Shown: piece by piece, positions 1 through 64,000 of the stretch
Layout of the letters: each line of letters starts with the position of its first letter
Numbering within the stretch: the first letter of the stretch is position 1
NCBI GenBank assembly: GCA_938074205.1
Contig: CALJES010000002.1
Location: forward strand, 62,001 to 126,000
Direction: 5' to 3'
Length of the DNA: 64,000 nt
Origin: an uncultured bacterium
GTDB lineage: Bacteria; Armatimonadota; UBA5829
The notes under the pieces: generated by a model
Database searches by the model: none
What the model was told of the DNA's origin: nothing
What the model saw: the letters and a program-made list of their open reading frames with translations, nothing else
Made by a program: the position numbers and the translations under genes

Positions 1-746
1 TGACGAAAGAAATTTGCATGAGGCCAAGAGGTCTGGTTCTGGTTACTGGCCCCACGGGTTCGGGAAAGTCAACCACGCTGGCAGCCATGGTGGATCACAT
101 AAATAGAAACCGCCGGTGCCACATAATGACGATTGAAGACCCAATTGAGTTTGTTCACGAAGACAAGCTGAGCGAGATCAATCAGCGAGAACTTGAGATC
201 GATACCCACTCCTTTGCCGCCGCTCTGAAGCACGTTATGAGGCAGAACCCCGATGTGATTCTGGTTGGCGAGATGCGGGATCTCGAAACAATATCCCTGG
301 CAATCACCGCTGCTGAAACCGGACACTTGGTCTTTGCTACATTGCACACGACCGATGCACCGCAGACGATTGACCGAATAATCGACGTCTTTCCTCCGGA
401 GCAGCAAAACCAGATCCGCATGCAGCTTTCCGTTACCATACAGGCGATCATATCTCAGACACTTCTCCCGAGAAAAGACATTGAGGGCAGAATTGCTGCG
501 TTCGAAGTAATGGTTGCAACACCCGCGATTCGCACGCTCATCAGAGAGGGGAAGACCCATCAAATATATTCGGACATACAGGCGGGTGCCGAGCACGGCA
601 TGATCTCTCTGGATCAATACTTGATCGAGCTGCTGCGTAAGGGTTACATCGCTTATGAAGATGCGGTGGTTAAATCATCGAATCCAAGAGATTTTGAACA
701 ACTTGCTGCTCGCATGCTCCAGAAAGTGCCGGGGGTGCGCAGATGA
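1..746 (+). CDS. pilT: Type IV pilus retraction ATPase PilT (5' end missing)
   Basis: This is the C-terminal part, about 247 residues, of a PilT-family hexameric ATPase that powers pilus retraction at the inner membrane. The reading frame is open to the window edge (codons before the ATG at 18 read T-K-E-I-C), so the ATG at 18 is internal and the N-terminal PAS-like domain lies outside. Visible motifs are the Walker [10 protein letters not shown], the acidic GEMRD segment, the His box around TLHT, and the PilT-typical AIRTLIRE motif near the C-terminus. It overlaps the next pilT by 4 bp (ATGA), so the two are probably cotranscribed and translationally coupled. Assignment to PilT rather than PilB or GspE rests on the AIRxLIRE motif. 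Confidence 0.93.
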
Positions 747-1828
747 GCCGAGTGACTGTTGACGATCTCCTAAGACTTACAGTGGAGCGTGACGGATCCG
801 ACTTACACCTCAAGGCCGACAGTCATCCTCTGATAAGAATCTACGGTGATCTTATGCCAGTAGAGGAAGTTCCGCCGCTGACAGCTGACGAGGTTCGAGA
901 TCTTGGCTATAGCATTCTTAGTGATGCTCAGAGAGCCCGCTTTGAGGAAGAGTGGGAGCTCGATTTGGCATACGCCATTGAGGGACTTGCTCGCTTCCGC
1001 GTTAATCTGTTTGTACAACGAGGCCGAGTTGGAGTAGTGTTCAGGGTCATTCCGATACGCATTAGGACCATGGAGGAACTTATGCTTCCTCCGGTGTGCA
1101 AATACTTCGCGGAGCGGCCTAGAGGATTGGTCTTGGTGACCGGACCTGCCGGGTCAGGAAAATCCACAACTCAGGCAGCTATGATCGACTACATCAATAA
1201 AAACATCCCTTGCCATATCGTCACGGTTGAAGATCCGGTGGAGTTCATACACGAGGACATCAAGTGCATTATTAACCAAAGAGAGCTCGATACGGATACG
1301 CTTTCATTTGCAAATGCTCTTAAGTATGTTTTGCGCCAGGACCCGGATGTGATCCTCGTCGGTGAGATGCGAGACCTAGAGACAATTCACCTGGCGATTA
1401 CTGCAGCAGAAACTGGGCACCTAGTTTTTGGAACTTTGCACACGCCTGACGCCGTTCAGACGATTGACCGAGTAATCGATGTATTTCCAATGTATCAGCA
1501 GCAGCAGGTGCGAATGCAGCTTGCGGTGAACTTGGTGGGGGTCATATCTCAGACACTGGTGAAACGAAGGGACGGCAAAGGTCGCGTGGCAGCTTTTGAA
1601 ACACTGGTCGCCATACCCGCCATTAGGAACCTAATTCGCGAGGCTAAAACATACCAGATTGGTTCGATGATCCAAACTGGTTCTAAGCACGGCATGATGA
1701 CCTTGGATCAATACCTTGCTATGCTGGTGCGGAAGGGCATAGTTGACCGCAAGGAAGCAGAGATGAAATGCCAGAACATCAAGGAGTTCAATGCTCTTCT
1801 TGAGGAAGCTACTCCTGCGACAAGGTAG
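743..1828 (+). CDS. pilT: Type IV pilus retraction ATPase PilT, second tandem copy
   Basis: Complete 361-residue PilT/PilU-like ATPase. Residues 1-110 form the N-terminal PAS-like domain (SDLHLK motif near residue 20). Walker A spans residues 134-142 and reads GPAGSGKST, with Ala where Thr is usual. GEMRD, TLHT and AIRNLIRE motifs follow in order. The length matches the PilT family (about 340-370). The start overlaps the stop of the upstream pilT by 4 bp. The paralogues remain similar across the ATPase core, suggesting an old duplication, with one copy perhaps acting like the accessory PilU. Its 3' end overlaps the convergent UROD gene by 20 bp. Confidence 0.94.
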
Positions 1829-2813
1829 TCTTGGTAGTTGCGTATTTGTAGAACTCATCTGCTGCCCACATTTGCCAGTTAGGTTCTACCCCAATAGACC
1901 GAACGTCGCCATAGTAGCCACAGATGAACCCACCTCCACGCGAGCCTAGCTTGTCTATTAGTTCGCGCGCACAGCTTCTTATGTAGCCTTCGTCGCCCGT
2001 AGGCAAGTCCTGTTGGATATCTACTGGCGACCATATAGCCGTCTTGCCATGACAGGTCTCTGCCAGGAAGTCCAATCCTGAAAGCTTCGGCTGATCAAGC
2101 TGCAGAACTTTGATTCCGATTTCGACGAGGGACGGTACGATCTCTTTGATGTACCCGCACGAGTGCATCCAGACATCTAGGCCGAGCGAGTTCGCGTGAG
2201 AAACCAATTCTCGAAACCCCCACTCGAACATCTCGTGCCAGGTCTTGGGCGAGACCAACAAGCGCTCCTGAGTTCCACAGTCTTCTGCGAACATCACACC
2301 GTCCGCGCCAGTGGTCGACCACATATCCATGCAGCGCTTCAGCAAATCTACGATTCTGTGCTGCAGGGCATTGACTTCTTCGGGGTAGAGAAGTACGTCT
2401 GCTAAGAAGACCTCGATCTTGCGCATATACCTCATTATGGCAAATGGAAATCCCGGCAGATGGCCGAGATGATATTTGGCGGGATTTGCGGCGAATAGCT
2501 CTCGCGGCTTTTCGTACCGAATAGGCAAATCGAGACGCGGCATTTGATAAGCGTCGACCTCCGACCAATCCTTTATGACTCCCTCGATAACCTCGCCTCG
2601 TGTGGTGTTTGGGAACGCCTTCCACACGTTGTGCCACTCGTCTTCCCACTGCCGGAACTCAGTGAAGTCCCAGGTGCGCCGCGGCTTCCAGTCCGGATCG
2701 GGTGATATACCACAGCTGCAAATATCGTTTGGATAGGGTGGGGGCAGGGTCATCGGGCATCTATCGGGGTTTTCATAGTTAATGCAACGCAATATGCGTT
2801 CGCGAGACGTCAC
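1809..2813 (-). CDS. Uroporphyrinogen decarboxylase (URO-D) family protein
   Basis: A 334-residue TIM-barrel protein of the URO-D superfamily, read from a GTG start behind a GGAGAAGG ribosome site. The N-terminal TSRERILRCINYENPDR segment is typical of the MtaA/corrinoid-methyltransferase-like branch, not of true HemE. The core has the D-G-V-M-F-A-E-D-C-G strand and an H-S-C-G motif near the C-terminal third, where related methyltransferases bind zinc. No heme genes are nearby, so heme synthesis is not supported. The neighbour is a divergent MFS nucleoside-type transporter, so a methyl-transfer or demethylation role in catabolism is possible but unproven. The substrate is unknown. Confidence 0.8.
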   Translation of the reverse strand: MTSRERILRCINYENPDRCPMTLPPPYPNDICSCGISPDPDWKPRRTWDFTEFRQWEDEWHNVWKAFPNTTRGEVIEGVIKDWSEVDAYQMPRLDLPIRYEKPRELFAANPAKYHLGHLPGFPFAIMRYMRKIEVFLADVLLYPEEVNALQHRIVDLLKRCMDMWSTTGADGVMFAEDCGTQERLLVSPKTWHEMFEWGFRELVSHANSLGLDVWMHSCGYIKEIVPSLVEIGIKVLQLDQPKLSGLDFLAETCHGKTAIWSPVDIQQDLPTGDEGYIRSCARELIDKLGSRGGGFICGYYGDVRSIGVEPNWQMWAADEFYKYATTKTTLSQE

Positions 2814-2941
2814 GTCGACCTTCTCCTATCATTGTCAGATAGTGATACGCTTTGGCTGCACTTTTAACCTGCCTGTCATTTGCAGGAAAACCTTTCTCTT
2901 GCGGATAAAAAGTTACCCAGTACAAACTGTCGGAGGATATT

Positions 2942-4201
2942 ATGACCTGGAGTGTTCGCATACGCCTTAGCGCAATGATGTTCTTGCAATACGCAATATG
3001 GGGAGCCTGGGCGCCCGTCTTGTGGCCTTATCTGGTTAACCCACGCCCGGAAGGCCTAGGGATGAGCAATCCGCAGGCTGCTTTCATATTCGGATTGCTG
3101 TACTTGGCTTGCATACTGGCCCCGTTCACTGGCGGGCAGATAGCGGACCGCTGGGTTCCGACACAGTGGTTTTTGGGTGTGGTGCACCTGCTCGGCGGCG
3201 TTTTTCTTCTGTTTGCGTCAAAGGCAGAGGATTTCCCCGGCATGGCTTGGATGATGGGTATCTACTCCCTTCTTTATGCTCCGACACTGGCACTTACGAA
3301 CTCTCTCGGGTTTCATCACATAAGGGATGAAAAGCTTTTCGGCACGATACGCGTTTTTGGCACGATTGGCTGGATAGTAGCAGGATGGATTCTCACACTT
3401 TGGCGCAACATTGGCACTCCGCCAAATACATCGGATTGTCTGATGCTTGCTGGGATACTCAGCCTGGTCATGGGCATCTTCTGCTTCTTTCTACCTCATA
3501 CCCCTCCAGCGAAAGACCAAGCAGCCGACCCTTTGGCATTTCGGGAGGCTTTCATTCTTCTTAAGAACAGAAACTTTCTTGTTTTTATGGTAATCGCCTT
3601 CGTTGTTACTACCGAACTTCAGTTTTACTACCTTCCCACAGCGGATTTCTTGAACAAGGCTTTGAATATCGCTAAGGAGAACATTCCGCTCACAATGACA
3701 ACAGCACAAATCGCAGAAATAGTCGCGATGGCGTTTTTCCTGAGGTGGGCTTTGCGCAAATGGGGAATCAGGAAAACTCTAGCGGTTGGGGTAATTGCTT
3801 GGCCGCTGCGTTATATTGTCTTCGCGCTTGGACCTGTAGGTCCTGTGGAGGTTATGCGTCCTCTTGTCGTGGCCTCTCTTGCCCTACACGGGCTGGGTTA
3901 TACGTTCTTCTTCGTTGTCAGCCAGATATACGTGGACATGGTAGCTCCTAAAGATATCCGCGCGTCGGCGCAGAGCCTACTAACACTGGTTACGTTGGGC
4001 ATAGGCAACTGGTTAGGCACGCAATTTACGGGCTGGATTATGAACCTATTCAACCCGGCACGCGATGTGCAGGCGTGGACCAAAGTCTTCCTGGTTCCCT
4101 GCGCACTTACCGTCGCTTGCGCACTGGCGTTCTTGTTGTTTTTCAAGGATCCGGAGAAAGAGAGGGCGCCGCAGTCACAAACCGAGTTTACAGTGGTTTG
4201 A
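2942..4201 (+). CDS. MFS transporter, nucleoside:H+ symporter (NupG/XapB) type
   Basis: A 419-residue integral membrane protein with about 12 hydrophobic segments. The start YAIWGAWAPVLWPYL and the segments ALTNSLGFHHI and F-G-T-I-R-V-F-G-T-I-G-W match the nucleoside:H+ symporter branch of the major facilitator superfamily (NupG, XapB). Many members in free-living bacteria lie beside sugar or polyol genes and may carry other substrates. The ATG follows a clear GGAGG at 2933-2937. It is divergent from the URO-D gene, with 128 bp between the two starts, so both may share a regulatory region. Confidence 0.85.
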   Translation: MTWSVRIRLSAMMFLQYAIWGAWAPVLWPYLVNPRPEGLGMSNPQAAFIFGLLYLACILAPFTGGQIADRWVPTQWFLGVVHLLGGVFLLFASKAEDFPGMAWMMGIYSLLYAPTLALTNSLGFHHIRDEKLFGTIRVFGTIGWIVAGWILTLWRNIGTPPNTSDCLMLAGILSLVMGIFCFFLPHTPPAKDQAADPLAFREAFILLKNRNFLVFMVIAFVVTTELQFYYLPTADFLNKALNIAKENIPLTMTTAQIAEIVAMAFFLRWALRKWGIRKTLAVGVIAWPLRYIVFALGPVGPVEVMRPLVVASLALHGLGYTFFFVVSQIYVDMVAPKDIRASAQSLLTLVTLGIGNWLGTQFTGWIMNLFNPARDVQAWTKVFLVPCALTVACALAFLLFFKDPEKERAPQSQTEFTVV

Positions 4202-4376
4202 TCTAGGCGTTTAGACATAGGGTGTTTATTGTAATAACGTCTCAACGTTCTTTTCTGCAATCTTGCTTTCAACCAATTAGATGCTGTCCGTTGTCGGATG
4301 CAGCCGGGTGTGTCGCAGAGTTGATCGCATAATCAAGAATTCGATCAAGCAAAGGGAGTTTCAAGTAGGAGGTGCA

Positions 4377-5114
4377 ATGGGATTTCTTCAGGGTCAGGTA
4401 GCGTTTGTAACTGGTGCTAGTCGAGGAATAGGACGCGCAATCTCTGTGGCGCTAGCTCGTGAGGGAGCGGCGGTTGCTGCGGCAGCGCGAAGTGAAGTGA
4501 ACCTTCAAGAGCTTTGCGCCGAGATCAGAAACTTCGGGGGTAAAGCTGTTCCGGTGGCTCTCGATCTTCGATCAGAGGATTCCATACGAAGGGCGGTTGA
4601 TGAAGTAAAGTCAGTTCTTGGTAACATCGACATTCTGGTGAACAACGCAGGCGTCATGGCGCTCCACAAAGTTGTAGATACCCCAACGGAAGTCTGGGAC
4701 GAGATTATGAGCACGAACGTGCGCGGTGTTTTTCTGATGTGCAGAGAAGTAATTCCCAGCATGATAGAACGCCGGAAGGGAAGGATAATAAATATAGGTT
4801 CCCTGGCTGGACGCCGCGGCTATGACGAGCAGGGAGCTTATTGTGCGTCGAAGCACGCGTTAGTGGGTCTCTCAAAGGTCCTAGCGATAGAAACTCAGAA
4901 ATTCGGTATTCGAGTGCACGTGTTGAGTCCTGGTGGAGTTCTGACCGGTTTATCTAAGGAACTACGGGCATCGAGAGGCGAGCCAGAAGACTCTCCAGAA
5001 TGGATGACGCCAGAAGAAGTAGCACAGGCGGTACTTTATCTTTGTAGGCAAGAGGGAGCTGCGGTGACGGACGAGCTATGCTTGCGACGTTTTGCATCCG
5101 AACCCTGGAGATAA
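4377..5114 (+). CDS. Short-chain dehydrogenase/reductase (SDR)
   Basis: A 245-residue classical SDR, a cytoplasmic NAD(P)-dependent oxidoreductase. It shows the Rossmann cofactor motif TGASRGIGRA (residues 12-21), NNAG, the catalytic Ser in G-S-L-A-G, and Tyr/Lys in YCASK. The ATG at 4377 is chosen because an AGGAGG lies 5 nt upstream and family alignment begins at GFLQGQVAFVTG; an upstream ATG at 4281 adds 32 residues with no homology. The C-terminus is shorter than in many FabG-like members (about 250). It stands alone and is convergent with the galactokinase-like gene, with only 9 bp between stops. The substrate cannot be predicted. Confidence 0.88.
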   Translation: MGFLQGQVAFVTGASRGIGRAISVALAREGAAVAAAARSEVNLQELCAEIRNFGGKAVPVALDLRSEDSIRRAVDEVKSVLGNIDILVNNAGVMALHKVVDTPTEVWDEIMSTNVRGVFLMCREVIPSMIERRKGRIINIGSLAGRRGYDEQGAYCASKHALVGLSKVLAIETQKFGIRVHVLSPGGVLTGLSKELRASRGEPEDSPEWMTPEEVAQAVLYLCRQEGAAVTDELCLRRFASEPWR

Positions 5115-5123
5115 TAGGGAGTC

Positions 5124-6536
5124 TTACGCTCCGAATATGCAGGCTCCATCAACCGGCTTTGTGACAAATAACACTTGGTCGCGTTTCGGAGGGGTCGGTA
5201 GCCCGCGTGTGGGCAGAAATCGTTCGTAATAGTCCGTCCAAACTGTGTCGAGAAGATCAGAAGCTTGTTCTTGTCTAACCAGTGCGACTGCGCACCCGCC
5301 AAATCCGGCACCAGTTAGTCGGGCTCCTAGAGCCCCTCGTTGCCGCAATACTTCGACAAGATAATCTAGCTCCGGGCAACTGATTTCGTAATTCTCGGCA
5401 CACGACGAGTGCGATTCGTTCATGAGTTTCCCCAGCGCAGCTGCATCACCGCATTCTGCTGCCAGAGCTGCGCGTTCTACGCGGTCGGCTTCGGTCAGAA
5501 CGTGTAAGCAACGCTTTTTGGGATGGAATCCGTCTTTAGGTTCGGGTAATAGGCTTCCGTCACGCAAAGTTAAGCAGCGCCGCCTAAGTTCATCTTCCGC
5601 AACTCCGACGATGGAAGCCACCTGCGACACTGTAAGTGGATCTTCGGGCAAGGAATCTAGAGCTTCTAGCCAGTTTGGTTCGAGCGATACATAGTCTCGA
5701 AGCAAGGCTACTTCAGAAACTCGCGGATTTCGATGACTGGAAGCGTGCTTCAATAACTCAAGTCCCAGCCGGCACTCGGTAACACGGGTGTTGAAAGCTA
5801 TCCTCGCGGTCCCCGTCTTGCTGGCTGTGACCATACTGTTGGCCACTGCAATCAAACAACCACCGGGAAGCGATACCGGCCGAACGCGCAAAGGAAAAAA
5901 GTCAATCTTTAGGGCACTGCCAGCCTGCCCCATAAGCGAGACAGCCTGGTCCATTCCTCCGCCTTCCGTGCCTACGTAACGCTCGCCCTTGGCAAGAAGT
6001 TCCGCTAGCTCAACGCGGTCGATATTAAGGTCGCGACCAAACACCAGCGCTGAGGCTACAACAACCGCTGAACTACTCGAAAGGCCTGCCCCGGGCGGGA
6101 TGTTACCCCCTATACACCCCTTAATACCAGAAAGTGGTAGTTTGTCGGGGCAATTTAGGGACGCCCAGTTCCAAGTAGCTTGCGCTGCTGCCTTGATGTA
6201 GTTTCCCCAATGCCCAGTCTCGAATTTGGGAATGCTGCCTGACAGCATGAAAACTGCCTTGGGATATATCGGATCCAAAGCAACCACTTCTACTGTTGGA
6301 GAGTCGACGGGAGAGAATGCGAACACTATCTCGCGATCAATAGCCATGGGCATGACCGGCAACCCATTGTAGTCAGTGTGCTCACCGATTATGTTGACGC
6401 GACCCGGTGCTCGAACCACTCCCACCTGCCGGCATTCTGGAAATTTTCGCCGGAACTTTCGAAGAACGGCTAGAAAGAGGCCGTCACTACCAGCTGCGAG
6501 CAATCGTTTCTCCATTTCCTCTATAGGAAGAAGCAT
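5124..6536 (-). CDS. galK: GHMP kinase: galactokinase / N-acetylgalactosamine kinase (GALK2-like)
   Basis: A 470-residue GHMP sugar kinase, longer than E. coli GalK (382). It has the galactokinase signature GRVNIIGEHTDYN, the ATP loop PPGAGLSSSSA, and the C-terminal LTGAGFGGCAVAL. The active-site region reads GTEGGGMDQ (bases 5941-5977), as in eukaryotic GALK2, yeast Gal1 and plant galactokinases; typical bacterial GalK has a CGIMDQ-type motif. The NTRVTECRLG segment and an extra helical insertion near residues 300-350 also match GALK2. It likely phosphorylates galactose or GalNAc at C1. The ATG at 6536 is preferred over a GTG at 6551 because GGGAG lies 8 nt upstream. It is last in the operon with the nucleotidyltransferase and C26 genes. 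Confidence 0.88.
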   Translation of the reverse strand: MLLPIEEMEKRLLAAGSDGLFLAVLRKFRRKFPECRQVGVVRAPGRVNIIGEHTDYNGLPVMPMAIDREIVFAFSPVDSPTVEVVALDPIYPKAVFMLSGSIPKFETGHWGNYIKAAAQATWNWASLNCPDKLPLSGIKGCIGGNIPPGAGLSSSSAVVVASALVFGRDLNIDRVELAELLAKGERYVGTEGGGMDQAVSLMGQAGSALKIDFFPLRVRPVSLPGGCLIAVANSMVTASKTGTARIAFNTRVTECRLGLELLKHASSHRNPRVSEVALLRDYVSLEPNWLEALDSLPEDPLTVSQVASIVGVAEDELRRRCLTLRDGSLLPEPKDGFHPKKRCLHVLTEADRVERAALAAECGDAAALGKLMNESHSSCAENYEISCPELDYLVEVLRQRGALGARLTGAGFGGCAVALVRQEQASDLLDTVWTDYYERFLPTRGLPTPPKRDQVLFVTKPVDGACIFGA

Positions 6537-6598
6537 CTTTCGATCTCCCACACATTCGAATCAATGATTCAGATTAGGAAAAAATCAGTTTTGGATAG

Positions 6599-7516
6599 TC
6601 AGTTCCACAACGGGCTCGGGTACACACCTCGCCTTACCAAATCAGCGATGGCAGCTTCCACCAACGAACGATCCTCTCGGTAAGTTATTCCAAACCACTT
6701 TTCCTCAGTATGCAACACCTTCACCCTCGCTTTGCCCTTTTTGACTAGGTTGCCTACCACGTCAGGCAGATAAAACTCTGCTTTTTCCAGGTTGACCGAA
6801 CAATTGCTCAAGAAAAATTTGAATTGTGACTCCAGTTCTTCTAATATGCTGGGTGTGAAACCCCAGGCGTTCATGGAAACAATGGTATTAGGATCAAGCG
6901 TAACCTTTTGTCCCTTTTCATCAGTGTACGCTGCACCATCGTCGAATTTTTCAATGCCGGTGCGTTCGCGAACATCTAGGAGGTACCCGTCCGGACTCAC
7001 CACGCATATCCCGCGAGACACAGGGCCGCTGGGTGACAGTGTGTTTGCCAATGTGTAGCCGACCATGCAGTAATTGTGCACGCCATTTATGTCCTCAGCG
7101 CCGCGAAGGTAACTTGCTAGGGCATCAAAAGCGCCAGGTCCGTAGAAATCGTCAGCGTTGATGACCGCGAGGGGTCCGTTTACGGCATTTCTGCAGCAAA
7201 GCACTGCGTGGCCAGTTCCCCACGGTTTCTTTCGATTGGCGGGAACACTTAAACCCTCCGGTAAGTAGTCAAGTTCTTGAATAACATAGTTCAGCCTTAT
7301 TCGCTTGCTTGCGGTAGACTCGTATCTTTCCTGTAACGCTTCTTTGAGATTACGGTTTACCACCAATACGATGCTGCCAAATCCGGATCTTGCGGCATCG
7401 TAGATGGAGTAATCCAAGATGAATTCGCCATTCGGTCCTACAGGATCGACCTGTTTGAATCCGCCGTATCGGCTTCCTAAGCCGGCAGCAAGAATGACGA
7501 GACTGGGCGAGCTCAT
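6599..7516 (-). CDS. Sugar-1-phosphate nucleotidyltransferase
   Basis: A 305-residue NTP-transferase (GT-A fold) with the N-terminal nucleotide loop LAAGLGSRYGGFKQ and the metal-binding N-A-D-D-F-Y strand near residue 120. Enzymes of this type join NTP and a sugar 1-phosphate to give NDP-sugar and pyrophosphate. It overlaps the upstream C26 gene by 4 bp and is followed 62 bp later by the GALK2-like kinase. The pair would make a sugar 1-phosphate and activate it directly, a uridylyltransferase-independent route to UDP-Gal or UDP-GalNAc. The sugar and nucleotide specificity are inferred only from this context. Confidence 0.85.
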   Translation of the reverse strand: MSSPSLVILAAGLGSRYGGFKQVDPVGPNGEFILDYSIYDAARSGFGSIVLVVNRNLKEALQERYESTASKRIRLNYVIQELDYLPEGLSVPANRKKPWGTGHAVLCCRNAVNGPLAVINADDFYGPGAFDALASYLRGAEDINGVHNYCMVGYTLANTLSPSGPVSRGICVVSPDGYLLDVRERTGIEKFDDGAAYTDEKGQKVTLDPNTIVSMNAWGFTPSILEELESQFKFFLSNCSVNLEKAEFYLPDVVGNLVKKGKARVKVLHTEEKWFGITYREDRSLVEAAIADLVRRGVYPSPLWN

Positions 7517-8289
7517 AGCTGTTTTCTCCTGCTCATTTGTTGTCTGGATGCTTCAACGAAAACTTCAAAGAGCGAGTTGGACAGGTCGTAGATATAGGAG
7601 TCTTGCTGACGTTCAGGATGCCACTGAACTCCAACTATAAAGCGCGAATCCTGGACCTCAATAGCTTCCACTAAGCCATCCGGAGCGAGTGCCGTGGCTT
7701 TGAAACCGCGTGGAACCATTTCGGGTACCAGTCCTTGATGGTGCCTTGAGTTCACGACGAGACTAGTTCGGCCGTAAGCTTTCTGAACAACGCTTCCAGG
7801 CGCGAGTAACACTTCGTGGTATGCACTTACGCCGGCTTCTGAGGCGCGATGTTCCAGGGCGCCTGGAACGCACTTTTTTATGTCGGGTATGAGTTTTCCT
7901 GCCAGAACTATGTTCAGTAACTGAATACCGCGACAAATGGCAAGAATAGGCAGGCCTATCTCTATGGCGTGCTTGGCGATGGGAAGCTCGTATTCGTCCC
8001 GTTCAGGTTCACATTGCAAGCCATACACTTGGATGACGTCTTCCGCACTGAGATGCTCGTCGCCTGGCAGCCTGTTGTAATGGTTCGGATGAACATCCCA
8101 TCCACCGGATAATAGTACGCCGTCACAGGTCGCGATTTGAAAGGGCAAATGGCAGTTGAGAGGAACACAAACTGCTCCGAGACGCTCCAGCGGAAGCGCG
8201 TAGGAATTGTAATAATCTCCTCCTATGTTCCACTGGGGATGCGTACCCGTTGTAATGCCTATAACAGGCTTATCGCGTGATTCAAACAT
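7513..8289 (-). CDS. Class I glutamine amidotransferase-like hydrolase (peptidase C26, PuuD-like)
   Basis: A 258-residue protein of the C26 family, which includes gamma-glutamyl-GABA hydrolase PuuD. It contains G-V-L-L-S-G-G-W-D (the oxyanion strand), nucleophile Cys119 in AICRG, N-S-R-H-H-Q, and the catalytic His/Glu in QWHPE. The ATG at 8289 is chosen because homology starts at KPVIGIT; an upstream extension to 8379 looks non-coding. The ribosome site is weak (GAAAG). It is the first gene of the operon with the nucleotidyltransferase and the GALK2-like kinase. Its role there is unclear: it could release an amide-linked sugar or amine, or deglutamylate a conjugate. Confidence 0.85.
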   Translation of the reverse strand: MFESRDKPVIGITTGTHPQWNIGGDYYNSYALPLERLGAVCVPLNCHLPFQIATCDGVLLSGGWDVHPNHYNRLPGDEHLSAEDVIQVYGLQCEPERDEYELPIAKHAIEIGLPILAICRGIQLLNIVLAGKLIPDIKKCVPGALEHRASEAGVSAYHEVLLAPGSVVQKAYGRTSLVVNSRHHQGLVPEMVPRGFKATALAPDGLVEAIEVQDSRFIVGVQWHPERQQDSYIYDLSNSLFEVFVEASRQQMSRRKQL

Positions 8290-8302
8290 CACTTTCTGCG
8301 TT

Positions 8303-8332
8303 ATTCTACTTATAAGCCGACATACTTGCCAA
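8303..8332 (-). promoter_or_regulatory. Possible promoter of the C26-nucleotidyltransferase-kinase operon
   Basis: On the minus strand TTGGCA (8327-8332) and TAGAAT (8303-8308) are separated by 18 nt. The predicted transcript would start almost at the ATG at 8289, leaving little leader, which fits the weak ribosome site but also makes the call uncertain. Confidence 0.3.
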
Positions 8333-8413
8333 TAGAAACTTGCTACCACGACAGCTGCTGAGCAAAGCCTAGGAACCAAACTTTTGCACGGGCGTATCTG
8401 CTGAAAAGGGCCA

Positions 8414-8452
8414 GTGTTAATGAACCCTTTTACATTTCTGCACCGTTAACAC
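8414..8452. promoter_or_regulatory. 7-bp inverted repeat, possible operator
   Basis: GTGTTAA (8414-8420) and TTAACAC (8446-8452) form an inverted repeat with a 25-nt AT-rich spacer, in the gap between the end of the nikR operon and the start of the C26 operon. It could bind a dimeric regulator. No regulator is assigned. Confidence 0.3.
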
Positions 8453-8512
8453 AGTGTAAAGTCCGATGAGGCAAAGAGGCCTGAGTTGACCTATCGGGCA
8501 GCTTATTTGAAG

Positions 8513-9391
8513 CTATTGCTTACTACTGGCAAGCTCCGGCCAGTACTTCAAGATCAGGTCGCGAGTTTTCTTTACTCCTTCGATCTGATCTTCTGGTCCC
8601 TCGTATTCTATTGAGACAGCATACTTGTAATTCGCATTCTTCAGAATCTGTAGTAGACGCTTGTAATCCTTGTTCGCGTCTTCTCCTTGCGCGTTAAAGG
8701 TATGCGTCTTCGCGTGTACGTGGTATGCGTAAGGTGCCAACTTTTCACACTCGGTGTACCTGATGTCATCTGGCCAGTTTCCGAAGTCTAAGCACGCTCC
8801 GACCCACTCTGGATCGGTCGATTTTATGATTCTGAGAATAGTATCTGCTTTCTTACTCACGCCGCCGTGGTTTTCTATGGTCATCTTTACGTTGAGTTCC
8901 TTTGCCAGCGGGAGTAGTCTTTTGAAAGCGGCGATCACGCGGTCAGCCCCGACAGTATCGTCTTGTGCCTCGTCCCCTAAGCCACCCAGGTTAAGTCTGA
9001 CAATTGGTGCTCCCAGGTAGGCGGCGGCTCGCATCTTGGTTTCATTTGTTGCAATCTGCTGGTTCCAAGCTTGGTCGTCTAGGGTTGCCATGTTTCCCTC
9101 GCAAATAAGGCCTGTGATCTTGACACCTGCCTTTGCACATGCCTGCTTAATTTGGTCCAGGTAGGGCGCATCGTACGACTTCATCCAGATGTCGTTGAAC
9201 GCAACGCCGGCAATGCCCAGTTCTTTCAGCTTTGCGGGGATTGTCAAATAATCGAGTTTGCCTTCGCTCAGATAGGTCCGAAGGCTGTAAGTGTCGCAAG
9301 AAAGTATCGGTTTTCTTTTCTCCGGTTCCTTTCCGTTTGGCTGAGCGTTCAAGACCGTCAGCATAGCAAGACCTAGCGCAACAGAGTTCAT
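8513..9391 (-). CDS. Exported sugar phosphate isomerase/epimerase-like TIM-barrel protein
   Basis: A 292-residue protein of the xylose-isomerase-like TIM-barrel (AP endonuclease 2) superfamily. The N-terminus MNSVALGLAMLTVLNAQ looks like a signal peptide, so the protein probably acts in the periplasm. Metal-ligand candidates lie in T-I-E-N-H-G-G, A-C-L-D-F-G-N-W, H-V-H-A-K and S-I-E-Y-E-G. The ATG at 9391 is chosen for its GGAGGA site and the signal peptide; an upstream extension to 9451 is unlikely. It is the last gene of the nikR-led operon, 38 bp after the Nramp-like carrier. It probably isomerises or epimerises a sugar or keto-sugar handled by the Gfo/Idh enzyme of the same operon. Confidence 0.82.
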   Translation of the reverse strand: MNSVALGLAMLTVLNAQPNGKEPEKRKPILSCDTYSLRTYLSEGKLDYLTIPAKLKELGIAGVAFNDIWMKSYDAPYLDQIKQACAKAGVKITGLICEGNMATLDDQAWNQQIATNETKMRAAAYLGAPIVRLNLGGLGDEAQDDTVGADRVIAAFKRLLPLAKELNVKMTIENHGGVSKKADTILRIIKSTDPEWVGACLDFGNWPDDIRYTECEKLAPYAYHVHAKTHTFNAQGEDANKDYKRLLQILKNANYKYAVSIEYEGPEDQIEGVKKTRDLILKYWPELASSKQ

Positions 9392-9429
9392 TTTGTCCTC
9401 CACGAAAATCTTATTCGAATTCTTAAGAG

Positions 9430-10686
9430 CTAGCCATTTATCTTCGACCATACATAGTTAACGGCTGCTACTATCGTGACAGCAATTGCACCGCACATCG
9501 GTATTAAGGCCCAACGACCTCCTGGAAAGGGGGCCGCTTTGGGTCTTGAGATATCTTTGGCGAAGAGTAGAACAAAACCAACATAGGCTATTGGCAATAA
9601 CGTCAGACAAGCTGCCGACGTGACAACCGGCAACCAAACTGGCAACGGATATGCGACCCCCAAGGCTCCCACTGCTGGGATCAGGGTGCCAATGCGCCAC
9701 ACGGGACCGTAATGCTCTTTTCCAGTCATTTCGCTCAGGATGAAGCCACTAGTAAGCATATGCAGTGTTATGGTGCTTAGAGGCATTGCCAGCAGCCCCA
9801 GCAGAAACAGCAACGGACCTACCTTGGAGCCAAATACCGGCGTAAATACGTGTGCGAGCTGCACGACCTTGCTTCGGTCAATTTCCGTGCCGTACAATGT
9901 AGCAGCAGACGCTATTGTGAGAGCGCCAGTGGCCACAACAAACGGCACGAACATGCCAACTACCAAGTCCTTCAGTGCAAAACGAACATCGTCGGCTTTC
10001 CATCCTTTGGATCGAACAGAATAAGGGTAAAGGAAAGTCATGTTTATCCCGACAGCCGCGCCGAGAAGACCGTACACAAACAAGCGTCCATCGTAAGACG
10101 CAGGGACGTGAAAGCCAGCTACTCCGCGTCCTACGGTCTTCCAGTTGATGGGAAGTCTTACCATGAGGATCAGCAGGCATACGACCGTTATCCACACGAG
10201 CAGCTTGAGCATAGATTCATACACCAAAAGACCTGTTCCGCGTCGGTATTGCCAGGTCAGAAGGATAGAGCAAAGCAAGACCGCGCCGGCAACGATCGCG
10301 CGGGATAGGTTCGATGTCTCGAATCCTACCAGCTCTCGCGAAATAGCATAAACCATAGCGTATTGGGGAAAGTGCCATATCACGCTTGCTAGCAGTGAAC
10401 CGATACTCCACGCGTAAGCCAAAATCGGCGTTAGTTCAACCTTGAAGCGCTCGAATGGAGATCTATTACTGGACAACGCAGAATACGCGGCCCCCGACAG
10501 AACGACTACACCTATCAGCATCGCAAGAGGATTTACCCAAAGCAGTTGGTAGCCATATTGATTCCCTGCTAGAATCGATGTTATTGCCGTACCAGAGCCC
10601 AGAGTGTAAGCTGAAAGAAGCCATCCAGGACCGCCTCGCCTTGCACGTTCTGCAATCTTCGCGACAAAACTGGACGGCGAGCTCAT
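9430..10686 (-). CDS. Nramp-related membrane transporter lacking canonical metal-binding motifs
   Basis: A 418-residue protein with about 11 hydrophobic segments. The N-terminal region GPGWLLSAYTLGSGTAI and the following A-G-N-Q-Y-G-Y segment align with TM1 of Nramp carriers. The metal-binding DPGN motif is replaced by GSGT. TM6, normally carrying M-P-H, reads G-A-A-V-G-I-N-M-T-F. The known metal ligands (Asp, Asn, Met) are therefore not evident, as in the non-canonical Nramp-related clades. The ATG at 10686 overlaps the SMP-30 stop as ATGA and follows GGAGG; a TTG two codons upstream is possible. It may carry an organic solute or another cation. Family assignment is good; substrate is unknown. 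Confidence 0.72.
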   Translation of the reverse strand: MSSPSSFVAKIAERARRGGPGWLLSAYTLGSGTAITSILAGNQYGYQLLWVNPLAMLIGVVVLSGAAYSALSSNRSPFERFKVELTPILAYAWSIGSLLASVIWHFPQYAMVYAISRELVGFETSNLSRAIVAGAVLLCSILLTWQYRRGTGLLVYESMLKLLVWITVVCLLILMVRLPINWKTVGRGVAGFHVPASYDGRLFVYGLLGAAVGINMTFLYPYSVRSKGWKADDVRFALKDLVVGMFVPFVVATGALTIASAATLYGTEIDRSKVVQLAHVFTPVFGSKVGPLLFLLGLLAMPLSTITLHMLTSGFILSEMTGKEHYGPVWRIGTLIPAVGALGVAYPLPVWLPVVTSAACLTLLPIAYVGFVLLFAKDISRPKAAPFPGGRWALIPMCGAIAVTIVAAVNYVWSKING

Positions 10687-11576
10687 CTGCAAAGCTTGCC
10701 TCCGACGTCAAGTCTTACTTTGTATATGCTTGTCCGAGCAGTTATGTAAAGTGTTTTTCCATCTTCGTCTCCCCAAGCAAGATTCGCTGGCACTTCGGGA
10801 GTCTTGATTAGGTCTATTTGTTTGCCTGCACTGTCGAAGATCCAAACCCCGCCCGGACCGGCCACGTAAAGATTGCCGTTGACGTCCACTTTCATTCCGT
10901 CGGGACCTCCAGGACCCGATGTCTTGGCGAAGATACGGCTGTTGATGAGCTTGCCGTCCGGAGTCACGTCGAAAACTCGGATATGTGCCAGCTCAGATGA
11001 ATCTGCCACATACAGTTGTTTCTCATCGGGGGAAAAACAGAGCCCGTTCGGCATCTTGAAGTCGTCGACTAGGAGTTCAAGCTGTCCTTCAGGCCGAATT
11101 CGGTAAACTCCCTGAAAGCCCAGCTCCTGGTCATCTTTCTTGATGCCGTACGTCGGATCTGTGAAGTATATTGAACCGTCCGACTTGACCACTACATCGT
11201 TGGGACTATTCAATCGCTTGCCCTGGTATCGCTCGGCGAGAACGACTATTGTGCCGTCTTTTTCCGTTCGCGTTACCCTCCTAGTTGAATGCTCGCACGC
11301 AATCAAACGCCCTTGCTTGTCGAACGTCAAGCCGTTCGAGTTTCCACTTGGTTCTCGGTAGACCTTCAAACGACCGTTATCTGCGAGCTCGTATATCCGG
11401 TTTGCTGGGATGTCGCTGAACAAAAGTGTGTTCCAAGGTGTCCAAACTGGTCCTTCGGTAAATTGCAAGTTTCCTACGACCTTTTCCACCTTCTTATTTT
11501 GCTCAGGCATAGCTATTGATCCCCCAATCAGGCAAAAGCTGGCAATCAAGCAACCTATTTTAAACACTTTTTCCAT
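10683..11576 (-). CDS. Secreted SMP-30/gluconolactonase-like beta-propeller hydrolase
   Basis: A 297-residue SMP-30/gluconolactonase/LRE family protein. The start KVFKIGCLIASFCLIGGSIA is a signal peptide (possible lipid attachment at an early Cys is not clear). The propeller shows E-G-P-V-W (metal-binding Glu), L-N-S-P-N-D-V, Y-F-T-D-P-T-Y, M-P-N-G-L and G-P-D-G-M-K-V-D. Family members open sugar lactones using a divalent metal. The ATG at 11576 follows a TTGGAGA site. It lies 31 bp after the deleted Gfo/Idh gene. Next to sugar oxidoreductases, the natural reading is that it hydrolyses the lactone formed when a periplasmic aldose is oxidised. Confidence 0.88.
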   Translation of the reverse strand: MEKVFKIGCLIASFCLIGGSIAMPEQNKKVEKVVGNLQFTEGPVWTPWNTLLFSDIPANRIYELADNGRLKVYREPSGNSNGLTFDKQGRLIACEHSTRRVTRTEKDGTIVVLAERYQGKRLNSPNDVVVKSDGSIYFTDPTYGIKKDDQELGFQGVYRIRPEGQLELLVDDFKMPNGLCFSPDEKQLYVADSSELAHIRVFDVTPDGKLINSRIFAKTSGPGGPDGMKVDVNGNLYVAGPGGVWIFDSAGKQIDLIKTPEVPANLAWGDEDGKTLYITARTSIYKVRLDVGGKLCR

Positions 11577-11607
11577 TGGCGAGTCTCCAATCTTGGATAG
11601 CTCCGTG

Positions 11608-12066
11608 TTATGCAGGCACAATCCTTCGCTCATCACGTATATACTTCATTCTGCGCCCTGACAGGAGCGCCTGGTAGCCCATTATACAGGCAACTGAATG
11701 GTTGAAGCCTAGTTCTATGGGTGCATTTGGTGTTCGCCCGGTTCGTATGCATTCGATCCAGTTCGCCATGTGGTTCTCATCCTTTTCAGGTTGCACAGGG
11801 ATCAGCTGCGTGATTGCATCGGTTCCTCCTCCGGAACCAGTAAAACTCCAGGTGGACAACACATTAAGTGATTGCGCCAGCTTTACTATCTCCGACAAAT
11901 GATGAAGTCCGCGGCTTCCTGCGCCGATGATTCCTATTCGTAACCGCTCATTGGCACCAACAGCCGAGGACGCACTAAGTCTTGCGCCAGCAAAAGCTGC
12001 TGTACCTGCTATAGACTTGGCGAGAAACTGACGTCGGCTCAACTCGGTTCGTGACAAGGGGCTCAA
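11608..12066 (-). pseudogene. Gfo/Idh/MocA oxidoreductase with large in-frame internal deletion
   Basis: A 152-residue reading frame that joins the two ends of a Tat-exported Gfo/Idh/MocA oxidoreductase. Residues 1-38 are a Tat signal (S-R-R-Q-F-L-A). Residues 40-69 are the start of the Rossmann fold (GIIGAGSRG). Residues 70-152 are the C-terminal end of a full-length protein (GGGTDAITQ, MANWIECIRTG, FNHSVACIMGYQA). About 280 residues expected between, including the catalytic EKP region, are absent, and the junction lies near base 11858. It starts with TTG, overlapping the DUF6807 stop (TTGA). The frame is intact, so a short product may still be made, but oxidoreductase activity is very unlikely. 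Confidence 0.82.
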
Positions 12067-12995
12067 TCCTTCCTGTTGTAAGCATTAAACAATCGGAAAA
12101 GCGTAATGTCGTCGGTCTTGCCTTTGTGCACAAATAGCCGGTACTTAAGCGTCAGAGGTTTGCCGACCTCTATAGTATAACCTTCCGGCAAGGTAGAACC
12201 TAGTGCAGGGTTCAGCAATCCGTAAAACCGCAAAGTCCAACCGTTAGGAAAGTGCGGATTCGAACGGTTCTCCAATATTGCGATGCCGTCCCAGGTGTCG
12301 TTGCTTTGAAAACGCCCCGAAAGATCAGCCCACGCGATCCGATAACGATCAGCGTCCTTTTGAATAACTCCTTTGGAAGTGACGATACTGGTGTCTCTGC
12401 GAGGGGCAAAACGCAATGTGAATCCGCCGTAACCAGTGTCCGATACTCTCAGGTTCACTGGGGTATCGATTGCTGATAAAGTGATCTCTAAGTCGATGAA
12501 TCGGCCGATTACCTCCAGCGGGTGCACAGTTATTACCACTTTTTCTCGGATAACCTCTCGTCCACTCGAGTCTTCCTGCCAGAAGTTTTCCACCGCGAGA
12601 ACAGCTTTCCCGTCTGACTCGACGCTAGTTGAATGGCTCCGATAGTGTTGGTGAATATCAACGAGTGACCACAGGTTTCTTGTGGTCCCATTGAACGTTA
12701 CCTTTGACCACATCCAGCTGAGCCCACGATGGTGGTAGTGATCCTGAGGACCGTCGTCAGTAAGAGGAACTCCGTCGATTGAGTAGGTGGGGTGCACATA
12801 CGTACTGCGTCGCATTTTCTCAGGCGCCCCCTGAGGAAGAATTTCACCTCGCACATAGCGAAGTACCGGGGTCTGGCCGTCTAAAACGGTTATGAAGTTG
12901 GCTTCTTCTGAGAACCTCAATGGCGCACTGCAGCAGGGAAAATCTACGGCGAGCAAAGTCGTTGCAAGGAGTGTCAAGGGAAGTAGTATTTTCAT
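12063..12995 (-). CDS. Secreted DUF6807 (PmoA-like) family protein
   Basis: A 310-residue exported protein. MKILLPLTLLATTLLAV is a signal peptide. The D-H-Y-H-H-R-G-L motif near residue 90 is the signature of DUF6807, formerly annotated 'PmoA family' although unrelated to methane monooxygenase. The rest is beta-rich with an F-Y-G-L-L-N-P segment. The family is common in Planctomycetes, Verrucomicrobia and Armatimonadota beside Gfo/Idh oxidoreductases, but its function is undefined. The gene overlaps both neighbours by 4 bp, so it is made in step with the oxidoreductases. The cluster of His residues could bind a metal, which would be relevant to a NikR-led operon; that is inference. Confidence 0.82.
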   Translation of the reverse strand: MKILLPLTLLATTLLAVDFPCCSAPLRFSEEANFITVLDGQTPVLRYVRGEILPQGAPEKMRRSTYVHPTYSIDGVPLTDDGPQDHYHHRGLSWMWSKVTFNGTTRNLWSLVDIHQHYRSHSTSVESDGKAVLAVENFWQEDSSGREVIREKVVITVHPLEVIGRFIDLEITLSAIDTPVNLRVSDTGYGGFTLRFAPRRDTSIVTSKGVIQKDADRYRIAWADLSGRFQSNDTWDGIAILENRSNPHFPNGWTLRFYGLLNPALGSTLPEGYTIEVGKPLTLKYRLFVHKGKTDDITLFRLFNAYNRKD

Positions 12996-14272
12996 ACTTT
13001 ATACACCTCGGATGGAATCGTAACGCGCTCCATTCTGTCCATCGCCTCGTTGGCTTTTATTGCTGCCACACATGCTCCCAATGCTGTCTTACCAGTGCTC
13101 AGAGGTTGAGCGCCTTCGCGCACGCACCGGAAAAAGTCCTCAAGCTCAAGCACAACCGCATCTCTTGTTCGGGCTTGTCCTGGGCTAACTCTCTCACCTT
13201 CGCCTCTCTGTTCTTGTATTCGGGGAGTTTTGGATGCGTCCAGCACTATCGCTTCTTTTCCCTGTACCTTCTCCTTGTGCGCCATATCTTGCCAAGCCAG
13301 TTGTTCAGACTTCGGCTCCCGGAATAGCAACGCTTTCCCAATTTGCAGCACGATCGTGCCTTTGTCGCCCATTATCTGCTCATAACAGCCGTCGTACTGA
13401 TTCGACGTGATCGACTGATACTGAAACTTGACTCCGCTTGGGTACTCGAATATGCACTGTACGTTGTCATAAACCTCCCGTCCGTCTTTCCAATAATCAA
13501 TTCCGCCTACACCCACCACAGCACTGGGCGTTTCTTGGAGCATCCAGTTGACTATATCTATCTGATGGCTACCAAGTTCTGCCATGAGACCTTGTGAATA
13601 GCGCCGATACAACCTCCAGTTTATCAGTTCGTCCAGTTTGGGATCCGGACACGGACGGCGCCAACTTGCGTTTCGATTCCAGTGAGCTCGCACATGTGTA
13701 ATTCGGCCAAGGATTCCATCGCTTATGAGTTTGTAAGCATGTTGGTAGTCCGGATCGTAACGCCTCTGATGCCCGATCTGCAATGTCAAGCCTGTCTGCC
13801 GCGCAACGCGGATCATGTGCTTCGCTTCATCGATGGAGTAAGCCATCATTTTCTCACAGAATACGTGCTTTCCAGCTCGCAGCGCGTCAACTGTCATCCG
13901 CGCATGCAAATGCAGAGGCGTGGCTATCAAGACCGCGTCTATGTCTTTCCGTTCTAGAAGCTGGTAGTAGTCCTTGTAGCCTTTTGCTTCCTTCGCAATT
14001 GAAAGTCCTCTAGCAAGGTTGCTCTCTTGAATGTCACAGCAGGCAACAAACCTAACGTTGGGTATCTTCACGGCTCTTTCCAATAGGAAGCAGCCTTGGT
14101 TCCCCGTTCCGATTATTGCAGCGTTGATAACGTCCTCTTTGCTGAGGGTTTTGCCGGTCGCTTCAGTGAATACGCCGATAGAAGCCAGGCCAGTCAAAGC
14201 AGCGGCTGATCCTACCAGGAACTCACGTCGTGTGACGTCTTTGGTGTGCCGCTTTGGGTTGTCGAGGCTCAT
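12992..14272 (-). CDS. Tat-exported Gfo/Idh/MocA family oxidoreductase
   Basis: A 426-residue NAD(P)-dependent sugar oxidoreductase. The N-terminus carries a twin-arginine signal (T-R-R-E-F-L-V-G) followed by a hydrophobic stretch. The Rossmann motif reads AAIIGTGNQG. The C-E-K-M motif takes the place of the usual E-K-P, and the C-terminal alpha/beta domain includes the MAELGSHQIDIVNW helix. As the enzyme is exported folded, cofactor is probably bound in the cytoplasm before Tat export, as in glucose-fructose oxidoreductase. It is 3 bp after apbE and overlaps DUF6807 by 4 bp. Likely substrate is a sugar or cyclitol; identity unknown. Confidence 0.9.
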   Translation of the reverse strand: MSLDNPKRHTKDVTRREFLVGSAAALTGLASIGVFTEATGKTLSKEDVINAAIIGTGNQGCFLLERAVKIPNVRFVACCDIQESNLARGLSIAKEAKGYKDYYQLLERKDIDAVLIATPLHLHARMTVDALRAGKHVFCEKMMAYSIDEAKHMIRVARQTGLTLQIGHQRRYDPDYQHAYKLISDGILGRITHVRAHWNRNASWRRPCPDPKLDELINWRLYRRYSQGLMAELGSHQIDIVNWMLQETPSAVVGVGGIDYWKDGREVYDNVQCIFEYPSGVKFQYQSITSNQYDGCYEQIMGDKGTIVLQIGKALLFREPKSEQLAWQDMAHKEKVQGKEAIVLDASKTPRIQEQRGEGERVSPGQARTRDAVVLELEDFFRCVREGAQPLSTGKTALGACVAAIKANEAMDRMERVTIPSEVYKV

Positions 14273-14275
14273 TAC

Positions 14276-15223
14276 CTATCCTCCCACATGACAGAGTTTG
14301 TACTCTCCCGCTTGCTCTTCCACTAGTATTGCTTCGACTTCTTCGTGGGAAAGACAGTATCGAGAGGTAAATGCCTTTCCGCCAAGATAGAACGCAGTCG
14401 AAAGTGCGTCGGCGATAGCCGGATCTGACGTCAAAGCGGATGCAGAGACCAACTCCGTCCGCGCCGGTTCGCACTTTGAAGGATCAATTATGTGGTCGTA
14501 TAACTCGTAGACGCTTGTGTCACGTTGGCGAGGTCCGCCGGATGTCGATAATGCTCGTTCCTGAAGCTCGACTACGGCCAATCGATCGTCTGCTTGCTGG
14601 GGGTGGCGGATACCGATCTGCCAAGGACGGCCATCAGGCTGCGGACCTAGCGCATAGACGGTGCTGTCTCCACTGGACACAAGACCGCATGATATGCCGT
14701 ATTCGGCAATGATTTGGGCGGCTCGTCTAACAGCATAGCCTTTGCCGATTGCACCGAGGTTTATCAAAAGACCTTCACGAATGATTCGGACGGAATTCCT
14801 TGCGGAATCCAGTTCTAGGAAGTGGGAGCTGGTTCTTGCAACAGTCTCTCGGATTGCGCGAGCATCGGGCACCGACCTAAGTTTTTCTGCAGACCTCCAT
14901 AGGTTTACAGCGGCACCAACAGTAACATCGAAGATCCCACCAGTCTCCTCAAAGAGCGCTTTGGCTAACTGTAATATTTCAAACAGTTCAGGCGATACAA
15001 TTACCTCGCGCACGTGCGCCCACGCATTGACATACGATAGCTCGCTCGTAGGGTCAAAACAATTGAACTTCTTTTCCAGCCGCGATATCTCTTCAAAAGC
15101 AGCTTCTGCAACTTGGCGCGCGTAGTATTCGTTCGCGTTGGCGAGAATAATTCGGAACTTGCAAGCCATAAACTCGCGCGTCATATCTAGTGCGTCGCAG
15201 TAGTTTGCGGGTCGCATGTCCAT
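14276..15223 (-). CDS. apbE: FAD:protein FMN transferase
   Basis: A 315-residue ApbE-family enzyme that attaches FMN covalently to Ser/Thr of target proteins in the periplasm, using Mg2+ and FAD. The motifs are F-D-V-T-V-G-A near residue 100, N-L-G-A-I-G-K-G-Y-A near residue 175, and S-G-D-S-T. There is no obvious signal peptide from the ATG at 15223, whereas periplasmic ApbE proteins usually have one, so the enzyme may be cytosolic or exported differently. It is second in the operon, 14 bp after nikR. No adjacent protein has a clear flavinylation motif, so its target is unknown; it may modify a respiratory protein that takes electrons from the exported oxidoreductases. Confidence 0.9.
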   Translation of the reverse strand: MDMRPANYCDALDMTREFMACKFRIILANANEYYARQVAEAAFEEISRLEKKFNCFDPTSELSYVNAWAHVREVIVSPELFEILQLAKALFEETGGIFDVTVGAAVNLWRSAEKLRSVPDARAIRETVARTSSHFLELDSARNSVRIIREGLLINLGAIGKGYAVRRAAQIIAEYGISCGLVSSGDSTVYALGPQPDGRPWQIGIRHPQQADDRLAVVELQERALSTSGGPRQRDTSVYELYDHIIDPSKCEPARTELVSASALTSDPAIADALSTAFYLGGKAFTSRYCLSHEEVEAILVEEQAGEYKLCHVGG

Positions 15224-15237
15224 AAAGCATAAAGCTG

Positions 15238-15657
15238 TCAGGTTAACGTGCGTCCGGTAGTCGTGGTTATAAGCTGTCCGTGCTTGACTCCGCGGGTACT
15301 TATTAGTGCATCAGCTATGGATTTCAGAACCGCGCTGTTTCCTTTTGCAATTACCACTTCCAAACAGTTGTGCTCATCCAAATGCACGTGGGTGCTGCAA
15401 ATGATTGCTTCGTGGAATTTGTGCTGTATGTCGATCAAAGCTTCGGCTAGTTCATAGTGATGGTGATCGTATACAACAGTAATCGTGCCAACCACTTCTG
15501 CATTGGGGTCTTGCCATTCTTCCTTGACCAGTTCCTGCCTGATCAAATCACGGATAGCTTCCGAGCGAGACTTATAGCCGCGGGCCTCAATCATCGAATC
15601 GAAACGAGAGAGCAAATCCGCTTCCATAGACACTCCGAAACGTTCTATTGTGCCCAT
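15238..15657 (-). CDS. nikR: Nickel-responsive transcriptional regulator NikR
   Basis: A 139-residue ribbon-helix-helix regulator. Residues 1-45 form the DNA-binding domain (S-R-S-E-A-I-R-D-L-I). Residues 55-139 form the ACT-like nickel-binding domain. The four nickel ligands of E. coli NikR (His76, His87, His89, Cys95) correspond to His79, His90, His92 and Cys98 here, so nickel sensing should be intact. The ATG at 15657 follows GGAGGA; a longer frame to 15717 lacks homology. It heads an operon that has no recognisable nickel permease or nickel enzyme, which is unusual for NikR. Nickel-dependent autoregulation of the operon is likely. Confidence 0.92.
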   Translation of the reverse strand: MGTIERFGVSMEADLLSRFDSMIEARGYKSRSEAIRDLIRQELVKEEWQDPNAEVVGTITVVYDHHHYELAEALIDIQHKFHEAIICSTHVHLDEHNCLEVVIAKGNSAVLKSIADALISTRGVKHGQLITTTTGRTLT

Positions 15658-15688
15658 TCGCAGATCCTCCGCTGCCAACTTTGCGCCC

Positions 15689-15717
15689 ATCGTAACATTG
15701 AGAGATTGCTGCGTCAA
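15689..15717 (-). promoter_or_regulatory. Sigma-70 promoter of the nikR operon
   Basis: On the minus strand TTGACG (15712-15717) and TACGAT (15689-15694) are separated by 17 nt. The predicted start lies about 25 nt before the nikR ribosome site. It sits back to back with the promoter of the URO-D gene, with 15 bp between the two -35 boxes. Confidence 0.6.
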
Positions 15718-15732
15718 GAATACGGGGCTTTG

Positions 15733-15762
15733 TTGAGACTGATGTTCCTGGTTTGCTATACT
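15733..15762 (+). promoter_or_regulatory. Sigma-70 promoter of the second URO-D gene
   Basis: TTGAGA (15733-15738) and TATACT (15757-15762) are 18 nt apart. The start would fall near 15769, about 23 nt before the ATG at 15792. The closeness to the nikR promoter suggests joint regulation. Confidence 0.5.
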
Positions 15763-15791
15763 TGCCTGATTCCTTCGTAAGGAGCATGTGT

Positions 15792-16913
15792 ATGACCGAT
15801 CGTGAACGCTTCATCTCGGTAATGGAGTATCGGCCCGTGGATAGGGTGCCGAACCATGAGCTTGGCGTATGGTCTCAGACGACTAAACGTTGGGCAGCCG
15901 AAGGTGTGCCCGATGGGGCTATGCGTTATGACTGGTTTTGCAGAGAAGACTACCTTGGCTTAGATCGCCGCGAGTTCATATGGGTGAACTTCGACATGAT
16001 CCCTCTCTTTGATACGGAGGTTATTGAGAAGACCGATCGCTACGAGATAGTCCGCAATGCGCACGGCATCGTAACTAGAGCGTTAGTTGAAGGGACTGTA
16101 AACGGCGGCAGGACGTGCATGGACACCTACCTGGAATTTCCGGTTAAGAACATTGAGGATTTCCGCAAGCTGAAGAAACGCTATGTTGCCGGTCTCGACG
16201 AACGTTATCCAGCAAATTGGCGCAAGGAACTCCTGCCTCAATGGCAAAAGCGCGATTATGTGCTTGTGTTGGGCAGAAACTGTCAGGCTGCGGGATTTTA
16301 TTGGAGAGCTCGAGAATGGATGGGCACTGAAAACTTATCTTACGCTTGGTACGATCAACCAGAGCTGTGCCACGAGATGATGGAGTTCTACGCAGACTTC
16401 ACGATTGAGAACGCCAAGCCCATTTTGAAAGAAATCGACGTTGAGTACTTCAACTTGAACGAAGACTTCGCTATGAAAACGGGTCCTTTGTTGTCACCAG
16501 ATACCTTTCGTACATTCATCTATCCTCATCTCAAGAGACTGGTCGAATTCTTCAAGTCGAATGGAGTCCGCTACGTTACGCTGGACAGTGACGGCAATCC
16601 AGAGCCTTTGATACCCCTGCTATTGGATGCTGGCATAGACGCCATTTGGCCGTTGGAACGTGCGGCTGGCATGGATCCAGTGCGCATTCGAAGAACCTAC
16701 GGCAAGCAGCTGCGTCTGTGGGGAGGGGTAGATAAGCGCGAACTGACAAAGGGTCCGGCAGCGATTGAGAGACATCTCCGAGAACTTGCCCCTTTGATTG
16801 AAGAAGGTGGGTTCATACCTACTGTAGACCACACCGTGCCGCCGGACGTATCTTGGGATAACTTTCGTTACTATATGGATGTAAAAAGAAGGCTACTTGA
16901 AGGACTCCTCTGA
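15792..16913 (+). CDS. Uroporphyrinogen decarboxylase (URO-D) family protein
   Basis: A 373-residue URO-D superfamily TIM-barrel. The start DRERFISVMEYRPVDRVP and the core Y-F-N-L-N-E-D-F-A, L-D-S-D-G-N and W-G-G-V-D-K segments fit the methyltransferase-like branch. The ATG at 15792 is preferred because AAGGAG lies 7 nt upstream; an ATG at 15786 is too close. It is divergent from the nikR operon. Like the copy at 1809-2813 it lacks any heme-pathway neighbours. It could be an alkyl or methyl transferase acting on a plant-derived compound, which is only inference. Confidence 0.8.
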   Translation: MTDRERFISVMEYRPVDRVPNHELGVWSQTTKRWAAEGVPDGAMRYDWFCREDYLGLDRREFIWVNFDMIPLFDTEVIEKTDRYEIVRNAHGIVTRALVEGTVNGGRTCMDTYLEFPVKNIEDFRKLKKRYVAGLDERYPANWRKELLPQWQKRDYVLVLGRNCQAAGFYWRAREWMGTENLSYAWYDQPELCHEMMEFYADFTIENAKPILKEIDVEYFNLNEDFAMKTGPLLSPDTFRTFIYPHLKRLVEFFKSNGVRYVTLDSDGNPEPLIPLLLDAGIDAIWPLERAAGMDPVRIRRTYGKQLRLWGGVDKRELTKGPAAIERHLRELAPLIEEGGFIPTVDHTVPPDVSWDNFRYYMDVKRRLLEGLL

Positions 16914-17077
16914 ACAGTGAAGAGCCACCGCGTTACCCACCAGCTACGACCAGGCATTTCCTCTTTTGCCTTTACCGCGGTCGTGTTTGGGTGGCGCAAA
17001 ATTGGTAGCATCAAGCTCTTATTACAAAAGAGCTGGTTTCTAAATGTATTTTCCTTCGCGATCTTGTTTGGATCCCA

Positions 17078-17108
17078 GCGCACGATACTGTAACAGTATC
17101 GCGTGCGC
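17078..17108. repeat. Near-perfect hairpin
   Basis: The arm GCGCACGATACTG (17078-17090) pairs with 17094-17108 across a TAA loop, with a 2-nt bulge. There is no T-run on either side, so it is not a standard intrinsic terminator. It lies 10 bp outside the left arm of the 16-bp inverted repeat. Confidence 0.6.
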
Positions 17109-17118
17109 GCCGCACAGG

Positions 17119-17664
17119 CCTCGATCCTCCACCAACTTCTTTTTGAGTAGGTTATTTGTTCGGTGGGCGGATAGTTTTTGTCGAAGTAGTATTCAGGTAA
17201 GAGGTGAGTAGATGGGATCTGACGGAATGCTGACTTACTAGTTTGTGGAGGAAGCATCGTCTGCTGAGGCAACTGGTCGTGCTGGGCTGCGGGGTATATC
17301 TGGTGCTTGTGTGGATGGAGCGAGGCAACCAAGTGCCGATATTTGGTGTTCGAGCGTATTGGGCAAAGGGGCCGATCGCGACGAAGATGGTGCTGAGTTG
17401 ATTAAGTGTCGCTACTGTCGTTGCGGCAAGAACGAGAATGCGATCATTAGGTGCGACCTTTTGCGCTCTATAGATGTGCTGGGACGTATGGTGGGGCATG
17501 CTGGACAGTTCTGAAAAAGCCACAAGAGTGCTTTCACGACTCTGCGTAAGCCAGTCTGGAATGTTTACCGGCCGAGAAGGTCCCAGCAAAGCGGCCCGTC
17601 TAGTAGGCATCCCTCCCTTATGCGCCTCTATGCCACTGCGATGTGCAATGGTGGAGGATCGAGG
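17119..17664. repeat. Segment bounded by perfect 16-bp inverted repeats
   Basis: CCTCGATCCTCCACCA (17119-17134) is exactly inverted at 17649-17664, enclosing 514 bp. Identity stops at the arm ends on both sides. A chance match of this length within a 1-kb region is very unlikely. The right arm ends 6 bp before the rpoB -35 box. It could be a small invertible segment, a transposon-derived element or a regulatory pair. No recombinase gene is nearby. Confidence 0.65.
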
Positions 17665-17670
17665 AAGGAG

Positions 17671-17700
17671 TTGACGGTTTGTCCAAGCAGCTGGTAAAAT
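17671..17700 (+). promoter_or_regulatory. Sigma-70 promoter of rpoBC
   Basis: TTGACG (17671-17676) and TAAAAT (17695-17700) are 18 nt apart, with start expected near 17707, leaving a 27-nt leader to the rpoB ATG. This gives rpoBC its own promoter, in keeping with the absence of rplJ/rplL upstream. Confidence 0.6.
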
Positions 17701-17733
17701 TATAAATTGCGCTACCAATCCCAGGAGGGCCCT

Positions 17734-20700
17734 ATGAAGGAAATTCAACACAGGACCAAACGCACGCCTGAGGTCTTGGATCTTCCCAATTTGATCGAAG
17801 TTCAGATCAACTCCTACAAGTGGTTTCTAAAAGAAGGTCTGCGGGAGCTGTTCCGCAGCTTTTCACCTATAACCGATTTTACCGGAAACCTGTCCCTGGA
17901 GTTGGTAGACTACACTCTAGGTGAGCCGAAGTACTCCATGGAGGAATGTCGTTACAGGGACATGACCACCTACGAAGCACAGATAAAGGCTAGGGTGAAG
18001 CTTACCACGGCTAATAACGAGGTTATTGAGTCAGATGTGTACCTCGGAGAGCTTCCCCTGATGACGGAAAGAGGAACATTTATCATCAACGGTGCAGAGA
18101 GGGTGGTCGTAAGCCAGTTAACGCGATCTGCAGGGGTCTATTTCAAGGACACTCTCGACTATTCTGGCAGAGTGCTCTATTATGCCACCATTATTCCAAG
18201 CCCCGGTGCATGGATTGAAATAGAGACTGATGCCTCTGATGTTATATACGTCCACGTCGCGCAAACTAAGAAGTTTCCGCTGACCGTGTTCTTGCGGGCT
18301 CTGAACCAGTTCGAACAAGCTTGTCCGCGCTCTCAAGTGCTTCCCGCGACCGAAGCTATAGGCAAGACTCTCGCCGCCGACTATGTTCATCCGGAAACCG
18401 GCGAAGTGCTATTTGCCAAAGGCACAGTGGTGGACGAAAGAATAGTTCGCAAGTTGCATTCACTGCATCTTGACGAGAGAGTCGAAGTCGAAATGACAGG
18501 TCACCCGTGTGGGACCACTGTCGAGATATTAGAGCTTTTCAGTGAAAAACAAGTCCTGCGAAATTTGGACGCTGACTTAATTAAAGGTAGGCGTCCTACT
18601 GCTGATATTAGGGATCCTAAAACTGAACGCATTATTGTTCGTGCCGGGCACAGAATAAGCGAAGATGCTGCGAAGAAGATAATGAAGATGGGCTTGACCG
18701 AGCTGGAGGTGTTTGTGCCAAATCGCTACATAGAAGCAACGCTCGATCAAGACCCTACTAACACATCCGAAGAAGCCCTGCTTGATATCTATAAGCGCAT
18801 CAGACCAGGAGACCCGGCGACTCGAGAAAGCGCACGCAGCTTAATGGAATCGTATTTCTTCGATCCGAGACGCTATGATCTCGGGAAGGTCGGTCGCTAC
18901 AAGCTCAACAAGAAGCTAGGTTTGAATCTTCCTGAGCACGTCCGAGCGGTTACACGTGAGGACATCATCAAGATCATCCGCTACATAATAGGCTTGTCCG
19001 AATCAGGTGGATTAGTGACACATTTGGATTCGGGCAATTTGCGTAAGCGTCTGCCTGAGCTCGAGGAGGCTTTATTACGTGAGGAACAGCAGGCAACCGC
19101 AGAAGAGAAGGAATATGCAGGACGCGTTTGGAGGTTGCGGAACAGTTTAGAGTTCCTGAAAACTGTTGAGCTTGGTACGATATTTACGGAGACGCAACTT
19201 AAAGACGTAAGGGAATTGTTGAAACTGATTCCAAACGGCACAAGGCTGATTTCGGATTCGCCTGCCGAGCTCTATTCCGAAACCGCTATTCGTCTTACGC
19301 CTTGTGCAACAGATGATATTGACCACCTGGAGAACAAGCGCGTAAGGTCCATTGGCGAGCTGCTTCAAGATCAGCTTCGCATGGGGTTCCTTCGCATGGA
19401 AAAAGTTGCAAAGGAGCGTATGACCAGCCTCGACCCCGAGAACGTTATTCCGCAGGTGGTTCTGTCAGTAAAGCCCATTTCTGCGGCGATCAAGAGCTTC
19501 TTCGGTTCCAGCCAGTTATCTCAGTTTATGGACCAAACGAATCCGCTGGCAGAGCTGACGCATAAGCGCAGGTTGTCGGCATTGGGTCCTGGCGGGTTGT
19601 CAAGACAGAGCGCGAAGCTGGAGGTCCGAGATGTTCACTACTCCCACTATGGCCGCATATGTCCGATTGAGACTCCGGAAGGTCCCAACATCGGACTCAT
19701 AGGCTCTATGGCAACCTATGCGAGGATAGATGAGTACGGCTTCTTGCGGACCCCTTATCGCAAGGTTAAGAACGGCAAGGTTACTGATGAAATAGTTTAC
19801 CTCTCGGCGGATGAAGAAGATCACGAGTACGTTGCTCCTGCCAGTACACCGGTAGACCCTGAGACCGGTGAGATCACGGTGCCGCAGGTTATCGTTCGAC
19901 ACGAAGATACGTACCCGCAGGTCCCGTCGAACAAGGTTACATACATGGATGTTTCGCCAGCGCAGATTATGTCTGTGGCTGCTGCGCTTATACCATTTCT
20001 GGAGAATGACGACGCAAACCGAGCACTTATGGGCTCGAACATGCAGCGGCAGGCTGTACCTTTGATTCGTTCAGAGGCGCCTCTTATTCGGACAGGAGTC
20101 GAAGCGCGCGCGGCCCGGGATTCAGGCACTATCGTGATAGCTAAGAGAGGCGGGACGGTGCGGTCAGTAACCGCGGAAAGAATTCTGATTGAGGCAGAGG
20201 ACGGAACCATCGACGAATATAAATTGGTCAACCTGCTTCGATCCAACCAGGGAACATGCATTACGCAAAAACCGCTTGTGAAAGTTGGAAACCGCATCAA
20301 GGCAGGTCAGGTTATTGCGGATGGTCCGAGTACCGCTCAGGGCATTTTAGCTTTGGGTAAAAACGTCCTCGTTGCGTTCATGCCATGGCACGGCTACAAC
20401 TACGAAGACGCCGTCCTGGTTTCACAGCGCCTGGTGAAGGACGACGTGTATACGTCCATTCATATTGAAAAATACGAGACTGAAGCAAGGGATACCAAAC
20501 TCGGTCCGGAAGAAATCACGCGCGACATACCCAACGTAGGCGAGGATAGTCTTAAGGACCTAGACGAAAACGGCATAGTACGCATTGGTGCGGAGGTCGG
20601 ACCGGAGGACATTTTGGTAGGTAAAGTAGCGCCGAAAGGTCAGAGCGAACTTACGGCTGAAGAGCGTTTGATCATCGCCATATTTGGCAAGAAGGCTGAG

Positions 20701-22263
20701 GAAACACGTGACGTTTCGCTTCGAGTGCCACACGGGGAGGGTGGCACCGTTATCGATGTCAAGGTGTTCTCGAGATTCAAGTTTAAGTGCAAAAAGTGCA
20801 ATCAGGTTTTCAATTTCTCCAAGAAGCCCGACCGGTTGTTGTGTGAGATATGCGAAGGCGAGCTTGAAAGGCTCAACGGGGACGAGCTTCCGGCAGGTGT
20901 AAACCAGCTTGTCAGGGTGTATCTTGCACAGAAGCGTCGGCTGATGGAGGGTGACAAGATGGCAGGCCGGCACGGCAACAAGGGTGTAATCTCAAGGATA
21001 CTGCCGGAGGAAGATATGCCGTTCCTGCCTGATGGCACCCCTGTCGATATAGTGCTCAACCCTTTGGGCGTACCGTCGCGGATGAACATCGGACAGATCC
21101 TCGAAACGCATCAAGGGATGGCTGCTAAGTATCTCGGTTGTGCGTTCCGCAACCCTATCTTCCAGGGTTCAACTGAGGACGAGATTCTGGCAGACCTAAA
21201 GGTTATGGCATGGAAGCTAAGGCTTGGCATCCTCAGAAATTATCTAGCGGAGTTGGGGCTAAATGTAAACGTTCCGGACCAGCGTACGGTTGACAGCGTA
21301 GTGGACCACATCTTGTCACGAATCGGTGACGCTACCAAAGAGGATCTGGACGATGTGGTGCAACCCATAGTAGATCTTTATGATGAAGCAATGCAGAAGG
21401 TTGGCGACCATCTGAGAACGCTGGATGCTGCATCTCTAGAAACACTAAGCATCAAGCTGGCAGGCCCGCCGGTAGTCGACGATCCAATGTCGGTACGTAA
21501 TGCGCTTTCTGAAGCTGCGAGAATCAAGTTAGAAACTCGGATCGCGGCGTTGGAAACTGAGAATCCTAATACCTCGATAGACTTAGATGCGATAAACAAA
21601 CTAGCTGAGGAGAAGGCGAAAAAGTCAATTGCAATACCATATGTGGGAGATCCCGTTCCTCCGGACTATCCCTACGAGGTACTACTGGACGCGATAGATC
21701 GTAATGTTCAAAAGCGTCTTGGTTACAATCCTAATACTGGTAAGTGTACTGTATACGACGGGCGAACGGGACAGAAGTTCAGCCAGGATGTGACGGTTGG
21801 CTACCTCTATATGATGAAGCTGCTCCATCTGGTGGAGGACAAGATACACGCTCGGTCCACCGGTCCGTATTCTCTGGTAACGCAACAACCGTTGGGTGGC
21901 AAGGCCCAGTTTGGCGGTCAGCGTTTCGGCGAAATGGAAGTTTGGGCATTGGAAGCTTATGGAGCTGCCTACACACTCCAAGAAATGCTGACCATCAAGT
22001 CGGACGACGTCCAAGGTCGTGTGAAGACTTATGAGTCTATTGTCAAGGGCGAGAATATTCAGGAACCGGGGATACCGGAATCGTTCAAGATCTTGGTCAA
22101 CGAGCTTCAGAGCCTGTGTTTGAAGGTCACTGTAGAAGACGATCGCGACCACGTGATTGATCTCAAAGACACTGAGGACGAATTCGGTGATTCAGGGGAG
22201 GGCGTGATAAGCGCCAAGCGCCGCAGGATCGCTCGAGAACTAAGGGAGGACTACAATGGCTGA
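17734..22263 (+). CDS. rpoB: DNA-directed RNA polymerase subunit beta
   Basis: The 1509-residue beta subunit of RNA polymerase. The ATG at 17734 follows AGGAGG. The rifampicin region reads [20 protein letters not shown] and then [11 protein letters not shown], with all common rifampicin contact residues present. The following segment, RERAG(F/L)E in most bacteria, reads RQSAKLE here. The catalytic-centre [12 protein letters not shown], the flap and the C-terminal [15 protein letters not shown] motif are conserved. Two extra segments of the beta lineage-specific insert type lie at about residues 190-330, carrying repeats like V-H-P-E-T-G-E. It overlaps rpoC by 8 bp. Confidence 0.98.
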
Positions 22264-25200
22264 CGCTAGCACCTTTGATAAGATACGAATCCAAATAGCT
22301 TCTCCGGATGACATCCGATCGTGGTCTTGCGGTGAGGTAAAGAAACCGGAAACTATCAACTACCGAACCTTTAAGCCCGAGCGCGACGGCCTGTTCTGCG
22401 AACGAATATTTGGTCCAGTTAAGGATTGGGAGTGCCACTGCGGTCGTTATAAGAAAATAAAGTTCAAGGGGGTAGTCTGCGACCGCTGCGGCGTAGAGGT
22501 GACCCGTTCCAAGGTTCGGCGTGAGCGAATGGGGCATATTGAGCTAGCGGCACCGGTAGCCCACATATGGTATCTAAAGGGCGTGCCCAGCCCGATGGCT
22601 TTGCTCCTCGATATGTCGCCAAAACTCCTGGAGCGAGTTATCTATTTCGCCTCCTACATAGTAATATCAGTCGACCGCCAGCAGATCAATGAAAACCTCG
22701 AGACTATACGTGCGGCAGTCAATGCTGAGTGTCAGGAGATATATGAGCGTCGTGATGAGAACATAGCCGAACTTAGACGTGAGGCGGCCAAGGAAGAAAA
22801 GGAGCATCCCGAGTGGGATGACAGAAAAAGGGCAGAAGCTCAGCGTAAACTTAACGATGCTATTAAGCTAGAGGAGCGAGATGCAGACGAACACGTAGAG
22901 GAGCTTCATGCTACCCTAAAGCTTCTTGAGACTATTCAGAAAAAGGAGCTGATTACTGAAGACCAGTATCGGGCATTGGAACGCCTGCTACGAATGGTTT
23001 TCGAAAGGACCGGCCTGGACTTGCGCAGTGTGTTCCGAGCCGGTTTGGGTGCAGCAGCGATAAAAGAGCTGTTGGCTGAAATAGATTTGGAAAAGCTAAA
23101 ACGAGACCTAAGAAAAGAAATTCAACAGACCACCGGCCCTAAGAGGGCTCGAGCGATAAAGCGACTCGAATACGTCGAGGGGTTTATCAACTCGCGGAGC
23201 CGTCCGGAATGGATGATTTTAGATTGTGTTCCGGTAATTTCGCCTGAGCTTAGACCAATGGTCCAGCTTGACGGCGGTAGATTTGCCACCTCAGACCTCA
23301 ACGACCTTTACAGACGCATAATAAACAGAAATAATCGACTCAAAAAGATAACCGAGATCCGAGCGCCGGAGTCAATAATAAACCACGAGAAAAGACTCCT
23401 GCAGGAGGCAGTCGACGCACTGATAGACAATGGTCGTCGCACAAGGCCAGTGGTTGGATCAAACAATAGGCCGTTGAAGTCTCTATCCGATATGCTCAAG
23501 GGCAAGGAAGGACGTTTCCGCAAAAATCTCCTTGGCAAGCGCGTCGACTACTCAGGGCGCTCAGTCATCGTGGTTGGCCCCTCGCTAAAGCTGCACCAGT
23601 GTGGATTGCCGAAGGAGATGGCACTCGAGCTTTTCAAGCCCTTTGTTATGCACGCGCTGGTAGAAAAAAACTATACTTCCAACATAAAGACCGCAAAGCG
23701 CATGATCGAGCGCATGAGGCCTGAGGTCTGGGATGCTCTGGAAGAAGTGATAAGTGAACATCCGGTGCTTCTCAACAGAGCGCCAACCCTTCACAGACTG
23801 GGCATACAAGCCTTTGAACCCATACTTGTCGACGGTAAGGCGATACAGATCCATCCTTTGGTGTGCCACGCATTCAATGCGGATTTCGATGGCGACCAGA
23901 TGGCAGTTCATGTTCCGCTGTCGGCTTACGCGCAAAGCGAAGCGCGTGTGCTTATGCTCTCAACGCACAACCTATTTTCACCTGCGGATGGCCGGCCAAT
24001 TGTAGCGCCAATACAAGACATAGTTTTGGGTTGCTTCTACTTGACAATGAAGAAGGATGAACCCGTTCCGGAGAGAGAGATTCGCACATTTGCCAGCGAG
24101 AACGATGCCTTGATTGCATACTGGAACGGGTTGCTTGATGTTCACGAGCCAATTCGCGTTCGTCTTCCAAAGTCTCCCGACAGTGATGAGTTAGAGCTTC
24201 GTGAGATAACTGTGGGCAGATTGATTTTCAACAACATTCTGCCTCCCAATATGCGCTATATCGACAAAGAAATAGATAAGAAGACAATGGCAAAGCTGAT
24301 CGCAGAATGCTACGAGAAAAACGGGCACGAGCGAACGGTTCAACTTTTGGACGATCTCAAGGAACTGGGATTCAGGTACGCTACGTTCTCAGGCATTACC
24401 ATCGCTATGACCGACATGGATATTCCTTCAAAACGCGACGAGATCGTCCAAGCAACTCAGGAAGCGGTTGCTAAGAAGAATCGCGAATATCAGAGAGGCT
24501 TGATCACTCAAGCTGAGCGCAAGCAGCAGGTCTTGGAGCTTTGGACACGCGCATCAGAGCAGGTTGCAGAGGCTCTGCTGAGCCAGCTTGATCCGTTCAA
24601 TCCAATCTCGATCATCACAACTTCGGGCGCCAGAGGGAGCCAGAGGCAGATAACCCAGCTTGCTGGCATGCGGGGTCTGATGAGCGACCCGTTTGGCAAT
24701 CTAATTGAGGACCTGCCCGTAAAGTCCAATTTCCACGAAGGTCTCAGCGTTCTGGAGTACTTCGTTTCAACTCATGGAGCGCGGAAGGGTTTGGCTGACA
24801 CGGCATTACGAACCGCGGACGCTGGGTATCTGACGCGGCGATTGGTAGACGTCGCTCAGGAAGTTATTATCCGTGGACACGATTGCGGTACCATCAATGG
24901 CGTCTACGTCAGCGAGATAGTGGAAGATGGCGAAGTTATAGAAGGATTGGTAGATCGGATTAAAGGTAGAACCGCGCTTGAGAATATATACCTTCCTGGT
25001 CAGAATGAACCCTACGTGCGCGCTAATGAACTGATCTCCGACGAGCAAGCAAGGGTAATCGCGGAGTCTGGTATTACACGAGTAGGAATTCGTTCTCCTC
25101 TAACCTGCGAGCTGCCTTACGGCGTCTGCAGTATGTGCTATGGCCGCGACATGGCTACGGGCAAGCTAGTTGAGGTTGGCACAGCAGTTGGCGTCATAGC

Positions 25201-26545
25201 GGCACAGTCCATCGGGGAGCCTGGTACTCAGCTAACGATGAGAACCTTCCATACTGGTGGTGTCGCTGGCAAGTACCTGACCGGCGTCGCGGAGGTCAAG
25301 AAGAAGAAGCAGGAGTCTCTACGAGACTTGCACGAAGACATTCGGAAGGGCCTCGTTTCGCTGGATGAGGAAGTCGAAGGAGCAGAGCGCGAACGAGCGA
25401 GGGCTGTCCAGCAAGTGCTTAAGGTACTTGAAGACCAAGTGAGCGGTTTGCTGCGCGTTGTCGAGTTGTTCGAGGCACGCAAACCCAAGGGTCAGGCGAT
25501 CATAACTGAAGTCGCCGGCAAGGTGGTCGATATCGAAACGCGTGGCTTGAAGAAAGTCGTGATTCATTACGAGATGCCTACTCAGGATCCGTCAGCCATA
25601 GCAGGCGAGGTCCTTGTGGAGAGTGTAATCAGTCATGAAACCGGCGAGGTCATAGTGGAGGCTGGAACGGAGCTTACAGAAAAGCTAGCTCGCAGAATCC
25701 ACGAAGCCGGCGTTGAGGTAGTAAAGCTAAGAAAGACGTACCTTGTTCCTTATCGAGGAAACCTGGAGGTGGAAGTCGGCCAAGATGTCCAAGCAGGTGA
25801 CAGGCTAACCGAAGGCCCTCTTGATCCCCACAAAGTTTTGGAGTTGCAGGGTGTTAGGGGGGTAATGGAGTATCTCGTTCGCGAGATCCAGAGCGTCTAC
25901 AAGTCCCAAGGCGTCGACATCAATGATAAGCATATCGAAATCATAGTTCGGCAGATGCTCAAGAAGAGACGGATTACTGACCCCGGAGACACCCGCTTCT
26001 TGCCCGGCCAGATTGTGGACAAGTTCGACTTCGAGTTGGAGAACAAGCGTGTTCGTGACAGTGGCGGCACGGAGGCTTCTGCAGAATGGGTCCTTCTGGG
26101 CATCACCGAAGCTTCGTTGGCCACGGATAGCTGGCTTGCTGCTGCTTCATTCCAGAAGACTACGAGAGTTTTGACCGAAGCAGCTGTCAAAGGCAAGCGT
26201 GACAACCTTATAGGTCTCAAGGAGAATGTTATTATCGGCCGTCTTATACCGGCGGGCACTGGTCTTCCGAGATATAGGCAGCTTGACGTCTTGTCTGAAG
26301 AGGGCGATGTCATTAGGTCTGTTCGCCAGCTTTTGGAAGCTTCTCCGGATGAGGAAGAGGAACATGCGATCGGAGAAGAGAGAGTTCACGAGAAGGACGG
26401 TTCGGTAGTCGAACAGGCCACCACGGAAGATCTTTCTGAGAAGACGCGGGAGGAGGCTGGACCCGAGCAAGAAACTTTATACGACGCCTCTATCGAATAC
26501 CCAGAAGAAACACCCATAGACACGGAATCCGAGAGTGCCATCTAA
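22256..26545 (+). CDS. rpoC: DNA-directed RNA polymerase subunit beta'
   Basis: The 1429-residue beta' subunit. The N-terminal zinc ribbon shows C-H-C-G and C-D-R-C-G near residues 60-80. The active-site Mg2+ motif NADFDGDQ is at residues 541-548. The second zinc site is formed by C-G, then [11 protein letters not shown] near residues 950-965. The [16 protein letters not shown] trigger-loop region follows. The last 80 residues are acidic and low in complexity. The ATG at 22256 lies behind GGGAGG inside rpoB. It ends at a stem-loop terminator and is not followed by rpsL or rpsG. Confidence 0.98.
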
Positions 26546-26556
26546 CTATCCTAATG

Positions 26557-26592
26557 GCCTGGGGGCAGTTTAAACTAGTAGCGCCCCCAGGC
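26557..26592 (+). terminator. Stem-loop terminator after rpoC
   Basis: GCCTGGGGGC (26557-26566) pairs perfectly with GCCCCCAGGC (26583-26592) across a 16-nt loop, 11 bp after the rpoC stop. There is no strong T-run, so termination may need Rho or a pause. Confidence 0.55.
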
Positions 26593-26890
26593 TTCGAAGC
26601 CTCGAAAAAGATACCTCGCTTTTGCGCTGTCAGCTTGGCTTACACGGTGGCGATTCCTTAGTGTGTTACAAATAGCGCAATACAGGTAGTCTTTGTGTTG
26701 AACTAGTCCTTTCTTGTAATAAGCTGCGCGACTCACTTTAACTGGCAAGGTCAATACGTGCTTGGCACCAGCGATTTATTATGTGCTGCTAGCTGCTTGA
26801 TACCGTGGTAATTTCACCAAGTCCGTGCTGTGCGGTATCATGAATCAAGGGTTATTGCTCATCAGATAAACAAACGCGTGAACCTTTTCC
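26593..26890. other. Intergenic region before folK
   Basis: About 300 bp after the rpoC terminator. I see no gene, tRNA or clear promoter. Weak repeats of TGTTACAAATAG type and a TGATACCG segment are present but not strong enough to name. Confidence 0.4.
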
Positions 26891-27421
26891 ATGAGTTGTG
26901 ATTTCGGGCTGAACTTCTCCAACCACAAAGCCGAGGAAACTGCATACTTGGGGCTGGGTTCCAATGAGGGTGACAGAGTTGCCAACATCCGCGAGGCTAT
27001 AAGGCGGCTCGAGAATGGTGGTAGCTGTCGTGTGATAGACTGCTCGTCAGTATACGAGACCAAGCCAGTTGGGATTATTGAGCAACCAGATTTTCTGAAC
27101 GCTGTTGTGAGAGTTACGACGTCACTAACGCCTCTTGCTCTACTTGACTACTGCCAGGCTATTGAGCACAGTATGGGGCGTGTGAGAACAATGAGGTGGG
27201 GTCCACGGGTCATAGATATAGATATTCTGTTGTATGGGCGGGAATCGCTCTGCACGGAGAGATTAGTAATTCCGCATCCGGAAATGCTTAAGCGGGCGTT
27301 TGTACTCGTACCACTGAGCGAGATTGCACCGAGCATCGAGCTGACACCAGGTATAACGGCTACTGAGGCAGCTGAGAGATTGGATCGTGCAGGGGTTCGC
27401 TATTTTGGAAGGCTGGACTAA
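26891..27421 (+). CDS. folK: 2-amino-4-hydroxy-6-hydroxymethyldihydropteridine diphosphokinase
   Basis: A 176-residue HPPK, which transfers pyrophosphate from ATP to 6-hydroxymethyl-dihydropterin in folate synthesis. The motifs are Y-L-G-L-G-S-N-E-G-D near residue 20, S-S-V-Y-E-T-K-P-V-G, Q-P-D-F-L-N-A-V, and R-W-G-P-R-V-I-D-I-D-I-L-L with the two Mg2+-binding Asp residues, then L-V-I-P-H-P. Length matches the family. The first 16 residues precede the usual start and may be trimmed to a later codon. It is followed with 1-nt overlap by the gspF genes. folB and folP are not here. Confidence 0.95.
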   Translation: MSCDFGLNFSNHKAEETAYLGLGSNEGDRVANIREAIRRLENGGSCRVIDCSSVYETKPVGIIEQPDFLNAVVRVTTSLTPLALLDYCQAIEHSMGRVRTMRWGPRVIDIDILLYGRESLCTERLVIPHPEMLKRAFVLVPLSEIAPSIELTPGITATEAAERLDRAGVRYFGRLD

Positions 27422-28716
27422 TGCCTTTTTATCGCTACGAAGCGGTTGACAAGACCGGAAAAGTAGTGCGTGGCGCAATGGACGCTGTGGATGAACAGCA
27501 GGTGGCGCGAAGGCTGACGGCCATGGGATATGTTGCGCGCCGAATTTACGCACCAAGCTCGACCACAGCAGGTGGCTACAGCAAGTCTGGATCTAGCACC
27601 CAAGGGGTATGCCTCCCCGGCACCACATCAGTGCCGGTTGTTTTAGGTGTTCCGGTGTCGGTAAAGTCGAGAGTATCGACGAACAAACTCGCAGCTTTCT
27701 TTCGCCAGCTTGCTGTTCTGACGCGTGCCGGCGTACCACTTTTCCAAGCATTTTCGGAATTGTATGTCGTCACGAGGGATAGACGCCTCCGCGGTGCAAT
27801 CCCAGTGATTCAGCAAGACCTTCAGAGCGGGCGCTCCCTTTCGAGTGCTTTGGCGAGGTTTCCTGGCCTTTTCCCAGCGCACGTTATTGCATATGTGTGG
27901 TGCGGCGAACTTGCCGGTAAACTCGATGTGGCACTGCACGAAATTGCGTCGGATTTGGAATCCGAGGCCTCAGACAGCCGATATGCTAGACTCGGATGGG
28001 CTCTATTCAAGATCAACTTCATATTCTTGATCCTCACTCTTCCCGTGTACAACATTTCAAACCTGGTAGCTCCTGTTCTGGGAAGTTTACCGGAGGATGC
28101 TGAACGAGCACGCAACCTCGTCCAGATGTTTTGGGAGGATGTGGCTCATGCGATTGTGCACCAGTACTTGCCGTTAGCAATCGCGGTTCTTGCTGCCTGG
28201 CTGGCGTGGGCACATATCAAACGAATAGCCGTGGTCCGGCGAATATTGGACGGTCTGCTGCTGAGGGTTCCCATATGGGGAAAGCTGCACAGATATAGAT
28301 CTGTCTCGAGGTTTGCTAAAGCCCTCGACATGCTCTACGAGGCCGGAATCAGTCCTGCCAAGGCGTGGGAGGCAGCCAGTCTCGTGTCCGGAAATAGTGA
28401 AATTGCTGCGCGACTGCGTTTTGCAAAGCCGGAGCGAACGATTCACAGCAGCGTCGCGGACCTGGTGACGGCCTCTGGTGTATTGGAGCCGGAAGAAGTT
28501 GCTATGATCGCGTCAGCTGAGCGGGCGGGACAGCTCCCGGAAACGTTGGCTAGGCTCTCCATCACATATTCCGAGCGCGCGTCCCTGCAGAAATCCGCTG
28601 GGCGTGCGGTATCAGTAAGTTTGCTAATTGCGTCACTGATAGCTATGAGTGGAATAGCATTGGTGATTATAGTGAAGTCTTATTTCGGCACCATGCTCAA
28701 GTTCATGGAGGTATGA
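27421..28716 (+). CDS. Type II secretion/type IV pilus inner-membrane protein (GspF/PilC family)
   Basis: A 431-residue inner-membrane platform protein. It starts MPFYRYEAVDKTGKVVRG, typical of the family. Two T2SSF domains lie near residues 95-215 and 300-420, separated by the usual long hydrophobic segments (residues 195-215 and 240-260), with a final one at 400-425. These proteins connect the assembly or retraction ATPase to the pilus or pseudopilus. The start ATG overlaps the folK stop by 1 nt. A paralogue follows immediately. The tandem arrangement, with no prepilin or GspE/PilB gene visible here, mirrors the tandem pilT pair at the start of the window. Confidence 0.9.
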   Translation: MPFYRYEAVDKTGKVVRGAMDAVDEQQVARRLTAMGYVARRIYAPSSTTAGGYSKSGSSTQGVCLPGTTSVPVVLGVPVSVKSRVSTNKLAAFFRQLAVLTRAGVPLFQAFSELYVVTRDRRLRGAIPVIQQDLQSGRSLSSALARFPGLFPAHVIAYVWCGELAGKLDVALHEIASDLESEASDSRYARLGWALFKINFIFLILTLPVYNISNLVAPVLGSLPEDAERARNLVQMFWEDVAHAIVHQYLPLAIAVLAAWLAWAHIKRIAVVRRILDGLLLRVPIWGKLHRYRSVSRFAKALDMLYEAGISPAKAWEAASLVSGNSEIAARLRFAKPERTIHSSVADLVTASGVLEPEEVAMIASAERAGQLPETLARLSITYSERASLQKSAGRAVSVSLLIASLIAMSGIALVIIVKSYFGTMLKFMEV

Positions 28717-28720
28717 GTGC

Positions 28721-29914
28721 TTGCCAAGGTATAGATACAGGGCTAAGGACCGTGACGGCAACTCAGTCTCAGGCGACCTAGAAGCTGAAAGTGAGCGCGT
28801 GGCTGCGGCCATTATAAGGCAACGAGGATACTGGCCGCTCGAGATCCGTGTTGTGTTCACAGCTTCGTCGGATGTGAAAGGTACCGGCGGACTGGGATAC
28901 GGCATTGTCCGCTATCTTATCGAGCCAATTTGGACGGGAGTAAGTTTAACCCAGCTTACCTTTTTCTATCGGCAGCTGGCGACACTTCTTGCTTCTGGCA
29001 TGACGCTTGCTGAGGCTTTGACTACGCTCGGCAGACGAATGAGGGGGCGGTTAGGGCGAATAGTTCGAGAAGCTGCTGTGGAGATTCAGAATGGTCGGCA
29101 GTTGTCGGAGACCTTTGCCAGATACCCTCGCGTGTTCAGCTTGCTTCAGCTGTCGCTGTTACGAACAGGCGAAGTCAGCGGCGCGTTGGATCAAATGATA
29201 GGCCGGATCGCTGCCCAGTTGGAGCAGGAAATAACAATTCGCCGGCGCATCGCCAGTGCGATGTTCTACCCTACATTGCTTGCCATCTGTATACTCGTCA
29301 TTCCCCTAGTACCGGCATTCGTGCTACAAGGTGGCGCAGCGTTCTTGAGGGCGGTCTACACCAAGATTGGCTCGCTGGCAGTGCTATTTCTTCTAATTAT
29401 AATACTCAAACTGGTTTTTCAGTTTGAGTTCACGCGGTTTGTATGGGACTATTTCAAGCTCCAGTTTCCTGTTTTGGGATGGACTGCATACAAAATCGCC
29501 ATGTCCAGATTCAGCAGGGCGTTGGCAGCGCTTTACGAAGCTGGAGTGCCGATTGCTGAGAGCGTTTCCGTGGCAGCCAATGCGTCTGGCAACTCATACC
29601 TGGCTCGCAAGTTGAACAACGCTCTTGCGGATTTGCGATCCGGCAAGCCTCTTACTGAATCGTTGGCAAAAACAAACGTTGTAAGTCCTATCGTGCTTGA
29701 TATGCTGGCTACAGGAGAGAAAACTGGCGCTGCGGGGGACGTGCTGAACAAAGTGGCCGACTATATGGATGAAGAGGCAGATGCCACGCTTCAGAAGATC
29801 GGACCGGTATTGTTCGTCGGTGCTATCTTGATTGCTGGAGTCATTGTTGGGATGATGGTTGTGGGCTTCTACAGTAGATACTTCGGTCAGCTTTTGGGAG
29901 GGCCGAATCCATAA
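28721..29914 (+). CDS. Second GspF/PilC family inner-membrane protein
   Basis: A 397-residue paralogue of the preceding protein. It starts with TTG (28721) behind GGAGG at 28708-28712 and reads PRYRYRAKDRDGNSVSG. T2SSF domains lie near residues 80-205 and 270-390, with the family hallmark L-L-A-S-G-M-T-L-A-E-A-L and A-L-Y-E-A-G-V-P-I-A-E-S. Three hydrophobic segments are visible. It ends one nt into the following J-domain gene, so the three genes are coupled. The two copies differ enough to suggest separate roles, perhaps a heteromeric platform or two pilus systems. Confidence 0.9.
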   Translation: MPRYRYRAKDRDGNSVSGDLEAESERVAAAIIRQRGYWPLEIRVVFTASSDVKGTGGLGYGIVRYLIEPIWTGVSLTQLTFFYRQLATLLASGMTLAEALTTLGRRMRGRLGRIVREAAVEIQNGRQLSETFARYPRVFSLLQLSLLRTGEVSGALDQMIGRIAAQLEQEITIRRRIASAMFYPTLLAICILVIPLVPAFVLQGGAAFLRAVYTKIGSLAVLFLLIIILKLVFQFEFTRFVWDYFKLQFPVLGWTAYKIAMSRFSRALAALYEAGVPIAESVSVAANASGNSYLARKLNNALADLRSGKPLTESLAKTNVVSPIVLDMLATGEKTGAAGDVLNKVADYMDEEADATLQKIGPVLFVGAILIAGVIVGMMVVGFYSRYFGQLLGGPNP

Positions 29915-31053
29915 TGCGAACCGGGCGGACACATTACGAGGTGCTGGGGGTGCCAAGAGATGCCACGATAGCACAGATTCGGAGGCGCTACCGACAGCTC
30001 GTACGCCACTACCACCCGGATGTTGCAACAGATAAGGAAACTGCTCACAGATTGTTCTTACAGATCAAGGAAGCATACGAGGTATTGAGCGATCCTATCC
30101 GGAGGCGAGAGTACGACGCAAGTCTTGCTGCTGAGTATCCCCATTCCGCGACAACCACTTTTCGCCGAAACGCGAGCCCTGCTTCTTCGCGGACTGCTAA
30201 GACGGCGGACCCTGTAGAAAAGCTTCTTAAGAACGCTAGGTGGTCGTTCATTCAGAGGCGTTTCAATGAGGCAGCTGAATACTGCAGGAAGGCTTTGAAC
30301 ATAGAACCGCACAACGCAGCTGTATTCGCGATGCTGGGAGACATCTTTCGTGCTCAGGGTAAGGTCAATCAAGCGATCAAGTACTACAGCTACGCCATAC
30401 AGTTCAATCCTTCCGACAAAGAAACCGAGCGCAAGCTTGATAGGTTAATGGACCGGAAAGTACGGCCTCAACAAGCTGGAACTGTCTCTCCCACAGTTCA
30501 AGCTGTGTCTGGACTGAACATAAATCTGATGACCATCAACTTTGTTTGGTGGGGAATAGCTGTATTCCTGATGCTTCTGATCTGGGTTAATCCGGGAAAG
30601 CCGATACCTTGGCTCAAGCTTTATATACCGTATATTCAGCATTGGAGTTGGAACTTAGTTTTACTTTTGGCAGCTTCCTCAGCAATCGTAGGCATGCTGC
30701 TCTCGCTGAATGGCTTTCTGAGCCACCCTGATGAAGAATTGGTATTTGAGACGCATGGGTCTAAGTGGTCTGTTGTGCCTACGGGTCCTATTCTGCTCCT
30801 TACATCGGGTTTCTTCTTCCCCGCAGCGGCAGTTTTCTACATAGTGGTGTCGCTTGTACAAGGTAGCTTGTCGCGCTCAGTTGTCACAGTATTTCTTGCC
30901 GTTGTCGTAATAGCTACCGCAGCGTCTGTACTGTATGTGCCGGAGGCCCGCAGGGAAGTGCTATTGTTCGGGGGAAATGTTTCATTTTGGGCAATGCTTT
31001 TCGGCTGGTATATTGGGGCTTTATTTAAGCCGGTTAGTGAATGGGGAGATTGA
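29914..31053 (+). CDS. J-domain/TPR membrane protein
   Basis: A 379-residue protein with an N-terminal J domain (residues 5-65; HPD motif at 34-36), which recruits and activates DnaK. A linker rich in Ser/Thr follows, then two to three TPR repeats (about 100-165), and a C-terminal membrane region with about five hydrophobic segments (205-370). It lacks the G/F and zinc-finger regions of DnaJ, so it is a type III J protein that probably brings DnaK to a membrane assembly site. It overlaps the second gspF by 1 nt, so a role in building the secretion or pilus platform is a fair guess. panB follows directly. Confidence 0.82.
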   Translation: MRTGRTHYEVLGVPRDATIAQIRRRYRQLVRHYHPDVATDKETAHRLFLQIKEAYEVLSDPIRRREYDASLAAEYPHSATTTFRRNASPASSRTAKTADPVEKLLKNARWSFIQRRFNEAAEYCRKALNIEPHNAAVFAMLGDIFRAQGKVNQAIKYYSYAIQFNPSDKETERKLDRLMDRKVRPQQAGTVSPTVQAVSGLNINLMTINFVWWGIAVFLMLLIWVNPGKPIPWLKLYIPYIQHWSWNLVLLLAASSAIVGMLLSLNGFLSHPDEELVFETHGSKWSVVPTGPILLLTSGFFFPAAAVFYIVVSLVQGSLSRSVVTVFLAVVVIATAASVLYVPEARREVLLFGGNVSFWAMLFGWYIGALFKPVSEWGD

Positions 31054-31054
31054 T

Positions 31055-31846
31055 ATGGACGCAAAACCCGTTACTGCGCCGCGCCTTATAGAGATGAAAT
31101 CGAAAGGCGAGAAAATCTCTGTGCTTACTGCGTATGACTATGCGTGGGGCAGGCTGATTGACGAGGCTGGGATAGATGTGGCGCTTGTCGGCGATAGCCT
31201 CGGTATGGTTGTTTTAGGGTATGACACTACCCTGCAGGTAACAATGGCGGATATGCTGCGCCATACTGCCGCAGTTGCTCGCGGAGCCAAAAGGGCGATG
31301 GTTGTAGCGGATATGCCCTTCTTATCCTATCAGGTAGATGATGACGATGCTGTAATGAACGCCGGTAGGCTGGTGGCTGAAGGGGGCGCGCAGGCAGTAA
31401 AGCTTGAGGGTGGGGGACGTATAGCGGAGATCATCGAGCGTATTGTAAGCGTGGGCATTCCAGTCTGGGGACATGTGGGCATGACCCCACAGTCTGTCCA
31501 TCAATTGGGCGGTTACAGAATGCAGGGTAAGACTGAGGAGAACGCCGAACGGATAAAGAAGGAAGCTCTCGAGATTGAGCAAGCTGGAGCCTGCGCAGTA
31601 GTTTTGGAACTCATACCGCCTGACTTGGCAAGAGAAATAACGGAAATGCTAAAAATTCCGACGATTGGGATCGGAGCGGGTCCGCACTGCGACGGCCAAG
31701 TGCTGGTTACTCACGACTTGCTGGGGATGTACGATAAGTTCGTTCCGTCGTTCGCAAAGCAGTATGCCAACCTTTGGGATGCTACGCTCAAAGCGTTCAA
31801 GGCGTATAATCGTGATGTTAAATCCGGCAGATTTCCAAGCAGGTAG
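31055..31846 (+). CDS. panB: 3-methyl-2-oxobutanoate hydroxymethyltransferase
   Basis: A 263-residue PanB, the first enzyme of pantothenate synthesis, transferring a hydroxymethyl group from methylene-tetrahydrofolate to ketoisovalerate. Motifs include L-T-A-Y-D-Y near residue 24, G-D-S-L-G-M-V with the Mg2+ ligand, E-G-G-G-R-I, G-H-V-G-M-T-P-Q and G-I-G-A-G-P-H-C-D-G-Q. The ATG at 31055 follows GGGGAGATTG and is 1 nt past the J-domain gene stop; a longer frame upstream lies inside that gene. PanC, the partner for the second pathway arm, is 1.7 kb downstream, with a xylanase gene in between. Confidence 0.96.
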   Translation: MDAKPVTAPRLIEMKSKGEKISVLTAYDYAWGRLIDEAGIDVALVGDSLGMVVLGYDTTLQVTMADMLRHTAAVARGAKRAMVVADMPFLSYQVDDDDAVMNAGRLVAEGGAQAVKLEGGGRIAEIIERIVSVGIPVWGHVGMTPQSVHQLGGYRMQGKTEENAERIKKEALEIEQAGACAVVLELIPPDLAREITEMLKIPTIGIGAGPHCDGQVLVTHDLLGMYDKFVPSFAKQYANLWDATLKAFKAYNRDVKSGRFPSR

Positions 31847-31874
31847 GGCTTCGTGTATGTGTCGGCTGATCGTC

Positions 31875-31903
31875 TACAGTACAAGACCGAGTGCGGGTAT
31901 AAT
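31875..31903 (+). promoter_or_regulatory. Possible promoter of the GH10 gene
   Basis: A perfect -10 box TATAAT (31898-31903) lies 32 nt before the GTG start. The -35 position, 17 nt upstream, is TACAGT (31875-31880), which is poor, so the promoter may need an activator. Confidence 0.4.
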
Positions 31904-31934
31904 GCGTGCACCGAAAAGAACATAGGAGGAGAAC

Positions 31935-33551
31935 GTGAAGCGACGAGAATTCTTAAAATGCGCCCTTTCGGCAGCGGCAGCATCAGCGTTATCGCCTTTG
32001 GCAGAAGGTAGGGGTATACCAGCTTCTAGAATCGACGACAAGCTCTTAATCAGATACTATGTCTCCAAGGATGGCGGTATGACGCCTGCACCTTTGGAAA
32101 GCTTGAAGCGCATCTACTTTATGGATGTGGATTATAACCCCCTACCTATTAGGGCAAACCCAACGAGTCAGCAGGGTGTTTTGATAGCGGAGATACCGCG
32201 TGTACCGTTCAAAATCACTTGTGGTGACTGGATTGATGGGTTCGGCTGGATGTACGTTATTACCGACAATGGTGGCTCGGGCTACAAGCCTGGCGAGTTG
32301 CGAGGTGAGGTTAATCTCAATGCCGAAGCTGCGCACAGCAGGCTTAAGGCTGTCGAATCCGCGTGCGAACAAGCGCGCAAGTCTGGCGTGGTAATCAGTC
32401 CTGATGTTCAGAGACGCTTAGAAAAAGCTTGCAGCTTGATGTCTTCCGGCCAGTCGGAAAAGGATTCGCAGATAGCTGCTCGCAGGTATTGGGATGCCTT
32501 GTCAGAGCTAATGTGGGCAGGTGAGGTTGTAAGCCTAGATCGTGCGCGGCACGCTATTTCCAAAATGACGCCGAGAAAGGGCTTCAAATTCGGGGCCAAT
32601 GCGTTTCATTCTCTGGATGGCGGAGACGAGTATGCCCGAGCATTCTATAACCTGTTGAATTACTGCACGTTGCCTTTCTACTACCGAAGCTTTGAGCCCG
32701 AACGCGGAAAGCCTGCGTGGGATCGTCTGAACAGAATGGTTGAGTGGTGCGCAAAGGGATCAATAACACCTAAGGGACACCCACTGGTCTGGTTTCATCC
32801 AGCTGGGGTGCCCAATTGGTTGGAAGACAAGAGCTACGACAACGTCAAGCGCCTTCACCGCAAGCGGATAACCGACATTGTCACATACTACCGCGGTCGT
32901 ATAGACTACTGGGATGTCATCAACGAAGCTCACGATTTCGCTAATACTCTGAACTTTACGTATGAGCAGCTATTGGATATAACAAATATGGCTTGTCAGA
33001 CTGCTCGTTCTGCCAATCGCAAGGCCACCATCGTAGTGAATAGTACCGCGTTGTGGGGTGAGTACGCGGCACCCAAGCCAGGTGAGTCCCTGCCCAAGTC
33101 AATGCGTCATACCCCGCAGCAGTATGTCTCTGACTGCATCAACGGCGGTTTTGACTTTGATGTAATAGGGCTTCAGATCTACTATCCGAATCGCGATATG
33201 TTTGAGATCGATCGAATGCTTGAGCGCTTCGGAAAATTCGGCAAACCCGTTCACATCACTGAACATGCCATGGCTAGCGACACAAGCGAGGATCCTGCAT
33301 CGAACGTAAAAACTCCCTGGGGTCATTGGCACGCGCCGCATTCCCAGGCTAACCAAGCAGACTGGATCGAGCAGCTTTGGACTATTGCCTACAGCAAACC
33401 TTTTGTCACAGCGATCACCTATTGGGATTTCTGCGACAAGGGCGGACACTTCTGGCCTCATGGTGGTTTTTTGGATAAAGATCTCAAACCGAAGGAAGTG
33501 TATTACCGCATTCAGAAGCTCTTGCGGTCTTGGGGTGTTGGTAGAACTTGA
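31935..33551 (+). CDS. Exported endo-1,4-beta-xylanase (GH10)
   Basis: A 538-residue glycoside hydrolase family 10 enzyme with a GTG start behind AGGAGG. The N-terminus has a Tat-type signal (M-K-R-R-E-F-L-K plus hydrophobic stretch). Residues 35-125 look like a small beta domain and 130-200 a helical linker, with the GH10 barrel from about 215. The acid/base is Glu331 in W-D-V-I-N-E-A, and the nucleophile is Glu443 in H-I-T-E-H (usually T-E-L-D). It would cut internal xylan bonds outside the cytoplasm. It is inserted between panB and panC with its own likely promoter. Confidence 0.9.
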   Translation: MKRREFLKCALSAAAASALSPLAEGRGIPASRIDDKLLIRYYVSKDGGMTPAPLESLKRIYFMDVDYNPLPIRANPTSQQGVLIAEIPRVPFKITCGDWIDGFGWMYVITDNGGSGYKPGELRGEVNLNAEAAHSRLKAVESACEQARKSGVVISPDVQRRLEKACSLMSSGQSEKDSQIAARRYWDALSELMWAGEVVSLDRARHAISKMTPRKGFKFGANAFHSLDGGDEYARAFYNLLNYCTLPFYYRSFEPERGKPAWDRLNRMVEWCAKGSITPKGHPLVWFHPAGVPNWLEDKSYDNVKRLHRKRITDIVTYYRGRIDYWDVINEAHDFANTLNFTYEQLLDITNMACQTARSANRKATIVVNSTALWGEYAAPKPGESLPKSMRHTPQQYVSDCINGGFDFDVIGLQIYYPNRDMFEIDRMLERFGKFGKPVHITEHAMASDTSEDPASNVKTPWGHWHAPHSQANQADWIEQLWTIAYSKPFVTAITYWDFCDKGGHFWPHGGFLDKDLKPKEVYYRIQKLLRSWGVGRT

Positions 33552-33584
33552 TAACAAAGGACTGTCATTTGGGGAGCTAATGTT

Positions 33585-34445
33585 GTGCGAACCGTATACT
33601 CAGTATCTGAAGCACGAACTGCTTCGAAAAATGCGCGGGAAACAGGAATGAAAGTAGGCTTCGTGCCAACGATGGGGGCACTGCACAGTGGCCATATGTC
33701 TCTTGTTCACCGCGCACACACAGAATGCGATTATGTTGTTGTTTCCATCTTTGTCAATCCGACCCAGTTTGGTCCCGGTGAGGATTTCGATAGATATCCG
33801 CGCACACTAGATCAGGATCTGGAGAAGTGTAGGAGTGCAGGAGTCGACCTGGTCTTTGTTCCTTCAGCGAGCGAAATGTACCCTCCAGGATTTGATTCCT
33901 GGGTGGAGGTTAAGGGACTCATCACGGAAACCTTGGAGGGATCCTTCAGACCAGGACACTTCAGAGGGGTAGCCACCGTCTGCGCCAAGCTCTTCAACAT
34001 AGTGGCACCTCAGCGTGCTTACTTCGGGATGAAGGACTACCAGCAGTTGAAAGTGATACAGAAAATGGTCCGCGATCTCGACATGCCCATTGATATCATC
34101 CCATGCGAAACGGTTCGAGAAGCAGACGGACTCGCAATGTCCTCGCGCAACTCTTACCTTGACTTCGAAGAACGTCGAGCTGCTACAGTGTTGAGCCGAG
34201 CGCTGAACGCGGCCAGCGATGCGTTTGAAGCCGGCCAAAAAGACGCCACTGCACTTGAAGAAGTCGCACGAGGTCTGATAAAAGCTGAACCCCTGGCGAG
34301 TATCGACTACGTAGCAATTCGAGATGCGGAAAGTCTGGAACCGATTCAGGTTGTCGATAAGACCGCTGTTCTTCTGCTAGCTGTGCGAATTGGTACAACG
34401 CGGCTTATAGACAACTGTTTGATCGGACCAAATGTTAATATCTAG
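33585..34445 (+). CDS. panC: Pantothenate synthetase
   Basis: A 286-residue PanC, which joins pantoate and beta-alanine using ATP. Motifs are V-P-T-M-G-A-L-H-S-G-H (HIGH-like signature), F-V-N-P-T-Q-F-G, F-R-G-V-A-T-V, Y-F-G-M-K-D-Y-Q-Q and the KMSKS-like A-M-S-S-R-N. The start is GTG at 33585 with GGGGAG 8 nt upstream. It follows the GH10 gene by 33 bp and may be cotranscribed with it as well as with panB. No panD follows within the window. Confidence 0.95.
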   Translation: MRTVYSVSEARTASKNARETGMKVGFVPTMGALHSGHMSLVHRAHTECDYVVVSIFVNPTQFGPGEDFDRYPRTLDQDLEKCRSAGVDLVFVPSASEMYPPGFDSWVEVKGLITETLEGSFRPGHFRGVATVCAKLFNIVAPQRAYFGMKDYQQLKVIQKMVRDLDMPIDIIPCETVREADGLAMSSRNSYLDFEERRAATVLSRALNAASDAFEAGQKDATALEEVARGLIKAEPLASIDYVAIRDAESLEPIQVVDKTAVLLLAVRIGTTRLIDNCLIGPNVNI

Positions 34446-34669
34446 TCGGCGAAGCTTTTCATGCTGCAGTTTGGGAGGCCTAGATTTGCAGGGATGTTAG
34501 CGGTAGGAGAGGATTGAATGTTGTACCGTCCTGATCTTGATTTCGTATGACCGGAAATGTTGTGCTCGGATGGGAAGTGCGTGTGTGCCGAATTTCTGAG
34601 CCTATTTATGGTGGCATAAGCTCGGATTTAATGCTGTGTTTTGCTTAGGTCCTTTGGACAAGATCGGAG

Positions 34670-36019
34670 ATGATGGAAGATCCTGCTGAGAGGCTTGGGC
34701 GCATTGTCACTGTTGTCGGCGTTATAGCGGGTGCCGTATGCACTATTGCGATGGGCACTTATCTTGTTGCGACGGCTAATCCTGTCAAGCTCGGCAAGAC
34801 TGTCATTAGGTGGGTAGTTGATCCCAATCCAATCCGCAAGGAGCAGATCAAACTGTTTGAATCCAGACACAAAGGCATCAAGGTCATAAACGATCCTGGT
34901 GCTGAAGCTCAACGCTTACTAACCCAATTAGCTGGCGACGTTCCGCCCGACGTTATGGCGCTTTATGATCCGCAGACCATACGTTTGTTCGCAAGGAACA
35001 ACGTGTTGTTGGACTTGCGTCCATACGTCAAAAAGTACAAGTTGCCAATTAACAAACTGTACCCTCAGCTCAAGCCTTATATTTATTACCGGGGACAAAT
35101 TGTGGGTATTCCCGAAAACTGTGGGCCCTACGTTTTGTTCTACAATCGCAAGCTCTTTAGGGAAGCAGGGATACCATATCCGCGGCCGGGTTGGACCTGG
35201 GATGAGTGCCTGCAAGCTGCGAAGAAGCTTACCAAATACAAGATTGTCGGAAGTAGGAAGGTACCGGTTCAGAAGGGGCTTTACGTTTCGAACGGCGATT
35301 GGTGGTTTTTTATCTGGATGTACGGCGGCCGTCTGTTTTCACCTGATGGTAAGCGATGCACAATGGACAGCGAGCAGGTCAAAAAGGGAATACGATTTTG
35401 GGCCAGCCTCAGACTCAAGCATCATGTGATGCCTACGACTTCAGAAGCTCAAAGTATGGCGCCGACGGGGGCTTGGGGTAGCGAGGCACTTCTTTTCCGC
35501 GAGTCCAAGGTAGCAATGACCATCTCGGGTCGGTGGTTGGCTATTCAATACCGGGAGCAGAAAGACCTGGATTGGGATGTGACTAGTGTTCCACACGGTC
35601 CGAACCGGGTTACACTTTTGGCGAGCAAGTCGTATGCTATTCCCAAGACATGCCGTCACAAGGAAGCTGCGATTCTTTTCATAAAGCATCTGCTAACATT
35701 GGAGAACCAACTCCTCGTGGCGAACTACGGTGATGGCATACCCTCGATGAATACGCCAGAGATCAGAAAGGCATTCCTCTGGAACCCTGAATATCCGAAC
35801 GAGCGCAATAACAAGCTTCATCTGGACGAGATGAAGTATGCACGGGTACAAGAATTCTCACCATACATAAACAACGTAGATGTCGTGGCAATAATGTCCT
35901 TTGAACTTGACAGAATGTGGCTGGGTGAACAAAGTCCTGACCAAGCTTGTGAGCGCATAGCAGATCGTATCAACGCTATCATCCGTCGGAACTTGGCGAA
36001 CCCGAACTTCCTGGACTGA
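34670..36019 (+). CDS. Orphan ABC sugar-binding protein
   Basis: A 449-residue extracellular solute-binding protein of family 1 (maltose/oligosaccharide type). Residues 8-32 form a membrane segment that acts as an uncleaved anchor or signal; there is no clear lipobox. The core has D-V-M-A-L-Y-D, G-I-P-E-N-C-G-P-Y-V-L-F-Y-N, and W-T-W-D-E-C. It should capture an oligosaccharide for an ABC importer, but no permease or ATPase gene is near, so it would work with a system elsewhere. The radical SAM gene starts 9 bp after it, suggesting a shared transcript. Confidence 0.85.
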   Translation: MMEDPAERLGRIVTVVGVIAGAVCTIAMGTYLVATANPVKLGKTVIRWVVDPNPIRKEQIKLFESRHKGIKVINDPGAEAQRLLTQLAGDVPPDVMALYDPQTIRLFARNNVLLDLRPYVKKYKLPINKLYPQLKPYIYYRGQIVGIPENCGPYVLFYNRKLFREAGIPYPRPGWTWDECLQAAKKLTKYKIVGSRKVPVQKGLYVSNGDWWFFIWMYGGRLFSPDGKRCTMDSEQVKKGIRFWASLRLKHHVMPTTSEAQSMAPTGAWGSEALLFRESKVAMTISGRWLAIQYREQKDLDWDVTSVPHGPNRVTLLASKSYAIPKTCRHKEAAILFIKHLLTLENQLLVANYGDGIPSMNTPEIRKAFLWNPEYPNERNNKLHLDEMKYARVQEFSPYINNVDVVAIMSFELDRMWLGEQSPDQACERIADRINAIIRRNLANPNFLD

Positions 36020-36027
36020 GAATAGCA

Positions 36028-37455
36028 ATGAATGTCCTGCTTGTTAATACTAACCGAATTCAGCCCCCGATAGCGCCAATCGGATTAGACTACCTCGCTG
36101 ATGCTGTGATTCAAGAAGGCCACAAGGTACGCCTTTTGGATTTGTGCTTTCACGAAGATATAGAATCGGCTATCTCAGTAGAACTTCGAGATTTTGAACC
36201 ACACGTGATCGGTGTCACAGTGAGGAACACGGATGACTGTTACTTCACGGGTGCGGCGTTCTTTTTGCCGGAAATAAAACGAATTGTCCAGTTGCTCCGT
36301 TCACAATCGGAAGCCCTCATTGCTTTAGGCGGAGTCGGTTTTTCTGTCGCACCCGAAGCAGTTTTGGGGTTTGTAGGTGCTGACTTCGGGATCGTAGGTA
36401 CTGGTGAAGATTCGTTTTTAATTCTTCTCAGGAGTATCGATAAAGGATTTAATCACTGTGACATACCTAACATCGTGATTAGGAGAGGTGCTACTGTCGT
36501 ACGAACGCAGCCCAAGGTTTTCGAAAGAGAGTGTATGGGATACAGAACCCGAAGGAACGTAGACAACTTCCGCTACTTTCAAGAAGGCGGGCAAGCGGGC
36601 TTCGAAACAAAGCGCGGTTGCAATAGACTATGCATTTACTGCGCCGATCCGGTTGCCAAAGGCAGACATTTGCGTTTGCGACCGCCACGTCTCGTGGTTT
36701 CAGAAATAGAAGCCTTGCTCGCTCAAGGAATTGACCATTTCCACACTTGCGACAGCGAGTTTAATATTCCAGCTGATCACGCGAAGGAGGTTTGCCGCGA
36801 AATCATCAGTCACGGACTTGGCGATAGAATACGTTGGTATGCATATTGCTCAGTGGTTCCGTTTGACCAAGAAATGGCTGAGTTACTTCGCAGGGCCGGA
36901 TGCGTTGGTATTGACTTCGGCGTAGATAGCGGGGCCGAGCACATACTTCGCAATCTCGGCCGCGATCATACTGTTGAAGACATTGAGAGGGTTGCCCATC
37001 TGTGCAGGAAGCAAGGTATTGTATTCATGTTTGATTTACTTCTGGGCGGCCCAGGCGAGACCAGGGAAACGGTTAGACAGACGATTGAGCTTATGCGAAA
37101 CATTAACCCGGATTGTGTGGGGGTAGCCATGGGGGTCAGAGTTTACGAAGGAACTCAAATGGCCAATCTAGTTTGCTCCTTGCCGACTGAGATTCGCAAG
37201 CGCTCACTTTATGGAGATACCTTTGACAACCCTCATTTTCTGAAACCGGTTTTCTACATATCACCGGAACTTGGCGAAGATATCGTGGGTTACGTGCAAA
37301 GTACAATCGGAGATGATCCGAGATTCTTCATTCCTTCCACAGAACCTGCGCAAAGCAACTACAACTACAACGAAAACACCGTGCTTGTCGAAGCAATTCG
37401 CAACGGTGCGCGGGGTGCATATTGGGATATACTGCGAAGGTTGCGATGTAGGTAG
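36028..37455 (+). CDS. B12-binding radical SAM protein
   Basis: A 475-residue enzyme with an N-terminal cobalamin-binding domain (residues 1-140, starting PPIAPIGLDYLADA) and a radical SAM barrel. The 4Fe-4S motif CxxxCxxC is at Cys198, Cys202 and Cys205 (C-N-R-L-C-I-Y-C). G-G-P-G-E-T near residue 345 is the SAM-binding segment. Such enzymes typically methylate unactivated carbons or modify lipids and peptides. It follows the sugar-binding protein by 9 bp. No peptide substrate gene is visible nearby, and the target is unknown. The Asp/His motif for direct B12 ligation is not evident. Confidence 0.85.
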   Translation: MNVLLVNTNRIQPPIAPIGLDYLADAVIQEGHKVRLLDLCFHEDIESAISVELRDFEPHVIGVTVRNTDDCYFTGAAFFLPEIKRIVQLLRSQSEALIALGGVGFSVAPEAVLGFVGADFGIVGTGEDSFLILLRSIDKGFNHCDIPNIVIRRGATVVRTQPKVFERECMGYRTRRNVDNFRYFQEGGQAGFETKRGCNRLCIYCADPVAKGRHLRLRPPRLVVSEIEALLAQGIDHFHTCDSEFNIPADHAKEVCREIISHGLGDRIRWYAYCSVVPFDQEMAELLRRAGCVGIDFGVDSGAEHILRNLGRDHTVEDIERVAHLCRKQGIVFMFDLLLGGPGETRETVRQTIELMRNINPDCVGVAMGVRVYEGTQMANLVCSLPTEIRKRSLYGDTFDNPHFLKPVFYISPELGEDIVGYVQSTIGDDPRFFIPSTEPAQSNYNYNENTVLVEAIRNGARGAYWDILRRLRCR

Positions 37456-37599
37456 TCCTGGCCGAACGGTCTCCTTCTACGGCAGAAAGCAGTAATCCAG
37501 AACGTTGGAAAGCGAGGTGGTTCGGCTAACGTATGCTGAGGTCATTGTGAACGTTTCAAAAGAGCGTTTTGTGCTAGATATCGCTGCTCCGGAGGGGGT

Positions 37600-37626
37600 G
37601 GCAGGGCGTGCGAGGCACGCCCTGCC
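37600..37626. terminator. Perfect hairpin between convergent genes
   Basis: GGCAGGGCGTGC (37600-37611) pairs perfectly with GCACGCCCTGCC (37615-37626) across a GAG loop, between the radical SAM gene (plus) and the lacI-type gene (minus). It is likely a bidirectional terminator or a REP-like element. A second perfect hairpin follows at 37632-37658. Confidence 0.5.
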
Positions 37627-37631
37627 CAGGT

Positions 37632-37658
37632 GCAAATCCCAGAGGGGGGAGGATTTGC
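37632..37658. repeat. Second hairpin between convergent genes
   Basis: GCAAATCC (37632-37639) pairs perfectly with GGATTTGC (37651-37658) across an 11-nt purine-rich loop, 6 bp after the 12-bp hairpin. It may form part of the same terminator or repeat unit. Confidence 0.4.
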
Positions 37659-37675
37659 CCTTGCTGGGGGATAAA

Positions 37676-38719
37676 CTATAAAGCTACATCCTGCCTTGGT
37701 GGGGCACACGACCCGCGGACCACCAAGTGGGTAGGAACAACTCTTGCCCCCGAAACCTTGTCAGGCGATGATATCTTTTCGATCAAGAATCGCGCACACT
37801 CAGCGCCCAAAGTCTCTTTGGGCACGTGAACGCTCGTAAGTTGTGGATCAGACTCGATGCACCTCGGTGAGTCGTCAAATCCAACAACACTAATGTCTCT
37901 CGGTACCTGCAGGCCGCGACGACTCAGGGCGCGGATTACAGAAACCGCAACGACATCGTTACCCGCGAAGATAGCAGTTGTCGGTTCACCCAAATCAAGT
38001 ATCTCCTGAACTGCTCTTTCACCGATCTCTACGTAATCGCAAGTGTCGTTTATTGATACTAGGGCGGGAGCCAAACCAAAATCCAGCATTGCATCACTGT
38101 ATGCCCGATAATTCCGTGCAAACCACGGCAGCGATATATTTGCTGCAAACCTAATGTGCCGGTGTCCCAGGCTTGCAAGATATCTAATTGCCTCTCGTGT
38201 TCCGGGCTGCTCGTCGTACCAAACAGAGTCAACCTCTGATAGATGAGTGCATCCAATCAGGTTATTTCCGAATGCCACGCACTGCACTCCTAGCTTCGCT
38301 ATCGCCTTTACACATTCAACGTGATTAGCCCCCGCAAGAATGACTCCGTCAACACTTCCTCTGTTCGCAATTATCCGAGGTGGAACCACCGACTCAGGAT
38401 TACCGTCCAACGGATACCGCCACAGAGCAAAAACCAAGTCTCGACCTGCCTTTGAGCAGTAGTTTTCTACGCCTTTTAGCACCAGCGAATGAAATTCGTG
38501 TAAGAAATCTCTGTTCGATAGCACGAAGCATATCAGGTCGGATTTTTTCTGAGCTAACCGACGTGCCTGCACATTCGGCGTGTAGCCTAGCTGCCGAATT
38601 GCTTGCCGAACCCTTGCGGCAGTCTTTTCAGACACACCGGGATGACCGTTTAATACGCGGGAAACGGTTCCTTTCCCGACTCCCGCCAGTTTGGCAACAT
38701 CAGCAATGCTGGGTTCCAT
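37676..38719 (-). CDS. LacI-family transcriptional regulator
   Basis: A 347-residue LacI/GalR repressor. The N-terminal helix-turn-helix (S-I-A-D-V-A-K-L-A-G-V-G-K-G-T-V-S-R-V-L-N) is followed by the hinge and the sugar-binding core with G-F-D-D-S-P and A-G-N-D-V-V-A. The ATG at 38719 is taken over a TTG at 38728. A palindrome of LacI-operator type lies 50 bp upstream of the start, so autoregulation is likely. Its neighbours are not obvious targets: a radical SAM gene converges from one side and a secreted protein diverges on the other. The ligand is unknown. Confidence 0.9.
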   Translation of the reverse strand: MEPSIADVAKLAGVGKGTVSRVLNGHPGVSEKTAARVRQAIRQLGYTPNVQARRLAQKKSDLICFVLSNRDFLHEFHSLVLKGVENYCSKAGRDLVFALWRYPLDGNPESVVPPRIIANRGSVDGVILAGANHVECVKAIAKLGVQCVAFGNNLIGCTHLSEVDSVWYDEQPGTREAIRYLASLGHRHIRFAANISLPWFARNYRAYSDAMLDFGLAPALVSINDTCDYVEIGERAVQEILDLGEPTTAIFAGNDVVAVSVIRALSRRGLQVPRDISVVGFDDSPRCIESDPQLTSVHVPKETLGAECARFLIEKISSPDKVSGARVVPTHLVVRGSCAPPRQDVAL

Positions 38720-38768
38720 TCTCGCCAAGATTATGTCAAGATCACGCGCCTGCCGATCGTTAGCTGTT

Positions 38769-38780
38769 GGAACCGGTTCC
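38769..38780. promoter_or_regulatory. Palindromic operator for LacI-type regulator
   Basis: GGAACCGGTTCC is a perfect 12-bp palindrome with the central CG typical of LacI-family operators. It lies about 50 bp upstream of the lacI-type start, so it is probably the autoregulatory site. Confidence 0.6.
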
Positions 38781-39136
38781 GTAAGTTATTTTGCCATGGT
38801 GAATGCTCGCATGTCAATAGCATAAATTGCTTTATGCAGATTTTACCGAAAAAATCTCTTGCTACCGAGCAAATTGCTATTGCGAACAAGAAGTTTTGTT
38901 CGAGACTCACCACCAGCAACCTACCCGCATTATGTCAATGCCGCATTAGGCATTTGCGCCAGTCTTTATGCCGTTACTGGGTGCGTCAAAGTTGGACTGT
39001 GTTAAGGTTAAGGTACTCTGAATAGTGTTTTCCTAGTTAAAATGCGGGTTTTTGGCATCTTTGAGTTTTGCTATTCGGCTTAATGGGAGTACTACGGAAC
39101 AAGTTACATGTAAGCAACTGTTTGGGGTGCACCTCA
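38781..39136. other. Intergenic region upstream of the secreted protein
   Basis: About 350 bp. It contains one perfect 7-bp hairpin (38883-38889 with 38896-38902) in an AT-rich stretch. No gene, tRNA or strong promoter is seen. The ATG at 39137 has no strong ribosome site. Confidence 0.35.
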
Positions 39137-39844
39137 ATGCGCATCTTTGCCTTCTTGCTGGTCCTTTCTTTACTTGCAGCGGGCGAATCGGTCTTAGCTG
39201 ACAAGGCTAAAATCAATGAGAAGACGAAACAGTCAGCATCTAAAAAATCCGCTGCGAATCCCTCCCCGAAGGCTCCTAATGCGACTTCAAAACCGTCAAC
39301 CGATACCGCCAATTTGGGTTCATCTGGTCGCGGCAATGGTACTACTGTGGCGTTTTCAGGTTATGCTGTTTCCAAGATCAAGCAAACCACTACCAATTCC
39401 CTCGCCGACGGCTATACGTCTCTGGTGGTTGACGCGACTGGCTTTAAGCTGGGGAGATCTATGTGTCCCAAGATACTGCGTGCAGATGGCACTGAGGTGT
39501 GGGGTACCTTGAAAAACCTAAAAGATGAAGACTACGATTTCTTAGAAGAACATGGAATGGTTGCGTATGTGACAACGCTCAAGGAAGCCTATGCGAACGA
39601 CCGCTGCGGCACAAGACCTCTTGTAGTCAAGGCTATTCGCACAGATACTCGGGACTACTCTAGTGTGATAGTATCTGACGAGGATGCCAGGCGCATTCTC
39701 GAAGAAAACAAAAAATCCGTGTTCCTGGAAAAGTTCAAGGTGATCTTTATCAAGCGCGATAATCCTTCATCTGTCGCGCCCTCGGATAACAGTAATCATC
39801 AAGACCCTCCTGCCTTTTCGCAGACGGCACCCTCCAACCCGTAG
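39137..39844 (+). CDS. Secreted LPP20/FlgT-like domain protein
   Basis: A 235-residue exported protein. Residues 1-22 form a signal peptide (RIFAFLLVLSLLAAG), and 25-70 form a Lys/Ser/Pro-rich, low-complexity linker. The domain at about 75-200 resembles the C-terminal part of LPP20/FlgT-like proteins: G-Y-T-S-L-V-V-D-A-T-G near 92, M-C-P-K-I-L, E-E-H-G-M-V-A-Y, then P-L-V-V-K-A-I-R and V-S-D-E-D-A. The last 30 residues are Pro/Ser/Asn-rich. The ATG at 39137 is chosen over an upstream start for the signal peptide. It stands alone; the function is unknown but probably cell-envelope linked. Confidence 0.68.
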   Translation: MRIFAFLLVLSLLAAGESVLADKAKINEKTKQSASKKSAANPSPKAPNATSKPSTDTANLGSSGRGNGTTVAFSGYAVSKIKQTTTNSLADGYTSLVVDATGFKLGRSMCPKILRADGTEVWGTLKNLKDEDYDFLEEHGMVAYVTTLKEAYANDRCGTRPLVVKAIRTDTRDYSSVIVSDEDARRILEENKKSVFLEKFKVIFIKRDNPSSVAPSDNSNHQDPPAFSQTAPSNP

Positions 39845-40035
39845 CGACGCTTCCAGCTCCTCTCCATAGCTTGCTGGTGTGGTCCAGGAGATCAATGGCG
39901 ACGATGCGAATATGCCAACGCTTACCTTAAAGCCAAAGAGTATACCAAAGTGGTTGCACTCGCAAACTTCCAAATAGCAGTGGGTGACCTGGTTGTCAAC
40001 TACTAACCAGTCGGAAGGGGTTTCGTGGCACGCTA

Positions 40036-40641
40036 TCAGATATCAGCGTGCGGGGTCTTCTCTCGAACAGCGTGTCGATCAGAGATGATTCGAAGTATGC
40101 TTTGTACGAGTCTCAGATTTCGTGTTTTATAGAAAGGGTCGCGGCACAGTGCACTCGCGAGACGTGCATGCTTTAACGCTGATTCAAGATCTCCAAGGCG
40201 AACTAGCATAACAGCGGCTATGTTATGTAATTCCCAGGCATCAGGGTTGTACGCAATACCACGGTTCAGGTAGGCTACGGCACGTCTGGGATCCTTGTAT
40301 CCCTTCGCCAATATGTACGCTCCGACTTCGTAAGCTTCAACAAAATGCGGGTCGAGGGTTGTGATTATCTCCAGAAGCGACATCAAATCCTTGTTTTCCG
40401 TCCAACGTCTGTGCTTGATAAGGTATTCATGGTGGTACTGCTCAGCTTTAATCCAGAGTAGGTTGGCGAACACTACCCGAAATTCGCCTGCGAGAGCAGA
40501 TACTGCTGAGAATTGTTGGGGGTAAGTGATAGACGGCATCGTGCGCATAGCGTCGTTTTCGACAGCACTAATTAGCCCAAAGGCCGCAGCGAGACCGCAC
40601 CAGACTAGAATGCCGCACTTTAGCTTTTCGATAAAAGCCAT
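40036..40641 (-). CDS. Membrane-anchored TPR protein
   Basis: A 201-residue protein with an N-terminal membrane anchor (residues 8-28) and TPR-like helical repeats (about 85-170, including A-V-A-Y-L-N-R-G-I-A-Y-N-P and L-E-S-A-L-K-H-A-R). It is last in the four-gene ABC exporter operon and overlaps the small membrane protein by 22 bp. The conserved L-W-I-K-A-E-Q-Y-H-H segment is found in similar TPR proteins near ABC exporters. It probably acts as an accessory scaffold. Confidence 0.75.
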   Translation of the reverse strand: MAFIEKLKCGILVWCGLAAAFGLISAVENDAMRTMPSITYPQQFSAVSALAGEFRVVFANLLWIKAEQYHHEYLIKHRRWTENKDLMSLLEIITTLDPHFVEAYEVGAYILAKGYKDPRRAVAYLNRGIAYNPDAWELHNIAAVMLVRLGDLESALKHARLASALCRDPFYKTRNLRLVQSILRIISDRHAVREKTPHADI

Positions 40642-40844
40642 TTAGTCACCACCTTGGCCGCCCGCTTGACTATTAGATATGCCGCGCACGCTGCCCCTAT
40701 TATCGCAAGTTGGATCCAGATTTCGGTCCGGTAGGCGATTACTTCCCAATGATGTCCCAATTCTTCCGCGTTAGAGTGCGACCAGCTCAGTAGCGGGAAT
40801 GTCGAAAAGCATATGCCGATAATCAAAATCACTTTGCGGCCCAT
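40620..40844 (-). CDS. Small membrane protein of the ABC exporter operon
   Basis: A 74-residue protein with two hydrophobic segments (3-20 and 45-60) joined by a polar loop with His residues. It starts 3 bp after the permease stop and overlaps the TPR gene by 22 bp. I recognise no family. The tight packing and membrane topology suggest an accessory subunit of the ABC exporter. Confidence 0.6.
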   Translation of the reverse strand: MGRKVILIIGICFSTFPLLSWSHSNAEELGHHWEVIAYRTEIWIQLAIIGAACAAYLIVKRAAKVVTKWLLSKS

Positions 40845-40847
40845 CTT

Positions 40848-41615
40848 CTAGACCTCTCTGCGTTTGAATATCAGAGCTGCTACTGCTAGAGCGAACGCTG
40901 CATAGCATACCCCATAGAAGATAACCAGCGCCAGATACGATATAGGTACGGAGTTGTTGTGAACCAAGGCGGCTTTGAGATTGAAACATTCTAGATTTGG
41001 AAGCAGGTGATAGAACATCATGCCGCCGGTTTTAGCCAAGGAATCTGGTACTCTGTCGAGCAGTTTACTTAGGTAGCCTATTTTGATGCTACCTAGTAGG
41101 TACATCAAGAACGAAAGTAGCACAGCTATCGCAGGTGTAGTGGCGGTGGATAGGGCTGTTGCCACTGCAGCAATCACTGTAGCTTCCAGCAAAGCGAATG
41201 ACGCTGCCGTCAGCAGAAAGGTATCGATTTGTCCTTGATTATAATAAATCAGAACACCGAAAACTACGGAAAGTGCCAAAATGGCTAAACCTACAGTCAT
41301 CACGGTTCCTAAGAATTTTCCACAAACATACTGCCAGCGCATTATTGGCCGAGCCAAGATGGGGTACACGACACGGTTCTCAACATCATTCGGAACGCCG
41401 CCAGCAGCGAGACCTATCGACAGAACGGCGCCCGCAAATAATATGCAGCTCATGCATAGGTCCTTTAGCATTTTGATTTTGACACCTTCCGTGAAGACGG
41501 AAAGCAGTGTCGAACCCGCTATCACAGCCAGTATTAGCAGGCACAACACGTGGAATACCTGCTTCCTGCTGTTTTCAAGAACCGACAATTTTGCTATTAT
41601 CCAGATGGACTTCAT
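40848..41615 (-). CDS. ABC-2 type membrane permease
   Basis: A 255-residue protein with six hydrophobic segments and an N-terminus (M-K-S-I-W-I-I-A-K-L-S-V-L-E-N-S-R) like NosY or ABC-2 exporters. The R-P-I-M-R-W-Q-Y segment is the conserved cytoplasmic loop. The ATG at 41615 is chosen because GGAG lies about 10 nt upstream and family alignment starts here; a GTG at 41675 adds 20 residues. It forms the transmembrane part with the ATPase at 41677-42588. Direction is likely export; the substrate is unknown. Confidence 0.82.
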   Translation of the reverse strand: MKSIWIIAKLSVLENSRKQVFHVLCLLILAVIAGSTLLSVFTEGVKIKMLKDLCMSCILFAGAVLSIGLAAGGVPNDVENRVVYPILARPIMRWQYVCGKFLGTVMTVGLAILALSVVFGVLIYYNQGQIDTFLLTAASFALLEATVIAAVATALSTATTPAIAVLLSFLMYLLGSIKIGYLSKLLDRVPDSLAKTGGMMFYHLLPNLECFNLKAALVHNNSVPISYLALVIFYGVCYAAFALAVAALIFKRREV

Positions 41616-41676
41616 TGCTGCAAAACTCCGACAACCGTGGTACAAACGCGCATAGTAGCTTACTGAATTACTCACA

Positions 41677-42588
41677 CTAAGCTGCCAGTCGCAGGAACGC
41701 TTCTTCTAGCGATTCTCGTTCTGTTTCGACCTTTATCAACCGTAAGCCAAGCTGGTCGAGGGCGCGGAACAGCTCGTACGCATTCCCAGGTTCCGTTCTG
41801 AAAATCGTTGCGTCGGCTCGGCATTCGATGTGTGCGTTCAAAAACTGCAGTCTTTCTATGTCGTCGCTTCTAGCAGGTGCAGTGTAGACTTTCAGGTACG
41901 TAGTCGCGCTGCATATCTGTTCAGGTCGACCGCATGTCACTAAGGAACCATTCTTTACCACGGCTACGATGTCGCAGAGGCTCTCTACTTCGCCCAATAG
42001 ATGAGAGCTCAAAAAGATGGTTCGTCCTTCCTGTTTAAGCTTTATAAGTAAATCCCGAATATGTCTTCTGCCGATGGGATCAAGTCCAGATGTGGGCTCG
42101 TCGAGAATCAGGAGTTTCGGATTCCCAACCAGCGCTTGCGCAATGCCGACTCGCTGCGTTAGTCCCTTGGAGAGCTTCCCAATAGGTGTGTCCGCGTACT
42201 CATTCATTCCGACCTGCTCCAACGCGTCGGCTACCGCATTTCTAACTTCCCTAGATGACATACCGCACAAGGATGCATGTAGCGACAGCAGCTCTGCGGG
42301 CTTAAGGAATCTGTGGAAGTATGGCTGTTCAGGCAAGTACCCTACGAGGCGCCTGACGCTTGGATCGTGGGTTGGCTGACCGAAGAGGTTCGCGATTCCG
42401 AAGGTGGGTCGAATGAAGTCTAGAAGTATCTTGATAGTAGTGGTTTTCCCAGCACCGTTGGGTCCGAGAAAACCGAAGATTACTCCCTCCGGAACTTCGA
42501 TGCTAAGAGAATTCAATGCCCTTCTCGGTTGCTTGCCGGGCAGCTTATAGACCTTACTCAGGTTTTCGGTTCTTATCGGCAGGGTCAT
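41677..42588 (-). CDS. ABC transporter ATP-binding protein
   Basis: A 303-residue ABC ATPase of the drug/antibiotic export (CcmA-like, DrrA/NatA) type. Walker A G-P-N-G-A-G-K-T-T is near residue 40, the signature L-S-K-G-L-T-Q-R near 130, and Walker B L-L-I-L-D-E-P near 155, then a switch His in S-S-H. A C-terminal extension past residue 220 is typical of the CcmA group. It is the first gene of the operon with the permease, a small membrane protein and a TPR protein, and is divergent from nrdJ. Confidence 0.93.
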   Translation of the reverse strand: MTLPIRTENLSKVYKLPGKQPRRALNSLSIEVPEGVIFGFLGPNGAGKTTTIKILLDFIRPTFGIANLFGQPTHDPSVRRLVGYLPEQPYFHRFLKPAELLSLHASLCGMSSREVRNAVADALEQVGMNEYADTPIGKLSKGLTQRVGIAQALVGNPKLLILDEPTSGLDPIGRRHIRDLLIKLKQEGRTIFLSSHLLGEVESLCDIVAVVKNGSLVTCGRPEQICSATTYLKVYTAPARSDDIERLQFLNAHIECRADATIFRTEPGNAYELFRALDQLGLRLIKVETERESLEEAFLRLAA

Positions 42589-42658
42589 ATTGCTCCCAAT
42601 ACTTCATTATCGGAACTGGCGCAAGCGATTTACACGCCTGATCTAACGCAAACTGAGT

Positions 42659-42686
42659 TTGTCGGGCTGGGGTTCTGTGATATCAT
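42659..42686 (+). promoter_or_regulatory. Possible promoter of nrdJ
   Basis: TTGTCG (42659-42664) and TATCAT (42681-42686) are 16 nt apart, with the start near 42693 and a short leader to the ATG at 42713. No cobalamin riboswitch or NrdR-box pair is evident in the 120-bp gap. Confidence 0.4.
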
Positions 42687-42712
42687 ATGAGCTAGTCGGG
42701 GAGGACTATGGG

Positions 42713-44824
42713 ATGAAGCAAGAGATTACACACGTACAGAAGCGCGACGGCCGGATTCAACCATTCGAGAAATCAAAGATCGCTGCGGCTATTGAGAAAG
42801 CCTTTGTGGCGGTCGGTAGGCCTGATGGGCACGTGGCTGAAGAACTGGCCGACAAGGTAGTAGCTTCGCTGGAGCGGGAATTCAAAGGTGCTGTTCCCCG
42901 CGTGGAGGACATTCAGGATATTGTAGAACGAGTGTTGATGGAGCACGGCTACACTGACGTTGCCAAGGACTACATACTGTATCGTCAGCAGCGTTCTGAA
43001 ATACGTGCGCTTAAGCAATTTATCGGTGTGACAGACGACCTGAAGCTATCAGTAAACGCTGCGAATGTGCTGAAGCGCCGATATCTTCTCAAGAATGAAA
43101 GTGGTGAAGTAATCGAAACTCCCAGCCAGATGTTCCGCCGCGTGGCAAACGCTGTTGCGGAAGCGGACAAGATTTACGATCCCCAAGCCGATGTGGAGCG
43201 GACAGCCGAAGAGTTCTATGAAGTAATGACTTCACTGTTGTTTTTGCCAAACTCCCCGACGCTTATGAACGCTGGTACAGAACTCGGTCAGCTTTCTGCG
43301 TGTTTCGTGCTCCCTATCGAAGATTCCATGGAGGGGATTTTCGAGACTCTGAAGCACATGGCACTCATACATCAATCCGGCGGCGGCACCGGTTTCTCGT
43401 TTTCCAGGCTGAGACCTAAGGGCGACATCGTACGTACTACTAGCGGCATTGCCTCAGGTCCTGTTTCGTTTATGACCATATATGACGCGGCGACTGATGT
43501 TGTCAAACAGGGTGGTAGGCGCCGCGGCGCCAACATGGCTATTCTGCGTGTGGACCATCCCGACATTATCGAATTCATAACCGCTAAATCGGATCCAAGA
43601 GCTCTTCGCAATTTCAATATTTCGGTCGGTGTAACGGACGAGTTCATGGAAGCTGTGCGTTCAGGCAGCGACTACGAACTCATAAATCCGCGCAACAGGG
43701 TAGTAGTTAAGAAACTGCCGGCTAGGGACGTCTTTGGGCTAATTGTTGCTCAAGCTTGGAAAACAGGAGATCCGGGCTTGGTTTTCTTGGACGCGATCAA
43801 CCGCGCTAATCCAACTCCGAAACTCGGTGAGATAGAAAGCACAAATCCGTGCGGAGAGGTCCCGCTGCTTCCATACGAGTCTTGCAATCTAGGCAGTATC
43901 AATGTGGGCAAGCTGGTGAGAGACTCAGCGATAGACTACGAAAGCTTGCGCAGGCTTGTGTATACCGGTGTGCATTTTCTGGACAACGTGATTGACGTAA
44001 CCAAATTTCCCCTTGAACAAGTGAGGACCATTACAAAGGGCAACAGAAAAATCGGCTTGGGCATTATGGGTTTTGCTGATATGCTCATCGAAATGGGTGT
44101 ACCGTATGATTCGGAGCAAGCAGTCGATATTGCCGATCAGTTAATGGCATTCGTGCTTGATGAGGCAAGGAAGGCTTCAGTCGATCTTGCGAGAAAACGC
44201 GGGACGTTTCCGAATTATGAGCTGAGTATTTACCCTGAACTTGGTCTACGCATGAGAAACGCGACTGTCACTTCCGTGGCCCCCACGGGAACGATTAGTA
44301 TTGTTGCTTCGTGTTCAAGTGGCATCGAACCGCTGTTTGCAATCGCGTACGTGAGGGAAGTTTTGGAGGGCACCCGCCTGCTAGAGGTTAACCCAGCGTT
44401 TGAGCGTATGGCAAAAAGGCGCGGCATATACTCGAGAGAGCTTATGCTAGAGATAGCCAAAAGAGGAAGTGTAAGCGATATTGAAGAGATACCAGAAGAT
44501 ATGCGTCGGTTGTTTGTGACATCGATGGATATTGCACCGGAATGGCATGTTCGCATGCAAGCTGCTTTTCAAAGGCACTGTGATAATGCAGTAGCGAAGA
44601 CTGTGAATCTGCCTCGCGAGGCTACGCCGGAAGACGTACGCAAAATCTATTTGATGGCTTATGAGCTTGGATGTAAAGGGATTACCGTTTATCGTTACGG
44701 TAGCAAGCCTGATCAGGTGCTGTATGTTGGTCCAGTACTGGAGAAAGAACTCGGCAAAGGGGAACACATTGCCGCTCATTCGGAATACGATGGCAGCTGT
44801 CCGACTGGGATTTGCTCATTCTGA
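42713..44824 (+). CDS. nrdJ: Adenosylcobalamin-dependent ribonucleotide reductase
   Basis: A 703-residue class II ribonucleotide reductase, which makes deoxyribonucleotides using coenzyme B12. Residues 1-95 form an ATP-cone regulatory domain (V-Q-K-R-D-G-R). The catalytic barrel includes L-P-N-S-P-T-L-M-N-A-G, S-G-G-G-T-G-F-S-F and N-P-C-G-E with Cys380 and Glu382. The C-terminal C-P-T-G-I-C is the redox pair. The ATG at 42713 follows GGGGAGG. The length is at the short end of the family. It is divergent from the ABC exporter operon and has no partner subunit, as expected for class II. Confidence 0.96.
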   Translation: MKQEITHVQKRDGRIQPFEKSKIAAAIEKAFVAVGRPDGHVAEELADKVVASLEREFKGAVPRVEDIQDIVERVLMEHGYTDVAKDYILYRQQRSEIRALKQFIGVTDDLKLSVNAANVLKRRYLLKNESGEVIETPSQMFRRVANAVAEADKIYDPQADVERTAEEFYEVMTSLLFLPNSPTLMNAGTELGQLSACFVLPIEDSMEGIFETLKHMALIHQSGGGTGFSFSRLRPKGDIVRTTSGIASGPVSFMTIYDAATDVVKQGGRRRGANMAILRVDHPDIIEFITAKSDPRALRNFNISVGVTDEFMEAVRSGSDYELINPRNRVVVKKLPARDVFGLIVAQAWKTGDPGLVFLDAINRANPTPKLGEIESTNPCGEVPLLPYESCNLGSINVGKLVRDSAIDYESLRRLVYTGVHFLDNVIDVTKFPLEQVRTITKGNRKIGLGIMGFADMLIEMGVPYDSEQAVDIADQLMAFVLDEARKASVDLARKRGTFPNYELSIYPELGLRMRNATVTSVAPTGTISIVASCSSGIEPLFAIAYVREVLEGTRLLEVNPAFERMAKRRGIYSRELMLEIAKRGSVSDIEEIPEDMRRLFVTSMDIAPEWHVRMQAAFQRHCDNAVAKTVNLPREATPEDVRKIYLMAYELGCKGITVYRYGSKPDQVLYVGPVLEKELGKGEHIAAHSEYDGSCPTGICSF

Positions 44825-44907
44825 TGAATGGTTTCATTCCTTAACTTGTGCTCGAAGGCTTACTTGCTCGACCATGAGCCGATACGTGGGTTTGAGATAT
44901 CTAACTT

Positions 44908-45936
44908 TTGAGCAAGCGTAAATCGACGAAGGCGGGAGTCACGATACATGTCGTTTGGCGGCTCGCGTGTGCCGTAATTCTAGTTCTAGCACTCTTAAAT
45001 GGGGGGATATTTGCAGCAGTGAAAATAGAGAATACTAAATATTCGCACTACGGCAATGTGGTCAAACTCACAAACGGCACTGTCGACGTTTTGGTCACTA
45101 CAGATTTCGGTCCACGAATTATCTACTACGGCTTCTGCGGTGAACCCAATATACTTGGTGAACTGCCTAAGAGTGAGGCGGTCAAAACCGAATTTGGCGA
45201 ATGGCATCCTTACGGCGGTCATAGGTTATGGGCAGCGCCAGAGGCAATACCGCGAAGCTACTGGCCTGATAACGACCCTGTCGAGGTGGAAGTATTGGGC
45301 GATTTCAGTGTGAAGGTCACGCCGCCCTTAGAGAAGGGTACAGGGCTTCATAAGAAGATCACAGTGACATTAAGCCGAACTGGGACCAGCGTGACGGTTC
45401 TTCACGAGATTACCAACGCAAATGTATGGGCCGTCGAGCTATCTTGCTGGGCTTTGACGATTATGAACGGCGGGGGAGTTACAATTTTCCCGCAGGAGCC
45501 GTTCAAGCCGCACGGTGAGGTTCTGCTGCCTGCTAGGCCCCTGGCTCTTTGGAACTACACGGACATGACGGATCCGCGCTGGAAATTCGGCAGAAAGTAT
45601 GTGCTTCTTCGTACAGATGCAGCTAGAAATTTTGCACAAAAGATAGGTGCGGCGGTGAAGGCAGGTTGGGCTGCGTATTTAAGGGATGGAGCGCTGTTTG
45701 TCAAGCGCTTTCCTTATCACGAAGGCGCACCATATCCTGACTTCGGATGCAATTTCGAAACGTTCACAAAGGGTACGTTTATGGAAGTGGAGAGCCTAGG
45801 TCCTCTAGTGAAACTGGAGCCAGACAAGACAGTAGCCCATGTGGAAAAGTGGTTCCTCTTCAAGGACGTCGAGGTCGGCGACTCAGAGGAATCATTGAGT
45901 GCCGCCATAGAACCGCTCTTGCAGGGTGCAAAGTAG
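44908..45936 (+). CDS. Exported DUF4380-like protein (galactose-mutarotase-type fold)
   Basis: A 342-residue protein with a hydrophobic N-terminal segment (18-37) that is likely a signal or anchor. The core has N-V-V-K-L-T-N-G, V-L-V-T-T-D-F-G-P-R-I and Y-G-G-H-R-L-W-A-A-P-E, typical of DUF4380, which has a galactose-mutarotase-like beta-sandwich. The TTG start at 44908 has a poor ribosome site; no in-frame ATG follows before the signal. It could bind or isomerise a sugar, but no member is well studied. It precedes the DUF6785 membrane protein and may be cotranscribed with it. Confidence 0.72.
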   Translation: MSKRKSTKAGVTIHVVWRLACAVILVLALLNGGIFAAVKIENTKYSHYGNVVKLTNGTVDVLVTTDFGPRIIYYGFCGEPNILGELPKSEAVKTEFGEWHPYGGHRLWAAPEAIPRSYWPDNDPVEVEVLGDFSVKVTPPLEKGTGLHKKITVTLSRTGTSVTVLHEITNANVWAVELSCWALTIMNGGGVTIFPQEPFKPHGEVLLPARPLALWNYTDMTDPRWKFGRKYVLLRTDAARNFAQKIGAAVKAGWAAYLRDGALFVKRFPYHEGAPYPDFGCNFETFTKGTFMEVESLGPLVKLEPDKTVAHVEKWFLFKDVEVGDSEESLSAAIEPLLQGAK

Positions 45937-45942
45937 GGTGGT

Positions 45943-45961
45943 GACAGCTCCTTCAGCTGTC
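45943..45961 (+). terminator. Small stem-loop after the DUF4380 gene
   Basis: GACAGCT (45943-45949) pairs with AGCTGTC (45955-45961) across a 5-nt loop, 6 bp after the stop. There is no T-run, so it is a weak candidate. Confidence 0.3.
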
Positions 45962-46161
45962 CTCGTGGGGGATTTTGGAACTGATTTTGGATCCTTGAGG
46001 CGTGTCTGCCGCAATCAGTGCAAGCACGCCTTAGTAGTTTTGGGTCGTCGCAAGGGAGCTCCTGCCAGACGCATAACTGCAGTGTGTGCCAATCCTCGTT
46101 GACTGAACCGTGGGCACCCATTATAGTTTTCCTATCTGAGCTATTTTTTCGGGAGAGAGTG

Positions 46162-48159
46162 TTGAATCCGGAAACAACTGTAGGCGACGCGCACGCGGTT
46201 AATTCCAGAACGGAACCATTGGCGCCTATAACTGCAAGGTTTTCGCACAATAGACGCGTTACGCCTCGAGCTATCGCAGTTGGTCTTATCTTAATCCCCA
46301 TTAATAGCTACTGGATCTTCATGATGGAGATCATCCGCTACCAAGGACATCCAACCACCATTTCACTTTTCTACAGCTCCATATTCAACCTCATAGTCCT
46401 GATCCTGCTTAACAGCTTGTTAAAGCGGGTTTTTCCCAAATGGGTCTTTTCTCAGGCAGAGCTCATTACTATCTACGTGATGTTGAATATCGGAGCTGCC
46501 CTCGTAGGTCACGATTCCCTGCAGATATTGGTGTCTCTTATGCCGTATCCGGCCTACTTCGCAACGCCGGAGAATAGGTGGCGCACCCTTTTTGTCGACA
46601 AACTCCCTGATTGGCTTGTCGTAAAGGACCCGGTAGCCATAAAGAACTTCTTTCGAGGCGGCAACCTTTACGATCCTGCGAACTATGGTCCATGGTTGAT
46701 TCCTGTACTGTGGTGGTCGGCTTTCATAATTGTGCTCCTTGTTATGTTCTTGTGCATCAACGTTCTCTTGCGCAAACAGTGGACTGAAAGAGAGAGGTTA
46801 AGTTATCCGCTGGTTCAGCTGCCGCTTGATATGACGGCCGAGGGAGGCCATCTTTTCCGCGAAAAACTATTGTGGTTTGGCTTCGGCATTGCTGCGCTGA
46901 TTGACATCATCAACGGCTTGGCGGTTCTGTATCCGTCTATACCGATGATACCGATCAAGCTAGAGGATCAATCGCGCTATTTCACAACTCGCCCTTGGAA
47001 CAACATCGGCTGGTTGCCAGTGCAGTTTTATCCTTTCGGTATAGGCCTTGGCATATTGCTGCCGGTGGATCTCTTGTTTTCATGCTGGTTCTTCTTCTGG
47101 ATGTGGAAGCTTCAGCGGATTTTGACTGCGGCGTTCGGCTATGATTCGATACCGAATATGCCATTTGTCAACGAGCAGTCTTTTGGTGCGTACATGGGGA
47201 TAGCCATTTTCGCGATCGCGGTGTCGCGAAGGCATTTCATACAAATTTTCAGGTACTTTGTCGGTTTGGAAAACCGAGTCGACGACAAGGACGAGCCAAT
47301 ATCCTACAAAGCAGCTGTGTGGGGGCTGATTCTGGGTCTCGCCTTCTTGTTCTGCTTCTCGCGGAAGGCTGGCCTGTCGGGTTGGGTTGTTGTTCCGTTC
47401 TTCGTAATCTACTTCGCAATGTGCATTGCCATAACTCGGATGAGGGCTGAACTTGGTCCACCTGCGCACGATTTGCACAACGGCGGTCCCGACACTATAA
47501 TCCCTAGTCTTGTTGGTCCTCGGACTCTCGGTACCCAAAACTTGGGCGTGCTGTCTCTATATTTCTGGTTCAATCGTGCTTATCGATCACACCCAATGCC
47601 TTTTCAACTTGAAGGTTTCAAAATGGGTGAGCGTGTCCGAATGGACTATCGAGGGCTGTTTTGGGCCATGCTTATCGCAGGGATCTTTGGCACCTATGTG
47701 GCGTTTTGGGTTATACTGCACCTCAACTATCAGTACGGCGGAGCCTCGTCTAATATCGGTCCTCCTAACGTCACTATGATATTCGGCACGGAACCCTGGA
47801 GGCGAATGGATTCTTGGTTGAAGGTTCCTTTTGAGCAGCGAACCGAACGCGCACTAGCCATATCTGTTGGCTTTGCGGCGACTATCGTGCTTAATTCGCT
47901 CAGGATGAGGATCGGTTGGTTTCCGTTTCACCCAGTTGGTTACGCTGTATCCAGCAGTTGGTCGATGCACCGATTGTGGCTGCCTATGTTCATCGCTTGG
48001 ATCATAAAGCTCGTCATACTGCGCTATGGAGGCCTCAAGCTATACCGCCAAGCGCTACCTTTCTTCCTCGGCATCATTCTGGGTGAGTGTGTGGTAGGCA
48101 GTTTTTGGACAATCTGGGGCATATGCTTCCACATCCCGTCCTACGCCTTTTGGCCGTAA
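46162..48159 (+). CDS. DUF6785 family integral membrane protein
   Basis: A 665-residue protein with about 14 hydrophobic segments. The start M-N-P-E-T-T-V-G-D and the motif P-P-A-H-D-L-H-N-G-G-P-D near residue 435 identify the DUF6785 (with DUF6784) membrane family found in Armatimonadota, Planctomycetes and others. These proteins resemble oligopeptide-transporter-type carriers, but no substrate is known. The TTG at 46162 is preferred (GGGAG 6 nt upstream); an open frame from 46018 adds about 48 residues without homology. It lies 225 bp after the DUF4380 gene. Confidence 0.75.
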   Translation: MNPETTVGDAHAVNSRTEPLAPITARFSHNRRVTPRAIAVGLILIPINSYWIFMMEIIRYQGHPTTISLFYSSIFNLIVLILLNSLLKRVFPKWVFSQAELITIYVMLNIGAALVGHDSLQILVSLMPYPAYFATPENRWRTLFVDKLPDWLVVKDPVAIKNFFRGGNLYDPANYGPWLIPVLWWSAFIIVLLVMFLCINVLLRKQWTERERLSYPLVQLPLDMTAEGGHLFREKLLWFGFGIAALIDIINGLAVLYPSIPMIPIKLEDQSRYFTTRPWNNIGWLPVQFYPFGIGLGILLPVDLLFSCWFFFWMWKLQRILTAAFGYDSIPNMPFVNEQSFGAYMGIAIFAIAVSRRHFIQIFRYFVGLENRVDDKDEPISYKAAVWGLILGLAFLFCFSRKAGLSGWVVVPFFVIYFAMCIAITRMRAELGPPAHDLHNGGPDTIIPSLVGPRTLGTQNLGVLSLYFWFNRAYRSHPMPFQLEGFKMGERVRMDYRGLFWAMLIAGIFGTYVAFWVILHLNYQYGGASSNIGPPNVTMIFGTEPWRRMDSWLKVPFEQRTERALAISVGFAATIVLNSLRMRIGWFPFHPVGYAVSSSWSMHRLWLPMFIAWIIKLVILRYGGLKLYRQALPFFLGIILGECVVGSFWTIWGICFHIPSYAFWP

Positions 48160-48547
48160 AGTGAGAGGTTCAATATGCTTGTGCCGTTTTATTGACGTTG
48201 TTGAAGTCCAGAACGAGTTTCTCCCCAGAATATTGCACATTTGCTATATCGCTGTTACACTAATAACGGCTCTTATAGAAAAGCCCTCCTTAAGTGATGC
48301 AAAACCCTCTATCCAAAATGATCTGATTAGGCATAACACAAAGTTAGGTACGGTCGCTGCTGTGATGAGGAGAGATTTTGTAATGAAAACAATTTCTACA
48401 GCATGAAATATTTCGAAGTGCAAATCAGCAGAGACGTTGTACAGCCCAACCGCATAGCACCCAGCTGCCGCAGATGGAAATGCGCAAGTACCCAAAACCG
48501 TTTTGTATGTGGCATAATACGCCGTCGACGAGTATGTAACTCAGCCC
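48160..48547. other. Intergenic region, no clear gene
   Basis: About 390 bp after the DUF6785 gene. A minus-strand frame at 48244-48495 gives 83 residues with a hydrophobic stretch but no ribosome site or family match. I see no tRNA, repeat or terminator. Confidence 0.4.
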
Positions 48548-48576
48548 TTGACGGGTCCTACCTCCTGGCGTAGAAT
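48548..48576 (+). promoter_or_regulatory. Sigma-70 promoter of the STAS gene
   Basis: TTGACG (48548-48553) and TAGAAT (48571-48576) are 17 nt apart, a strong match. The start would be near 48583, 65 nt before the GTG at 48648. Confidence 0.6.
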
Positions 48577-48647
48577 ACAAACGCTGACTAGCAGCAGTTC
48601 TGAATGCACATTCTCATAGATCCAAAGCGGAAAGCGCGGAAGCCGCC

Positions 48648-48950
48648 GTGGTTGGAAAACGTGTTACTGAGGCGGACTCCAACGGCGGTATCAGACTCAC
48701 GGTCTCGCGGCAGGACAAAGCGCTGGTAATCGTGCTACGCGGCAACCTTGAGCTAGCTGCCGTTGAAGCCGTCACAAATTGCATTGAAGGTGCATTATGC
48801 GACTATGTGAGGGTGTGCATTTTGGACTGCAGGGAAGTGACAATTACTGACAGTAGGGTCCTAAGAATTCTGCTGGGTATACAAGATCGTTTTCGTCAGT
48901 GCGACAGAGAACTACGATTAATAGGACTTAATGGAGCGTATAAACAATAA
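48648..48950 (+). CDS. STAS-domain protein (anti-sigma factor antagonist-like)
   Basis: A 100-residue protein with a GTG start. Residues 15-95 resemble a STAS domain as in SpoIIAA and related anti-sigma antagonists: V-I-V-L-R-G-N-L-E near 27, L-D-C-R-E-V near 58, and T-D-S-R-V-L-R-I-L-L near 65, where the Ser of DS is the usual phosphorylation site. No kinase or sigma gene is adjacent. The next gene, a methyltransferase, starts 142 bp later. The role in a partner-switch is inferred only from the fold. Confidence 0.65.
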   Translation: MVGKRVTEADSNGGIRLTVSRQDKALVIVLRGNLELAAVEAVTNCIEGALCDYVRVCILDCREVTITDSRVLRILLGIQDRFRQCDRELRLIGLNGAYKQ

Positions 48951-49092
48951 CCGCACAGCGAATCTATTTTGCCGCTTAATGTCCCTCATTAAAACAGCAA
49001 CTAGTCGATTCGAAGAGCGTGATCTCCAGTCTTTTGCGGAAACCCGGGGCAATGCAGCGTCGTCTAGATAAACATACTCAGGACCTGAGCAA

Positions 49093-49851
49093 ATGACCCA
49101 CGACACCACAGCTTATCACGAACTGGTCGGCGAGCTTGCAGCTCACGCTGCCGAATTAGGGGGCGATCTTCAGCGCTACATAGTCGTTCCTGCTCTGCTG
49201 TCTATGCTAGGAAACTTAACTGGCAAGCACGTTCTAGACTTGTACTGCGGAGCAGGATACTTATCACGTCGACTGGCTACCATGGGAGCGCGGGTCACCG
49301 CGGTCGACACGTCTGATCGTCTGATAGGTATTGCCAGTGAAGTAAATAAGCGGGAAAACTGCGCTATCAACTACGTACTGGCAGAACCTACTGATCTTTC
49401 TGCTATTGAAGATAGCGTTTTTGATGATATCGTATGCAACATGGGCCTTATGTTTATGCGTGACCTGCCAGGAACCATCGCAGAGTTGGCTCGGCTTGTC
49501 AAACTGGGTGGAAGGTTTGTTTTCTCCGTACTCCATCCCTGCTTTTGTATGCCTGATGCCTGTTGGGTGTGTGATGAGCAATCGCGCCCGCTTTATAGGA
49601 TAGTCGACAACTATTTTACGGAGGGTTGGCACATATCTGAGATGCCGCCTGGCGTGCGTGGGGAAAGAGCAAAGGTTAGACACCGCACACTTGCGACTTA
49701 TGTAAACGCGCTCAGTGCTCGTGGGTTCAACGTTCGTCGCATCGCAGAACCCACGCCCTCTCACGAAATTGTGGCGATCAGCCCACATTTGGAAGTGTTT
49801 ACGCGAATACCTCCCGTTATGGTGATCGAAGCTATTTTTCCTTACATCTAG
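49093..49851 (+). CDS. SAM-dependent methyltransferase (class I)
   Basis: A 252-residue class I methyltransferase. The SAM motif V-L-D-L-Y-C-G-A-G-Y-L-S is near residue 46, with V-T-A-V-D-T-S (motif II) and the post-motif F-D-D-I-V-C-N-M-G-L. The L-H-P-C-F segment near 160 is seen in a subset of UbiE-like enzymes. The next gene, an FGGY kinase, begins 12 bp after its stop, so they are probably cotranscribed. The substrate is unknown. Confidence 0.85.
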   Translation: MTHDTTAYHELVGELAAHAAELGGDLQRYIVVPALLSMLGNLTGKHVLDLYCGAGYLSRRLATMGARVTAVDTSDRLIGIASEVNKRENCAINYVLAEPTDLSAIEDSVFDDIVCNMGLMFMRDLPGTIAELARLVKLGGRFVFSVLHPCFCMPDACWVCDEQSRPLYRIVDNYFTEGWHISEMPPGVRGERAKVRHRTLATYVNALSARGFNVRRIAEPTPSHEIVAISPHLEVFTRIPPVMVIEAIFPYI

Positions 49852-49863
49852 GTGTGCTCAGAC

Positions 49864-51327
49864 ATGCCTCTAGTAGCAGGTATAGATGTAGGCACTCAAG
49901 GTGCACGCGTTATTGTATGCACCGAAGCAGGACATCTTGTTGCGACCGCTTCTAGGGTGTTTCCTGATACAGTACTTGTGCCAGATCTGCCTGAGGGTTG
50001 GGTTGAACACCAGCCAGAAGAATGGTGGGTGGCAGTCACAGGTTGCCTGCAAGAAGTTATGTCCCAATTACCAACTCTCGGGTGGAAGCCTGAGGATATT
50101 GTTGCAATAGCGGTAGATTCTACCTCTGGAACCATTCTTGCCGTTGATGGGTCTGGCAGAGCCGTTCGTCCCGCAATCATGTACAGAGATTCCCGAACAG
50201 CAATAGAAGCGCTTGAATGCAATTCTGCCGGCGCGGAAGTAGTTCAAAAGTTGGGTTACAAGTTCGGCTCATCGTTTGGGCTACCGAAAATCCTATGGCT
50301 CAAGCATCACGAACCAGAGGCTTGGGAAAGATGTCGCTGGATTATTCACCCTGCCGATTACATAGTCGGAAAGCTGACAGGGGAGTTCGCCGTCTCAGAT
50401 TATTCGAATACTCTCAAGACTGGTTACGACCTGTTAGAACTGAGATGGCCTAGCTTTATTGAGGATGCTTTGGGAATCGACATCGAAAAGCTGCCGAAGG
50501 TTGTTCGGCCTGGAGATTTGATAGGTCGAGTTACACCTGAGTGCTCTGTTCAGACCGGTCTAAGGCAAGGTACAGCGGTTGTGGCAGGCGTTTCAGATGG
50601 CACGGCTGGCTTTTTGGCCTCAGGTGCCTCAAGGGTCGGCGACTGGAACTCGACCTTGGGCACAACACTTGTCGTTCGCGGAATATCGCCGCAGTTGATC
50701 TGCGATCCGAAAGGGCGGGTGTATTGCCATCGTCACCCAGATGGATGGTGGCTGCCTGGCGGGGCGAGTAACGTTGGCGGAGAATGTCTTACCGAGCTTT
50801 TTCCGGATGGGGATTATGCTCTAATGGACCGTCTTGTGTCTCAGTTTATGCCATCAGGGCTTTCTTGTTACCCTCTTGTCCGCTGCGGCGAACGGCTACC
50901 ATTTGTCCAAGCGGATGCTGAGGGCTTCTTCCCGGATACCGCCGGGGATCGTGCTAGACTTTATCTTTCCTGTCTCGAGGGGGTTGCCTACGTTGAACGT
51001 TGGTGCTACGAGCTTATGCAGGATCTAGGTGCGCCTGTCGGGAACCGAATCTATTCTACCGGAGGCGGTGCCCGCAGCACGGTTTGGACATCCATTAGAT
51101 CAGCGGTACTCAACAAACAAGTGTGCATACCGACAGTCCCAGAACCGGCAATGGGATCTGCCATAGTTGCTGCTTCGCAAACTCTGTATGGTAGCGTTTC
51201 TGAGGCTGTCCAGGCCATGATTAGTTACGAAACGATAGTGTATCCAGATGATAGATTGGTGGATATTTACGAGAAGGGATATCAAAAATTCAGACAGCGG
51301 TGCGCTGAGAGGGGCCTAGGTGTTTAA
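49864..51327 (+). CDS. FGGY-family carbohydrate kinase
   Basis: A 487-residue FGGY sugar kinase. The N-terminal phosphate-1 motif A-G-I-D-V-G-T-Q-G-A-R-V and D-S-T-S-G-T-I are typical. The central D-G-T-A-G-F-L-A-S-G binds the sugar and ATP, and the C-terminal S-T-G-G-G-A-R-S closes the cleft. The subfamily is uncertain (xylulokinase- or ribulokinase-like). The ATG at 49864 is preferred over a GTG at 49852. It overlaps the next gene by 8 bp. It may phosphorylate a sugar liberated by hydrolases in the window. Confidence 0.88.
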   Translation: MPLVAGIDVGTQGARVIVCTEAGHLVATASRVFPDTVLVPDLPEGWVEHQPEEWWVAVTGCLQEVMSQLPTLGWKPEDIVAIAVDSTSGTILAVDGSGRAVRPAIMYRDSRTAIEALECNSAGAEVVQKLGYKFGSSFGLPKILWLKHHEPEAWERCRWIIHPADYIVGKLTGEFAVSDYSNTLKTGYDLLELRWPSFIEDALGIDIEKLPKVVRPGDLIGRVTPECSVQTGLRQGTAVVAGVSDGTAGFLASGASRVGDWNSTLGTTLVVRGISPQLICDPKGRVYCHRHPDGWWLPGGASNVGGECLTELFPDGDYALMDRLVSQFMPSGLSCYPLVRCGERLPFVQADAEGFFPDTAGDRARLYLSCLEGVAYVERWCYELMQDLGAPVGNRIYSTGGGARSTVWTSIRSAVLNKQVCIPTVPEPAMGSAIVAASQTLYGSVSEAVQAMISYETIVYPDDRLVDIYEKGYQKFRQRCAERGLGV

Positions 51328-51547
51328 CTTTAGCAAAACACGACCGGTAAAAACTAACCGGCGCTGGATTGGTATAGGGTTAACTTTCTCCTTCTTAGTG
51401 GTGGCCGTACTGTGCGTTTTCTCGGGGCTCGGATTTTCTAGGCCAAAAAGAGCTGTCCCTGCCGACTGTGACAAACTGATCCGTTATCACGTTGTTACTG
51501 AAAGGTGCCTAACTGCTGTAACTTTGACGCTACCAGCAGATGAGTAG
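51320..51547 (+). CDS. Small single-pass membrane protein, possible anti-sigma remnant
   Basis: A 75-residue protein with a GTG start, a basic N-terminus, one membrane segment (residues 17-38) and a short outer part with Cys residues. It overlaps the FGGY kinase by 8 bp and the MucB/RseB-like gene by 8 bp. RseA-type anti-sigma factors normally precede RseB-like genes and have a cytoplasmic sigma-binding domain, absent here. It could be a shortened or diverged anti-sigma factor, but I do not recognise it. Confidence 0.55.
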   Translation: MFNFSKTRPVKTNRRWIGIGLTFSFLVVAVLCVFSGLGFSRPKRAVPADCDKLIRYHVVTERCLTAVTLTLPADE

Positions 51548-52283
51548 GAAGGAAATTATTGCAGCACTAGTTTTATTCTGCGCTGTCGCAGCAGTCGCTT
51601 GGGCGCCTGTTGACCGACGAGTCGACGCAAGAAGCATAGTCGTAGAGGCATTCGAATCAGCAAGCCGATGCTTCCAGGATACCGACCGCAGATTGCTGCA
51701 GCTGTTTCTTCGGAACTATAAATTCCAGCTTCTCGGCGATGCGACGATCGATAACATACCTGCTTGGGTTGTCGTGGCTAAACCCAAGTTCCGCAAACAA
51801 CCTTGCCGTCAGTTTTGGATAGACAAGAGTCGACGCAGAATTTTGGCCTTCAAGGACTGGACCTGTCGAAGTATGCTCAAGCATTCGGAAAAGACCTCAC
51901 AGTTACTCATAGGGATTCGTACCTCAAACACCGACATAGGTGGAACAGCTCGCGCGTGTATATCTTTGCTGCCTCAGTTTAACTCCCACACGCATTCGTG
52001 TCGGGTTGCCCGACTGCCGAAGGGGTTTGAATACGTCGGCACAAGAACTGTCGACGGTGTCTGGCACCAGGATGTATACAGCGACGGCCTCTACGTGATG
52101 AGCGTGTTCACCAGGTTTCCAGTAGCAACGCCCAGGAAAAACAGAAATAATGTAGCGGTGTATCTGGATGGGGTTGGATTCCTTATGCGCGGTAGGTGTG
52201 GCGGATTGGAGTATGTTGTCGTCGGCGATTTGCCACTGCCAGAACTGCGCCGGACTGCGGCGTCGATAAAACCGGTTTCATAA
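51540..52283 (+). CDS. Periplasmic MucB/RseB-like sigma regulatory protein
   Basis: A 247-residue exported protein; residues 5-22 form the signal peptide. The middle region L-L-G-D-A-T-I-D-N-I-P-A-W-V-V near residue 65 and the C-terminal L-P-K-G-F-E-Y-V-G-T plus Y-S-D-G-L-Y-V-M-S-V-F match the N-terminal lipid-binding domain and the small C-terminal domain of MucB/RseB. In that family it senses mislocalised lipoproteins or LPS and guards an anti-sigma factor. Two close Cys pairs are extra. No sigma factor lies nearby. It overlaps the upstream small membrane gene. Confidence 0.72.
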   Translation: MSRKEIIAALVLFCAVAAVAWAPVDRRVDARSIVVEAFESASRCFQDTDRRLLQLFLRNYKFQLLGDATIDNIPAWVVVAKPKFRKQPCRQFWIDKSRRRILAFKDWTCRSMLKHSEKTSQLLIGIRTSNTDIGGTARACISLLPQFNSHTHSCRVARLPKGFEYVGTRTVDGVWHQDVYSDGLYVMSVFTRFPVATPRKNRNNVAVYLDGVGFLMRGRCGGLEYVVVGDLPLPELRRTAASIKPVS

Positions 52284-52358
52284 GTCAATTGCACATTGCT
52301 TTTTGCGAATTGTTCTACCAGCGGTTCATAACACCAAGTCGCAGCGAGGGGATCCGAG

Positions 52359-52589
52359 TTGAGCATTCAAGACGAAGCTTTGGCGGCGATGGTAAGCAAT
52401 GCGCTTTGCCAGGACAAGCGAATCGGGGGCCAGGCAATAGCTGTTCGAGTTACGCGAGGAGAGGTGTTTCTTAAGGGCGTTGTAGATTCCGAAGAAGTCC
52501 GTGATCTTGCTGTGCTTGTTGCCATGGGAATACCGGGCGTTAGATACGTGAGTGTTGCGGAGTTGAGGGTGAAAGGAAAAACTGAATGA
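52359..52589 (+). CDS. Small BON-domain protein
   Basis: A 76-residue cytoplasmic protein, essentially one BON domain: helix at 4-17, then V-R-V-T-R-G-E-V-F-L-K-G-V-V-D and E-E-V-R-D-L-A. It starts with TTG behind GAGGGGAT. BON domains bind phospholipids or membrane surfaces, often with a signal peptide, which is absent here. It overlaps the GH94 gene by 4 bp, so coupling with it is likely. Confidence 0.75.
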   Translation: MSIQDEALAAMVSNALCQDKRIGGQAIAVRVTRGEVFLKGVVDSEEVRDLAVLVAMGIPGVRYVSVAELRVKGKTE

Positions 52590-55009
52590 GTTACGGTAGG
52601 TTTTCGGACGACGGCAGAGAGTATGTAATAACTCGTCCAGATACGCCTAGGCCCTGGGTCAATTATTTAACAAACGGCCGGTACTGTGCGATTTGCTCAC
52701 AAACCGGAGGCGGATACTCCTTCTATGAAACTTCAGGCTATAATCGCATTACTCGCGAGTACCCGCAGACTGTTGTCCTTCAAGATCGTCCAGGAAGATA
52801 CGTGTACCTGCGGGATACGGAAACGGGTCAGCTTTGGAGTGCGAATTGGCAACCTATATGTGGAGACAAGTCTGGCTTCATAGCAAAACACGGGTTGGGG
52901 TATACGGTCGTCAGTTACGCGCATAATGGGATAGAGAGCTCAATAACCTACTATGTGCCGCCTAGGGATAGCGTGGAAGTGTGGATGGTAAAAATCAAGA
53001 ACGCTTCCGAAAAGCGCCGGCGAATAAGGGCTTTCCCTTTCGTAAAGTGGGATCTTGCCAATTATGCTTATAATGCGACTGAATCAAGTTTTGCCGTGTT
53101 GTTCCACGAGACAATGTTTGAAGAAGGCATCATTTTCGCTAGTACGCGGTTTTGGAATATCGCAGTTAGTGCTGCAGGTAATCCGAATGTGCGCTGGGAT
53201 AAATGGGTGTTTATGACTTCCAGCGCGAGGATTGACGCGTATGATACCTTAGACGAAGAGTTCGTCGGGATGTATCGCAGTTTCTCGAATCCCAAAGCTT
53301 TGTGCGAGGGCCAACTTACAAATAGCTCTGGGTGCGGCCGGGACATACTCGCTGTACTGCAGCACGAATTCGAACTGGACCCCGATGAGGAAGAAAGATT
53401 CGTAGTGCTTGTTGGTGTGGCACACCATAAGGAAGACGCTCTAACATTGAAACGACGGTACGATGCGTGGGATGAAGCGGAACGCGGGCTCATGGAGGTG
53501 CGAAGCTACTGGGAGGCGTATTTGAATCGAACGGTTTGTGAGACGCCTAATCCGGAGTTTGATATCGCCTTCAACGTCTGGAATAAGTACCAGGCGTGGG
53601 TTACATCGAGATGGAGCCGAATGGATTCGTATTACATAGGCGGCGGATCCATCGTAGGTTTTCGAGACAGTTGGCAGGATATGTTAGCAATACTCCCCAA
53701 CGATCCTGACTGGGCGAAAGAACGTGTTGTTTACCTTCTGCAGCACCAGTTCCCGGATGGCAGCGTGCTTCACAACTGGGATCCTCTGACGAACATTGGC
53801 GTAAAGACCGGTCATTCAGACGATCCTCTTTGGCTTGTAATGGGAGTTGTGGAATACATAAAAGAAACCGGTGACTTGGTATTCCTCGACGCGTCCGTAC
53901 CGTACTACGATGGCGGATCGGAGACGGTTCGCCAACACGTTTTGCGGGCCCTCGATTACACTCTCGCACATATGAGTGAGAGAGGTATCCCGTTGATCAT
54001 GGCTGCCGACTGGAACGACGGGCTTGACTACGTTGGCAGGCAGGGTCGCGGCGAATCGACGATGGTTGCAGGGCACTTGGCATGGATGCTGCGAGAGGTT
54101 GCATTGCTAATGTGGTTCGTCGGCAATGATTCCCTTGCACAGAAATACATAGAAGAACGCGACAGGCTGATTCGCAATATTAACGAGCATCTTTGGGATG
54201 GCGATTGGTATATCCGTGGCACTAGGGATGATGGACAACCGTTCGGTTCGTCTAGAAATCTCGAAGGCAGAATCTATCTAAATGCACAATCCTGGATGGT
54301 GATCTCAGGTGCAGCACCACGCGCCAGAGCTCTGCAATGTATGAATTCAGTGAAGAAGCATCTTGACACGCCTTATGGGCCGGCACTATTCCTTCCGGCA
54401 TATCACGAACCTGATCCAAAGATGGGGATCATTACGCGTTTTGCCCCTGGCACCAAGGAAAACGGTACGATTTTTTGTCACCCCACCTGTTGGGCAATTA
54501 TGGCTGAGTGCATTCTTGGGCGCGGGGATCAAGCTTTCGAATACTGGAGCAAAGTATCGTTTATGCACCGCGGCAAGGAGCCTGAAATCTTCAAGGCGGA
54601 GCCTTATGTGTTCAGTGAGTATGTTCACGGACCTGATTCTAAGTACTTTGGGCAGGGAGAATTCAGCTGGATGACAGGGACTGCTGCCTGGATGTGGAAG
54701 GTGTGCCTCGAGTGGATTCTGGGAGTGCGGGCTGAGATTCGGGGGCTATTGGTGGACCCTTGTATTCCCTCCCGTTGGGAGAGCTTTCGAGTGCGTAGAC
54801 GTTTCAGACGAGCCGTTTACGACATAGAAATACTAAACCCTGACCACTTATGCCAGGGCGTCAAAGAAATTATTGTCGACGGAAAACCTCATAGTTCTTA
54901 CATTCTTCCAGTCTTTCCCCCAGGTGAGATGCACCAAGTAAAGGTAATTATGGGGAAGCAGACCACTGTGGAACCTTTGGGTGAGCGTAAGGCTCGTAAG
55001 ACGTTATAA
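52586..55009 (+). CDS. GH94 glycoside phosphorylase (cellobiose/chitobiose phosphorylase family)
   Basis: An 807-residue GH94 enzyme, which uses phosphate to split a beta-linked disaccharide into sugar 1-phosphate and free sugar. The N-terminal beta-sandwich domain (about 1-290) is followed by an (alpha/alpha)6 barrel. The general acid lies in A-A-D-W-N-D-G-L (Asp475 or Asp478). The phosphate-binding G-S-S-R-N-L-E-G and the H-P-T-C-W region are present. No signal peptide is seen, so it is intracellular. The specificity (cellobiose, cellodextrin, chitobiose) cannot be set from sequence alone. It fits with uptake of oligosaccharides made by the exported hydrolases. Confidence 0.9.
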   Translation: MSYGRFSDDGREYVITRPDTPRPWVNYLTNGRYCAICSQTGGGYSFYETSGYNRITREYPQTVVLQDRPGRYVYLRDTETGQLWSANWQPICGDKSGFIAKHGLGYTVVSYAHNGIESSITYYVPPRDSVEVWMVKIKNASEKRRRIRAFPFVKWDLANYAYNATESSFAVLFHETMFEEGIIFASTRFWNIAVSAAGNPNVRWDKWVFMTSSARIDAYDTLDEEFVGMYRSFSNPKALCEGQLTNSSGCGRDILAVLQHEFELDPDEEERFVVLVGVAHHKEDALTLKRRYDAWDEAERGLMEVRSYWEAYLNRTVCETPNPEFDIAFNVWNKYQAWVTSRWSRMDSYYIGGGSIVGFRDSWQDMLAILPNDPDWAKERVVYLLQHQFPDGSVLHNWDPLTNIGVKTGHSDDPLWLVMGVVEYIKETGDLVFLDASVPYYDGGSETVRQHVLRALDYTLAHMSERGIPLIMAADWNDGLDYVGRQGRGESTMVAGHLAWMLREVALLMWFVGNDSLAQKYIEERDRLIRNINEHLWDGDWYIRGTRDDGQPFGSSRNLEGRIYLNAQSWMVISGAAPRARALQCMNSVKKHLDTPYGPALFLPAYHEPDPKMGIITRFAPGTKENGTIFCHPTCWAIMAECILGRGDQAFEYWSKVSFMHRGKEPEIFKAEPYVFSEYVHGPDSKYFGQGEFSWMTGTAAWMWKVCLEWILGVRAEIRGLLVDPCIPSRWESFRVRRRFRRAVYDIEILNPDHLCQGVKEIIVDGKPHSSYILPVFPPGEMHQVKVIMGKQTTVEPLGERKARKTL

Positions 55010-55124
55010 TGCTGCAACTCACAGTCGCTGTTAGTGGTCTATCTTCAAAATGACGCAATGCTTGCCTACATATTCCCTATGTTGTAGAACAAGTGCTCAG
55101 GATCATTTGGACTGCGTTGACACC

Positions 55125-55154
55125 TTGACCTTTAGGATATCTCAGTGGTACACT
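55125..55154 (+). promoter_or_regulatory. Promoter of the ICMT-like gene
   Basis: TTGACC (55125-55130) and TACACT (55149-55154) are 18 nt apart. The -35 and following bases (TTGACCTTTAGGA) resemble those of the promoter at 57034-57061 on the other strand. Confidence 0.45.
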
Positions 55155-55183
55155 TGCGGGTGTTCTCACTGGGAGGAGTTACA

Positions 55184-55780
55184 TTGTCTGTGAATTCAGC
55201 CGTTCGGGAATCTATAGAGGACAAACTTCACCGAACCTTCACCTACTTCCGTGTGCCTCTTATGACCATCTCGTTTATGGCGCTTGTAGGATTCATACAC
55301 GACAAGTCCGCCTTCTGGATCGGTGCACCTGTTGCTGTTCTCGGAGAATTGATACAAATGTGGGCGGCCTCTCATCTGCATAAAGATGAGCACCTAACAG
55401 TATCGGGTCCCTATTCCTATGTTCGAAATCCAATGTACATTGGCCGTTTTATTTTGGGCCTGGGTTTTTTTCTGATGACTCAGAACCCTTACCTCATAGC
55501 AGCGTATGTGATTCTTTTTGCGGTGTATGCCAATCTCCGCGTCAGCAGAGAAGAACGAAGACTTAGGGAAATATTTGCGCCCAATTACCAGAGATACTGC
55601 TCTGAGATTAGACGTTGGCTTCCCTCTCTGAAACCGTACTCGCTTTCCGAAAACCGCCGCGCCAGCTGGTCCCAGGTCTGTGCAAACCATGAGCATATAA
55701 ACCTTATTGGGCTTCTTGTTGTTCTCGCTGCGGTGTATTTGCGCATTGACCGGCTAAGCCACTTATACTGGCACTTCTAA
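55184..55780 (+). CDS. Isoprenylcysteine carboxyl methyltransferase (ICMT/PEMT)-like protein
   Basis: A 198-residue membrane protein with four to five hydrophobic segments and the family core G-P-Y-S-Y-V-R-N-P-M-Y-I-G near residue 90, followed by R-V-S-R-E-E-R-R-L and F-A-P-N-Y-Q-R-Y. Bacterial members (ICMT/PEMT or NnrU-like) methylate lipids or small molecules; substrates are mostly unknown. The TTG at 55184 is chosen with GGGAGGAG 6-13 nt upstream. It is convergent with the unrecognised gene at 55975-57009. Confidence 0.82.
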   Translation: MSVNSAVRESIEDKLHRTFTYFRVPLMTISFMALVGFIHDKSAFWIGAPVAVLGELIQMWAASHLHKDEHLTVSGPYSYVRNPMYIGRFILGLGFFLMTQNPYLIAAYVILFAVYANLRVSREERRLREIFAPNYQRYCSEIRRWLPSLKPYSLSENRRASWSQVCANHEHINLIGLLVVLAAVYLRIDRLSHLYWHF

Positions 55781-55853
55781 ACCTCGGGTGGCACAATATG
55801 GAGTCCCGCGTATTAGGCCAGATTTCCCCAAAAGGTACAGGCAAGACTCGCTT

Positions 55854-55972
55854 TCCAGGACTTCGGGTTTGCCAGTAAGAGCCTTCTATCGCTTGAAGAG
55901 GGTACACTGCTCGGCATATATATTAGAGAATCCAGGACTTCGGGTTTGCCAGTAAGAGCCTTCTATCGCTTG
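55854..55972. repeat. 42-bp direct repeat, two copies
   Basis: An exact 42-bp sequence starting TCCAGGACTTCGGG occurs at 55854-55895 and again at 55931-55972, with 35 bp between (unit 77 bp). It lies between two convergent genes, ending 2 bp before the downstream stop codon. No cas gene is present. It may be a tandem duplication, a binding-site pair or part of a repeat family. Confidence 0.8.
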
Positions 55973-55974
55973 GG

Positions 55975-57009
55975 CTAGCTGTCTTTTAGGAGTCGGCGCA
56001 GCTTGAAACACTCCCGCTTCTTTGCCGCAATTTCCTCGCTACTCATAGATCGGTTACGTCGTGCGTCGAACCGGGAGGCTTCAAGGATGTAATCGACGAG
56101 ATGCGACTTAGGGGTGCCCGAGAAGATCTGATCTCGCCGCTGATAGTCCCTCCAACCCATTTTGCCCTTTACGTATAGGATCGAAGCTAGCAGGCTTGCC
56201 AGCTCAGATTTCTTCATGGGCTCGAGTTCCTCACGCGTGAAAATGTGGTCTGACAAATAGTCGAACTCCACATTGTAGGGCGGGTCATCGCCAAATGCTT
56301 CGGCGAGCAAGGTCGCCGCTCGCCAGTTCAAAACAACCTTTCTGCCGTTTGCGGTATAAAACAGTTTTATCTCCGCATCGTATATCTCGCATTCAATATT
56401 CTCGGATGAGATGATTCTGTATTTTTTCAGAGTGCGGTAGAGTCGAGGCTGTCCCGGTTTGGCAGAGGGGTTCTCAATACCTGCTATGTCGGAGGGTTCC
56501 ACCGCTAGAATCTTCGCATAATGATTGTGAACCGGTTCTGTTTCCGGGCGCAAGTCACCTCTGACTCGGATATAATCACCGGGGAAAACCGGGAGATTAG
56601 GCCCTTCTCTGTGAGCCTTAGCGGCGAGCTCTTCGCGGCGAATTATATCGTTGAGTGTGGCTCGTAAGAAGCCGGCGCGGTCGGGATTTGACAGAGCTTT
56701 TGCTATCATCTCAGCCAGAGCTCCATCTTCTATCCTGGCTGCTATCTGCTGCGGATGCTTGCGCCAGTAGTATCCTGCAGGTGCCGCGAACTTTATGTCT
56801 TCCTCATCAACGCGGGTGAGCTCCTGGTTGCGAATATTTCGGATAAGGTAAACCCAGTGTGGTTCGGGTTCAGGGTCAACCTCCACCGCCAGTATTTCAC
56901 CTACGGTTCGTTCATGTCCATACTGCCCGTAACTCTGGCGAGGGAGTTTGGGGTTGATGTGTTTGTAGACTACTAGGCGTCCAATACTGTACTTGTAGTC
57001 GTCGAGCAT
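55975..57009 (-). CDS. Protein of unknown function with SAP-like C-terminal region
   Basis: A 344-residue protein I cannot assign. Residues 1-75 (Y-S-I-G-R-L-V-V-Y-K) look like a small beta-barrel (SH3- or KOW-like). The middle is charged and has an E-I-K-L-F-Y segment. Residues 265-325 (M-K-K-S-E-L-A-S-L-L, then P-K-S-H-L-V-D-Y-I-L) resemble a SAP- or Rho-N-like helix-extended-helix nucleic-acid binding region. There is no signal peptide or membrane segment. The ATG at 57009 follows AAGG; a short upstream extension is unlikely. It is alone on its strand, with a good promoter, and may bind nucleic acid. Confidence 0.72.
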   Translation of the reverse strand: MLDDYKYSIGRLVVYKHINPKLPRQSYGQYGHERTVGEILAVEVDPEPEPHWVYLIRNIRNQELTRVDEEDIKFAAPAGYYWRKHPQQIAARIEDGALAEMIAKALSNPDRAGFLRATLNDIIRREELAAKAHREGPNLPVFPGDYIRVRGDLRPETEPVHNHYAKILAVEPSDIAGIENPSAKPGQPRLYRTLKKYRIISSENIECEIYDAEIKLFYTANGRKVVLNWRAATLLAEAFGDDPPYNVEFDYLSDHIFTREELEPMKKSELASLLASILYVKGKMGWRDYQRRDQIFSGTPKSHLVDYILEASRFDARRNRSMSSEEIAAKKRECFKLRRLLKDS

Positions 57010-57033
57010 ACTACTTGCCTTCTGTTTGATTCC

Positions 57034-57061
57034 ATTATACACTGCTGTCCTAAAAGGTCAA
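57034..57061 (-). promoter_or_regulatory. Sigma-70 promoter of the unknown SAP-like gene
   Basis: On the minus strand TTGACC (57056-57061) and a perfect TATAAT (57034-57039) are 16 nt apart, 25 nt before the ATG at 57009. Confidence 0.6.
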
Positions 57062-57222
57062 CAGGAATTATCAAAAATATTGGCCTTGCGAGGGCCCACA
57101 GGCGGCCTCCAAGTACGCTCTAAAAACCGTTTGTTGCCGCCCTGCTTGACTTTGAATTAGTAATTGGGTTTTCATTTTGTTGTTTCGATTTGGTGTGTAT
57201 ATGGTGGAGGGTTGAAAAAAAC

Positions 57223-60200
57223 ATGCAGATTGGTGATTCTAGACTGATTCATTTGATTGGGTTTGTCGCACTCGTATTCCTCGCTTCGGGCAGTGTATTT
57301 GCTAGTACTGCCGCTGTTGTGCGCAGTGGTCTTCCAGGTGAAAAAGCAGCTCTTGTTACCGCAATCCGCGAACGGATCAAGGCAGCCGGCTACGATATCA
57401 GAGAGATAAGCTTCGAGGACTTATGTGATCTGTCCGCACTCAAGCCTTCCGTGTTCGACTTGATCGTCCTTCCGGATTCTGGTACGCTCCCTGTTAGAGC
57501 TGCAGGTTCCATCGTGGAGTATCTGAAGGGTGGGGGAGACATAATCGCGCTGAACACACCAATGTGGCAGAGTGCTCTAATCCGTGTGGGAGGACGCTGG
57601 CTGACACGAGAGGAATACGAGCGTGAAGCGGCGGCGGTACCCCCGGAGCACGTACTGTTCGATTTTGCTTCCACGGGCGCCACAGGTTGGTATCGCACGA
57701 GCAGCGACATGGAAGTTCAAACAACCTGGTCTGTGGAAGATGCTGGGCCTGCTCCTGGCCAATGCTCGTTGCATGTGTCGATTCCAAAACTGTTAGGTTG
57801 GGATACATTGCACCACGACGCAAGTCCCAATCCATTTCCAAGGGATCACACTTTAACCATTCTCTCAGCTAAGGGTGGACCCAATACTACGCATTTGGCG
57901 GTGGAGTGGGTGGAAAGAGATGGCTCGCGATGGATCGCGGTCATACCTCTTACTACCGAGTGGCGGCGGTACATTCTAACGCCCAAAGACTTTCGGTTCT
58001 GGTCATCTGTCCCTTCCAGGGGTTACCCAGGTGACTGTTTCAGGCCGGAAAACGCCGCAAAGCTCGCTATAGGGCTTGCCTTTTCTCATACAGCTTCAGT
58101 TGGCTCTGGACCTCACGAATACTGGGTGGGTCCAATTGGCACATCAAAGATGAAGCCCGAGTATGAGGAATTTCTGTTGGCGGCAGATACGCCGAGACTC
58201 GATACGCTATCTCCACGTTACAAGTTCTTTGATTCTCGCGATGTGAGCAGGTTGTTCGTTAGAGAAGATCAGACGATTGTTGATCGAACAGACCTTCCGA
58301 TGCCTGCGGCTGTACGATCAGTGCAGCCCAGACCCACCGTAAATGGGTTCGATAAAGGTCGCGATTGGCGTTGGATACCGATCGTTGAGGCTAGTTCCTC
58401 TAAGGGAGAATGGCGTGGAGTGCCGGTTGCCGTCACAGTGTACGCAGATGGCCCTTACAAGGGTGGGATTTGGGCCTCCTTTGGGGTTTCTGATCAGCAG
58501 TGGTATTCCTCGCCGAAGGTGTTGAGGTTAATTGAGCAAATAGCAAGACGAATGCTCAATCCAATTTTTCTGGTGGACGGTGGCGCTAACTACTATACGT
58601 ATTTTAGGGATCAGAAGCTGGTCCTAGGAGCCACGGTCGCCAATTTGGGTTCGGATTCGCACGGCATGCAGATACGAATGAAGTTCGCCGGCAGCCGCAC
58701 ATTCCAGCCAATCACAAGGCAAGTATCAACTCAAGTGCCGGCGGGAAAAATACGCATCGTATGCTGCGAAATACCAGTTCCCAAAGAACATAATCAATAC
58801 AACGTTACGTGCGAACTTGTTCAAGGTGGCAAGGTCATAGATCGCGCTGCCCATCAAATACACGTGTGGGAGCCAAAGAAGCAAAAGTACTTTGTCAGCG
58901 TGGCAAACGGTGAATTTAGACTAAGAGGAAATCGTTGGAGACCGCACGGTGTGAACTATATGCCATCGTCAGGCATAGGAACCGAGGACGGAGCGTACTT
59001 CGAGTACTGGCTGGATCGCCGATCTTACGATCCCGAAGTTATCCAGCGCGACTTGGATCACATCAAGGACATGGGCTTCAATTCGGTAAGTATTTTCATT
59101 TATTCGCATTCAACAGAGGCTCAGAACTTGCTGGATATACTTAGGCTATTGGACAACCTTGGTCTCAAAGCAAACTTGTCGCTTCGCCCAGGTACGCCCA
59201 TGGATTTCCGCTGGTCCGACGTAAAGAAGATCATCGAGTATTACCGTTTGTGGGAAAACGACACAGTTTTTGCCTACGATTTGGCGTGGGAACCTATGTT
59301 TGGTTCGCACCAGGATCGTAAGATCTGGGATCGAGACTGGGAAGCGTGGGTAGTTGAACGTTATGGCAGCATCGAGAATGCCGAAAAGGATTGGGGCTTT
59401 CCGATTCCACGTGACGAGTCTGGTCAAGTTACCAATCCGCTACCAGAACACATCGATACTGATGGCGAGTGGCGGGTTATGGTAGCGGCATACCGGCGGT
59501 TTCTTGATACACTGCTGTACAAGAAATATTCGGAAGCGCGGCGGCTTGTCTTATCAATCGATCCTAATCATCTCGTCAGCTTTCGGATGGCTGAAGCAGG
59601 AAATCCAACGTTTCGATGGCCTAACGGAAGAATTCCTTACGACTTCGCCTATCTGGCGGGAGCTGTGGATTTTCTTGCTCCGGAGGCATATGGTAGGATG
59701 GGCGATTGGGAGCGTACCAAACCTGGGTGGTTTGAGCGAGAATATGCCCGCTGGGCCGCGCCGACCAAACCTATGATTTGGGCTGAAGCCGGAGTCAACA
59801 CTTGGGACATTTCTCGTATGGAGAACTCCCCTGAGAGACTTAGCTTCGCTGCTGAAGTGTATCGGAACTTTTACAGGCTGTTGATCGAAAGCGCCGCAGA
59901 CGGTGTTTTCTTCTGGTGGTACCCAGGAGGATTCCGCGTGGGTGAAAACTCAGATTTCGGTATTATCGAGCCTGACGGTACTGATAGAGAAGTGACGCGA
60001 GTAATCCGTGAGTGGGGTCCTAAGTTTGTTAACGGTCCTTCGCTGAAGCCCGTCGATCAATGGATAACCATCGATCGCGATCGGTATCCCAATGGTATAA
60101 CGGGCGTCTATCAGGAGGTTCAAGACGCGTTTTGGAGTGCTCTTGCATTGGGCAAAACACCGGGTTTGAGGACCGAGGGAACTGGAACCAATTCATGCAA

Positions 60201-60630
60201 CAGTCCGGATCTAGCTGTTGGAAACACAAAACCAAATGGCACAAATCCTCTTAAATATCTCGATGCGGCTTTCGATTTGGTCGAGGTCAAGATGTCGAAC
60301 GGCGATTGGCATCGGGTGTTGCCCAATCAAAGACTACGCGCAGACCGCAGCGGCAAACTCACACTACGCATGAAGCTGACTAATCTTGGTGAATCAAAGT
60401 GGTCGCCAGAGCCCAAGTGTAGGGTGTCGCTTTTGGCATTTGATTCTGAAGGTCGCCTCATTGCTCGATTTGGTCTAAATAGGCCCGTTGCCCGTTTCGA
60501 ATCTGTTGAGATACCACGGTTTGAATTATCTATACCCCCCGCTTCTCACGCACGCGAGATCGTGCTGCGTTTATCGGCTGAAGCCAAGGGCTTCTTTGGT
60601 GAGGTTTTCAAGGTGGTGCTTGAACCTTGA
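57223..60630 (+). CDS. Large secreted GH5-like (clan GH-A) glycosidase
   Basis: A 1135-residue exported protein. Residues 1-28 form a signal peptide. The N-terminal domain (30-135: D-L-I-V-L-P-D-S-G, G-G-G-D-I-I-A-L) resembles a glutamine-amidotransferase/ThuA-like fold as found beside some glycosidases. Residues about 160-320 are a carbohydrate-binding-like beta domain. A barrel domain (about 580-960) has G-V-N-Y-M-P-S, the acid/base Glu690 in L-A-W-E-P and the nucleophile candidate Glu855 in W-A-E-A-G. The C-terminal part (1010-1135) is beta-rich. The substrate is unknown, perhaps a beta-mannan or glucan. It overlaps the MATE gene by 4 bp (TTGA). Confidence 0.78.
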   Translation: MQIGDSRLIHLIGFVALVFLASGSVFASTAAVVRSGLPGEKAALVTAIRERIKAAGYDIREISFEDLCDLSALKPSVFDLIVLPDSGTLPVRAAGSIVEYLKGGGDIIALNTPMWQSALIRVGGRWLTREEYEREAAAVPPEHVLFDFASTGATGWYRTSSDMEVQTTWSVEDAGPAPGQCSLHVSIPKLLGWDTLHHDASPNPFPRDHTLTILSAKGGPNTTHLAVEWVERDGSRWIAVIPLTTEWRRYILTPKDFRFWSSVPSRGYPGDCFRPENAAKLAIGLAFSHTASVGSGPHEYWVGPIGTSKMKPEYEEFLLAADTPRLDTLSPRYKFFDSRDVSRLFVREDQTIVDRTDLPMPAAVRSVQPRPTVNGFDKGRDWRWIPIVEASSSKGEWRGVPVAVTVYADGPYKGGIWASFGVSDQQWYSSPKVLRLIEQIARRMLNPIFLVDGGANYYTYFRDQKLVLGATVANLGSDSHGMQIRMKFAGSRTFQPITRQVSTQVPAGKIRIVCCEIPVPKEHNQYNVTCELVQGGKVIDRAAHQIHVWEPKKQKYFVSVANGEFRLRGNRWRPHGVNYMPSSGIGTEDGAYFEYWLDRRSYDPEVIQRDLDHIKDMGFNSVSIFIYSHSTEAQNLLDILRLLDNLGLKANLSLRPGTPMDFRWSDVKKIIEYYRLWENDTVFAYDLAWEPMFGSHQDRKIWDRDWEAWVVERYGSIENAEKDWGFPIPRDESGQVTNPLPEHIDTDGEWRVMVAAYRRFLDTLLYKKYSEARRLVLSIDPNHLVSFRMAEAGNPTFRWPNGRIPYDFAYLAGAVDFLAPEAYGRMGDWERTKPGWFEREYARWAAPTKPMIWAEAGVNTWDISRMENSPERLSFAAEVYRNFYRLLIESAADGVFFWWYPGGFRVGENSDFGIIEPDGTDREVTRVIREWGPKFVNGPSLKPVDQWITIDRDRYPNGITGVYQEVQDAFWSALALGKTPGLRTEGTGTNSCNSPDLAVGNTKPNGTNPLKYLDAAFDLVEVKMSNGDWHRVLPNQRLRADRSGKLTLRMKLTNLGESKWSPEPKCRVSLLAFDSEGRLIARFGLNRPVARFESVEIPRFELSIPPASHAREIVLRLSAEAKGFFGEVFKVVLEP

Positions 60631-62051
60631 GCGATCTCGAGACAGTATCAACGGCTGATGAGCTTTCGGCGGCCTCAGAGCAACCTCGCAATCGGGCAAG
60701 CGAGATCATTGTTTCAGGTCGCATCTGGAGCGCAGTGTGGTACTTGGCCTGGCCCACTGCCATAAACACGTTGATTCAGTCTGCGTATGGAGTGGTCAAC
60801 ACTTTCTTTGTCGGCCAGCTTCCGAATTCAACACAGGCGTTTGCTGCCGTAGGTATCGGCAGCCAAGCTTTGATGTTTCAATTCGGTATGATGATAGGGC
60901 TTTCAGCAGGTACGTCTGCGCTAGTAGCAAGATTTCTTGGGGCTCGCAAATACGGCGACGCCGACAAGGTTGTTTGCCAGACCATCGTCCTCTCAGTTAT
61001 TGCGGGGATTGTCACTGCGTTGCCCTTCATAATGCTTGCTTCGTGGATAGTGGGTGTCATAGGTGCACGAGGTGAAGCAGCACGTCTGGCGGCAGATTAT
61101 ACCGCTTTGATCGCCTGGTTTTCTGTACCGATGTTCTTGATGGTTAACATAACGGCGGCGCTGCGGGCGGCGGGCGACATGAGAGGACCTCTTGTAGTCA
61201 ACGGCGCGGTCATATTACTCAATATCCTTCTGGACTGGCTGTTGATTTTGGGCAAAGGGCCTTTTCCGCGCATGGGTGTGCACGGTGCTGCTGTAGCTAC
61301 ATCAATCTCCCGTGTGGTGGGGATGTTCATGGCATTTGGCTTGCTGAGTCGGTCTGTGCTCAAAGGAGGTCTATTTTCCGTACATTTCGATTGGCATTGG
61401 TGTAAGAGGATTTTAAATATTGGATGGCCTGCTGCGATACAGAACCTGCTTTTCTCGGCGGCCGCTGCCGGTTTTCGATGGGTTCTAGGTTCGCTCCCTC
61501 CTCGCCAAGTCGACCCAGCCCAAGCAGCCCTTACTGTTTCGATGGCGATCGAGTCCTTGGCGTTCATGCCGGGAATAGCATACTCCATGGCAGCCACACC
61601 TTTGGTTGGTCAGAATTTGGGTGCGGGCAAACCTGAACGCGCTGAGCGCAGCGCATGGGTCGCAGTGAGCCAAGCGATGTTCATCATGTCAAGCGTTGCG
61701 CTTCTATTCATCATTGTGCCAGATCAACTCGCCAGGATGTTTACGCACGAATCATATGTAGTGGCTCTTGTGGTGTCGTATCTGCGGATCAATGCAATTT
61801 CTGAGCCTTTTCTTGCTCTCAGTATGGTGCTTCGGGGAGCGCTTCAAGGCGCCGGAGACACCCGCACGCCGGCAGTCATCAGTGTAGGAACTATGTGGAT
61901 TCTCCGTCTGCCGCTTGCTTATATGTTGGCAAGGACTTTGGGTTTAGGGGCAGTTGGCGCCTGGATCGCTATGTCTGCGACCACGTGTTTCTCAGGTATA
62001 TTGATGGCGGCGTGGTTCAAATGGGGCAAGTGGCGCAGTATTGAAGTGTGA
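60627..62051 (+). CDS. MATE family efflux transporter
   Basis: A 474-residue membrane protein with 12 hydrophobic segments in two repeats, typical of multi-antimicrobial extrusion transporters: A-W-P-T-A-I-N-T-L near 45, G-A-R-K-Y-G-D-A near 110, and P-L-V-G-Q-N-L-G-A-G-K-P-E-R-A near 330. It starts with TTG overlapping the glycosidase stop. The first 30 residues are a soluble tail. Substrate and coupling ion (Na+ or H+) are unknown. Coupling with a secreted glycosidase may mean cotranscription only. Confidence 0.9.
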   Translation: MSDLETVSTADELSAASEQPRNRASEIIVSGRIWSAVWYLAWPTAINTLIQSAYGVVNTFFVGQLPNSTQAFAAVGIGSQALMFQFGMMIGLSAGTSALVARFLGARKYGDADKVVCQTIVLSVIAGIVTALPFIMLASWIVGVIGARGEAARLAADYTALIAWFSVPMFLMVNITAALRAAGDMRGPLVVNGAVILLNILLDWLLILGKGPFPRMGVHGAAVATSISRVVGMFMAFGLLSRSVLKGGLFSVHFDWHWCKRILNIGWPAAIQNLLFSAAAAGFRWVLGSLPPRQVDPAQAALTVSMAIESLAFMPGIAYSMAATPLVGQNLGAGKPERAERSAWVAVSQAMFIMSSVALLFIIVPDQLARMFTHESYVVALVVSYLRINAISEPFLALSMVLRGALQGAGDTRTPAVISVGTMWILRLPLAYMLARTLGLGAVGAWIAMSATTCFSGILMAAWFKWGKWRSIEV

Positions 62052-62055
62052 ATGC

Positions 62056-63522
62056 TTATCCATAAAGACGTCGGTATAGGTCAAGATATCGCTGATAGAC
62101 TTCAGAGTAAATATTGTAGCGCGCTGGGTCCGGTTCAAAAACCCTTTCTTTACGATACCAAGTGTCCGATGCTTCTACAATATTGGAAAATTGTTCCGTT
62201 CCCGTGGCCGCGAGAATTGCAGCTCCTAATGATGCGGCATCTGAACACGCTGGTCGCTCCACTGGTACGCCGAGCAAGTCCGCCTTTATTTGCAGCCAAA
62301 CATCGCTGCGGGCAGCTCCGCCAAGTGATCTTACTATTCTAACTTCGAAGTCATTTTGAACGATAGGTTCTAGACACTCTTTCAAGGAGCAAGCGCAAGC
62401 TTCCATGATTGCGCGCGCGAGATGGAGGCGTGTGTGACCCAATGCAAGGCCAGAGAAGGCTCCGCGCACTGATGGGTCAAATGTGGGAGTGGCTGTTCCT
62501 GCGAAGTGAGGTATCATCGTTACGCCTTCGCACCCGGGCGGTATGCTCTCTACCCCCGCAAGAAATTCCTCATAGTCCTGGCCCGGCGTGCATATGTCGC
62601 GAAACCATTTCATCACAACTGCTGATGTAATAGTGAAGGTCAGACCAAACCACAAGCCATATTCAGCGTGTGGACCTACCGTAACGCGCGGATCATCTAG
62701 CAAGTCTGTCGTCGTAGCAACAACTGCCAAGGCGGTTCCAGTGGTCTCAGTCACGATTCCTGGTTTTGCGTTTCCCGCTCCTAGCGCTCCGGCAAGTTGA
62801 TCATTTGTGCCAACACAGACTGTCGCGCCTGGGTCGATCCCGAGCTCCTCAGCTGCTTCGTTTCTTAGCTTCCCAATAGGTGTGCCGCTTCTCGCCACCT
62901 CGGGTAGCTGATCAACTGTTACGCCAGCAGCCTGCATCAGCTCTGAGTCCCACAAACCAGTGCGGATGTTATACATCCCTGTAGATTGCGCCGTGACAGG
63001 GTCAGTTGCGACTTCCCCAGTCATCTTGAATATCAGATAATCCGGCAAACATAGAATCTTCCAGGCTTCTAGTGATTCAGGTTCGTTGTGTGCCAACCAC
63101 GCCAGCTTGAACAGTGTGAGAATAGAAGGAATCCACGGGTACCCGGTGACACGGCGGAATTGCTCGCGATCCAGCCACGATTCTTGCCATTCTTGAGTTA
63201 TTCCTTTGGCGCGATTGTCAACCCATACTATCGCGTCTCTTATGGGCTTGCCGTTTAGGTCCACGGGCACGAATGTCTGTCCCTGTGAACTGAGCCCTAT
63301 TGCCTTGATTTTTTCTTTTGGCACACCCGTTCTGCCCAGCACTGCTCGCGTGCCAAGCTTTGCCGCGTTCCAGTAGCTTTCGACTGGTATCTGCGCCCAA
63401 TCAGCGTGCGGTGACTGGAACGTGTATTCTTCCGTATGCACGGCAAGAGAAACTCCGTCCTCACTTATCAGCGCAGTCTTGCAGGCTGTGGTGCCCAGAT
63501 CAAAGGTTAGATAGACATCCAT
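62056..63522 (-). CDS. FGGY-family carbohydrate kinase (xylulokinase/gluconokinase-like)
   Basis: A 488-residue FGGY kinase. It opens Y-L-T-F-D-L-G-T-T-A-C-K-T, then shows G-L-S-S-Q-G-Q-T-F-V-P-V near 75 and D-N-R-A-K-G, typical of xylulokinase and gluconokinase groups, with C-V-G-T-N-D-Q near 235. The C-terminal S-L-G-G-A-A-R-S and S-L-G-A-A-I-L-A-A motifs are present. It is convergent with the MATE gene, 4 bp between stops, and begins right after the nuclease-like gene. The sugar is not certain; the gap between xylulose and gluconate cannot be settled here. Confidence 0.88.
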   Translation of the reverse strand: MDVYLTFDLGTTACKTALISEDGVSLAVHTEEYTFQSPHADWAQIPVESYWNAAKLGTRAVLGRTGVPKEKIKAIGLSSQGQTFVPVDLNGKPIRDAIVWVDNRAKGITQEWQESWLDREQFRRVTGYPWIPSILTLFKLAWLAHNEPESLEAWKILCLPDYLIFKMTGEVATDPVTAQSTGMYNIRTGLWDSELMQAAGVTVDQLPEVARSGTPIGKLRNEAAEELGIDPGATVCVGTNDQLAGALGAGNAKPGIVTETTGTALAVVATTTDLLDDPRVTVGPHAEYGLWFGLTFTITSAVVMKWFRDICTPGQDYEEFLAGVESIPPGCEGVTMIPHFAGTATPTFDPSVRGAFSGLALGHTRLHLARAIMEACACSLKECLEPIVQNDFEVRIVRSLGGAARSDVWLQIKADLLGVPVERPACSDAASLGAAILAATGTEQFSNIVEASDTWYRKERVFEPDPARYNIYSEVYQRYLDLYRRLYG

Positions 63523-64000
63523 TCAGTGACCCCAAAAAAGCGGAGCATGCTTGCTGGGTAGAGTTGGTCTGCCTGCTTCCCGCCACGCTGCCTCGTATAC
63601 TCCTGCCAGAGCTTCTGATGCGCTCTTAAGCCGCCCCATCAGGATCGATCCTGTTTCCTGCTGCAGACACTGGTAGTATCTGAAACCGTGGTTGGGATCA
63701 ATAGTTCTCGCTTTGTCATCAGCCGCCAGGATCCTGTCGACAAGCTTATAGCTCGATATACACCAATCGAAAGCGGTTTTGAGAACGTTGCGAACTAACT
63801 GTGGTTTGGTTGGTGTAACATCAATATTGCGGATCATGAGTGCCACTAAGTTTTCTTCCCATCGAAAATGAATCCCTTTTTGTCCTGGCGTCTTGCCGTC
63901 ATAGTATCGAGTGTTGTGAAATGGAACGTGTGCGTCGCCTACATAATGGGCAAGTACCGCGGACTGGATTACCATCTCAACTGTATTCATCGTTCGCATC
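63523..64000 (-). CDS. S1/P1 nuclease / zinc phospholipase-like protein (5' end missing)
   Basis: A C-terminal part of at least 158 residues of a zinc-dependent protein of the S1/P1 nuclease or phospholipase C-like family. The metal-binding core A-H-Y-V-G-D-A-H-V-P-F-H-N and the later H-F-R-W-E-E are visible. The frame is open to the window edge, so the beginning is outside. Its stop lies directly before the ATG of the FGGY kinase, suggesting an operon. Whether it cuts nucleic acid or lipid cannot be told. Confidence 0.75.
   Translation of the reverse strand, partial: MRTMNTVEMVIQSAVLAHYVGDAHVPFHNTRYYDGKTPGQKGIHFRWEENLVALMIRNIDVTPTKPQLVRNVLKTAFDWCISSYKLVDRILAADDKARTIDPNHGFRYYQCLQQETGSILMGRLKSASEALAGVYEAAWREAGRPTLPSKHAPLFWGH

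Follow-up and report, generated by a model that had tools for sequence, protein, structure and literature searches.

A carrier of the Nramp family in which every metal ligand of the canonical Nramps is replaced was found on the minus strand (9430–10686) of the window, the 64,000-nucleotide stretch of DNA analysed here. A new, conserved pocket takes the place of the metal site, the carrier and its relatives form a separate clade, and genes for sugar oxidoreductases are enriched beside them. Because the metal ligands are lost, the new pocket is fixed and sugar oxidoreductases adjoin, the substrate is probably organic and sugar-derived. On balance, the carrier is more likely to import a small solute of this kind than a metal, with uptake as the presumed direction.

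The open reading frame extends from 9430 to 10692 and, from the ATG at 10686, encodes a protein of 418 amino acids with a predicted LeuT fold. It matched the Pfam family Nramp (PF01566) with an E-value of 6e-27 and 95.0 bits (gathering cut-off 29.8); the NCBIfam MntH/Nramp models matched only under their cut-offs. Both in alignments with the solved Nramps and in the family alignment, the D-P-G-N of DraNramp falls on G30-S31-G32-T33 (codons at 10588–10599, minus strand) in the helix break of TM1, and A-T-V-M-P-H falls on A210-A211-V212-G213-I214-N215, the codons for G213-I214-N215-M216 at the MPH position of TM6 lying at 10039–10050 on the minus strand. According to the family alignment, H105-F-P-Q108 in TM3 (10363–10374, minus strand) covers the DraNramp positions D131, replaced by H105, and E134, replaced by Q108, with Y220 at the position of H237 and, in TM10, S357 at that of Q378. 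The original prediction had read GSGT for DPGN in TM1, which is borne out by the alignment with DraNramp and the other solved Nramps, and G-I-N-M-T in TM6, which is exact. Its statement that the canonical ligands are not evident also holds, all of them being replaced in the alignment.

Relatives of the carrier were collected from 84,980 species genomes, scanned with the patterns GPG..(Q/L)SA.T and (I/V)(I/V)W(H/C)FPQY. Out of 319 loci with carrier relatives, 80 were kept, belonging to the Armatimonadota, Planctomycetota, Verrucomicrobiota including Kiritimatiellales, Acidobacteriota, Victivallales and a few others, and with the carrier of the window these make up a set of 81 sequences. G30, G32, G213, N215 and M216 are invariant in this set (81/81), residue 31 is A, S or G and residue 33 is S or T, which gives a pocket pattern of G-[SAG]-G-[ST] in TM1 and G-x-N-M in TM6. 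All of these positions lie outside the scan patterns and their conservation is therefore not ascertained by the search. Q108 is present in 81/81 sequences as well, and H105 in 70/81 (Q, C or S in the rest), the conservation of T28 and Q108 being partly ascertained, as the scan patterns covered both, Q108 by way of WHFPQY. Neither an acidic residue at any metal-site position nor a methionine ligand of the metal site was found in the 81 sequences. Restoration of a normal metal site by other residues, which the original prediction had named as the outcome that would speak against it, was rejected: E157, D240 and E319 are conserved, and as aligned none of them appears to stand at a metal-site position.

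Within the class, represented by 28 genomes, the gene was found only in this genome and in one congener (the sister genome), with 86% identity, and the phylum adds about ten more. Comparison with the sister gene gave a dN of 0.09, with dS saturated, and as far as such a comparison can tell the gene is under purifying selection. Few parts of the protein are as strongly conserved in the alignment as the pocket. A decaying metal transporter was ruled out, since a pocket that is invariant in 81 sequences and a low dN are not expected where the motifs are lost by decay.

An AlphaFold2 model of the carrier, built with 44 sequences, reached a pLDDT of 89.1 and a pTM of 0.88. In the model, TM1 consists of a helix from residue 21 to 28, a break at 29–30, at the GSG, and a helix from 31 to 44, and TM6 is broken at V212-G213; both helices are thus predicted to be discontinuous, as the PF01566 fold demands. 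When solved structures were ranked against the model with VIA-align, DraNramp was the best match (Z 43.6, rmsd 2.6, 382 aligned residues), ahead of EleNRMT (Z 42.0, rmsd 2.5, 378 aligned) and the integrative model of YcsG (Z 38.9, rmsd 5.0, 394 aligned). This comparison with DraNramp and NRMT, one of the checks proposed beforehand, agrees with a predicted Nramp fold for the carrier. After the Nramps came Asc1 (Z 28.6, rmsd 3.8, 382 aligned), AdiC (Z 28.6, rmsd 3.6, 366 aligned), the auxin carrier LAX3 (Z 27.1, rmsd 4.1, 369 aligned) and LAT1 (Z 25.8, rmsd 3.6, 374 aligned), with AUX1 also in the range of Z 25.8–28.6.

The APC amino-acid carriers AdiC, LAT1, Asc1 and xCT share the superfamily fold with the carrier and have a G-[S/A]-G in the TM1 break, but their structural scores are far below those of the Nramps, identity is about 10% and the TM6 pocket is another one. 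Residues 30–32 of the carrier were placed on 55–57 of Asc1 (G55-S56-G57), 25–27 of AdiC (S26) and 65–67 of LAT1 (S66), as read from the range starts with no gaps assumed, other rows (apo Asc1, AdiC 3ob6) being 1–3 residues off. In a second model, of a relative of the GAG type (L053), the GAG was placed on Asc1 55–57 in the same register, again as read from range starts. In Asc1, binding of the substrate carboxylate is predicted for the amides of the motif; in AdiC the carboxylate is bound by the glycine that follows the serine, and xCT has GAG (PMC10998858, PMC5877779). To some extent, the modelled TM1 triplet therefore resembles the carboxylate-binding GSG of APC carriers, at about the same place.

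A maximum-likelihood tree was made of 57 proteins, comprising 37 clade members, 13 canonical MntH, two NRMT-like proteins, three PxpT proteins from pxp operons and two other Nramp-related proteins. The carrier clade was monophyletic with an UFBoot of 100 and stood apart from MntH, NRMT and PxpT, so that the phylogeny suggested with the original prediction also came out with the clade as a separate one; the deep order among the non-clade groups is less certain (support 57–96). With the canonical Nramp/MntH proteins (SLC11; DraNramp, ScaDMT, EcoDMT) the carrier shares PF01566, the fold and the places of the TM1 and TM6 breaks. It differs from them in its separate clade, in an identity of about 20%, and in the replacement of D, P and N of DPGN, of M, P and H in TM6, and of E134, D131, H237 and Q378. 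The clade reads GxG[ST] for DPGN in 81/81 sequences, the A/CxxM plus MPH of TM6 is AAVGIN in the carrier, with G213 and N215 in 81/81, and the acidic proton-path residues of TM3 are not conserved in the clade, with His or Q/C/S at D131 and Gln at E134. According to Ray, Berry and Gaudet (2026; PMC12873925), Nramp-related proteins are a paraphyletic set without DPGN, MPH and proton path, and their groups are called entirely uncharacterised, save the NRMT-like group and that of Bacillus subtilis MntG. Proteins without these motifs have thus already been described, as uncharacterised groups, and the carrier, a PF01566 protein without DPGN, MPH and TM3 proton-path residues, fits the description as given there.

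Among solved structures, EleNRMT was the best profile match of the carrier (E 3e-13), and NRMTs are likewise without the TM6 methionine. They retain, however, the aspartate of TM1 in a DxxG-TxxA/T signature, and mutating this aspartate strongly compromises transport (PMC8806188), whereas the carrier clade has GxG[ST]-AxxG, with Gly at the Asp position in 81/81 sequences. In the tree, the clade did not group with the NRMT-like sequences (UFBoot 100), of which only two were sampled. This genome encodes just one further PF01566 protein, L001 on contig C10, with an NRMT-type site (DAAG ... TTIT), so that a magnesium-type, NRMT-like carrier is already present. Canonical MntH was not found in this genome, and manganese uptake may use another system.

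PxpT of Corynebacterium glutamicum, an Nramp-family protein, is needed for growth on 5-oxoproline (PMC13274462), and its homologue YcsG (MntG) is needed for 5-oxoproline use and also reported as a manganese importer that raises cellular Mn (PMC10448178). Pfam places PxpT in PF01566. Like the carrier, PxpT/YcsG is without the TM1 aspartate, has Gly at the position of the TM6 methionine (VGGY, against VGIN in the carrier) and adjoins genes for an organic substrate, but it stands on a long branch of its own, separate from the carrier clade, has a different TM1 and TM3 and gives no significant profile match (hhalign probability 0.3% with one PxpT). Because of this missing match, PxpT can serve only as an analogy for the clade. 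For the Nramp fold as such, an organic substrate has a genetic precedent, disputed in one case, that of YcsG. No PxpB-family protein (pxpABC) was found in this genome and, when PxpT was sought in the same phylum by way of PxpB, none was present in the loci read; PxpT was found on plasmids instead. A sequence search of the PDB with a PxpT protein gave no match.

The carrier belongs to a minus-strand run that reads, from its head, NikR-type regulator, ApbE, Gfo/Idh/MocA, DUF6807, Gfo/Idh remnant, SGL, carrier and TIM barrel. Immediately upstream, and overlapping the carrier start by 4 bp, lies an SMP-30/gluconolactonase-like (SGL) gene (10683–11636, Pfam E 6e-55) with a likely signal peptide, found at the same place in the sister genome. 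Downstream lies a xylose-isomerase-like TIM barrel (AP_endonuc_2, 8513–9451, E 1e-29), also with a likely signal peptide and a likely true start near 9391, which adjoins the carrier in other lineages too. Further upstream are a DUF6807 protein (12063–12995, E 1.5e-45) and a Gfo/Idh/MocA oxidoreductase (12992–14272, E 6e-21) with a twin-arginine (RR) motif near its N-terminus, to which inositol 2-dehydrogenase and glycoside 3-dehydrogenase come closest among the NCBIfam models, though below their cut-offs. A second Gfo/Idh/MocA gene (11608–12066) is a remnant. Its residues 1–69 and 83–152 match the two ends of the intact 412-residue Gfo/Idh in the sister genome, where the run has otherwise the same genes, a large in-frame internal deletion having removed most of the middle. 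The neighbour chemistry may take place outside the cytoplasm, given the likely signal peptides of SGL and TIM barrel and the twin-arginine motif of Gfo/Idh, all read from the sequence.

The run is headed by an ApbE-like FAD:protein FMN transferase (14276–15223, E 1e-62), kept in the sister genome, and the NikR-type regulator (15238–15717, NikR_C E 3e-31), of which the link to the carrier is uncertain. NikR occurs in 16 of the 28 genomes of the class. A nickel link through NikR was rejected, its pairing with ApbE being limited to this genome and the sister. The GATase, nucleotidyltransferase and GalK genes at 5124–8379 were left out of the unit, because they are not syntenic in the sister genome. 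The original prediction that all neighbours act on sugars stands for most of the genes, with ApbE, the NikR-type regulator and a class-I glutamine amidotransferase as nearby exceptions. Promoter and terminator scans performed no better than on shuffled sequence.

Across the clade, Gfo/Idh proteins made up 25 of the 264 genes at most two places from the carrier, compared with 6 of the 274 genes further away (p 2e-4). After dereplication, Gfo/Idh accounted for 8 and AP_endonuc_2 for 4 of the 58 direct neighbours, and neither was seen more than once among 58 genes further off. A Gfo/Idh or TIM barrel was located within 1.5 kb at 19 of the 80 clade loci and at 1 of 26 other, mostly canonical Nramp loci (p 0.017); this single-round count was preferred, as the iterated TIM-barrel profile drifted to an FMN-oxidoreductase-like group. 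The p-values are optimistic, the loci being related by descent, and these phyla are in any case rich in genes for Gfo/Idh proteins and TIM barrels. When sequences were grouped at 65% identity, 9 of the 24 lineage groups had one of the two at most two genes from the carrier, and the neighbours vary. A uronate (glucuronate) isomerase accompanies the carrier in a Kiritimatiellales operon (L075), DUF993 is present at eight clade loci, and in an Acidobacteriota group (L077) ABC-transporter genes lie downstream of the carrier, the scanned partners including a Peripla_BP_4 protein. Upstream of the carrier, some loci share a conserved protein of about 470 amino acids with no Pfam match (L109:4998-6407, L113:4982-6412 and relatives), mostly with DUF993 downstream. 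The neighbouring Gfo/Idh proteins of the clade resemble inositol and glycoside dehydrogenases, though under every cut-off, and for this reason the proposed substrate class is kept broad.

In the proposed mechanism, the protein would be a secondary carrier of Nramp fold that no longer handles metals. Glycines, Ser/Thr and the invariant Asn would take the place of the metal ligands in the broken TM1 and TM6, and the pocket would become wider and uncharged, its backbone NH and CO groups being free as they are in the APC amino-acid carriers. The neighbouring and probably exported Gfo/Idh/MocA, TIM barrel and SGL lactonase would release a sugar-derived solute outside the cytoplasm, and the carrier would import it, presumably by a rocking-bundle movement, as a sugar acid, keto-sugar or cyclitol. 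An aldonic acid may be one candidate; the neighbours would suit keto-sugars, cyclitols and uronates equally. It is possible, if somewhat doubtful, that the whole branch in Armatimonadota, Planctomycetota, Verrucomicrobiota and Acidobacteriota is dedicated to the import of sugar-derived acids or keto-sugars produced outside the cytoplasm, with a carboxylate- or hydroxyl-binding Gly-x-Gly-Ser/Thr pocket at the metal position.

The original prediction had left the choice between an organic product and a hydrated cation, as in the Nramp-related magnesium carriers. Its organic half is favoured, by way of the lost ligands, the fixed Gly/Asn pocket, the likeness to GSG, the recurrence of sugar oxidoreductases in several phyla and the precedent of PxpT. 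A divalent-cation carrier with a rebuilt site would hold the cation, hydrated or not, by backbone oxygens, Asn, Thr and Gln, and might supply metal-dependent sugar enzymes. In its favour, DraNramp and EleNRMT have the closest folds, the run begins with a NikR-type regulator both here and in the sister genome, and loss of the motifs is compatible with metal transport, since YcsG/MntG, whose group likewise has neither DPGN nor MPH, reportedly raises cellular Mn (PMC10448178). The hydrated cation is nevertheless a weak idea, because NRMTs need their TM1 aspartate (PMC8806188) and the 81 clade sequences have no acid at such positions; the genome has its separate NRMT-like gene, and NikR stands beside ApbE in only two genomes. 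A cation substrate is accordingly considered unlikely.

Import of an amino acid or another small carboxylate outside any sugar pathway, with incidental sugar neighbours, would agree with the GSG/GAG triplets of AdiC, LAT1 and xCT, with PxpT and its 5-oxoproline, and with the D-aminopeptidase or aminotransferase gene that adjoins some relatives. However, no recurring amino-acid gene was found beside the clade carriers, where Gfo/Idh and TIM barrel are enriched instead, and a quarter of the 81 sequences carry GGG in place of GSG or GAG, which leaves this explanation a low probability as well. Loss of all known ligands and proton-path residues would also be expected of a sensor or scaffold with a kept fold, or of a transport-dead paralogue, but the strongly conserved pocket, the two retained helix breaks and the purifying selection make such a role very improbable. 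Import of a sugar-derived solute is thus the preferred reading.

The family annotation, divalent metal cation transporter, is probably mistaken for this clade. No paper tying the clade to sugars was found in the open-access literature. If sugar-derived solutes are moved, a carrier can be named for the oxidative sugar pathways of little-studied phyla. Together with PxpT, the clade would then make two lineages that use the Nramp fold for an organic solute. It would also be relevant to the question of whether the fold acquired metal transport as a derived trait, as is suggested by Nramp-related proteins being paraphyletic (PMC12873925).

Two further Nramp-related types were observed, one in an Armatimonadota locus (L026) with LGAGD in TM1 and AGSLAN in TM6, the other, with AAGPAT in TM1, encoded on a haloarchaeal plasmid after a phytanoyl-CoA dioxygenase gene (L130). 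Elsewhere in the window, the plus strand at 17707–22263 encodes an RNA polymerase beta subunit of 1518 amino acids, in which widely spaced Pfam matches suggest lineage-specific insertions.
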